From: a virus
Reading direction: 5' to 3' (one strand)
DNA length: 35,382 nt
Virus record (IMG/VR): IMGVR_UViG_3300030328_002712
Location: 1-35,382 of that record
Each line of letters begins with the position of its first letter. The stretch's first letter is position 1. The notes under the pieces are model-generated. The model was given only the letters and a program-made list of their open reading frames with translations, was not told the origin of the DNA and did not search any database. Below, piece after piece: positions 1 through 35,382 of the stretch. The translations under genes and the position numbers were made by a program.

Positions 1-275
1 TATACAAAAATCATTTAAAAATAGGTTTTAAATACCTTTATAAATATAAAACAGTTTTTTATTCCTTTTTTTATGTGATGGAGAATCTGTATGTATTCTA
101 TAGGTAGTAAGCATAGATTGAGTATAGATTTAAGGTCTTATAAATGCTCTCAGTTCTTGTGACCTTTGCGAGCATAGCATAAGGACTTCTCTCTGTCAAC
201 TACAAGGATCGCAGAAAATTCACAATCCGTAACAATTTTTGCTATAAGAACATATATACTACTGTGAGTCTTATA
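1..275. other. Leader region without a recognisable gene
   Basis: I find no credible ORF here; the longest ATG frames have about 12 codons. The segment holds a late-promoter octamer at 39-46, T-rich runs at 54-73, and two copies of GTCTTATAAAT at 135-145 and 268-278, the second running into the dyad array. No tRNA-like T-loop was seen. It probably is regulatory sequence between an upstream gene and the array. Confidence 0.5.
39..46 (+). promoter_or_regulatory. T4-type late promoter octamer
   Basis: TATAAATA matches the T4 late-promoter consensus exactly. No gene lies within 340 bases downstream, so it would transcribe the array region or act in an unknown way. In DNA this AT-rich a chance match is possible. 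Confidence 0.4.
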
Positions 276-485
276 AATCTCGACTAGGGATTGTCAGGGA
301 ATCTCGACTAGATTCTTATAAAAGCTTGACATCTCGACTAGATTGAACTATAATCATTATATCACCAATCAAATCTCGACTAGATTCATGAACGACTACG
401 ATTACGAATCAACGTGGGACTACGAGATATCATGTCACGATTATCTCGACGAGACATATACACATATGCAGGATCTCGACGAGGA
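276..485 (+). repeat. Operator-like dyad array, six copies
   Basis: A 15-base near-palindrome, AATCTCGACTAGATT, is exact at 300-314 and 372-386, differs by one base at 330-344, and is extended by GG at 276-292. Two variants, ATCTCGACGAG, lie at 443-453 and 473-483; the first sits in a perfect 11-base palindrome at 444-454. The outer arms AATCT/AGATT are inverted repeats. Starts are about 24, 30, 42, 70 and 30 bases apart. One copy fills the spacer of a consensus promoter, which suggests binding sites for a regulator. No further copies were seen elsewhere in the window. Confidence 0.7.
326..354 (+). promoter_or_regulatory. Consensus sigma-70 promoter in array
   Basis: TTGACA at 326-331 and TATAAT at 349-354 are separated by exactly 17 bases. 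The spacer contains the third dyad repeat, so a protein bound there would compete with RNA polymerase. This is the best host-type promoter in the window, typical of an early phage promoter. Confidence 0.75.
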
Positions 486-540
486 ACACCCACGAGAACA
501 TACAGACTATCAAGCACTAGCGTATGCACATTATGCATGA
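388..540 (+). CDS. Possible small acidic tyrosine-rich protein
   Basis: This 50-codon frame starts at ATG 388, two bases after a dyad repeat and about 27 bases downstream of the expected start of the consensus promoter. There is no Shine-Dalgarno sequence. The product is rich in Asp, Glu, Tyr and His. The last two array copies fall in frame and encode YLDE and DLDE, so the repeat may be partly coding. I recognise no family. An overlapping minus-strand frame at 386-616 is equally long but basic and looks less phage-like. The region could also be a non-coding leader. Low certainty. Confidence 0.35.
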   Translation: MNDYDYESTWDYEISCHDYLDETYTHMQDLDEEHPREHTDYQALAYAHYA

Positions 541-659
541 TGCATTTGTAAGCATTACGTAGGGATGCACTAGACACTAGATATACGGTGTGATACATTA
601 TACCGCGCACATTCATTATGACCTAGATTAGCACGAAAAAATAAGAAAGTCAAGAGCAT

Positions 660-683
660 TGTGCCACCTCTGCAACTGGCACA
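660..683. repeat. Inverted repeat TGTGCCA/TGGCACA
   Basis: A perfect 7-base stem (660-666 and 677-683) with a 10-base loop. The arms share GTGCCA/TGGCAC with the recurring cassette motif found after many small genes, so it may be a relic or a binding-site pair for the same factor. No T tract follows. Confidence 0.45.
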
Positions 684-810
684 CCCCAGAAATTAGTATA
701 CGAAGATAATAATAAAATTGCGCTGCTTCGGTGACGAAAGTTTATAATGAGTCCTACCCCAGACCTATTCTTATAATAAAATAAAAATTGATTGAAATCA
801 AGCTGCCTTG

Positions 811-848
811 TGCCACTAATTAAAGTGTCTACTATTGGCAGTTTTTTT
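811..848 (+). terminator. Hairpin with seven-T tail
   Basis: TGCCA at 811-815 pairs with TGGCA at 836-840, with CTGCC/GGCAG as an outer alternative, followed by TTTTTTT at 842-848. The loop holds the cassette motif in forward orientation. This insulates the array region from the first small-gene cassette. Confidence 0.6.
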
Positions 849-861
849 ATGCATAATGGTT

Positions 862-867
862 TATTAT
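862..867 (+). promoter_or_regulatory. TATTAT -10 element, cassette 1
   Basis: A -10-like hexamer lies right after a terminator and 29 bases before the start at 896. As with the other cassettes, no -35 hexamer is found 16-18 bases upstream. Confidence 0.45.
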
Positions 868-895
868 AAGAATGTAAACAAAAACATTTTGAAAA

Positions 896-1153
896 ATGCC
901 AGAACTTTACGATTCAATTATTTTTGGTATGTCATTCTGGATAGATCAGCAAGGTCTATTCATGTCAGCACCAAGTTATGCAACAGGTGGAGGGTGTGAT
1001 ATGGATAATGCGATTCCCGTGTATGATTGGGAAAACTGGGATGAACTGACAGCACACCATCATTCTCATTTAATGCACATCGTTCAAATGTGTACACTAA
1101 AAAGAGACACTCACCAAATCGACCACTATGCGGAGGTCTTCGCAAATGTCTAA
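896..1153 (+). CDS. Hypothetical 85-residue histidine-containing protein
   Basis: The start at ATG 896 follows the first cassette promoter. The protein has no signal peptide or membrane segment. It contains a glycine cluster (GGGC near residue 32), an aromatic acidic stretch YDWENWDE, and a run AHHHSHLMH in the middle, with more His near the C-terminus; the His and Cys residues could bind metal but nothing proves it. I do not recognise a family. It overlaps the next gene by 8 bases, so the two are probably translated together. Its place among small cassette genes suggests an early accessory product. Confidence 0.75.
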   Translation: MPELYDSIIFGMSFWIDQQGLFMSAPSYATGGGCDMDNAIPVYDWENWDELTAHHHSHLMHIVQMCTLKRDTHQIDHYAEVFANV

Positions 1154-1292
1154 GAATATCATCGAACTTACAGACGGGCAACTTGAATACTTACAAGACC
1201 TCGTAATGTTTGCTTATGAGATGGAGGTTCCAGAACAAAAGGGTTGGGACATTCAAACGTTTGATAATTTAGTTGACGCAGTATGCTCATGA
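1146..1292 (+). CDS. Hypothetical 48-residue acidic protein
   Basis: ATG 1146 lies inside the end of the previous gene, in another frame, with 8 bases shared; this is typical of translational coupling. The product MSKNIIELTDGQLEYLQDLV... is acidic and probably helical (ELTDGQLEYLQDLV reads as an amphipathic helix). No family is recognised. A cassette motif and strong terminator follow, so it ends the first two-gene unit. Confidence 0.65.
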   Translation: MSKNIIELTDGQLEYLQDLVMFAYEMEVPEQKGWDIQTFDNLVDAVCS

Positions 1293-1318
1293 GGATGTTG
1301 CGGGACGGTTAGGACAAT

Positions 1319-1333
1319 TTAATTAGTGTCACA
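1319..1333 (+). repeat. Cassette motif copy
   Basis: TTAATTAGTGTCACA lies just after a gene end and immediately before a terminator. It is one of at least six close copies (1997-2012, 2672-2686, 3220-3235, 3791-3806, 6653-6667) with consensus TTAATTAAGTGKCAYA. Looser copies occur at 817-832 and 5171-5185. Confidence 0.7.
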
Positions 1334-1334
1334 A

Positions 1335-1359
1335 GGGAACTTCAATAGTTCCCTTTTTT
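1335..1359 (+). terminator. Intrinsic terminator
   Basis: GGGAAC (1335-1340) and GTTCCC (1348-1353) form a perfect stem with a 7-base loop, followed by six T. It ends the 896-1292 unit and lies 4 bases before the next TATAAT. Confidence 0.85.
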
Positions 1360-1362
1360 GTT

Positions 1363-1368
1363 TATAAT
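1363..1368 (+). promoter_or_regulatory. TATAAT promoter, cassette 2
   Basis: TATAAT follows the terminator T tract directly. The sequence 16-18 bases upstream is the hairpin loop and has no TTGACA. The leader downstream reads ACCACAAAACGGAG, shared in part with several other cassettes. Confidence 0.6.
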
Positions 1369-1395
1369 AGGGTATAACCACAAAACGGAGCAACT

Positions 1396-1848
1396 ATGCC
1401 TAACTGGTGCTACAACAGAATTACTGTTTACGGAAATGAACAGACAGAGAAAATCAAAGAAGTTGAAAAGATATTTGAAGGCAAGACACCATTCAACGAT
1501 ATTTTCCCAATGCCCGACTGGAAGAACACACCAAACGAGAACGGAGAGTTACCAGTATTAGAGCAAATGAAAAAACCTGATGGTTCGATTGCGTGGGAAA
1601 CCTATAATTGGGCAGATGGTACAAATGACGATAGATGGTATCATTGGTGCATTGATAACTGGGGAACTAAGTGGGAAGCAGATATGCACGGAATAGAATA
1701 TGAAGATGACGAAATTTTAGCACTTACTTTTAATACTGCTTGGAGTCCACCGCAGGGAGTTGTAGAAAAATTGCGTGAGAAGTTCCCAGAACTTACATTC
1801 CAATGTTTTTATGATGAACCAGGTTGTGAGATAGCGGGGTACTATTAA
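1396..1848 (+). CDS. Api92/YubB-like ferredoxin-fold protein (DUF1281 type)
   Basis: The 150-residue product begins MPNWCYNRITVYG and contains a W-rich centre (WYHWCIDNWGTKWEA) followed by LTFNTAWSPP. This is the pattern I associate with the Api92/YubB or DUF1281 family found in phages and plasmids, whose function is unknown. The start is supported by GGAG five bases upstream of ATG 1396. A longer overlapping frame from 1358 is rejected. It is followed without gap by the next gene. The role is unknown; carriage in an early cassette fits a host-interaction or plasmid-type accessory function, but that is inference. Confidence 0.8.
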   Translation: MPNWCYNRITVYGNEQTEKIKEVEKIFEGKTPFNDIFPMPDWKNTPNENGELPVLEQMKKPDGSIAWETYNWADGTNDDRWYHWCIDNWGTKWEADMHGIEYEDDEILALTFNTAWSPPQGVVEKLREKFPELTFQCFYDEPGCEIAGYY

Positions 1849-2004
1849 ATGAAGTATGAAATTAGGGATATCAATTATGACGATATCCGCAATGCATCAG
1901 ACAACTGGTTAAGGGTATGGTTGAAAGAAGATCTTGACCCCCAGATACATGACATGGTAACAAAAGAGTTATATGTTAGGGAACATCGTAGACCAATTAA
2001 TTAA
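1849..2004 (+). CDS. Hypothetical 51-residue protein
   Basis: ATG 1849 follows the previous stop codon with no intervening base. The product MKYEIRDINYDDIRNASDNW... is charged and has no membrane segment or motif that I know. Its stop codon lies within the cassette motif TTAATTAAGTGTCACA (1997-2012), so the motif is partly coding here. Confidence 0.65.
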   Translation: MKYEIRDINYDDIRNASDNWLRVWLKEDLDPQIHDMVTKELYVREHRRPIN

Positions 2005-2012
2005 GTGTCACA
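1997..2012 (+). repeat. Cassette motif copy
   Basis: TTAATTAAGTGTCACA is the fullest copy of the recurring motif. It includes the stop codon of the preceding 51-residue gene and is followed by a hairpin. Confidence 0.7.
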
Positions 2013-2016
2013 AGAT

Positions 2017-2042
2017 AACCCCATTCGTAACTGAGTGGGGTT
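2017..2042 (+). terminator. Hairpin between cassettes 2 and 3
   Basis: AACCCCA (2017-2023) pairs with TGGGGTT (2036-2042). No T tract follows; TATAAT begins three bases later. It could be a weak terminator, an RNA 3' stabiliser or part of the promoter. Confidence 0.6.
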
Positions 2043-2044
2043 AA

Positions 2045-2050
2045 TATAAT
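2045..2050 (+). promoter_or_regulatory. TATAAT promoter, cassette 3
   Basis: TATAAT lies directly after the hairpin and 48 bases before the start at 2099. No -35 hexamer is seen. Confidence 0.55.
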
Positions 2051-2098
2051 AGTATCAGGGAAACGCAAAGACTTTTCCCATACGTTTCAAAACTTCAA

Positions 2099-2665
2099 AT
2101 GAATTATCTTCCAGATACATTGCCAGAATACTCAAAGGACTTTTCCTCCGAGTTACCAATCGAATCTTTTTTACAGTATGGATTCTATAAGATTGCAGAC
2201 GCAGACTTAAAACCAGAAGAAAGATTTATCAAGAACCCAGAGGTTAATCCAATCCAATACAACGTAGTTAAGGGATTGGAGGAAAAATACAAATCTTATA
2301 GGGAACTGATCTATGCAATAGTGATAGATGGTAAAATTGTCAAAATTGGTGGAACATACACTGGAATGAAGAAACGTCATTCTTCTTATAATTGCGGAAC
2401 ACGCAAAGCACGAAATAAGGGAACTTGTTCTGTAACTAACTTTAATATTACAGAAACACAGTACACCGCAATCCGTGAAGGTAAAAAAGTTGAGTGGTAT
2501 GTATTTGATGTGCCACTTGCTGAAGCGACCATTAATTTGCCTTGGGGTGACGAAATCAAGTATAATGCAAAAACTTTTTATAAGTATGAGTCCTCTCTAT
2601 GTGCAAAGTACCAACAACTTACAGGACATTTTCCCATATTAAGTGACAATGCAGGAGTTGAGTAG
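2099..2665 (+). CDS. Probable GIY-YIG-type endonuclease
   Basis: The 188-residue protein carries a compact motif series: IYAIVIDGKIVKIGGT at 71-86 (a variant GIY..YIG strand pair with Y72 and KIG 82-84), R93 in KKRH, E164 in YKYESSL, and LSDNAG at 181-186 near the C-terminus. Spacing and residue types fit the GIY-YIG nuclease fold, in which Tyr, Arg, Glu and Asn serve metal-dependent cleavage. The second part of the signature is KIG instead of YIG. No DNA-binding domain is obvious, though residues 101-130 are basic. It sits alone in its cassette, so it might act in host DNA breakdown or as a homing-like nuclease. The fold is probable; the substrate is unknown. Confidence 0.65.
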   Translation: MNYLPDTLPEYSKDFSSELPIESFLQYGFYKIADADLKPEERFIKNPEVNPIQYNVVKGLEEKYKSYRELIYAIVIDGKIVKIGGTYTGMKKRHSSYNCGTRKARNKGTCSVTNFNITETQYTAIREGKKVEWYVFDVPLAEATINLPWGDEIKYNAKTFYKYESSLCAKYQQLTGHFPILSDNAGVE

Positions 2666-2671
2666 ACCAGT

Positions 2672-2686
2672 TTAATTAGTGGCACA
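2672..2686 (+). repeat. Cassette motif copy
   Basis: TTAATTAGTGGCACA lies 6 bases after the GIY-YIG-like gene. Its reverse complement occurs at 809-823. Confidence 0.65.
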
Positions 2687-2692
2687 CAGTTT

Positions 2693-2715
2693 AACCATTC
2701 TGTTCAAAAATGGTT
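2693..2715 (+). terminator. Hairpin between cassettes 3 and 4
   Basis: AACCATT (2693-2699) pairs with AATGGTT (2709-2715) around a 9-base loop. No T tract; a -10 element follows two bases later. Confidence 0.5.
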
Positions 2716-2717
2716 TA

Positions 2718-2723
2718 TATTAT
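2718..2723 (+). promoter_or_regulatory. TATTAT -10 element, cassette 4
   Basis: TATTAT follows the hairpin and precedes the 2746 start by 22 bases. The leader contains AAAGGAG as ribosome-binding site. Confidence 0.45.
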
Positions 2724-2745
2724 AAAAGTAATCAAAGGAGCATTA

Positions 2746-2967
2746 ATGCAACTAACACCAATCGCATCAAACATGACAGAGGTTGAAACCCCTGAAGCAA
2801 GAATTTTATTTTCCTACCGCACTCCAGTTGCTGCTTACGTATTCGGGGAGGGATTCGTAAGAACAGAAAAATTCTGGTCAGTTACTACATCACGACACAT
2901 CAACAAATGGTTAGATGGTGGGACAGCAAAAGAAGTGGAACAAACCTACCTAGATCAGTTGGTCTAG
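2746..2967 (+). CDS. Hypothetical 73-residue conserved-type phage protein
   Basis: ATG 2746 is chosen over an upstream in-frame ATG at 2710 because AAAGGAG lies just upstream and the earlier ATG falls in the hairpin arm. The centre reads ILFSYRTPVAAYV and the second half WSVTTSRHINKWLDG. I associate this wording (a small beta-rich protein ending in a TTSRHIN helix) with widespread small phage proteins of unknown function, but cannot name the family with certainty. It is the first gene of a three-gene set ending at 3212. Confidence 0.75.
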   Translation: MQLTPIASNMTEVETPEARILFSYRTPVAAYVFGEGFVRTEKFWSVTTSRHINKWLDGGTAKEVEQTYLDQLV

Positions 2968-2976
2968 GGGGTTATA

Positions 2977-3030
2977 ATGAATACATCAAACGCAATCTTC
3001 CTTTACATTCTTATCATCATTCTATTATGA
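2977..3030 (+). CDS. Hydrophobic 17-residue microprotein
   Basis: ATG 2977 opens the frame MNTSNAIFLYILIIILL, which ends in TGA within ATGA so that its stop overlaps the next start at 3027. The last 11 residues are nearly all Ile, Leu, Phe and Tyr, enough for a short membrane-inserting helix. GGGG lies upstream at 2967-2970. It may be a true membrane microprotein or a leader peptide that couples translation to the following gene. Short chance ORFs are common, so this is tentative. Confidence 0.4.
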   Translation: MNTSNAIFLYILIIILL

Positions 3031-3212
3031 ACCCACAATCACACAGAAGCACAGAAGAGTTAAAAACAATCGTGAAAGCACTCTCAAAACTCAGAGCATT
3101 GAACACCGATGCAGAGGATCAGAGGTTGTTCGAGTGTGAACAGGAACTCAGAAAGAGAAAAAGAGAGCAGGACTTTATTGACGCACACTTTCAAGTAATT
3201 ACGTACAGTTAG
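3027..3212 (+). CDS. Hypothetical 61-residue helical charged protein
   Basis: ATG 3027 shares ATGA with the stop of the hydrophobic microprotein. The product MNPQSHRSTEELKTIVKALS... is rich in Glu, Lys and Arg with a Leu pattern; residues 9-50 would form long helices, perhaps a short coiled coil (RLFECEQELRKRKREQ). No motif gives a function. An earlier frame start at 2907 overlaps the previous gene and is unlikely. Confidence 0.65.
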   Translation: MNPQSHRSTEELKTIVKALSKLRALNTDAEDQRLFECEQELRKRKREQDFIDAHFQVITYS

Positions 3213-3219
3213 TGGACAG

Positions 3220-3235
3220 TTAATTAAGTGTCATA
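3220..3235 (+). repeat. Cassette motif copy
   Basis: TTAATTAAGTGTCATA lies 7 bases after the 61-residue gene and directly before a GC hairpin. Confidence 0.7.
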
Positions 3236-3236
3236 C

Positions 3237-3256
3237 GGGGACTTCCATTCGTCCCC
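3237..3256 (+). terminator. Hairpin between cassettes 4 and 5
   Basis: GGGGAC (3237-3242) pairs with GTCCCC (3251-3256) around an 8-base loop. It has no T tract; TATAAT follows eight bases later. Confidence 0.6.
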
Positions 3257-3264
3257 ATATCCAT

Positions 3265-3270
3265 TATAAT
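3265..3270 (+). promoter_or_regulatory. TATAAT promoter, cassette 5
   Basis: TATAAT is followed by a leader ending ACAAACAAAGTTTAAAAACT immediately before ATG 3301. The same 20 bases precede ATG 3871, so the two cassettes share an entire proximal leader with no Shine-Dalgarno sequence. Confidence 0.6.
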
Positions 3271-3300
3271 AGAAGTAACAACAAACAAAGTTTAAAAACT

Positions 3301-3429
3301 ATGTCAACACTACACCACGAAGATATGCTACTTGACATTTTTGAAGAGGTACAGGAGAACTTTCCTTACCTTGACGAAGATAAGCAAATTGAGATAGCAA
3401 ACCAAAGATTTGAAGATTTGTTACAATGA
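3301..3429 (+). CDS. Hypothetical 42-residue acidic protein
   Basis: ATG 3301 follows the shared leader. The product MSTLHHEDMLLDIFEEVQEN... is strongly acidic and likely all-helical. No family is recognised. It overlaps the next start by ATGA, beginning a run of four overlapping genes (3301-3812). Acidic miniproteins of this kind are common in phage early regions; some inhibit host enzymes, but nothing here shows a target. Confidence 0.6.
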   Translation: MSTLHHEDMLLDIFEEVQENFPYLDEDKQIEIANQRFEDLLQ

Positions 3430-3560
3430 ACTACGAAGAAATCCTCAAATGCTATAATGGAATTGATGACATTCACGCAACAACTTCATTTGAATTTGGT
3501 CTCATGAATGACCTCTACTATCAACTTTTTTACAGTTACACCAATGAAAAGGATCTTTAA
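3426..3560 (+). CDS. Hypothetical 44-residue protein
   Basis: ATG 3426 overlaps the previous stop by four bases. The product MNYEEILKCYNGIDDIHATT... is acidic with a Tyr/Phe-rich C-terminus (LYYQLFYSY). It has no recognisable domain. The next gene starts 17 bases before its stop. Confidence 0.55.
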   Translation: MNYEEILKCYNGIDDIHATTSFEFGLMNDLYYQLFYSYTNEKDL

Positions 3561-3666
3561 AAATTTGAAATTGAGAGCAATCTTAAAGCAACAATTTCCA
3601 ACCAAAAAAGTCACCATCACAGACAACAATGATGGATCACAAACAATTTTATTACAATTAGCATAA
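3544..3666 (+). CDS. Hypothetical 40-residue basic protein
   Basis: ATG 3544 lies inside the preceding gene in another frame. The product has a basic N-terminus (MKRIFKNLKLRAILKQQF) and a short beta-like tail (KKVTITDNNDGSQTILLQL). It might bind nucleic acid, judged only by charge. It shares one base with the start of the next gene (TAATG). Confidence 0.5.
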   Translation: MKRIFKNLKLRAILKQQFPTKKVTITDNNDGSQTILLQLA

Positions 3667-3812
3667 TGACAGGAATCGAACTTTTTATACTCATCGGCGG
3701 CTGCTTCGCACTTTATACAGTCGGAAAAGCAATCGCAACTGAAATGGATTATAGGAGATCCGTAGACGAATTGCAAAAGGAGAATGACACTTTAATAAGT
3801 GGCATAGAGTAA
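3666..3812 (+). CDS. Small single-span membrane protein
   Basis: ATG 3666 overlaps the previous stop by one base. Of its 48 residues, about 5-20 (ELFILIGGCFALYTVG) form one hydrophobic span with a Gly-Gly-Cys centre, followed by a charged helix. Inference: an inner-membrane peptide, perhaps for lysis control or superinfection exclusion; the sequence does not decide. Its last codons contain the cassette motif TTTAATAAGTGGCATA (3791-3806). Confidence 0.6.
   Translation: MTGIELFILIGGCFALYTVGKAIATEMDYRRSVDELQKENDTLISGIE
3791..3806 (+). repeat. Cassette motif copy, inside coding end
   Basis: TTTAATAAGTGGCATA encodes residues just before the stop of the small membrane protein, showing that the motif is kept even where it must be translated. 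Confidence 0.6.
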
Positions 3813-3829
3813 CTACAAATCAATCAAAA

Positions 3830-3847
3830 ATCCTTTATAATAAGGAT
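3830..3847 (+). promoter_or_regulatory. TATAAT promoter within a palindrome, cassette 6
   Basis: ATCCTT-TATAAT-AAGGAT puts the -10 hexamer (3836-3841) as the loop of a perfect 6-base inverted repeat. A shorter version, CCTTTATAATAAGG, recurs at 5211-5224. This cassette lacks the usual upstream hairpin, so the palindrome may replace it. The leader is the 20-base sequence shared with 3281-3300. Confidence 0.6.
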
Positions 3848-3870
3848 ATAACAAACAAAGTTTAAAAACT

Positions 3871-4110
3871 ATGTACAAAGAAAAAAGAGTAATTAGACCA
3901 AACGACGAAGTAGTGAGATACTACTGTGAAAATGGTTATGGTCTCTCAGTTGCCTGTCATGAGCATTCTTATGGAGGTAAAGACGGACTTTATGAAATTG
4001 CTCTTTTAAAGGGAGACCAATTACATTATGATAATGAGTGGACAGACGTGAGAGGATATTTAACAAAGGGAGAAGTTTGGGCATGGTTGAAAATTGTTTC
4101 AGAGTATTAA
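3871..4110 (+). CDS. Hypothetical 79-residue protein
   Basis: ATG 3871 follows the repeated leader. The product MYKEKRVIRPNDEVVRYYCE... is rich in aromatic residues, with a Gly-rich centre (HSYGGKDGLYEIALL) and a terminal helix GEVWAWLKIVSEY. It looks like a small folded alpha/beta protein. I do not recognise the family. It is alone in its cassette. Confidence 0.75.
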   Translation: MYKEKRVIRPNDEVVRYYCENGYGLSVACHEHSYGGKDGLYEIALLKGDQLHYDNEWTDVRGYLTKGEVWAWLKIVSEY

Positions 4111-4121
4111 CTTATTGTAAC

Positions 4122-4141
4122 GGGGACTTTAAACAGTTCCC
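4122..4141 (+). terminator. Hairpin between cassettes 6 and 7
   Basis: GGGGACT (4122-4128) pairs with AGTTCCC (4135-4141), allowing one G-U pair, around a 6-base loop. A decayed cassette motif lies just before it; no T tract. Confidence 0.55.
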
Positions 4142-4149
4142 GTATCCTC

Positions 4150-4155
4150 TATAAT
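4150..4155 (+). promoter_or_regulatory. TATAAT promoter, cassette 7
   Basis: TCCTCTATAATAAAC is shared with the next cassette at 4623-4637, and the leader ATACACCACAACGGAGTT contains the ribosome-binding GGAG. Confidence 0.6.
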
Positions 4156-4184
4156 AAACATATACACCACAACGGAGTTCTTTC

Positions 4185-4316
4185 ATGTACACCACAAAAC
4201 AATTTGATAAAGATGTTGAGGAGTTGAGAAGATTAATCAGAATGTGCGATGAATTGATACAGAAGCAGGATAAGAACACTGAGACATTAATTCAACAATT
4301 CAATGGAGGTAAGTAA
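4185..4316 (+). CDS. Hypothetical 43-residue coiled-coil-like protein
   Basis: ATG 4185 follows GGAG in the shared leader. The product MYTTKQFDKDVEELRRLIRM... is almost wholly charged helix, with a heptad-like pattern of Leu and Ile. Its final codons carry GGAGGT (4304-4309), an ideal ribosome-binding site for the next gene one base downstream. No function is visible. Confidence 0.6.
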   Translation: MYTTKQFDKDVEELRRLIRMCDELIQKQDKNTETLIQQFNGGK

Positions 4317-4317
4317 G

Positions 4318-4557
4318 ATGAATAAGAAATACATCGTTGAAAAACTGGAATTTGATCCAAAATTCAAAAATGCCAAAGAGATAGAGGATCTTAATTTCAA
4401 AAGGGATAATGCCTATGGAGTTTGGGATTCTGAAGGCAAAGACGAAGATGAGAGAATTTCTAAACTCTTTGATAGGGTGCAGGATTATATGGGAGTTTAT
4501 TTAACTTCTCTTTCATTCTGTGAGAATCGCCCACACCCTCTGACATCGTTCAAGTAG
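4318..4557 (+). CDS. Hypothetical 79-residue acidic protein
   Basis: ATG 4318 is preferred to an in-frame ATG at 4303 because GGAGGT lies 8 bases upstream of it and 4303 falls inside the previous gene's tail. The product MNKKYIVEKLEFDPKFKNAK... is rich in Lys, Glu and Asp with a C-terminal part LTSLSFCENRPHPLTSFK. I do not recognise a family. Confidence 0.7.
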   Translation: MNKKYIVEKLEFDPKFKNAKEIEDLNFKRDNAYGVWDSEGKDEDERISKLFDRVQDYMGVYLTSLSFCENRPHPLTSFK

Positions 4558-4586
4558 ACGATTTATAAAGCGTCCATTTGATCTTA

Positions 4587-4623
4587 ATATTGGTTGTAAC
4601 AAATCCACATTTGCAACCAATAT
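4587..4623 (+). terminator. Ten-base-pair hairpin before cassette 8
   Basis: ATATTGGTTG (4587-4596) and CAACCAATAT (4614-4623) form a perfect stem with a 17-base loop. No T tract; TATAAT follows four bases later. Confidence 0.6.
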
Positions 4624-4627
4624 CCTC

Positions 4628-4633
4628 TATAAT
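4628..4633 (+). promoter_or_regulatory. TATAAT promoter, cassette 8
   Basis: It has the same TCCTCTATAATAAAC context as 4150, with leader ATACACCAAAAGGAGTT before ATG 4662. No -35 box is present; the hairpin loop occupies that position. Confidence 0.6.
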
Positions 4634-4661
4634 AAACGTATACACCAAAAGGAGTTACTTC

Positions 4662-4916
4662 ATGTTTCAAACAAAACTAAACCTCACAGACTTACCAAAG
4701 AGAGAGTACAACGGGTGGACAGATTGGACAACTTGGAACTGTGCGTTGTGGATAGGTAACGATCAGGGTTTATATGAGATCGGCAGAGAGTGCGAAGACT
4801 ATCCAGAATTTCTCCAGTACATTCACGGAGTTTTTAAGAATGATGCTACACCCGACGGAGCAGACTGGGGTGAAGCAGACCTTGACGAAATGAATGAGTT
4901 CATTGCTGAACTGTAA
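4662..4916 (+). CDS. GWTDWTTWN-motif protein (DUF7249-like)
   Basis: The 84-residue product contains YNGWTDWTTWNCALWIGNDQ at about residues 15-34. I recognise this as the signature of a widespread family of small phage and plasmid proteins (DUF7249-like, usually written YNGWTNWETWNVALWI). Function is unknown. The rest is acidic helix ending DLDEMNEFIAEL. Start 4662 has AGGAG upstream; an earlier frame start at 4578 lies within the hairpin and is rejected. Confidence 0.8.
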   Translation: MFQTKLNLTDLPKREYNGWTDWTTWNCALWIGNDQGLYEIGRECEDYPEFLQYIHGVFKNDATPDGADWGEADLDEMNEFIAEL

Positions 4917-4924
4917 ACAATTAC

Positions 4925-4952
4925 AACAGAAACCCACAATCGGGTTTCTGTT
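4925..4952 (+). terminator. Eleven-base-pair hairpin
   Basis: AACAGAAACCC (4925-4935) and GGGTTTCTGTT (4942-4952) form a perfect stem with a 6-base loop, the most stable of the series. It begins 8 bases after the preceding stop and is followed by CCTTTATAATAGG. Confidence 0.75.
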
Positions 4953-4956
4953 CCTT

Positions 4957-4962
4957 TATAAT
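4957..4962 (+). promoter_or_regulatory. TATAAT promoter, cassette 9
   Basis: CCTTTATAATAGG lies four bases after the hairpin. The leader begins ACATACACCAAAC, matching other cassettes, and has no Shine-Dalgarno sequence. Confidence 0.6.
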
Positions 4963-4997
4963 AGGTACATACACCAAACAAATTACATTTTTTTATT

Positions 4998-5174
4998 ATG
5001 ATGACATATACAATCGAAGTTCCAAACACAACAGTTAGAGAAGAGAGAAACTCTTTAGATGAGTGTTGGGACGTATGCTATGACATGGCACAGGAATATG
5101 GACTTGCCGAAGTCGTGTTTTATGCTTTGAATGGCAACAGAGTTGTTCAAGGTTCTTACACTGACAAAGATTAA
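4998..5174 (+). CDS. Hypothetical 58-residue protein
   Basis: The start is ATG 4998 or the adjacent 5001. The product MMTYTIEVPNTTVREERNSL... looks like a compact alpha/beta fold: strand, helix with DECWDVCYDMA, then strands VVFYALNG and VVQGSYT. No family is recognised. It is the only gene of its cassette, and the stop overlaps a loose cassette motif at 5171-5185. Confidence 0.7.
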   Translation: MMTYTIEVPNTTVREERNSLDECWDVCYDMAQEYGLAEVVFYALNGNRVVQGSYTDKD

Positions 5175-5185
5175 TTAATGTTACA

Positions 5186-5209
5186 GGGATCCACAGTTGA
5201 TCCCTTTTT
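5186..5209 (+). terminator. Intrinsic terminator
   Basis: GGGATC (5186-5191) and GATCCC (5199-5204) pair around a 7-base loop and are followed by five T. It separates cassettes 9 and 10. Confidence 0.8.
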
Positions 5210-5213
5210 CCTT

Positions 5214-5219
5214 TATAAT
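5214..5219 (+). promoter_or_regulatory. TATAAT promoter, cassette 10
   Basis: TATAAT sits in the short palindrome CCTTTATAATAAGG. The leader ACATACACCACAAAACTAAT resembles those of cassettes 2, 7 and 9. It serves the genes from 5253, probably through 6571. Confidence 0.6.
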
Positions 5220-5252
5220 AAGGACATACACCACAAAACTAATTTCAAAATT

Positions 5253-5510
5253 ATGTTACCACAATCTCTAAGAATTTCTCAAAGAATCCTCTCAAATGAC
5301 AACTTTGAAAACGTTGCCCACGTTTGTTGTGATTGGGAGGAATTCGTTTTTGAGGTTGCAGAGTGGGGAGTAGACCACATTGCACAGGTTGACTTCGTTG
5401 ACTTAACTAACGAAGAAGTTAAAGAGTTAGACACATTCATTGCTTCATTCGGGTGTTCACCAAGTGACCCACACCCTTGCAGCAAGTACGCAAACCCTGT
5501 ATTTGCGTAA
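5253..5510 (+). CDS. Hypothetical 85-residue acidic protein
   Basis: ATG 5253 is chosen over an in-frame ATG at 5178, which lies upstream of the terminator and promoter. The product has a hydrophobic acidic core (HVCCDWEEFVFEVAEWGVDH near residues 25-45) and a C-terminal CSPSDPHPCSKY segment. It could be a small folded acidic protein; no family is recognised. The stop is one base from the next start, indicating coupling. Confidence 0.7.
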   Translation: MLPQSLRISQRILSNDNFENVAHVCCDWEEFVFEVAEWGVDHIAQVDFVDLTNEEVKELDTFIASFGCSPSDPHPCSKYANPVFA

Positions 5511-5511
5511 G

Positions 5512-5697
5512 ATGAAAAGTTTTACTTCTCCTACTGATGGTTGTCAGTTTGATTACTACGTTGAGAATGGCAACCTTAACTTTAAAATTGATGGGTGTGA
5601 TTGGGCAGATTTCCACCCAAGTGATAGAAGAGCATATGAACCTTACCAGTATAATGAACTTTTAACACTTCTCAAAAATGAAACGACTACACATTGA
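5512..5697 (+). CDS. Hypothetical 61-residue protein
   Basis: ATG 5512 follows the previous stop by one base. The product MKSFTSPTDGCQFDYYVENG... appears beta-rich: YYVENGNLNFKIDGCDWADF, then an acidic/aromatic tail YEPYQYNELLTLLKNE. A longer frame from 5440 overlaps the previous gene and is unlikely. It overlaps the next gene by 20 bases. Confidence 0.65.
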   Translation: MKSFTSPTDGCQFDYYVENGNLNFKIDGCDWADFHPSDRRAYEPYQYNELLTLLKNETTTH

Positions 5698-6571
5698 ACA
5701 CCCCGAAGATACGATCCTTACAGGGGATCTATCTGTATTAGATGCGTTCTTAGCACCGAATGATTATTCCGTGAAGATTGACGGATCACCCGCAATCGTA
5801 TGGGGTACTGATCCAGACAACGGAAAGTTTTTTGTTGGCACGAAGTCCGTATTTAATAAGAGAACACCGAAGGTCAATTATACAGTAGAGGACATATGCA
5901 ACAACCACCCCGACGTAGAATTACAGTCGATCCTGATTCGTTGCCTTAATTGCCTACCCCGTGAAGAGGAAGTCCCGTTCTCAGTATTTCAAGGAGACTT
6001 TATTGGATTCGGTGGTTACAGAGATTACAAACCGAATGCAATTTCTTATACCTTTAGTGAAGTGATGCACGGGGGTGTAGTGGTTGCACCTCATACCTAT
6101 TACACGGGAAACACACTTAAGGACATGAAAGCAAACCCACTTACATTCGTTCTTTTGTCTGGTCGTGGTGCTGACTTCATACAACCTGATGCGTGGATAA
6201 GTGAGTATGGAGCAACTAAGGATATTAAGTTAATGGTAGGTTTTGCCCGTCAAATGGCAACACTTGTAGACTTTGCGACAGAGAAGGAAGCAAAGTATAT
6301 GAAACAGGACATCAACGCATATATTCGTGACGGGGACGAAGTGGTTGCGGAGGAGTTCGCAAATTATCAGTTGATGCGGTTGTGGTTATTGGTTAAGAGT
6401 ATTAAAGAAGAGTATATGAAACTTATGAGAGATAATTTTGATGCGGAGTGCTTCATAGGTAATGAGTACATCTCAGGGGAAGGGTATGTAATGGCAGGAG
6501 ATCACGGGGTCTTTAAGTTGGTAGATAGAGAGGTCTTCTCACACTACAACTTTAATATCATTCGTTCGTGA
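5678..6571 (+). CDS. Probable nucleotidyltransferase of the ligase superfamily
   Basis: The 297-residue protein shows motifs of covalent nucleotidyltransferases (DNA/RNA ligase and capping-enzyme fold). Motif I is KIDGSPAIVWG with K33 as likely AMP-accepting lysine (KxDG at 33-36). FQGDFIGFGG at 104-113 is a candidate motif III, EGYV at 268-271 resembles motif IV, and K280 in VFKLVD resembles motif V. T4-like cyanophages carry related proteins of unknown role (I recall the name DUF6267, not checked). No OB-fold or zinc domain is obvious, so it may be a minimal enzyme. It overlaps the preceding gene and ends before a strong hairpin. The reaction could be RNA or DNA end joining, or protein AMPylation. 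Confidence 0.6.
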   Translation: MKRLHIEHPEDTILTGDLSVLDAFLAPNDYSVKIDGSPAIVWGTDPDNGKFFVGTKSVFNKRTPKVNYTVEDICNNHPDVELQSILIRCLNCLPREEEVPFSVFQGDFIGFGGYRDYKPNAISYTFSEVMHGGVVVAPHTYYTGNTLKDMKANPLTFVLLSGRGADFIQPDAWISEYGATKDIKLMVGFARQMATLVDFATEKEAKYMKQDINAYIRDGDEVVAEEFANYQLMRLWLLVKSIKEEYMKLMRDNFDAECFIGNEYISGEGYVMAGDHGVFKLVDREVFSHYNFNIIRS

Positions 6572-6580
6572 TACAGCAGT

Positions 6581-6606
6581 TATATGGGGGTTGATCCCCC
6601 CGTATA
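6581..6606 (+). terminator. Ten-base-pair GC hairpin
   Basis: TATATGGGGG (6581-6590) pairs with CCCCCGTATA (6597-6606), with one G-U pair and a TTGATC loop, 9 bases after the nucleotidyltransferase gene. No T tract follows. A competing smaller stem CCGT/ACGG lies at 6600-6615. Confidence 0.65.
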
Positions 6607-6652
6607 TAAAAACGGTATGGGAACCTAACCTACAAAGTGTTACGGAAGCGAG

Positions 6653-6667
6653 ACATAAGTGGCATTT
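6653..6667 (+). repeat. Cassette motif copy
   Basis: ACATAAGTGGCATTT matches the right half of the recurring motif (AAGTGGCAT). Here it lies after the hairpin rather than before it, 40 bases upstream of the next gene. Confidence 0.5.
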
Positions 6668-6706
6668 CATATATAAAAATTTTCCCAGGTATAGATACAA
6701 TCAGAA

Positions 6707-6901
6707 ATGAAAAATGAAATCCACTACATGAAAAAAAATCCCGCAGAAATTTTTACCACCATAGAGACCGATCCAACCACTGGGGAATACTATACGATTA
6801 TACCCGAATGGATAATGAACGATATGAACTGGTACGAAGAGACAAAACTTAATTGGAATATTGATACAGAAGAAGTTATTATAACAGAGAAAGAAGATTA
6901 G
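6707..6901 (+). CDS. Small AbrB/MazE-like protein
   Basis: The 64-residue protein has a C-terminal half YYTIIPEWIMNDMNWYEETK followed by LNWNIDTEEVIITEKED. The order strand - IPEWI helix - W/G turn - strand - acidic strand with VII resembles a SpoVT/AbrB swapped-hairpin domain, used by MazE-type antitoxins and small regulators. No toxin gene accompanies it; the next gene encodes 47 residues without nuclease motifs. It may be a phage transcription regulator or an orphan antitoxin against a host toxin. The fold assignment is from pattern only. No clear ribosome-binding site precedes ATG 6707. Confidence 0.6.
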   Translation: MKNEIHYMKKNPAEIFTTIETDPTTGEYYTIIPEWIMNDMNWYEETKLNWNIDTEEVIITEKED

Positions 6902-7012
6902 ATTGTTACAGAAAAGAATCTAAAGCAAACATTAAACTTGTAAATAATTAAGATATATGATATATTTCATAGGAAGAGAGAAGTAATATAAAAGTACTTT
7001 ACAGGAGAATTT

Positions 7013-7156
7013 ATGAGTGGCGACATTGGCATTCACGAAGAAACAGTTGTCTTTTATGATAAGACAATGACGCAGACTAAGATGGTCTTACTTAAACTTA
7101 AAGGTATTCAATTGAATTATCATAGAGAAGAAAGTAAAACCGAACAAAAGAAATAA
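7013..7156 (+). CDS. Hypothetical 47-residue protein
   Basis: ATG 7013 has a good AGGAG site five bases upstream. The product MSGDIGIHEETVVFYDKTMT... has an acidic N-terminus and basic C-terminus (HREESKTEQKK). I do not recognise a family. It lies just before the consensus promoter that opens the structural region. Confidence 0.65.
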   Translation: MSGDIGIHEETVVFYDKTMTQTKMVLLKLKGIQLNYHREESKTEQKK

Positions 7157-7167
7157 AATTTTTTTGA

Positions 7168-7196
7168 TTGACAACGTATAGATAATAGTGTATTAT
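7168..7196 (+). promoter_or_regulatory. Sigma-70-type promoter before structural block
   Basis: TTGACA (7168-7173) and TATTAT (7191-7196) are 17 bases apart; an overlapping TATAAT at 7196-7201 would give a 22-base spacer. The predicted start is a few bases before ATG 7219, so the leader would be very short. Confidence 0.65.
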
Positions 7197-7218
7197 ATAA
7201 TTATAATTGAACATTAGT

Positions 7219-7983
7219 ATGGCAAAAGGATTTACTGTTAAATCAGCAGCTGCAAAAGCAAAAAAAGAAGCAGACACACCAGAGTGGGATTACGATAAAG
7301 CAAAAAGAATGATAGCAGGTAAGACAGTTGTATTCTGTTTACCAGGTCGAGGAGTATCATATACATTTTTAAAGAACTTTGTCACTCTCTGCTTTGACTT
7401 AGTTCAAGCAAAGGCAAGTATACAAATATCACAAGACTATTCATCAATGGTAAACTTTGCCAGATGTAAGTGTCTTGGTGCAAATGTTCTTCGAGGTCCT
7501 GATCAATTACCTTGGGATGGTAAGTTAAAGTATGATTATCAGTTATGGATAGACTCAGATATCGTTTTTAATGTTGAGAAGTTCTATCAACTTGTATTAA
7601 TGGACGAAAAGATTGCATCAGGTTGGTATTGTACAGAAGATGGAAGAACAACTTCAGTCGCTCACTGGTTAGATGAGGATGACTTCAAAGGCAACGGTGG
7701 AGTGATGAACCATGAAACTTTAGATTCAATTGCAAAGAGAAAGAAACCATTTACAGTTGACTATGCAGGTTTTGGTTGGTTATTAATCAAGCATGGAGTA
7801 TTTGAAGACAAGCAAATGCCTTATCCTTGGTTTGCTCCAAAGATGCAAGTCTTTGAATCAGGAGCAGTTCAAGACATGTGCGGAGAAGATGTCTCATTTT
7901 GCCTAGATGCAAAAGAGGCAGGATTCCGTATTATGTGTGACCCACGTATTAGAGTAGGACATGAAAAAACAAGAGTTATTTAA
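7219..7983 (+). CDS. GT-A fold glycosyltransferase
   Basis: ATG 7219 is preferred to an in-frame TTG at 7207 that lies against the promoter. The 254-residue product has VVFCLPGRGVSYTFL as first strand and loop, WIDSDIVF with a DSD metal-binding motif at 112-114, and near the end CGEDVSFCLDAKEAGFRI followed by DPRIRVGHEK, the acidic ED base and final His typical of GT-A enzymes (family 2-like). It would move a sugar from a nucleotide sugar onto phage DNA, a virion protein or host surface glycan; the acceptor is not evident. T4-like marine phages often carry such genes near structural genes. The end overlaps the next gene by 23 bases. Confidence 0.8.
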   Translation: MAKGFTVKSAAAKAKKEADTPEWDYDKAKRMIAGKTVVFCLPGRGVSYTFLKNFVTLCFDLVQAKASIQISQDYSSMVNFARCKCLGANVLRGPDQLPWDGKLKYDYQLWIDSDIVFNVEKFYQLVLMDEKIASGWYCTEDGRTTSVAHWLDEDDFKGNGGVMNHETLDSIAKRKKPFTVDYAGFGWLLIKHGVFEDKQMPYPWFAPKMQVFESGAVQDMCGEDVSFCLDAKEAGFRIMCDPRIRVGHEKTRVI

Positions 7984-8146
7984 TATCTCTCATAACGGTA
8001 AGGTTCTTGCAGAACGTCTTACTGAAGAAGAATACTTCGAGAAGATGCAGGACTTAGCAGAAGAGTTTTATGAGACAGGATCTCCGCATCCGCTCGAATT
8101 AATCACATCACGAATAGGACAAGAAGAAAATGGCAAAAACATTTAA
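7961..8146 (+). CDS. Conserved-type 61-residue acidic protein
   Basis: ATG 7961 is inside the glycosyltransferase gene in another frame. The product MKKQELFNISHNGKVLAERL... is acidic, with a helix EEYFEKMQDLAEEFYETGSP. I recall similar small proteins beside baseplate genes in T4-like cyanophages, without function. It overlaps the next gene by 17 bases, so three genes form a coupled chain. Confidence 0.7.
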   Translation: MKKQELFNISHNGKVLAERLTEEEYFEKMQDLAEEFYETGSPHPLELITSRIGQEENGKNI

Positions 8147-8267
8147 CACAGGCAACTCAATAGATTCGCACCCGAAAAAAACTCGTCAGGGTAACGGAAA
8201 ACACACAAAATACTCGTCTACCGCCCGTAACTCGGCTCGTAAAAGACCTAGAGGACAAGGAAAATAG
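8130..8267 (+). CDS. Very basic 45-residue protein
   Basis: ATG 8130 gives MAKTFNTGNSIDSHPKKTRQ..., which ends NSARKRPRGQGK. Its composition is mostly Lys, Arg, Gly, Ser and Thr with no hydrophobic core, so it is probably disordered until bound to nucleic acid or an acidic partner. Its codons look different from its neighbours: CGT, TCG and ACT are frequent. I recall near-identical peptides in marine T4-like phages. The next gene starts directly after its TAG, with AAGGA in its last codons. Confidence 0.7.
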   Translation: MAKTFNTGNSIDSHPKKTRQGNGKHTKYSSTARNSARKRPRGQGK

Positions 8268-8957
8268 ATGTCTTGTTTGATTGCAAATCTTCCTTCTTAT
8301 GAAGTATGGGTAAGAAAAGAGTATTTGACCGATCATAAGAGTGGACATGGTGAATTTGTAAAGGGAGTATGGGTATCTGCAAAGAGTATACCTGGTAGGG
8401 CATTTTATTTTGAGACTTATTTGCCCGAATATGCTGCAATGTTCGATAAATTACCAATTTCGGCATTTACAACAGACCCAGAGACTCCTACACCTGATAT
8501 GACACTGCATAATTTACAGTTTTGGAACTGTATGGACTATGGTGTAGTCGCAGTACAGAAGCAATTTATCGGTTCAATGCATTTTGAAGTGATGACAAGA
8601 GACTATGGAACACAAACAGGTACTTATATTTGTACTTTAGACAATTATCATCAAGATGTAGACGCAATTGACTACTCTACAAGTGAACAACCTGCTGAAC
8701 ATAAGTCTCATAACCTTTTAGAATTGGATAATGGTCAGTTTTGCCTCTATCCAAACAATAGAATGCGTATATATGACAATAGTTTAACACCCGAAACACC
8801 AAAAGTACCTGATTTTAAGGTTTCAACTGTATACTATCAGGTTGAAAATGGTCATGACCGTGATGGATTGGGTTCAGAAGAGAATTATTTCTGGAAAACA
8901 TCAAAAGAAAGGAAAAATATTGACGAAAGAAAGCCATTTGAACCAGAATTAGGATAA
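8268..8957 (+). CDS. Conserved T4-like cyanophage protein, unknown function
   Basis: The 229-residue product starts MSCLIANLPSYEVWVRKEYL and has beta-rich segments such as GVWVSAKSIPGRAFYFETYL and a middle FWNCMDYGVVAVQKQFIGSM. The C-terminal 40 residues are charged and contain SEENYFWKTSKERKNIDERK. There is no signal peptide or membrane span. It is placed directly before gene 25 in the same orientation; I believe equivalents occupy this place in marine T4-like phages. A baseplate or assembly role is inference from position. AAGGA upstream supports ATG 8268. Confidence 0.75.
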   Translation: MSCLIANLPSYEVWVRKEYLTDHKSGHGEFVKGVWVSAKSIPGRAFYFETYLPEYAAMFDKLPISAFTTDPETPTPDMTLHNLQFWNCMDYGVVAVQKQFIGSMHFEVMTRDYGTQTGTYICTLDNYHQDVDAIDYSTSEQPAEHKSHNLLELDNGQFCLYPNNRMRIYDNSLTPETPKVPDFKVSTVYYQVENGHDRDGLGSEENYFWKTSKERKNIDERKPFEPELG

Positions 8958-8982
8958 ATAATAACATTTACAAAAAAAGTGT

Positions 8983-8990
8983 CATAAATA
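8983..8990 (+). promoter_or_regulatory. Late promoter CATAAATA before gene 25
   Basis: CATAAATA matches the NATAAATA form of late promoters and lies 22 bases before ATG 9012. A second octamer, GATAAATA, lies at 8953-8960 over the previous stop. The GTGTCATA just upstream (8979-8986) resembles the cassette motif. Confidence 0.7.
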
Positions 8991-9009
8991 AAACAGGAAA
9001 CACCTGTTT
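8991..9009 (+). promoter_or_regulatory. Hairpin covering the gene 25 start
   Basis: AAACAGG (8991-8997) pairs with CCTGTTT (9003-9009) around AAACA, ending two bases before ATG 9012. The only AGG that could bind the ribosome lies in the stem. A late transcript would begin near 8996-8998 and lose the 5' arm, freeing the start; read-through RNA would keep it folded. Confidence 0.55.
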
Positions 9010-9011
9010 AC

Positions 9012-9413
9012 ATGGCAATAAAACGGATATCAAGAGCATTTAAGGACATTAGCTTGTCTTTTACCCCTCATCCTGTCACAAAAGACCTTACAATTCTCAA
9101 AAATGAGAACGCAATTAAGAAATCTGTAAGAAATTTAGTACAAACAATCCCAACTGAGAGGTTTTTTAACTCAGCATTGGGATCTGAGGTACGTGATAGC
9201 CTATTTGACTTTGTTGATTTTGGTACTGCATCTGTAATACAGAACCAAATTCAAATTACACTTGAAAACTTTGAACCTAGAATAGATAATGTAGTAGTTG
9301 AAGTAGATCCAAGACCAGATTTGAATGAATTTGAGGTCACGGTGTTCTTTAATATTATTGGACAAGACATTCCTACACAAGAATTCACATTCATGCTCGA
9401 AGCAACAAGATAA
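9012..9413 (+). CDS. 25: Baseplate wedge protein gp25
   Basis: The 133-residue product matches T4 gp25 in length (132) and general pattern: an N-terminal DLT-type segment, then RNLVQTIPTERFFN, GSEVRDSLFDFVDF, and a C-terminal half FEPRIDNVVVEVDPRPDLNE with a final strand for assembly. gp25 is the sheath-initiator component of the wedge and resembles the type VI secretion protein TssE. Here it binds gp6 and the first sheath ring. The adjacent gene 6 starts directly after its TAA. Confidence 0.9.
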   Translation: MAIKRISRAFKDISLSFTPHPVTKDLTILKNENAIKKSVRNLVQTIPTERFFNSALGSEVRDSLFDFVDFGTASVIQNQIQITLENFEPRIDNVVVEVDPRPDLNEFEVTVFFNIIGQDIPTQEFTFMLEATR

Positions 9414-11351
9414 ATGCCTTTTACTAAGTTTACTAACCTAGATTTTGATCAAATCAAGACTTCAATTAAAGATTATCTCCGTGCAAACTCGGATTTTACA
9501 GATTTTGACTTTGAAGGATCAAATTTTTCAGTTTTAATTGATACTTTAGCATATAATACGTATATTACAGCGTTTAACTCTAATATGATTGTAAATGAGT
9601 CATTCTTAGACTCTGCTACATTGCGTGAAAACGTTGTTTCTCTTGCAAGGAATATTGGATATGTACCAAGATCAAGAACTTCTGCTCAAGCGACAGTTTC
9701 TTTTAACATTACAACTGCAACAAACACACCCACACTCACTCTTCAGGCAGGTTTAGTTTGTGTAGGAGCATCAAATGATAGTTCATATGTATTTTCTATT
9801 CCAGAATCAATTACAACTGTAACAACACAGCAGACTGATACGAATGGCAATATAATAAGTAGTACTGGAGTTTTTAGTAATATAGTCATATATCAAGGAA
9901 CTTACTTATCGAAGACTTTTGTGGTTGATGGGTCATTAGATCAACGATTTATACTTGAAAATTCATTTATTGACACTGGAACCATCAAAGTTTATGTAAA
10001 AGGTGCAGCCGATACTGGTTTAGGTAGAGAATATCGTAAGGTAGATAATATTTTAAACATTACTGATACATCAGAGACATATTTAATTCAAGAAGCAACT
10101 GATGAAAGGTATGAATTGTTATTTGGTGATGGGGTATTTGGTAAAAAACTAGAAAATGATGCAATAATTACTGTTTCTTATATCACTACAGACGGTATTG
10201 AGGGAAATGGTCCTGCATCTTTCCAATATTCAGGTAGTATTACATCATCATCTAATCAAATACAATTACCAACAACCACACCTATTGTTGCAACAGTCTC
10301 AGCGGCAGCTAATGGGGGTGAAATTGAGTCAATTAGTTCAATTAAGTATTTTGCACCTAGACTGTATTCATCACAGTACAGAGCAGTTACAGCAAGGGAT
10401 TATGAGTCTATAATACAACAAATATATCCAAATACCGAATCCGTATCGGTTGTAGGTGGAGAAGAACTTGATCCACCTGAGTTTGGAACAGTGTTTATTA
10501 CAATAAAACCAAAAAATGGTGAATTTGTATCCGATTTTGATAAAAATTCAATTTTATCTAATTTAAAAAGTTATGCATTAGCAGGTATAAATCAAAAACT
10601 ACTTGATTTAAAATTATTATACGTTGAATTGGATTCATTTGTATATTATGACCCATCAAAGGTCACAACAGTATCTGAATTGAAGACAAAAATTACAAAT
10701 GGTCTACTTACATACGGTTCATCAACTGATATTAATAAATTTGGTGGAAGATTTAAATATAGTAAGGTATTAAATGTAATTGACAATATAGATGATGCGA
10801 TTACTTCAAATATTACAAGGGTAAGAATTAGAAGAAACCTTAGAGCATTGACTAATACATTTGCTCAATATGAATTATGTTATGGAAATAAATTCCATAT
10901 TAATCCAGAGGGTAAAAACATTAAGAGTACTGGATTTACAATTCAAGGTCAAAATGACACAGTTTATTTTACTGACATACCTAATAAGCATAGTGATGGC
11001 ACTTTAGATGGAAGTGGTAAAGGTATTTTGGCTATTGTTAAAGGGGATACTGAATTATCTCAAAATCAATTAGTTGTAGCATCTGCAGGAATTGTTGATT
11101 ATGATCATGGTGAAGTGATTATTTCAACTGTAAACATAACATCAACTCAAAGACCAAATAATATTATAGAAATTCAAGCATTCCCAGAATCTAATGATGT
11201 TATTGGATTGAAAGACTTATATTTGAGTTTTTCCGTTGGTGATAGCTCTATAAATATGATTAAGGACACAATCACTTCTGGTGAACAGATATCGGGTGTC
11301 GGATATAAGATTACATCAAGTTATGCAAATGGAGCACTTGTAAGGGGATAG
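9414..11351 (+). CDS. 6: Baseplate wedge protein gp6
   Basis: At 645 residues it is close to T4 gp6 (660). The N-terminus MPFTKFTNLDFDQIKTSIKD, LIDTLAYNTYITAFNSNMIV at about 42-61 and the stretch FAPRLYSSQYRAVTARDYES near 312-331 are characteristic of the gp6/baseplate J family. gp6 forms the iris-like ring of the baseplate and contacts gp25, gp7 and gp53. It starts at the base after gene 25's stop and ends at TAG one base before the next ATG, with AGGGG in its last codons serving as ribosome site for gene 7. Confidence 0.93.
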   Translation: MPFTKFTNLDFDQIKTSIKDYLRANSDFTDFDFEGSNFSVLIDTLAYNTYITAFNSNMIVNESFLDSATLRENVVSLARNIGYVPRSRTSAQATVSFNITTATNTPTLTLQAGLVCVGASNDSSYVFSIPESITTVTTQQTDTNGNIISSTGVFSNIVIYQGTYLSKTFVVDGSLDQRFILENSFIDTGTIKVYVKGAADTGLGREYRKVDNILNITDTSETYLIQEATDERYELLFGDGVFGKKLENDAIITVSYITTDGIEGNGPASFQYSGSITSSSNQIQLPTTTPIVATVSAAANGGEIESISSIKYFAPRLYSSQYRAVTARDYESIIQQIYPNTESVSVVGGEELDPPEFGTVFITIKPKNGEFVSDFDKNSILSNLKSYALAGINQKLLDLKLLYVELDSFVYYDPSKVTTVSELKTKITNGLLTYGSSTDINKFGGRFKYSKVLNVIDNIDDAITSNITRVRIRRNLRALTNTFAQYELCYGNKFHINPEGKNIKSTGFTIQGQNDTVYFTDIPNKHSDGTLDGSGKGILAIVKGDTELSQNQLVVASAGIVDYDHGEVIISTVNITSTQRPNNIIEIQAFPESNDVIGLKDLYLSFSVGDSSINMIKDTITSGEQISGVGYKITSSYANGALVRG

Positions 11352-11352
11352 T

Positions 11353-14300
11353 ATGATAACCACTGGAATTGATAAAAGAGTCAAAGTCCAACAGATAATT
11401 GAAAACCAAATTCCAGAGTTTTTCTTATCTGAAAGTCCAAAGGCAGTAGATTTTTTAAAGCAATACTATATTTCCCAAGAATATCAGGGAGGTGTAATTG
11501 ACCTTACTGATAATTTAGATCAATATGTAAAATTAGATAATTTAACACCTGAAGTTGTTGTTGGAGAGACTAAGTTAACAAGTGGTATTACTACAACAGA
11601 TACTACAGTAAATGTTACTAGCACTAAAGGATTTCCAAATGAATATGGTCTTTTTAAGATTGAAAATGAAGTCGTAACATATACTGGAATCACAACTAAT
11701 AGTTTTACAGGTTGTATTCGTGGTTTTAGTGGTATCACAACTTATCATGCAGAAGATAATCCAACAGAATTGGTATTTACTGATTCATCTGCAATTAATC
11801 ATGATAATGATGCAACTGTACTTAATTTAAGTGCACTTTTTCTTAAAGAATTTTATAAAAAGACAAAAAAATTACTTACACCAGGTTTAGAAAATGTAAA
11901 TTTTGTCAATAATCTAGATGTAAGCAATTTTATTAAAAATTCAAAATCATTATACCAATCAAAAGGAACAGAAGAGTCATTTAGAATTTTATTTAATGTT
12001 TTATATAATGAAACACCTAAAATTGTTGATTTAGAGCAATATTTAATAAAACCATCATCTGCAGAGTATATACGTAGAGAAATTGTTCTTGCAGAGTCTA
12101 TATCTGGCAATCCAGCAAACTTAGTTGGACAAACTATCATAAAATCAAATGATAGTGCAACTAGAGCATCAATATCTGAAGTAGAACCATTAACAAGAAA
12201 GGGAAAAGTATATTACAAAATAGGTTTATTTGTTGGTTTTAATGATGTTGACCTTATTGAAGGGACATTTAATATAACTGGTAAAACCAAAGTAATTGGT
12301 AATGTATCTGCAGGTTCTTCAGTAATAACTGTTGATTCTACTGTTGGATTTGCTCAAACAGGAACTTTAGTGTCTGGTATAAGCACAAACATCTATTATA
12401 ATGATAAATCAGTCAATCAATTCTTTGGTTGCGAAAATATTATTGATGATATATCTACTTCTGATGATTTAAGATCAAATGAATTTTATTATGGTTATGA
12501 AAATGGTGATTTAAGTAAAAAAGCAGAAATTAGATTAACAGGAGTCTTATCAAAATTTACTCCAACCTCAGATATTCGATTATTGACTGAAGGTGAAAAA
12601 ATTACTGTTAGAAATGTTGGTGAAAAGATAACAAATCCTACAGAAGATAAAACTAAGAAGCAGATATTTGCAAACACATGGATTTATAATACATCATCTA
12701 GATTTAGAATTGAAAGTATATCTGGTGCTAACATTGTCTTATTTACAAGAGATATTGATAAATCAAGTCTAAAAGTTGGAGATAATGTTGAAATATTATT
12801 CAGAAATGAAGAGACTAAGATATCTACAGGAATTGTAGGTAATATTGATAAACCAACTGGTACTATTTCACTTAATAATCTAACAAATCAACCAGGAATT
12901 ACTTTATTTCCAGACCCAAATAGAGAATATGACTTAAGAAGAGTAATAAATCGTGCAACAAGTACAATAGCAGATATAGAATTTGGAAATAGTGTATTAA
13001 CAACTGATGTAACAAATGTATATAATGAATCAAATACAAATTTTTATGTTGCATCCAATTCTCTACCATCATATCAAATAACAGCATCATTACCAAAGGC
13101 AATACTGCCTAATGCAATAGCAGGTAATCAATTACCACAATCTGGATATAATGGAAACACCCTTAAGTATAGTATTCTATCATTTCAAAATCCAGTTCCT
13201 TTTATAACTGGTGATGAAATTTTTTATACAGCTCAAGGAACAGTTTTACCGAATTTACCAGAAGCATCATACTTTGTTGAGGTATTAAACAATCCAAACC
13301 AAATACGTCTTTATAGATCAAGATCATTTATACCTATAGCTGACTTTGAAGAATTTGAAGCATTACCATCTGGTTCTGGAACTCATACATTTTCTTTAGT
13401 TGGTATTGTTGAACAGGAAATAGCTTCTCAAAAACTATTAAAAAAATTCCCATTAAATCCTAATCTTACAAATGCAAAATCAGTTGTTACAACACCTGGT
13501 ACAACTGGAATGTTAATAAATGGGGTTGAAATAAGAAATTATAAATCTAACGATAAAATATTCTTTGGACCTTTAGATAAAGTTAGTTTATTAAATGGTG
13601 GTAGTAACTATGATCTTTTAAAACCACCTACCATTGAGTTATCAGCACCTGTTACAGGAAGCACCAATGCTTTAATAAGACCTGTAATTACAGGTTCTGT
13701 GAAAGATGTTCAGGTTGATCCTCAAGATTTTGATATTAAAAGAGTAATATCAGTTACTATTGAGGGTGGTAATGGAAATGGATCTGTTCTAGAACCTTTA
13801 TTATCAGAAAGAAGAAGAGAGATATCATTTGATGCAAGATTAATAGCAGAATCTGGTGGAATTGATAATATAAATGAAACTCTTACATTCTTAGATAAAC
13901 ACAATATTGTAAGTGGACAACCTCTTGTTTATGATAGAAATAACAATCCATCACTTGGAATAGGAACTGTAGGTAATGATAGTGGTACTTCTGTAGTTGG
14001 GTTGGGAACTACAACCTTAGTTAATGCGTCTACATATTATCCATCTGTAATTAATCCAACCACAATAAAATTATTCCAAACCTTAGATGATTATAATGCA
14101 GGTATTAACACTGTTGGATTTACAACTACTAATAAAATTGGTGTTCATAAATTTAAACTTTTAAGTAAAGAAAAAACCTTAAAAGATATTAGAGTTATAG
14201 ATGGTGGAAGTGGATATGAAAATAGACAAGTTTATGTAAAACCAACTGGTATAAACACAATAACAAATACAATTCATTTTGATAATCATGGATTTAATGA

Positions 14301-17300
14301 AGGTGATAAAATTGTTTATTCTACTGCAGTTGGAATAGGATCAACAATACCAACATCTATTACTGGATTGACAACATCCACTGGTATAACTACAACTTCT
14401 AACTATTATCAAGTATTAAAGGTAAATGATAATTCATTCAGAATTGTAAATGCTGGTCTTGGTGGAACAATTAAAACCGAATATAATAGAAGTGATTATA
14501 TTAAGTTCTCAGATCAAGGAACTGGATTCCAAGTATTTAAATATCCAGATGTTAAATTAAATTTAAAATATGAACTTGCTAATACTAGTGTTGGTATCAT
14601 AACTGCTACACCAGTCGTTAGAGGTCCTATTACTGATATTCTACTTTATGAAGAGGGTACTGGTTATGGATCTGATATACTTAATCTTGAAAAATCAGTA
14701 ACAGTAAGTGTAAAAACAGGTAAAGACGCTCAATTAAAACCAATTATTACTGATGGAAAGATATCTTTTGTTGAAATACAATCTAGAGGTCGTGAGTATT
14801 CTTCTGCTCCAGACTTAGAAGTAGTTGGAATAGGTACTGGTTTAGGTGCAAAATTAAGAGCAGTTGTTGTAGACGGGAAAATTGATCAAGTCATAATATT
14901 AGATGGTGGTCTTCAATATCAGCAAGATAAAATTGATATAAAAGTAGTTCCACCAGGAACTGGTACTAAATTAGAAGTTTCTACTAGAGGACTTACTGTT
15001 AATACTTTCGCAAGGTATGGTAATGAAGCTCTTGTTGAAACTAATAACAAATTAGAATATTCAATTGTTGGATACTCTACTCAAATTGGAAATGATACAT
15101 TTGGAGATACTGGTAATGGTCATTCTCCAATTATTGGTTGGGCTTATGATGGTAATCCAATATATGGTCCATATGGATATAGTGATGCAAATGATGACAA
15201 TTCTTCTATTAGAATTTTAAATAGTGGATATGTATTAGATACTTCTAGTGTTTTAGACAGACCATCTGGATTTAGTAATGGATTTTTTGTTGAAGATTAT
15301 AAATTTACAAATGCAGGTGATTTAGATCAGCATAATGGTAGATATGGAAGAACCCCAGAGTATCCAAATGGAACTTATGCATATTTTGTTGGAATTGCAA
15401 CTAATACATTATTACCTTCTTTCCCATACTTTATAGGACAATCTTATAGATCAGATCCATCTACAGAAAATTTCAATATTAATCAAAATACTTTTGATTT
15501 TAATACATCAGATTTAATACGTAACAGTTATCCATATAAAGTATCTGATGAATTTGCAGATAATGATTTTATTGTAGAATCAAATGAAATAACACAACAA
15601 TCCTCAATTGTTGAATCAACAACATCAGGTTCTATTGATTCTATTGATATCATAAATGTTGGTGACAATTATGAGATTGGTGATAGTGCAATATTTGATA
15701 ATACTGATACAAATGGTGGTGGATTAAGTGTATCTGTAAAACGTTTACAAGGAAAAGAGATAACATCTATTGAAACAACAGTAGATACCTATGAAAATGT
15801 AGTTTTTGTATGGAGAAATCCACAACATGTTGCTGCTTATATTTCTACTGCTCCAAGTCTAAATGGACTTGATAATGTTATTGTATCTGGTCTAAGTACT
15901 TCTTTAATAAAAGGTTTAGCAGGTTCACATCAAATAGGAATAGATACTGCTCAAACAGTTCTTTATCAAGAAGTACCAAATTCTGCAACAACTGGTATTG
16001 TGACTGATATTTACGTTTCACATATACCAGAGCATATTTCAGTCGGTAGCAGTATTGGGATTGGAACAGAGAAATTATTAGTTTTAAATACTTTTAATCA
16101 AAATAATATTTTAAGAGTACAGAGAGGTGTTGTATCTGGTGTTCATACAGTATCAACAAAAGTTAGTTTAATACCTAGTTACTTCAATATACCACTTGAA
16201 ACTGATTTATTTGACTCTAAAGTAAATGATTTAATCTACTTTAATCCTCATGAGTCTATAGGTGTTGGTACAGTTGTTGGATTGGGATCAACAGCAACAT
16301 CAACTTTAGGTGATCTTGTAAAAGTTGTATCTACACCAACTCATAGCATTTTCTTACCTGATCATCCATTTAAGACAAATCAAAGAGTTACTTTAACAAA
16401 ACCTGCATCAGGTTATGGAATAACAGTTTCCGATGATGATGGTGTTTCTACATTTAAATTACCATCTGGTTCAGCAAATAGTGAAGATGTATTCATAATA
16501 AGAAAATCAAAAGATTACGTTGGAATAGTCACACAAGTTGGTTTAACAACTTCAACCAATGGATTAGCATTTGTAGGTGATACAAAAGTTGGATCAAGTA
16601 GTTTTGAGTATCTCTTACAATCCAATCCAACACAAATTACAGGAAAGTTACAACGTGTTGATGCTGTAGTAGCATTATCAACCGCACACAATTTGATTAA
16701 TGGTGATGTTATTGATCTTAGTCTAACACCAAATGAATCGGTTGGAATAGGTACATCAGGGTCTATAGATCTTAGATTTGATAATCAAACACAGAATTTA
16801 TTAATAAATCAAATTACATGCCCATCAAGTGGAGTTACAACATCAACCAATAACTTTAATATTGCAGATCATAATTTAAAGACGGGTGATAAAGTTAAAT
16901 ATGCATCATCGTCAGTATCACAGGGTTTAACAAATAATGAATCTTACTATGTTTTCAAAGTTGATGATAATAACTTTAAATTGGGTGAAACTTATATTGA
17001 TGTAACAAGTAATCCATCTAGTGTTATAGAGTTAAGTTCTACTGGTGGAACGCATGAATTTTCCTTAATTAACCCACCAATATCAATTCTTAGAGATAAT
17101 AATTTAGTTTTTGGATTAGGTCATACATCACTTCAAGGTTATGAATTAAATATTTTCTATGATAAAGATTATAAGAATCAATTTGTATCTGTTGGAAATA
17201 CTTCAAATTTACAAGTTATAGGTGTTGGTACAGTAGGAGTAACTTCAACTGCAACATTAACATTAAACTATTCTAATGATAATCCGTCAGTGCTTTATTA

Positions 17301-20300
17301 TAACTTGAAAAAATCAGGTTTTATAAGCACATCAGATACTGATGTATCAAATTACAATAGAATAAATTATATTGATAGTAAGTATAGTGGTCAATATAGT
17401 ATTTTTGATGTTCCATATACAGTTGGTATATCATATACCAATTTTAGTATTTCACTACCTGAAGTTCCTGAAAAATTATCTTATGCATCGACAGAGACAA
17501 GTGTTCTAAAATATACTACTAAATCTTCCAGAGCTAAAGGTCCTATAGATCAAGTTGGTATTGATTTTGGTGGAGTTGGATATGATAGTTTGCCATCTTT
17601 TGTTAGCATTGCATCAACTCAAGGAACTAATGCAACTTTACTTCCAGACTCTACAACAATTAATAGAATAGATGATGTTAGAATATTAAATCCAGGTTTT
17701 GAGTATTCATCTGATCCTACTCTTAAACCAGAGGCATTTATTTCTCCAGTTATATCAGTTATTAATTCTAATACTATTTCAAATATTGAAATATTGAGTG
17801 GTGGTGCTAATTATACAACAATACCTGATTTAGTAATTGTAAATCCAATAACAGGTGTTCAAGATAAGTCTGGTGCAATTATTGCTGCAAGTATTGATGG
17901 TAGTTCATTAACAAATGTTTCTATAGTTGTTGCACCTAAAGGTTTACAATCTATAACTCATGAAGTATTTGCTGTTAATAACAGTAATGGATTAACAGTA
18001 AGTCAATTACAATATAATCCTACAGTAGGTATAGTAACATGTACTCTTGTAACTCCAGTTTTAGGATTTACAACTGCACCATTCTCTGTTGATGAAGAAA
18101 TATATGTTGAAGGTCTTGAGAAATATGGTAATACTGGAACTGGATTTAACTCTGCAGATAATGGGTTTAAATTCTTTAAAATAAGTGCTGTTAATAATAC
18201 TAATCCAGCTACAATTCAATTTGACTTGTCTTCAGTCACCAGTAATGCAGGAGTTGCAAAAACTGTTCAAAATTCATTCGGTGTTGTAATTAGTAAAGAT
18301 GATTATCCAGACTTTAAAGTCACACAAGAAGTATCAAAATTTAGTGTTGGTGAAAAATTACTAGCCTTTATTGGATCTTCTTATGTTCCAGTTGAACTTA
18401 AAATATCTGAAGCCACAAATGAATTAATAAAAATTGAAGAAGAAGTACCTGGTGCATTTAATTTAGTTGCTGGACAATTAATTAAAGGGTTTGTATCTGG
18501 TAATATAGCAACTATTAATACAGTTTCAAAAAATAGTGGTTTATTTGAAATAAATTACTCTCTTAGAGAAGATCAGGGTTGGACTGACAATATTGGTAAA
18601 CTAAATCAAGATTATCAAGTAACACCAGATAACGATTACTATCAAAATTTATCTTATAGTGTTAAAAGTCCAATAACATATGAGGATCTAATTAATCCAG
18701 TAAATAGGTTACTTCATACTTCAGGTCTTAAGAATTTTGCTGATGTTGGTATTACATCTACAACCAGTGCTGGTGTTACTACATCAAGTTTTACTGATGT
18801 TCTTGCACTTGATTTTATAGATCAAAAAAGAGTAGATACGATTAATAATTTTGATTTTGCTCTAGATATTGACACTTTTGATGGTAAGTCAAAATTCCTT
18901 AAATTAAAAAATACAAAATTATCACCATATATTGAATGTAGAACAAATAGAGTTTTGGAAATTGATGATATTAGTAGATTATTCTCTAATACTGCATCAA
19001 CTTTAAGTCAATTCTTAGATTTAGCAATAAACACAAGATATGCAACATTCTTAATTCAAGTAAGAAATCCTAACAACAATAATACACAGATATCTGATAT
19101 AATTTTATATAAAGATGATACAGATGTATTCACAGCAGAAAGAGCAAAAATTCATACTACACCATCAGAACTTGGTGAGATTGTAGGTGAAATTGATACC
19201 TCTGGTATTATTAGTATAAAATTCACACCAGATGATCCAGAAAATAATGACTATGATTTAAAAATATTAGAAACATCATTTAACACTAATTTGACTGGTA
19301 TTGGAACTCAGTCTATTGGATTTATTAATCTATCTGGTATTAATACTACAGTAGCGACAGCTTCTACTTCTTTGATAATATCAACAGATATTAATAATAC
19401 TGATGCATTTTTTGCTTCAGTTGAAGTAAATAATGTCACAACAGATCAAACTAATTTTGTTGATCTATATTTAACACATGATGGTACAAATTCCTTTATA
19501 TCTGAATTTTATGCAGATACTGAGGATGGTTCAACATCTAACTTTATTGGTACTTTTACTTCAAGTATTGATTCTAATGTTTTATCATTAAACTTTGAGA
19601 ACGATCAAGCAAATGAAGTTTTAGTAAGATCAAGAGTTATTGGTATAGGAACAACAGCTGCAGGTATAGGAACATATAGATTTAAGTTATCTGGACAATT
19701 AGATGGAACTGAAAGAACTAATAAATTTGAATCTAATTTCTCTAATGTTTCATCAGCATCAACTATTGCAACATTTACTGAAAATGTAATATCATCACTT
19801 CAAGGTTTTGTTAGAGTTTCAAGTGGTTCAACAAGTGCACTTCATAGAGTCTTAGTTGCTCACGATTCAACTGATACACATACAACTCAGTATCCTTTCT
19901 TATCAATAGGAAGTACATCTGGAATTGGAACATTCTCATCAACAATTGTAGGTAATGATTTAAATCTTAACTTCCATCCAGATCCATTATACAGTGGTGG
20001 AACAAATAGTGTACAAGTACAAGCATTTACAGAGGCATTCTACTCTGAAACTGATCTATTAAATATACCACCTGATTTACAGTATGGAACTGTTACTGAA
20101 TCATTATCATTTGCTCAATATGATGCTATTAATGGAACAAGATCCAATAAAACAAGTTTTGCACTTCAAAGTAATTCAAAACCAATATTCCAAAAACAAT
20201 TTAATCCATCAGATGTAGCAACTTTAGATGCATCAACTGGTATATTCACTATAGTTGATCATTTCTTTGAAACTGGTGAAAGATTGGTATATTCACCTGG

Positions 20301-23300
20301 TTCAACATTTACAGGAATATCATTATCAGGTATTGCAACTGCTGGTGGTACATTAGGATCAGAAGTATATGCAATAAGAATTGATAAAGATACATTTAAA
20401 ATTTCAAAATCATATCCTGATTCTATAGCAGGAGTAGCAGTTACATTTACAGGAACTGGAACTGGTAATGCTCATGAATTTGAAATGTTTAAAAAGAATG
20501 AAAAGGCATTATTATCAATTGATGGTGTCATTCAATCTCCAATTGCGTTTACACCAATTACAACTACTTTAGAATATAACATCACGAATAATGCTACAAC
20601 ATTTAGTGTAGCAGGTATATCATCAATTACATCAGATGACATAATAAAAGTTGATAATGAATATATGAAGATAACTAATGTTGGTTTAGGAACCACATCA
20701 GTTGGACCAATATCAGAGTCAGGAACTGTAAACTTACTCGTTGTTGAAAGAGGTGCGATAGGATCTGCTGCTACAAGTCATAGCTCAGGTGCTACAAGTA
20801 GACTATTTTCTGGTGGATACAATATAGTTGATAGTACTATTCATTTTACAGAACCACCAAGAGGAACTAATACAACCCAGAAAACACCTGCAAATCTTGA
20901 TCCTGTTAGATCTAAATTTAATGGTAGAGTATATCTTAGACAAGATTATAGTACAAATACCATTTTTGATGATATATCAGATAGTTTCACAGGTATTGGA
21001 GTAACATATCCAATCAAAGTTGGAGGAGCAAATACAGCAGGTATACAAACAGGAAGTAGTATACTTCTTTTAAATGGAATCTTCCAGACACCATCTACAT
21101 TTAATAACTTAGGTAATAATTATGAATTCTCAGAGTCTGGTAGTGCAAGTAATGTTGTATTCACAGGAATTACGTCATCTAATGGAACAAAAATTATAAG
21201 TGATGTAGATGTAAATCAAAATCAATTACCTAGAGGTGGTGTAATTGTATCAGTAGGATCTACTGGTGGATTAGGTGTTGCAAACTTAACACCAGCTAAA
21301 GTTAAACCAACTGTAGGTGCTGGTGGAACAACAATAGTTGGTATCTGTGGAATAGCTACCGCAGGGGATGCTTTGGGTATACAAACTGTTTCCTTTAATA
21401 ATACTACAGGTCAATTAGAAGTCACCACAACTAAGAAACATAAATTTAGAGAAATAAATGAATTTGTTAGATTTGATGGATTGGTATTTAATCCAACATT
21501 AACAATCGCATCTGATAAATCATTCAGTATAGCTGGTATAACATCAGAAAAAACATTTACAACTGATATTGGAGTAAGTACACAGACTCATGCTTATGTT
21601 GGATCGGGAACAGTATTTGAATACTTCCCAGATTTATCATTTGGATCTGGATATAGAAATCCAGTTTCTGTTGCTGTAACTGATATTGCATATGAACATA
21701 AGTTTGTAAGTGCTGCAACTGGTGCTGTTACTGGTACTGGTGGTCCATTTACACCTACAAATGCAATATATGAATCACACACAGGATTATTAACATTAAC
21801 AATTCCTAATCATGGAAGAAGTAGTGGAAATGTTAAAATTGTTGAAAATTCATTAACATTTACATGTTCTAGAGATTATCATAAAACAAATCATACATAT
21901 CCAAGATCAACAGATCCAGCTGGTGGATTAGTAAATTTACCAATCACAGTAATTGATGTAAATACATTATCTGTTAATGTTGGTCCTGGTGGTGGTGCAG
22001 GAACAGGTGCTGTGGTGACTGCAAGTGTTGTTGAGAACGATCATACCTATGTTGGTGGTACTGCAACTGGTGCAATCATACCAAATGCTTGGGGTACTAC
22101 ACCACTCAATGTTAATGCTGCAACTTATACACCAGATACAGGTATTTTAGTTGTAACAACTACATCTAATCATGGATTAAGTAATTCTGATACTATTGGT
22201 ATTAAGACTAGTTCCCTAGTATTCACATGCGCTCAGGATAACCACGAAACTACTCATGCATATCCAAGAATTGGTGATCCAATAGATGGACTTATAAACC
22301 TAGCAATTACAGTTCCTGCTGCAAATAAGATTTCTGTTAATGTTGGTAAAGCACCAAAAGGAACTGGTGGTGCACTTAAATTTAATATTACGAGTGTTGG
22401 AAAAGGATATGTAACCCCAAGCATTCAAGTTTCTGCACCATCCTATCAAAATCTACCAATTACTGGTGTTTCAAGAAGAGGAATAGGTTCAACAACTGAT
22501 ACTGGAACAGGTGTTACAGTAGATGTTGAAGTGGGAGCTGCTAATACTTCAGTTGGTATAGGTTCTACATCTTATGAAGTAGTTAACTTTAAATTAAATA
22601 ATAATGGATATAACTTTAAGATAGGTGATGTATTTAAACCTGTTGGATTAGTTACTGATAGATTCTTAAATTCCTCATCATTAATTAATGATTTTGAACT
22701 CACTGTTACTGATGTGTTTAGAGATCAGTATTCGTCATGGAATTTTGGTGAATTTGATTTCATTGATTCAATAAAAGATTTACAGGATGGTGTAAGAAAG
22801 AGATTCCCATTAGTTTATAATGCAAGTTTATTAAGTTTTGAAGTTGATGAAGACAGACCAGATTCATCATTAATTAATCTTGATGCATTATTACTCATAT
22901 TCGTTAATGGTGTTGTTCAAGATCCTGGTGATGCATACACCTTTGATGGAGGTACATCATTTGAATTTGCACAAGCACCTGATGCATCAGATATAATTGA
23001 TATTTTCTTCTATAAAGGAACCACTGGTGTTGACTCTGTTCAAGTTGCTGCTGGTTCGTCAGTATCACCTACTATAAAAACGGGTGATATTGTTCAGGTG
23101 TTTAAAGAAAATTCAGGTATAACTACAACACAAGATTCAAGAACCATTTATTCAATCTCAGCTTCTGATGAAGTAGAAACTAATTTATACACACAATTAG
23201 GGGTTGATGAAAGAAACTTTAAACCATTAAGTTGGACAAAACAAAAAGTTGATAGGAAAGTAAATGGTGAAATTGTATTTAAAACAAGAGACTCAATTGA

Positions 23301-24267
23301 ATCTCAAGTCTATCCAACTGCTAAAATAATTGATGACATATCTACCACTGGTAATGAATTATTTGTTGATAATGCCAGATTCTTTAATTATGAAGAAGAT
23401 TTCTCAAATTTAGTAATAGGTAGTGTTGGTGGATTGATAGTTGGTTCAACAGACCCTGTTGCGGCTGGATTTACAGCAGTAGTCTCTGCTGCAGGAACTA
23501 TTTCATCACTTTCAATAACAAGTGGTGGAAGTGGATATGTTGGTGCTACAACTTCAATTTCAATTTCTGCTCCTCATGCTATTGGTGCTGGTGTTGGAGC
23601 TACTGCTACTGCTACTGCAGCAATTACTAATGGAATTGTAACTGGTACAACAATTACAAATCCTGGTGTTGGTTATACAAGATCTGCTGTTCCTCAAGTG
23701 TTAGCACCTTTACCAAATGCTGTAAAAGAGGATATTGATGTAATAACAACCGTTCAAGGTTTTGATGGTGATATTATTGGTATAGCAGTAACGGATGGTA
23801 TAGGTCATCCACTTGCACTTGAATTCACTTTAAATGCAGATTTGACAAATAATCCAAATTCAGTTCTCACAGATCTAAAAGTTGGATATCCTGTATACAT
23901 ATTTGAGACACAAGTTGGTCATGGTGTAACATCAGTTGTTAGTGATAACTCAACAGTTGTTGCTACTGGAACTACATGTGTTGATAATATCTACTTTGTT
24001 AACGCATTTAATGCAGGTGTTGGTATTATTACCTGTAATATCATGACTGGTGTTAATACCAGTGGTATTAGTACTTCTGTTGGACTTGGAACTGCTATTG
24101 GTGGATTCTCATGGGGTAGACTCTCAGGATTCACTAGAGGAGAAAATCCAATATCAATCGGGGTAACTGGATTAACAATAGACTCTGGATTAACGACTTA
24201 CCCATCTATCCAGAGAAGAGATTTCGGTCTTAGGGACAATGGTTCATTAAGAAAGGATCTTGGGTAG
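11353..24267 (+). CDS. 7: Giant gp7-like baseplate protein
   Basis: One uninterrupted frame of 4304 residues. The N-terminal 300 residues resemble the C-terminal part of T4 gp7: KGTEESFRILFNVLYNE at 204-220 compared with T4 KGIEASYKFLFKVLYNE (recalled), followed by a LVGQTI-type segment. Position between genes 6 and 8 supports this. T4 gp7 has 1032 residues, so this is about four times larger. The extension is beta-rich: GxGY modules near 745-770, 945, 1095-1210, 2065-2190 and 4035-4110; a YHYH domain near 1240-1375; three related 110-130-residue modules near 2560-2900; NGVxQxP modules near 3057, 3240 and 3853; and two FTC...HxYPR repeats near 3490-3660. It probably is a wedge core with a large outward arm. 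Confidence 0.8.
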   Translation: MITTGIDKRVKVQQIIENQIPEFFLSESPKAVDFLKQYYISQEYQGGVIDLTDNLDQYVKLDNLTPEVVVGETKLTSGITTTDTTVNVTSTKGFPNEYGLFKIENEVVTYTGITTNSFTGCIRGFSGITTYHAEDNPTELVFTDSSAINHDNDATVLNLSALFLKEFYKKTKKLLTPGLENVNFVNNLDVSNFIKNSKSLYQSKGTEESFRILFNVLYNETPKIVDLEQYLIKPSSAEYIRREIVLAESISGNPANLVGQTIIKSNDSATRASISEVEPLTRKGKVYYKIGLFVGFNDVDLIEGTFNITGKTKVIGNVSAGSSVITVDSTVGFAQTGTLVSGISTNIYYNDKSVNQFFGCENIIDDISTSDDLRSNEFYYGYENGDLSKKAEIRLTGVLSKFTPTSDIRLLTEGEKITVRNVGEKITNPTEDKTKKQIFANTWIYNTSSRFRIESISGANIVLFTRDIDKSSLKVGDNVEILFRNEETKISTGIVGNIDKPTGTISLNNLTNQPGITLFPDPNREYDLRRVINRATSTIADIEFGNSVLTTDVTNVYNESNTNFYVASNSLPSYQITASLPKAILPNAIAGNQLPQSGYNGNTLKYSILSFQNPVPFITGDEIFYTAQGTVLPNLPEASYFVEVLNNPNQIRLYRSRSFIPIADFEEFEALPSGSGTHTFSLVGIVEQEIASQKLLKKFPLNPNLTNAKSVVTTPGTTGMLINGVEIRNYKSNDKIFFGPLDKVSLLNGGSNYDLLKPPTIELSAPVTGSTNALIRPVITGSVKDVQVDPQDFDIKRVISVTIEGGNGNGSVLEPLLSERRREISFDARLIAESGGIDNINETLTFLDKHNIVSGQPLVYDRNNNPSLGIGTVGNDSGTSVVGLGTTTLVNASTYYPSVINPTTIKLFQTLDDYNAGINTVGFTTTNKIGVHKFKLLSKEKTLKDIRVIDGGSGYENRQVYVKPTGINTITNTIHFDNHGFNEGDKIVYSTAVGIGSTIPTSITGLTTSTGITTTSNYYQVLKVNDNSFRIVNAGLGGTIKTEYNRSDYIKFSDQGTGFQVFKYPDVKLNLKYELANTSVGIITATPVVRGPITDILLYEEGTGYGSDILNLEKSVTVSVKTGKDAQLKPIITDGKISFVEIQSRGREYSSAPDLEVVGIGTGLGAKLRAVVVDGKIDQVIILDGGLQYQQDKIDIKVVPPGTGTKLEVSTRGLTVNTFARYGNEALVETNNKLEYSIVGYSTQIGNDTFGDTGNGHSPIIGWAYDGNPIYGPYGYSDANDDNSSIRILNSGYVLDTSSVLDRPSGFSNGFFVEDYKFTNAGDLDQHNGRYGRTPEYPNGTYAYFVGIATNTLLPSFPYFIGQSYRSDPSTENFNINQNTFDFNTSDLIRNSYPYKVSDEFADNDFIVESNEITQQSSIVESTTSGSIDSIDIINVGDNYEIGDSAIFDNTDTNGGGLSVSVKRLQGKEITSIETTVDTYENVVFVWRNPQHVAAYISTAPSLNGLDNVIVSGLSTSLIKGLAGSHQIGIDTAQTVLYQEVPNSATTGIVTDIYVSHIPEHISVGSSIGIGTEKLLVLNTFNQNNILRVQRGVVSGVHTVSTKVSLIPSYFNIPLETDLFDSKVNDLIYFNPHESIGVGTVVGLGSTATSTLGDLVKVVSTPTHSIFLPDHPFKTNQRVTLTKPASGYGITVSDDDGVSTFKLPSGSANSEDVFIIRKSKDYVGIVTQVGLTTSTNGLAFVGDTKVGSSSFEYLLQSNPTQITGKLQRVDAVVALSTAHNLINGDVIDLSLTPNESVGIGTSGSIDLRFDNQTQNLLINQITCPSSGVTTSTNNFNIADHNLKTGDKVKYASSSVSQGLTNNESYYVFKVDDNNFKLGETYIDVTSNPSSVIELSSTGGTHEFSLINPPISILRDNNLVFGLGHTSLQGYELNIFYDKDYKNQFVSVGNTSNLQVIGVGTVGVTSTATLTLNYSNDNPSVLYYNLKKSGFISTSDTDVSNYNRINYIDSKYSGQYSIFDVPYTVGISYTNFSISLPEVPEKLSYASTETSVLKYTTKSSRAKGPIDQVGIDFGGVGYDSLPSFVSIASTQGTNATLLPDSTTINRIDDVRILNPGFEYSSDPTLKPEAFISPVISVINSNTISNIEILSGGANYTTIPDLVIVNPITGVQDKSGAIIAASIDGSSLTNVSIVVAPKGLQSITHEVFAVNNSNGLTVSQLQYNPTVGIVTCTLVTPVLGFTTAPFSVDEEIYVEGLEKYGNTGTGFNSADNGFKFFKISAVNNTNPATIQFDLSSVTSNAGVAKTVQNSFGVVISKDDYPDFKVTQEVSKFSVGEKLLAFIGSSYVPVELKISEATNELIKIEEEVPGAFNLVAGQLIKGFVSGNIATINTVSKNSGLFEINYSLREDQGWTDNIGKLNQDYQVTPDNDYYQNLSYSVKSPITYEDLINPVNRLLHTSGLKNFADVGITSTTSAGVTTSSFTDVLALDFIDQKRVDTINNFDFALDIDTFDGKSKFLKLKNTKLSPYIECRTNRVLEIDDISRLFSNTASTLSQFLDLAINTRYATFLIQVRNPNNNNTQISDIILYKDDTDVFTAERAKIHTTPSELGEIVGEIDTSGIISIKFTPDDPENNDYDLKILETSFNTNLTGIGTQSIGFINLSGINTTVATASTSLIISTDINNTDAFFASVEVNNVTTDQTNFVDLYLTHDGTNSFISEFYADTEDGSTSNFIGTFTSSIDSNVLSLNFENDQANEVLVRSRVIGIGTTAAGIGTYRFKLSGQLDGTERTNKFESNFSNVSSASTIATFTENVISSLQGFVRVSSGSTSALHRVLVAHDSTDTHTTQYPFLSIGSTSGIGTFSSTIVGNDLNLNFHPDPLYSGGTNSVQVQAFTEAFYSETDLLNIPPDLQYGTVTESLSFAQYDAINGTRSNKTSFALQSNSKPIFQKQFNPSDVATLDASTGIFTIVDHFFETGERLVYSPGSTFTGISLSGIATAGGTLGSEVYAIRIDKDTFKISKSYPDSIAGVAVTFTGTGTGNAHEFEMFKKNEKALLSIDGVIQSPIAFTPITTTLEYNITNNATTFSVAGISSITSDDIIKVDNEYMKITNVGLGTTSVGPISESGTVNLLVVERGAIGSAATSHSSGATSRLFSGGYNIVDSTIHFTEPPRGTNTTQKTPANLDPVRSKFNGRVYLRQDYSTNTIFDDISDSFTGIGVTYPIKVGGANTAGIQTGSSILLLNGIFQTPSTFNNLGNNYEFSESGSASNVVFTGITSSNGTKIISDVDVNQNQLPRGGVIVSVGSTGGLGVANLTPAKVKPTVGAGGTTIVGICGIATAGDALGIQTVSFNNTTGQLEVTTTKKHKFREINEFVRFDGLVFNPTLTIASDKSFSIAGITSEKTFTTDIGVSTQTHAYVGSGTVFEYFPDLSFGSGYRNPVSVAVTDIAYEHKFVSAATGAVTGTGGPFTPTNAIYESHTGLLTLTIPNHGRSSGNVKIVENSLTFTCSRDYHKTNHTYPRSTDPAGGLVNLPITVIDVNTLSVNVGPGGGAGTGAVVTASVVENDHTYVGGTATGAIIPNAWGTTPLNVNAATYTPDTGILVVTTTSNHGLSNSDTIGIKTSSLVFTCAQDNHETTHAYPRIGDPIDGLINLAITVPAANKISVNVGKAPKGTGGALKFNITSVGKGYVTPSIQVSAPSYQNLPITGVSRRGIGSTTDTGTGVTVDVEVGAANTSVGIGSTSYEVVNFKLNNNGYNFKIGDVFKPVGLVTDRFLNSSSLINDFELTVTDVFRDQYSSWNFGEFDFIDSIKDLQDGVRKRFPLVYNASLLSFEVDEDRPDSSLINLDALLLIFVNGVVQDPGDAYTFDGGTSFEFAQAPDASDIIDIFFYKGTTGVDSVQVAAGSSVSPTIKTGDIVQVFKENSGITTTQDSRTIYSISASDEVETNLYTQLGVDERNFKPLSWTKQKVDRKVNGEIVFKTRDSIESQVYPTAKIIDDISTTGNELFVDNARFFNYEEDFSNLVIGSVGGLIVGSTDPVAAGFTAVVSAAGTISSLSITSGGSGYVGATTSISISAPHAIGAGVGATATATAAITNGIVTGTTITNPGVGYTRSAVPQVLAPLPNAVKEDIDVITTVQGFDGDIIGIAVTDGIGHPLALEFTLNADLTNNPNSVLTDLKVGYPVYIFETQVGHGVTSVVSDNSTVVATGTTCVDNIYFVNAFNAGVGIITCNIMTGVNTSGISTSVGLGTAIGGFSWGRLSGFTRGENPISIGVTGLTIDSGLTTYPSIQRRDFGLRDNGSLRKDLG
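15064..15480 (+). other. YHYH domain inside the giant gp7-like protein
   Basis: Encoded segment contains GWAYDGNPIYGPYGY, then DLDQHNGRYGRTPEYPNGTY and FPYFIGQSY. This is the pattern of the YHYH domain (known from bacterial surface proteins and marine phage structural proteins). It lies at about residues 1240-1375. It may bind a host-surface ligand; function of the family is not established. Confidence 0.75.
19030..20060 (+). repeat. Three tandem beta modules in giant protein
   Basis: Three successive segments share a strand order: F-A-S-V-E-V/FLIQV/GFVRV, then a short ILY/DLY/VLVAHD element, a GxIxGTFxxxIxGNxLxLxF-like centre and a final R/Q strand. Examples are FFASVEVNNVTTDQTNFVDL and GFVRVSSGSTSALHRVLVAH. 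Identity is low, so they are diverged copies. Confidence 0.5.
21781..22347 (+). repeat. Duplicated FTC...HxYPR module
   Basis: Copy 1 (about 21781-21987) encodes SLTFTCSRDYHKTNHTYPR and copy 2 (about 22138-22347) encodes SLVFTCAQDNHETTHAYPR, each preceded by an NHG segment and followed by DP..GL.NL.ITV..-NxxSVNVG. Cys, Asp and two His are kept in register (C-x2-D-x-H-x3-H), which could be a metal site. Confidence 0.75.
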
Positions 24268-24275
24268 TATAAATA
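24268..24275 (+). promoter_or_regulatory. Late promoter TATAAATA before gene 8
   Basis: An exact T4 late octamer begins at the base after the TAG of the giant gene and 26 bases before ATG 24294. It would let gp8 be made independently of the 13-kb giant transcript. Confidence 0.75.
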
Positions 24276-24293
24276 TAGAAAAAAGCTAATGAT

Positions 24294-25862
24294 ATGGCGG
24301 CAATCGTAACAGATCAATTTAGAATTCTAAATGCAAATAATTTTGTAGAGACTGTAGATAACTCTGCTAATTCTTATTATGTTGTATTAGGTCTTGCTAA
24401 TCCAACACTTGCTGTTGGGTTTGGTAGAACCACAGCTTGGAATACAAATACACCGAATCCAACTGATAATTTAAACTACATAAATCACGCTGGAGACACA
24501 CAGATATTTGGAAAAAAAGTAACTAGTGCGAACGTAAGAAGGTTAATAACAAGAAGAAATTGGACACAGGGAACAAGATATGAGATGTATCGTCATGATT
24601 ATAGTGTGACAAGTCCATCTCCTGTAACCAATTCTACAAGGTTATATGATGCAAATTACTATGTAATGAATAAAAACTTTGATGTTTATGTTTGTATTGA
24701 TAACGGTTCCACTGGAATTAGTACAACTGGAAATGCATCACAAGATGAACCATTATTTACTGATTTAGAACCAACAAGAGCAGGTGAAAGTGGTGATGGA
24801 TATATTTGGAAGTATCTTTTCACAGTTCCTCCAAGTGATATTATAAAATTTGATTCAACAGAATACATTTCAGTTCCTGGTAGTTGGCCAACTTCATCAG
24901 AGACACAAATTCAATCAGTGCGTGAAAATGGAGATTCCACAATAAATAATAACCAAATCAAAAAAGTTTATGTTGATAAACAAGGTTTTGGTTATTCTCA
25001 AAACATTGTAGGTAGAGAAGTTGACATTATTGGAGATGGTACTGGTGCTAAAGTTGTTATTGACACTGATAGTAACGGTAAAATAATAAAAACTAACGTA
25101 TCTTCAGGTGGACAGGGGTATACTTATGGTATGGTTGACTTAGGTCCTCTTGGTAATTCGGGAGTTTCTGTTGGAAATTATGCGAAATTGATACCAATTA
25201 TCCCACCTTCAAGAGGTCATGGATTTGATTTATATAAAGAATTAGGAACTGATAAACTTTTAATATATGCTAGATTTGATGATTCTACGAAGGATTTTCC
25301 AACGGATACAAAATTTGCACAAATAAGTATTATAAAAAATCCTACTTCAATAGGATCAACATCAACATATGCTGCGAATGATTTTTCATCAGTAAATGCA
25401 GTTAAGATTGTATCTCCTACAGGAACACCAACTATTGGTGAAAAAATTCAACAAACTGTAACTGGTGGAACAGCAGAGGGATACATTGTTTCTTATGATA
25501 CTGATACTAATGTGATTAAATATTATCAAGATAGATCACTATACTTCAATCAAACTACATCTGATCAAACTGATTATGTTGGAGTTACAACTGAAGCAAA
25601 AGTTTTATCCTTTGAATCATCTGCGGAGAGTATTATTGCACCTACAAGTGGATTTAGTGCGACTGTGGATCAAAACTTCACTGGTATAAGCACTAATCCT
25701 ACAGGAAACAAAGTTATTTCATTAGGAGTAAACTTCACAAATGGTCTTGCTTCTCCTGAGATAAATAAAGGGTCAGGTGAAATAATCTATCTAGACAATA
25801 GACCTTTGATCACTAGGAACTCCAGACAAAAGGAAGACATTAAAATCATCTTGGAATTTTAA
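24294..25862 (+). CDS. 8: Baseplate wedge protein gp8
   Basis: The 522-residue product begins MAAIVTDQFRILNANNF and has FGRTTAW, the RRNWTQGTRYEMYR segment, DGYIWKYLFTVPPSD and a C-terminus LDNRPLITRNSRQKEDIKII, all with counterparts in T4 gp8 (334 residues; its C-terminus ENRPPIIM...EEINILFTF). The extra length includes a GxGY-type module (KQGFGYSQN, SSGGQGYTYG) in the middle. gp8 dimers bridge gp6, gp7 and gp10 in the wedge. It has its own late promoter and no clear Shine-Dalgarno site. Confidence 0.88.
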   Translation: MAAIVTDQFRILNANNFVETVDNSANSYYVVLGLANPTLAVGFGRTTAWNTNTPNPTDNLNYINHAGDTQIFGKKVTSANVRRLITRRNWTQGTRYEMYRHDYSVTSPSPVTNSTRLYDANYYVMNKNFDVYVCIDNGSTGISTTGNASQDEPLFTDLEPTRAGESGDGYIWKYLFTVPPSDIIKFDSTEYISVPGSWPTSSETQIQSVRENGDSTINNNQIKKVYVDKQGFGYSQNIVGREVDIIGDGTGAKVVIDTDSNGKIIKTNVSSGGQGYTYGMVDLGPLGNSGVSVGNYAKLIPIIPPSRGHGFDLYKELGTDKLLIYARFDDSTKDFPTDTKFAQISIIKNPTSIGSTSTYAANDFSSVNAVKIVSPTGTPTIGEKIQQTVTGGTAEGYIVSYDTDTNVIKYYQDRSLYFNQTTSDQTDYVGVTTEAKVLSFESSAESIIAPTSGFSATVDQNFTGISTNPTGNKVISLGVNFTNGLASPEINKGSGEIIYLDNRPLITRNSRQKEDIKIILEF

Positions 25863-25865
25863 AAA

Positions 25866-28800
25866 ATGCCACAAAAAACGAATTTAAATATAAGTCCTTA
25901 TTATGATGATTTTAATAAGGAAGACAAATTTTACAGAGTCCTATTCAAACCTGGATTTCCTGTACAAGCAAGGGAATTAACAACCCTACAATCTTCTTTA
26001 CAAAATCAGATTGAAACATTTGGTAGTCACATCTTTAAAGATGGGTCTATGGTGATACCAGGTAATATAAATTACGATTCACAATATTATTCAGTAAAGG
26101 TAAATGATAGTCATTTAGGAATACCAGTATCTTTATATGCAGAACAATTAGTAGGTTTAAGATTACGAGGAGAGAAATCAGGTATAATAGTAACAATTGA
26201 TAGTTATGAGTATGTTAGTTTTGAGAATGACGTTACCAATTTAACAATCTATGTTAGATATTTGCAGTCAGGACCAGATAATACCATATCTATTTTAACA
26301 GATGGTGAGAAATTAATAACAGAATCAACGTTTGTATATGGAACTACTGCTGTTAATGAAGGTGAAACTGTATTAACTCTTGTAGATACAAATGCTTCAT
26401 CAACTGGATCTGCTGTTGGTATATCTTCTGGAACATATTTTATTAGAGGAACTTTTGTAGACGTATCTACTGATAAAATTGTATTAGACCCATATTCCAA
26501 TACACCTTCTTATAGAGTTGGTCTTAATATTGATGAGCAATTAGTTACTGCCAAAGATGAAGATTCCTTATATGATAATGCAAGAGGATTTTCAAATTTT
26601 GCTGCACCAGGTGCTGACAGACTTAAAATTACTACAACACTGGCTAAGAAAAGTCTAACAGATTTCAATGACACAAACTTTATTGAACTTTTAAGAATTG
26701 ATGATGGTGAAATAAAGAAAATTGTTACTAAATCACAATATTCATTAATCAGAGATTACTTTGCAGAAAGAACTTATGACGAATCAGGACATTATTCTGT
26801 TCAAAAATTTGATGTTCAAGTTAAAAATTCTTTAAGTGATGGAATATCTAATGAAGGTATCTTTAAATCAAATGAAATAACAGATCAACAAAATACACCA
26901 TCTGATGATTTGATGTGTGTCAAAATATCTGCTGGTAAGGCATATGTTAAAGGATATGATATTGAATTAACAGGAACAACTATACTTGATGTAGAAAAAC
27001 CAAGAGATAAGCAAGTAGTTGATGCATCATTAGTTCCATATCAAATGGGAACTATTTTAAGAGTTAATAATGTTTTTGGTGTTCCAGCACCTAACATTAA
27101 AGATGATACTAAATTTGTTGAATTATATAATCAAAGAACAGGTTCAAATACTGCTGGTACTGGTGAATTAGTTGGACAAGCAAGATGTTATTCATTTAAT
27201 GTTCGTAATGCTGCTTATGCAGATGATTCAAGTGAATGGGAATTGCATTTATTTGATATACAAACATTTACAAGACTTGTTTTAAATTCAGCAGTTAGCA
27301 ATACTCAAATGCCTGATGCCTCTTATGTTAGAGGAATAAGTAGCGGTGCGACTGGTTATGCAACTGCAGCTGGTGGTAATAGCACTATTATTAAATTAAC
27401 ACAAGTTACTGGTTCTTTCATTGCTGGTGAAGGTATCATTATAAATGAAGATCCAGAATTATCACGATCAATTCAAACAGTTAGAATTTTTGGTGTTGAA
27501 GATGTAAAATCTGTTTATCAAGATGCATCAACACTAAGTGGATATGCAAGTGATTTTGTTGCAGACACAGTATTAAATCGTAAAATTCCAACAGGATTTA
27601 ACGTATCTGATGTTCTTAATATAAATGCTGCAGGTATTGCAACATGTGCTGGTAAGAGTTTTGCAGGTATTAAAACAGACACGATTGTAAGATATACATT
27701 ACCAGGAGAAACAACTGAAAGATTTAATAGAATAACAGATGTATCATCAGATGGAATTACATTAACATTAGCAGCAGTTACTAATGTAACTGGTATATGT
27801 AACGGTGCATTGCCCACTGGTGCCTCTGTAACACCTACGTTTGCATTTGGGACACCAAATATCAATCTTAATGAAAACAAGGGTTTATATGCCCGTATAG
27901 GTAACAATAATGTATCAGATATTAATCTATCAACAGCAAATCTTGTAGTTGGAACTAATATTACAGGTGAATCAACTGATGGAAATGGAGTTCTTACTTT
28001 TGACTTAGCAGCAAGTGGAATTGGTAGTGCATTTTATGAAGCTTTTGATGAAGAAAGATATTCTGTTCATTACTCAAATGGAACAGTAGAACCTTTAACT
28101 AATGATCAGGTTGTTCTTAATGTTGATAGTCAATCAGTAACAATTAATGGATTAACTGCTAGTCAAAGTAATGTTGTGGTATCAACAACTCTGAAGAAAC
28201 AAGCACTTAAGAGTAAGCAAAAAAATTATATTAGAAGTCAAAAAATTGAAATACTTAAAACAGCTGTTGGTATTAATACAACTGCAAGTGGTATGGATAG
28301 AAGTTCTGCTTATGGTTTAAGAGTTGAAGATAAGGAAATATCATTTAATATACCTGATGTTGCAAGAGTTATTGGTGTATTTGAATCCATTAACACAGAT
28401 TCTCCTATACTTGATAAACTTACATTCCCTGATGGATTAAGTTTAAATACATCATCAATTCTTGGTGAAAAGATATTAGGTAGAACAACAGGTGCAGTAG
28501 CACAGATTACAGCTCAATTATCTTTAACTCAAGTTGAAATTGCATATCTAACTCCTACTAAATTTACAGTAGGTGAAACTGTAGACTTTGAAGAATCTGC
28601 TATTGTAACTTCTTTACAAGATATAACTGTAGGTAGTTTCTTAAATATTACAAGTAGATATCAACTTGATAAAGGTCAGAGAGAACAATTCTATGATTAT
28701 TCTAGATTAGTTAGAAAACAGAATTTCCCACCTGCAACTAAGAAATTATTAATTGTATATGATGCATTTACTGTTCCTACAAATGATGTTGGAGACTTTT

Positions 28801-31800
28801 ATAGTGTTGCTTCATATCCAGAAGAAAGATTTAGTGCAGATATACCAGAATTAGAAGGTGGTCTAAGATCTACTGATACTATTGACTTTAGACCTAGAGT
28901 TACAACATATAGTGGTGCTGAATCACCATTTGCATTCCAAAATAGATTATTTGGTGCTGCTGGTAATGTTAACCCATCATTTATTGTAAAACCCAATGAA
29001 AGTTCAATTATAGGATATAATTTCTATCTACCAAGAACAGATAAGTTAGTTATAGACACTCTTGGAAATCCAGCTGTTATAAAAGGAACTTCTAATTTAT
29101 CACCTAAAGCACCTCCAATAATTGAAAATGCAATGGAGATTGCAACAATAGAATTACCTGCTTATCTTTATGATCCAGATGATGCTATTGTTAAAGTGGT
29201 TGATAATGTTCGATATACAATGAGAGACATTGGACTACTTGAAGGTAGAATTGATGTTTTAGAACAAACAACATCTCTTAGTTTGCTCGAATTAGATACT
29301 AAGACTTTACAAGTACAAGATGTTGATGGTTTATCAAGATTTAAAACAGGATTTTTTGTTGATGATTTCAAAAACACTGATTTATTAGATAGAGTTAATC
29401 CTGATAATAAATGTGCGATTGATGTTGCAAACAAAGAATTAAATGTTCCATTAGATTTTTGGTCAATTCAACCAGAAGTAGCACTTAATCTTTCAACAAA
29501 TGTTGATACTGCAGATTTCTCAGAAGATTTAGAATTATTAGATCCTAATATTAGAAAAACAGGTGATCTATTAACATTAGACTATACTGAAACTACTTTC
29601 TTAGAACAACCATTAGCATCAAGAGTTGAGAATGTTAACCCATTCAACATGATTGATTTTACTGGTACTATTGATCTTACTCCTAGAAATGATACTTGGG
29701 TTAGAAATATTCAAGTTGATGGTGGTGAAAGAACAATCACAGGTAGTTTTGATGGTTCATATGTTGAAACAATTAAAACAAGTAGTGTTCCTGATACTCA
29801 TATAAGATCAAGAAACGTTGTTTTCCATACACAAGGATTAAGACCAGTTGCAAGATTCTATCCATTCTTTGATAGTACTAGTGGTATTGATATAGTTCCC
29901 AAATTACTTGAAATTGATATGGTGAACGGGATTTTCCAAAAAGGTGAAATTGTAGATATATTTGATTCAACTGGTATAAATGTTTGTACATTAAGATTAG
30001 CACAATCAGATCATAAGAAAGGAAATATACTTGATCCAGTTGAAACATTTAATGCTAATCCATACAATACTTCTGTTGCATTGGGTGCAGTATATTCCGC
30101 ATCATCTACTGTATTAAATGTTGATGTTAATTCATTGGCAGATGAAGCGCAGGGAAGATTCTTTGGATATATCCCAACAGGAAGTGGAATAACAGTACTA
30201 GGCAGATCAAGTGGAGCACAAGCAGAGGTTTCAAATGTTAGATTAGTTGCTGATACTTTTGGTGACTTATCTGGTTCATTCTTCTTCCGTGATCCATTAG
30301 CATCACCACCACCACCTCTAAGATTTAGAATAGGAACAAGTAGCTTTAAATTAACAACAAGTCCAACAAACAGAGAAGGTAATGTTGGTAGTTTATTGAT
30401 AAGTTCTGGAGAAACAACTTATCGTGCAACAGGAATAGTAGATTCTTATACTAACACGTTAATAATCGTGAGAAGACCACCACCACCTCCAGAGAATGAT
30501 GATCCTCTTGCACAATCATTTACAACTGATGACACAGGTTGCTTCATTACATCTATTGATTTGTTCTTTGGAAATAAAGATCCAGAAGAAAAATTAACAG
30601 TTGAATTAAGAACAGTTGAATTAGGTATTCCAACTAACCAAGTATTACAGGATTATGCTCGTGTAGTTGTACATCCAGATGATATTAATGTTTCACCAAA
30701 TGCAGAGGTTGCAACAAATGTTAAATTCCCATCTCCTGTTTATCTTGAACCAAATACTGAATATGCGGTTGTATTATTAGCACCTACAACGAATGCGTAT
30801 GAAGCATGGATTGCTCAAATGGGTGAAAGAACTGTTAATACCCAAAGTTTACCTGATGCTGAATCTGTAATCGTAACTCGTCAGTACATTGGTGGTAGTT
30901 TATTTAAATCACAGAATGGTACAATTTGGACACCATCTCAGTTTGAAGATCTTAAATTTAAATTATATAAAGCACAGTTTACTTCAACAAAAGGAACTGC
31001 ATACTTCTATAATCCAAAAATGGAAAAACGTTCTGCAATTGTCAGAAGGTTAACTCCAAATGCAATCAAAACTTTACCTAGAAAGTTAAAAGTTGGTATT
31101 ACAACTACTACTCATGCATCATCTGTTGCAAATCTAGCAATAGGTAAGCAAGTTAGTGATTCTACATCAGCAACTGCTGTACAAGGATTCATTGAAAGAG
31201 TTGGTGGACCAGCACAAACTCTTGGAGTAACTAATGGTGGAACAGGATTTAATCCAAGTCAATCATATAGTAATGTTCCTTTATATGCAATAACTGGTAA
31301 TGGTTCAGGTGCGACTGCAACTGTTGCTACTAATAGTTCAGGACAAGTTTCATCAGCTTCTATTACAAGTAATGTTGGTGGAAATGGATATTCCGTTGGT
31401 GACATTGTTGGTATAACAACTAATAGTGTTACACAAGGATCTGATGCACAAATCACAGTATCAGCTACTAATGGAACAGGAACTTTATACTTAAGTAATG
31501 TTCAGGGTGAAGAGTTTACTTCAGGACAAGCAATCGTTGTTTATGAGGGTGCTGTTGCAACTTCATATGGAAGTACAACCATAACTTCATCAGGAACTTA
31601 TGATGACAAGTATACTGGAAATGTAGTTGAAGTTGATCATTATAATCATGGTATGACTGCCGATACTAACTTAGTTACTATTGCAGACGTTGAACCTGAT
31701 ACAAGTCCAATTGTTGTTACAGATTCACTTGATGTACAAGATCAGATTATTTCAGTAGCAAGTACTACTCCATTCGCAACTTATAATGGAATTTCAACAT

Positions 31801-32939
31801 CTCAAGGTTATCTTAAAGTTAATAGTGAGATAATTTTCTATGATAGTATTGGTGTTAATAATCTAGGTATTGGAACTAGAGGTGTTGATGGAACAGTTGT
31901 AAGAACTCATAATGTAGACAGTGTTGCGTTTAAGTATGAAATTAATGGTATTGATTTAAGACAAATTAATACTGATCATAATATGCCAAATACTACTGCA
32001 TTATCTAATGCAAAAGATATTGACAAATATTATCTTGAAATAAGTCGAGGTGCACAAACAAGTGGTGATAGTCAAGTTAGTTTTGTAAGTGAACAGAATG
32101 TTGGTGGAAGTAATATCTTTGCTTCACAGAATTATCAATTCAACCAAATTATTCCACAGTTTAATGTATTCACTCCTAGTGATAATACAACTGTAGAGTC
32201 ACAAATAAGAACTGTTTCTGGAACAAGTGCTGGTGGCGGAGAAGTTCCATTCATTGATCAAGGTTATGAAAATATAACTTTGAATCAAAGAAATAGACTG
32301 GATACTCCTAGAATTATATGCTCTAGAGTAAATGAAACTACTAGATTGACTGAGATGCCTTTAAATAGATCATTTACTATTGGGGTAATATTTGAATCAA
32401 CAGATCCTAATTTATCTCCAATACTGGATACAATGAATGGAACTATGATTTATGAAAGATCTAGATTGAATACACCGATTGCAGATTATGTCAAAGATGG
32501 CAGGTCAAATAGAACATCGGGTGATCCTCATGCAGGAGTTTACATTAGTGAAAGAGTTGATCTTAAAAATGCAGCAACATCTCTAAAAGTTATTGTTGGT
32601 GCTTACCGTGATTCATCTGCTGACTTCCGTGTATTGTATCAATTATTCAGAGAGGATGGTGCTGATACTGAACTTGCATATGAATTAATGCCTGGTTTTG
32701 ATAATATGAATGATACTGATGGTGATGGATTTGGTGATCAAGTTATAGACATTACTAAGAATACAGGTAGAGCAGATTCATTTGTTCCTGCAAGTGAAGA
32801 AGGTGTGTTTAGAGATTATCAATTTACTGCTGATGATTTAGAAGAATTTACTGGATTTAAAATTAAAATTGTATTCAGTGGAACTAATGAAGCATTTGCG
32901 CCTAGATTGAAAGATCTTAGAGCTGTAGCATTAGCATAA
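25866..32939 (+). CDS. DUF4815 virion structural protein, 2357 residues
   Basis: The N-terminus NISPYYDDFNKEDKFYRVLF, followed by PGFPVQARELTTLQSSLQNQ, is the DUF4815 signature known from marine T4-like phages. Further marks are a short helix-rich part GLLEGRIDVLEQTTSLSLLE near 1120-1140, proline runs near 1480 and 1540 (PPPPLRF, RRPPPPPE), a jelly-roll-like domain QSFTTDDTGCFITSIDLFFG near 1550-1570 with VYLEPNTEYAVVLL, a GxGY insertion near 1780-1860, and a terminal carbohydrate-binding-like fold ending PRLKDLRAVALA. It occupies the place of T4 genes 9-10 and probably forms a baseplate periphery or fibre attachment. The gene begins 3 bases after gene 8 and has no visible ribosome site. Confidence 0.82.
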   Translation: MPQKTNLNISPYYDDFNKEDKFYRVLFKPGFPVQARELTTLQSSLQNQIETFGSHIFKDGSMVIPGNINYDSQYYSVKVNDSHLGIPVSLYAEQLVGLRLRGEKSGIIVTIDSYEYVSFENDVTNLTIYVRYLQSGPDNTISILTDGEKLITESTFVYGTTAVNEGETVLTLVDTNASSTGSAVGISSGTYFIRGTFVDVSTDKIVLDPYSNTPSYRVGLNIDEQLVTAKDEDSLYDNARGFSNFAAPGADRLKITTTLAKKSLTDFNDTNFIELLRIDDGEIKKIVTKSQYSLIRDYFAERTYDESGHYSVQKFDVQVKNSLSDGISNEGIFKSNEITDQQNTPSDDLMCVKISAGKAYVKGYDIELTGTTILDVEKPRDKQVVDASLVPYQMGTILRVNNVFGVPAPNIKDDTKFVELYNQRTGSNTAGTGELVGQARCYSFNVRNAAYADDSSEWELHLFDIQTFTRLVLNSAVSNTQMPDASYVRGISSGATGYATAAGGNSTIIKLTQVTGSFIAGEGIIINEDPELSRSIQTVRIFGVEDVKSVYQDASTLSGYASDFVADTVLNRKIPTGFNVSDVLNINAAGIATCAGKSFAGIKTDTIVRYTLPGETTERFNRITDVSSDGITLTLAAVTNVTGICNGALPTGASVTPTFAFGTPNINLNENKGLYARIGNNNVSDINLSTANLVVGTNITGESTDGNGVLTFDLAASGIGSAFYEAFDEERYSVHYSNGTVEPLTNDQVVLNVDSQSVTINGLTASQSNVVVSTTLKKQALKSKQKNYIRSQKIEILKTAVGINTTASGMDRSSAYGLRVEDKEISFNIPDVARVIGVFESINTDSPILDKLTFPDGLSLNTSSILGEKILGRTTGAVAQITAQLSLTQVEIAYLTPTKFTVGETVDFEESAIVTSLQDITVGSFLNITSRYQLDKGQREQFYDYSRLVRKQNFPPATKKLLIVYDAFTVPTNDVGDFYSVASYPEERFSADIPELEGGLRSTDTIDFRPRVTTYSGAESPFAFQNRLFGAAGNVNPSFIVKPNESSIIGYNFYLPRTDKLVIDTLGNPAVIKGTSNLSPKAPPIIENAMEIATIELPAYLYDPDDAIVKVVDNVRYTMRDIGLLEGRIDVLEQTTSLSLLELDTKTLQVQDVDGLSRFKTGFFVDDFKNTDLLDRVNPDNKCAIDVANKELNVPLDFWSIQPEVALNLSTNVDTADFSEDLELLDPNIRKTGDLLTLDYTETTFLEQPLASRVENVNPFNMIDFTGTIDLTPRNDTWVRNIQVDGGERTITGSFDGSYVETIKTSSVPDTHIRSRNVVFHTQGLRPVARFYPFFDSTSGIDIVPKLLEIDMVNGIFQKGEIVDIFDSTGINVCTLRLAQSDHKKGNILDPVETFNANPYNTSVALGAVYSASSTVLNVDVNSLADEAQGRFFGYIPTGSGITVLGRSSGAQAEVSNVRLVADTFGDLSGSFFFRDPLASPPPPLRFRIGTSSFKLTTSPTNREGNVGSLLISSGETTYRATGIVDSYTNTLIIVRRPPPPPENDDPLAQSFTTDDTGCFITSIDLFFGNKDPEEKLTVELRTVELGIPTNQVLQDYARVVVHPDDINVSPNAEVATNVKFPSPVYLEPNTEYAVVLLAPTTNAYEAWIAQMGERTVNTQSLPDAESVIVTRQYIGGSLFKSQNGTIWTPSQFEDLKFKLYKAQFTSTKGTAYFYNPKMEKRSAIVRRLTPNAIKTLPRKLKVGITTTTHASSVANLAIGKQVSDSTSATAVQGFIERVGGPAQTLGVTNGGTGFNPSQSYSNVPLYAITGNGSGATATVATNSSGQVSSASITSNVGGNGYSVGDIVGITTNSVTQGSDAQITVSATNGTGTLYLSNVQGEEFTSGQAIVVYEGAVATSYGSTTITSSGTYDDKYTGNVVEVDHYNHGMTADTNLVTIADVEPDTSPIVVTDSLDVQDQIISVASTTPFATYNGISTSQGYLKVNSEIIFYDSIGVNNLGIGTRGVDGTVVRTHNVDSVAFKYEINGIDLRQINTDHNMPNTTALSNAKDIDKYYLEISRGAQTSGDSQVSFVSEQNVGGSNIFASQNYQFNQIIPQFNVFTPSDNTTVESQIRTVSGTSAGGGEVPFIDQGYENITLNQRNRLDTPRIICSRVNETTRLTEMPLNRSFTIGVIFESTDPNLSPILDTMNGTMIYERSRLNTPIADYVKDGRSNRTSGDPHAGVYISERVDLKNAATSLKVIVGAYRDSSADFRVLYQLFREDGADTELAYELMPGFDNMNDTDGDGFGDQVIDITKNTGRADSFVPASEEGVFRDYQFTADDLEEFTGFKIKIVFSGTNEAFAPRLKDLRAVALA

Positions 32940-33028
32940 TGGTAGTTAAAGTTGACAAAAGTAAAGACTTTATCAAATCTGGTAAAGTCTTAATTACTGA
33001 ATATCCAAAACCAAAGAAAAAACAATGA
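32939..33028 (+). CDS. Tiny basic protein, 29 residues
   Basis: ATG 32939 overlaps the stop of the DUF4815 gene (TAATG). The product MVVKVDKSKDFIKSGKVLIT... ends YPKPKKKQ and is strongly basic. Its stop overlaps the next start by ATGA. Retention between two larger genes in a tightly packed chain supports a real gene, but short length limits certainty. Confidence 0.5.
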   Translation: MVVKVDKSKDFIKSGKVLITEYPKPKKKQ

Positions 33029-33171
33029 AATTCGGAAAAACACTTACAAAAATTAAAGATTGGGATAAAGCAAAAGCAAGGTGGTTTCAAGATAAATTTA
33101 ACTTGACTGATTACCAAATGCTCTGTATTACATTTGCAAAGGGATTTATTATAGGTGCAATTTTGTTATGA
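33025..33171 (+). CDS. Small protein with C-terminal membrane segment
   Basis: ATG 33025 overlaps the previous stop by four bases. Of 48 residues, the N-terminal 27 are basic and helical (KIKDWDKAKARWFQDKF) and the C-terminal 17 (MLCITFAKGFIIGAILL) are hydrophobic, like a tail-anchored peptide. No family is recognised. Its stop overlaps the next start by ATGA. Confidence 0.6.
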   Translation: MKFGKTLTKIKDWDKAKARWFQDKFNLTDYQMLCITFAKGFIIGAILL

Positions 33172-33362
33172 TACCAGTTGAAGGACACAAACACTTATAT
33201 CGAGATGAAAGATCTGGAGCTATCATCAATACCGATAGTCATGGATATTCTCAGTATAAAAAGACCAGAAATATAAGATTGACGCAAAAAGAAGAAATAG
33301 ATACTATGAAAAAAGATATTGAAGAAATTAAATTTTTACTTAAAGAGATAGTAAAAAAATAG
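33168..33362 (+). CDS. Conserved 64-residue phage protein
   Basis: The N-terminus MIPVEGHKHLYRDERSGAII, then NTDSHGYSQY, is a pattern I recall from many T4-like phages (VEGHKxLYRDxxSGAIxNTD), usually beside virion genes. The C-terminal half (EEIDTMKKDIEEIKFLLKEI) is a clear two- to three-heptad coiled coil. So it probably oligomerises or clamps a fibre; the role is unknown. Third member of an ATGA-coupled chain. Confidence 0.75.
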   Translation: MIPVEGHKHLYRDERSGAIINTDSHGYSQYKKTRNIRLTQKEEIDTMKKDIEEIKFLLKEIVKK

Positions 33363-33377
33363 ACGGGTTATATTAAA

Positions 33378-33385
33378 TATAAATA
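33378..33385 (+). promoter_or_regulatory. Late promoter TATAAATA before fibre block
   Basis: An exact late octamer lies 27 bases before ATG 33413, in a 50-base gap following the coupled trio. Confidence 0.75.
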
Positions 33386-33412
33386 TATCTTAGATCCTGA
33401 TATTGTTTTTAA

Positions 33413-33751
33413 ATGGCAGTTTACGTAAGTAATTTAACTGTTAATACTGGTACTACATTTTCTCAAATTTTCACTTTGGAAAGTGCAGATACAAATTCTG
33501 CTACAGATTTGACTGGTTTCACCGCAACTGCACAGATGCGTAAGCATCCTGGTAGTAGTTCTGCGACTGATTTCTCAACTACAATAATTAATGCAACTGG
33601 TGGGAAAATAAGAGTTGGACTTACAACAAGTCAAACCGCAACACTAAAACCTGGTAGATTCATGTATGACGTTCTTATTAAAGATGCAGCTGGTGAAGTC
33701 ACTAGAGTTTTGGAAGGTGCTGTTTTAGTTAGAGAGGGAGTTACAAAATAA
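33413..33751 (+). CDS. Virion-type Ig-like protein, 112 residues
   Basis: The product MAVYVSNLTVNTGTTFSQIF... shows a single beta-sandwich pattern: DLTGFTATAQMRKHPGSSSA, then KIRVGLTTSQTATLKPGRFM and a final VTRVLEGAVLVREGVTK strand pair. This layout (a strand set with T-A-x-M-R-K and Y-D-V-x-I) is common in small phage structural proteins near fibre genes. It probably is a small capsid- or fibre-associated protein. The stop overlaps the next ATG by one base. Confidence 0.7.
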   Translation: MAVYVSNLTVNTGTTFSQIFTLESADTNSATDLTGFTATAQMRKHPGSSSATDFSTTIINATGGKIRVGLTTSQTATLKPGRFMYDVLIKDAAGEVTRVLEGAVLVREGVTK

Positions 33752-33978
33752 TGGCAAACATCAAAGTAAGAGTTGGTCAAAAAAATGCCATTAAGGTTAC
33801 ATCCTCATTATCTGGTGCGTCAGCAGGAACTATTGGTGAACTTAGTGATGTCACCATCAATAATGCACAAAATGGAATGGTTTTAGTATACAACAGCACC
33901 ACTCAACAGTGGACTGGGACTATGGAGTTAACTCCAGGTGCAACACAGAATTTGGACATAAACGGAGGTAGTTTCTAG
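33751..33978 (+). CDS. Small virion-type protein, 75 residues
   Basis: The product contains GTIGELSDVTINNAQNGMVL followed by VYNSTTQQW, the LxDV...GxxLxYNxxxxxW motif found in many phage fibre proteins, and ends NLDINGGSF. It reads like a single fibre repeat made as its own protein. It is translationally coupled to the gene before it and lies 2 bases from the fibre gene. Confidence 0.7.
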   Translation: MANIKVRVGQKNAIKVTSSLSGASAGTIGELSDVTINNAQNGMVLVYNSTTQQWTGTMELTPGATQNLDINGGSF

Positions 33979-33980
33979 AA

Positions 33981-35382
33981 ATGGCAAGTATTATAAGAGT
34001 AAAAAGATCAACTGGTACGTCGGCACCGAGTAGTCTTAATTTTGGTGAACTTGCTGTAACCCTAAGTGGTAGTGGTACAGTATCAAATAAAGGTGATAGA
34101 TTATATGCTGGAGATAATGCTGGTAATCCGCAAGTCGTTGGTGGTAGATATTATACAGACCTATTAAGTATTGGACCAGGTTTAGTTGCAGGTCAAGCAA
34201 ACCCATCTGCAGCTGCAAGAGGATTTGTTCCTGTTCTTGATCAGAACCAGAAAGTTGACCAATGGAATGTAGATAATTTAAGGTTAGATGCTAATACTGT
34301 TTCAACTACTAATACTGATGGAGATCTTTATATAGACCCAAATGGTACAGGTGAAGTAATCATTCCAGATGATACATTTCTTACCTTTGGTGATAGTAAA
34401 GATGGAAAGATAGAATATGATGAGAATGGAACTGATAAGGTAAGAGTAACTGGTGTTGATTGGACATATGCACAAACTACTGATTCATCTACAAAAGACA
34501 ATGGTGCTATTGTAGTTGAAGGTGGAGTAGGTATAGAGAAGAGTGTTAATATTGGTGGTAATGTTAAAGTAACTGGTGTATCTACATTTACAGGTATCGG
34601 TACTTTTGCTAGTGATTTATATGTAGGTGGAGATCTTCATATTGCTGATGATCTATTTGTAGATGAAATGGAAATCCGTAACTTAAAAGTTACTGGTGTT
34701 TCAACCTTCCAAGGTAATATTAATCAAACTGGGGGAGTATTAACTGCGGTTGATGCAAGAATAGGTGGAGTTGGAATTTCATCTAATATTATTTCAACTA
34801 AGCAAGGACATGGAAATCTATTATACATTGACCCATATCCCGATGGTTTAAGTAATGAAGGTACAGTTATTGTTAAAGGTGACTTGCAAGTTGATGGAAC
34901 AACCTCAACAATTGACTCATTTACAGTTAATTTAAATGATCCGATCATTAATTTAGGTGTTACCACAAGTACAAGAACTGTAATGATGACAGCAAATGCT
35001 GGTGTCAGTACAATTAAATTGGATACAACTGCTGGTATTAACACAGGAGATGGTATTGCTGGAAATAATGTAGCATCAGGAACTACAATTACAACTTATG
35101 ATTTACCAGAAAAACTAGTTACAATAAGTAATGCTGTTGAGTCTGGTGGTATTGCCACTACAACTCAATTAACAGTCACAGCTAACGTTGATACAAACAC
35201 TGACCGTGGTGTAGCATTCAACTACAATACAAGTTCAGGTTCTGGTAACAATAAAGTAGGTTTCTTTGGTTATCATGATTTAGGTGGTGATGCAAGTAAT
35301 GCACCAGAAAGATCATTTACTTACATTCCCGATGCCACAATGGTAAATAACCTGGTAAGTGGTACAAAAGGTTTCCTAGATA
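33981..35382 (+). CDS. Fibre-like virion protein, cut by window end
   Basis: ATG 33981 opens a frame that stays open for 467 codons to the window edge. The N-terminus MASIIRVKRSTGTSAPSSLN, then FGELAVTL and RLYAGDNAGN, resembles N-terminal domains of phage fibre and tropism proteins. Later parts carry VTGVSTFTGIGTF and VTGVSTFQG repeats, a VDGTTSTIDSFTVNLNDPII segment and KVGFFGYHDLG, all typical of marine T4-like fibre or virion proteins. A GGAGG stretch at 33964-33968 serves as ribosome site. Host-binding or fibre role is probable; length and C-terminus are unknown. Confidence 0.75.
   Translation, partial: MASIIRVKRSTGTSAPSSLNFGELAVTLSGSGTVSNKGDRLYAGDNAGNPQVVGGRYYTDLLSIGPGLVAGQANPSAAARGFVPVLDQNQKVDQWNVDNLRLDANTVSTTNTDGDLYIDPNGTGEVIIPDDTFLTFGDSKDGKIEYDENGTDKVRVTGVDWTYAQTTDSSTKDNGAIVVEGGVGIEKSVNIGGNVKVTGVSTFTGIGTFASDLYVGGDLHIADDLFVDEMEIRNLKVTGVSTFQGNINQTGGVLTAVDARIGGVGISSNIISTKQGHGNLLYIDPYPDGLSNEGTVIVKGDLQVDGTTSTIDSFTVNLNDPIINLGVTTSTRTVMMTANAGVSTIKLDTTAGINTGDGIAGNNVASGTTITTYDLPEKLVTISNAVESGGIATTTQLTVTANVDTNTDRGVAFNYNTSSGSGNNKVGFFGYHDLGGDASNAPERSFTYIPDATMVNNLVSGTKGFLD

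Follow-up and report, generated by a model that had tools for sequence, protein, structure and literature searches.

A 207-base region near the left end of a 35-kb genome fragment of a T4-like cyanomyovirus contains an array of six dyad sites that, judging from their sequence and placement, are probably operators for a dimeric, sequence-specific DNA-binding protein, which would most likely repress an early promoter recognized by the host sigma-70. The analyzed DNA as a whole (35,382 nucleotides) is hereinafter referred to as the window. At the level of sequence, the site itself, its dyad symmetry, the helical spacing, the fixed placement with respect to the promoter, the conservation across cyanophage genera and the constraint at the DNA level within an open reading frame (ORF) are all apparent, and these features are described below along with the alternatives. 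Genes 25 and 6 of the window start at positions 9012 and 9414, and the best match to its gp25 among isolates is the homolog from S-SKS1, with 74% identity. The features of the window that are relevant for this analysis are:

277-287, plus strand: dyad site 1, ATCTCGACTAG; the 15-mer context (276-290) contains 3 mismatches
300-314, plus strand: dyad site 2, exact match to the 15-mer AATCTCGACTAGATT
330-344, plus strand: dyad site 3, differing from the 15-mer at 1 position; occupies the -35/-10 spacer, with the centre at 337 and the -10 box beginning 12 nt further on
372-386, plus strand: dyad site 4, exact 15-mer, 1 base short of the ATG at 388
443-453, plus strand: dyad site 5, within the ORF, ATCTCGACGAG, read as (Y)LDE
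473-483, plus strand: dyad site 6, within the ORF, ATCTCGACGAG, read as (D)LDE
423-428, plus strand: isolated half-site CGAGAT within the ORF; such half-sites make up most of the array of S-SKS1
326-354, plus strand: predicted sigma-70-type early promoter, TTGACA (326-331), 17-base spacer, TATAAT (349-354), 12/12 match; the layout is similar in relatives
171-199, minus strand: divergent promoter-like sequence TTGACA-17-TATGCT with an extended -10 TG
39-46, plus strand: T4-type late promoter-like sequence TATAAATA upstream of the array (late consensus as given in PMC2984593)
388-540, plus strand: gene A, a 50-aa acidic ORF (MNDYDYESTWDYEIS...LDE..LDE...LAYAHYA) from a family found with the array
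6728-6898, plus strand: small acidic protein of the AbrB/MazE fold (phrog_661 relative), a weak candidate for the regulator
9012-9413, plus strand: baseplate wedge gene gp25, a landmark, with the array located upstream

The core of the sites, ATCTCGAC(T/G)AG, is present in six exact copies on the plus strand (starting at 277, 301, 331, 373, 443 and 473; total span 277-483), in agreement with the first-pass annotation, which reported six copies within 210 bases; no further exact copy was found on either strand of the 35-kb window. Under a first-order model of the window, only about 0.003 copies per strand, or about 0.006 on both strands, are expected, and when the 15-mer was searched with up to 3 mismatches, no shuffle of the window reached the observed count. 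Thus, short dyad sites are repeated here above the chance level, as is characteristic of phage repressor operator arrays. The same annotation described the copies as mostly conforming to the 15-mer, which is generous given that two of the six are exact (300-314 and 372-386) and one more differs by a single mismatch. Its placement of one copy in the spacer of TTGACA-17-TATAAT is accurate (site 3, inside a 12/12 sigma-70 match), and the copy that it located two bases before the only ATG indeed adjoins the start of the small ORF, but the gap is one base and other ATGs are present. Both copies located in the ORF have G at the variable position of the core, which corresponds to the LDE codons.

The array is widespread among cyanophages. 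The exact 14-mer was detected in at least 119 IMG/VR stretches, most of which carry arrays of 3-10 sites, and two cores separated by no more than 40 bp were also found in at least 119 stretches; at least 70 retrieved loci, along with isolates from several genera, carry arrays of 3-10 sites, the loci being mutually related, so that these counts do not represent independent events. In particular, the array was identified in the isolates P-SSM2, P-SSM5, S-T4 and S-SRM01, the last of which comes from a freshwater reservoir, as well as in two single-cell-derived marine viruses. S-SKS1 possesses a variant array in which about eight half-sites ACGAGATA accompany two full dyads that occupy the usual positions; at about 151.3-151.5 kb of HQ633071, a series of nearly identical 29-nt (approximate length) tandem units (CTTATAAACCTTCTCTAATA...) is located upstream of the half-sites. 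In whole-genome searches, the sites form one cluster per genome except for S-SRM01, with three neighbouring clusters; S-T4 seemingly has two arrays because 9,513 bases occur at both ends of its record (NC_048049), with 99.98% identity, which is probably due to an overlap in the assembly. The array is syntenic across the carriers, being located roughly 5-10 kb upstream of gene 25 (6.6 kb in P-SSM2, 5.1 kb in S-T4, 8.4 kb in S-SKS1 and 8.6 kb in the window). Thus, the search of related myoviruses for the 15-mer that the first-pass annotation proposed finds the array in relatives, where it tracks the promoter, and the copies, clustered at one to three places, are neither scattered at random nor missing in relatives, two of the outcomes which that annotation had set against its own proposal. 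No array was found, either at the syntenic place or genome-wide, in nine cyanomyoviruses (ACG-2014f, S-CAM7, S-CAM1, Sf-FS3, MC09, ACG-2014d, P-SSM4, P-TIM40 and S-RIM2). Of these, ACG-2014d (KJ019057) contains no TCGA in 179 kb, compared to about 449 expected under the first-order model, a total avoidance that is absent from the other eight; P-SSM2 contains no CGCG. Secondary arrays of the same dyad, without an evident promoter, are found at the 3' ends of small genes at 88.1 and 90.9 kb of S-SRM01 (for example, a small gene ending in ...PTLDEIQF and stop), and similar 3'-end arrays were observed in three further loci. A search for the two-site pattern in 84,980 bacterial and archaeal species genomes yielded 102 scattered stretches, mostly from GC-rich bacteria; a host origin of the array was rejected because no cyanobacterium is among the matches listed (80 of the 102 stretches).

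The site is a 13-15-bp dyad that occurs in both orientations. The flanks beyond the search core complete the palindrome, with A at +5 in 84% and T at +6 in 55%, and among the asymmetric exact T-variant sites, 48 are in one orientation and 19 in the other. The distance between the centres of adjacent sites is about 32 or 42 bp (31-33 or 40-43 bp, intermediate values being rare), and the resultant of the spacings near 10.25 bp is 0.44, whereas none of 5,000 jittered sets exceeded 0.23. Such helical phasing would be compatible with cooperative binding, another feature of operator arrays, as is a fixed position of a site overlapping a sigma-70 promoter: a -10-like box is located 10-13 nt past a site centre in 65 of the 73 dissimilar loci, the start of the -10 hexamer peaking sharply at 13 nt (66 cases) and 12 nt (21 cases) after the centre, with the next site about 27-30 nt beyond the -10. 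The consensus -35 is missing from some arrays, and many loci have a poor -35; the divergent element TTGACA-N16-18-TAYGCT was detected in 43 of 90 loci. Outside the array, the observed to expected ratio for the half-site ATCTCG is 0.24-0.60 in array-bearing genomes versus 0.73-0.92 in array-less ones, which, for four versus five related genomes, is suggestive of depletion of stray half-sites where the array is present.

In the portion of the array that enters the ORF, the LDE tripeptide is encoded by CTC GAC GAG in 65 of the 77 cases, whereas elsewhere these codons account for 35%, 38% and 28% of L, D and E, respectively (Fisher p <1e-15 for each, with the kinship of the loci uncorrected); the ORFs in this test were taken from loci retrieved with the T variant of the core, a sequence that cannot code for LDE. 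Furthermore, the D/Y/N/H codon that precedes LDE ends with T in 62 of 65 cases versus 540 of 893. The codon bias together with the T-ending preceding codon indicates that the DNA site constrains the protein sequence and not vice versa. This test excludes a pure coding repeat, so that conservation is not explained entirely by a coding frame, a possibility that the first-pass annotation had raised against its own interpretation.

Gene A, into which the array extends, represents a family of about 100 distinct acidic proteins of 38-67 aa, with the consensus MYDDYDLDYT...LDE...DLDEDYARD..DY..LAY.HYA and without a match in Pfam or PHROG (best E 0.14-0.58). The gene A profile matches all four array-bearing complete genomes examined and none of the five array-less ones, that is, co-occurrence of the array and gene A is consistent in all nine genomes tested for both. 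The structure predicted for gene A, using alignments of the window and the IMG/VR loci, is of low confidence (mean pLDDT 60). Gene B (phrog_12516), encoding another acidic protein of about 50 aa, lies directly 3' of gene A in 86 of the 104 loci (for example, 85784-85981 in S-SRM01 and 150678-150830 in S-SKS1) and was not detected in the window or in P-SSM2. One of the small genes located downstream of the array (positions 2099-2662 of the window) encodes a protein that matches the endonuclease PHROG phrog_1111 (E 2e-10).

Operator arrays are already known as a kind. The cyanophage array resembles the repressor-bound operators and stoperators found in cluster A mycobacteriophages of the L5/Bxb1 type (PMC9283540) in that it comprises multiple identical short sites, one of them over an early sigma-70 promoter, with extra sites between and at the ends of small genes. 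In cluster A, the sites are asymmetric, bound by a monomer and distributed genome-wide, and the phages are temperate (PMC9283540), whereas the cyanophage sites are dyads, form one to three clusters and belong to phages regarded as lytic in which no repressor gene was found. Accordingly, the likeness to repressor or stoperator arrays that the first-pass annotation noted survives in part: the layout is present in relatives, tracks the promoter and is not driven by coding, and the secondary 3'-end arrays are somewhat stoperator-like, but the array does not consist of asymmetric intergenic sites dispersed over the genome in one orientation. Similarly to PeSL of T4-like phages (Arbiol 2010 and Comeau 2014, cited in PMC4503421), the array is a conserved cassette associated with an early promoter among small genes. 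As portrayed in that source, PeSL joins an early promoter to a terminator stem-loop, unlike the cyanophage repeat, which is a dyad array without an adjoining terminator; in the window, no intrinsic terminator was seen on the plus strand near 326-354, and the locus is not of the PeSL type. The motif is not described in the open-licence literature searched, and the comparative paper on P-SSM2 does not contain the word 'repeats'. In that literature, we found no description of a conserved dyad array of lytic T4-like cyanophages that is phased with a promoter and extends into a gene; its novelty is provisional because the search covered open-licence papers only.

The main rival to the operator interpretation is an iteron-type replication origin similar to oriE of T4, in which an initiator would bind the repeats and the early transcript would prime leading-strand synthesis; we consider it unlikely. 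T4 oriE combines evenly spaced 12-nt repeats with an early promoter and the small early genes repEA and repEB upstream of gene 6 (PMC3016281), and the array shares this arrangement, with its evenly spaced repeats, early promoter and small early gene upstream of gene 6; in addition, the maximum of the detrended GC skew in P-SSM2 is within 0.4 kb of the array. However, the array-less P-SSM4 has its skew maximum at the corresponding position, and the maximum of S-T4, S-SRM01 and S-SKS1 lies elsewhere, so that among array carriers it points to the array in P-SSM2 only, and skew was rejected as an array-specific origin signature. Moreover, an origin would be hard to reconcile with the lack of the array, at the syntenic place and genome-wide, in the nine cyanomyoviruses listed above, with the three arrays in S-SRM01 and with the exact placement of sites in the promoter spacer. 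The repeats of T4 are unrelated in sequence and lie inside the coding sequence of gene 5, with an antisense early transcript; in NC_000866, at about 79.4-79.6 kb, they are 24-nt coding repeats, and their even spacing may therefore stem from repetition in the protein, not from the requirements of initiator binding. Given the likeness to oriE on the one hand, and the differing repeats and non-specific skew on the other hand, an origin is possible but not favoured.

The remaining explanations appear less likely still. Activation by a phage or host factor that binds upstream and in the spacer and stimulates the promoter at some stage would account for the sites upstream of the -35 at 31-42-bp steps and for the poor -35 in many loci, as in activated promoters, but seems improbable: the perfect -35, 17-bp spacer and -10 in the window and several relatives need no activator, sites over the spacer and at about +17 are typical of repression, and the sites extend into the ORF. 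We assign a much lower likelihood to the possibility that these are recognition or autoregulatory sites of a divergent GIY-YIG endonuclease, in the manner of I-TevI autorepression, or a recombination hot spot. In 39 of the 104 loci, such a gene, facing away from the array, starts about 500 nt upstream on the opposite strand, beside the conserved divergent promoter, but this endonuclease, also a weak candidate for the regulator, is absent from P-SSM2, S-T4, S-SRM01 and S-SKS1, all of which carry the array, and thus is not found wherever the sites are. Where present, the gene lies at a near-constant distance, between about -1250 and -490 with respect to gene A, and encodes a long C-terminal region. 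Control of leader translation or processing by pairing of the repeats in RNA is more doubtful again; the repeats are self-complementary, flank and enter the ORF, and in one case abut the start codon, but the one-base centre of the dyads makes a tight hairpin impossible, no match was obtained in the Rfam and tRNA/tmRNA scans of the window, and the location of sites upstream of the promoter, their occurrence in both orientations and the weak folding of the array (z -1.54) speak against the RNA-processing alternative of the first-pass annotation. Plasmid partition loci, too, contain dyad arrays that surround an autoregulated promoter, which counts in favour of a centromere-like or packaging/partition site cluster; we regard this as the least probable explanation, with no partition genes recognized among the conserved neighbours and lytic phages needing none.

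Under the preferred interpretation, an operator array, dimers would bind on the same side of the DNA helix, both over the host-sigma-70 early promoter and downstream of it, occupying the -35/-10 spacer (centre at about -25) and the site at about +17, with more copies upstream and in the first gene. Once the protein has accumulated, cooperative occupancy would most likely repress the promoter, one that otherwise would need no help, and shut down gene A, along with gene B in the phages that have it, in the course of infection. Binding, repression rather than activation, and timing are what we infer here. The secondary 3'-end arrays of S-SRM01, without an obvious promoter, are not predicted by a simple promoter-repressor model, and the perfect consensus promoter could be kept for another reason, such as supplying an RNA primer for replication.

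The phyletic profile of four array-bearing versus five array-less genomes yielded no specific candidate for the binding protein: at least about a dozen families are found together with the array, and among those listed, there is no evident DNA-binding protein with the exception of the AbrB/MazE-like one. In this family, 12 of the 36 members match Pfam MazE_antitoxin, and the model of the 6728-6898 protein (mean pLDDT 86.5) adopts the swapped-hairpin beta-beta-alpha-beta-beta fold, with MazE and SpoVT as the closest PDB folds (prob 1.00/0.99, E-values 0.2-0.4). Thus, the window, 6 kb downstream of the array, and array-bearing loci encode a protein with the fold typical of the AbrB/MazE/SpoVT regulators. 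Unlike these regulators, the cyanophage protein is strongly acidic, and phrog_661 relatives are encoded in six array-less genomes too, including cyanomyoviruses, so that the family is not restricted to array carriers and the protein is a weak candidate for the regulator of the array.

The T4-like cyanophages lack alt, modA/B, motA and asiA, and control of their middle transcription is an unsettled issue (PMC2984593); the array bears on how these phages shut off early transcription. The carriers are viruses of ocean and lake cyanobacteria that apparently possess a built-in off-switch of the kind known from phages capable of dormancy. As a tentative extension of this interpretation, doubtful as a whole, lytic T4-like cyanophages could employ a repressor and a multi-operator array as a timed early off-switch, with the array penetrating and shaping the first gene, the satellite arrays serving as roadblocks to elongation, and the regulator coming from a family not yet recognized as DNA-binding. 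Gene A, for its part, is a clear case of a DNA site that overlaps and shapes a protein sequence. Because this conserved cis-element is present in cultivable isolates, namely P-SSM2, S-T4 and S-SRM01, the question of early shut-off in these viruses is directly testable.
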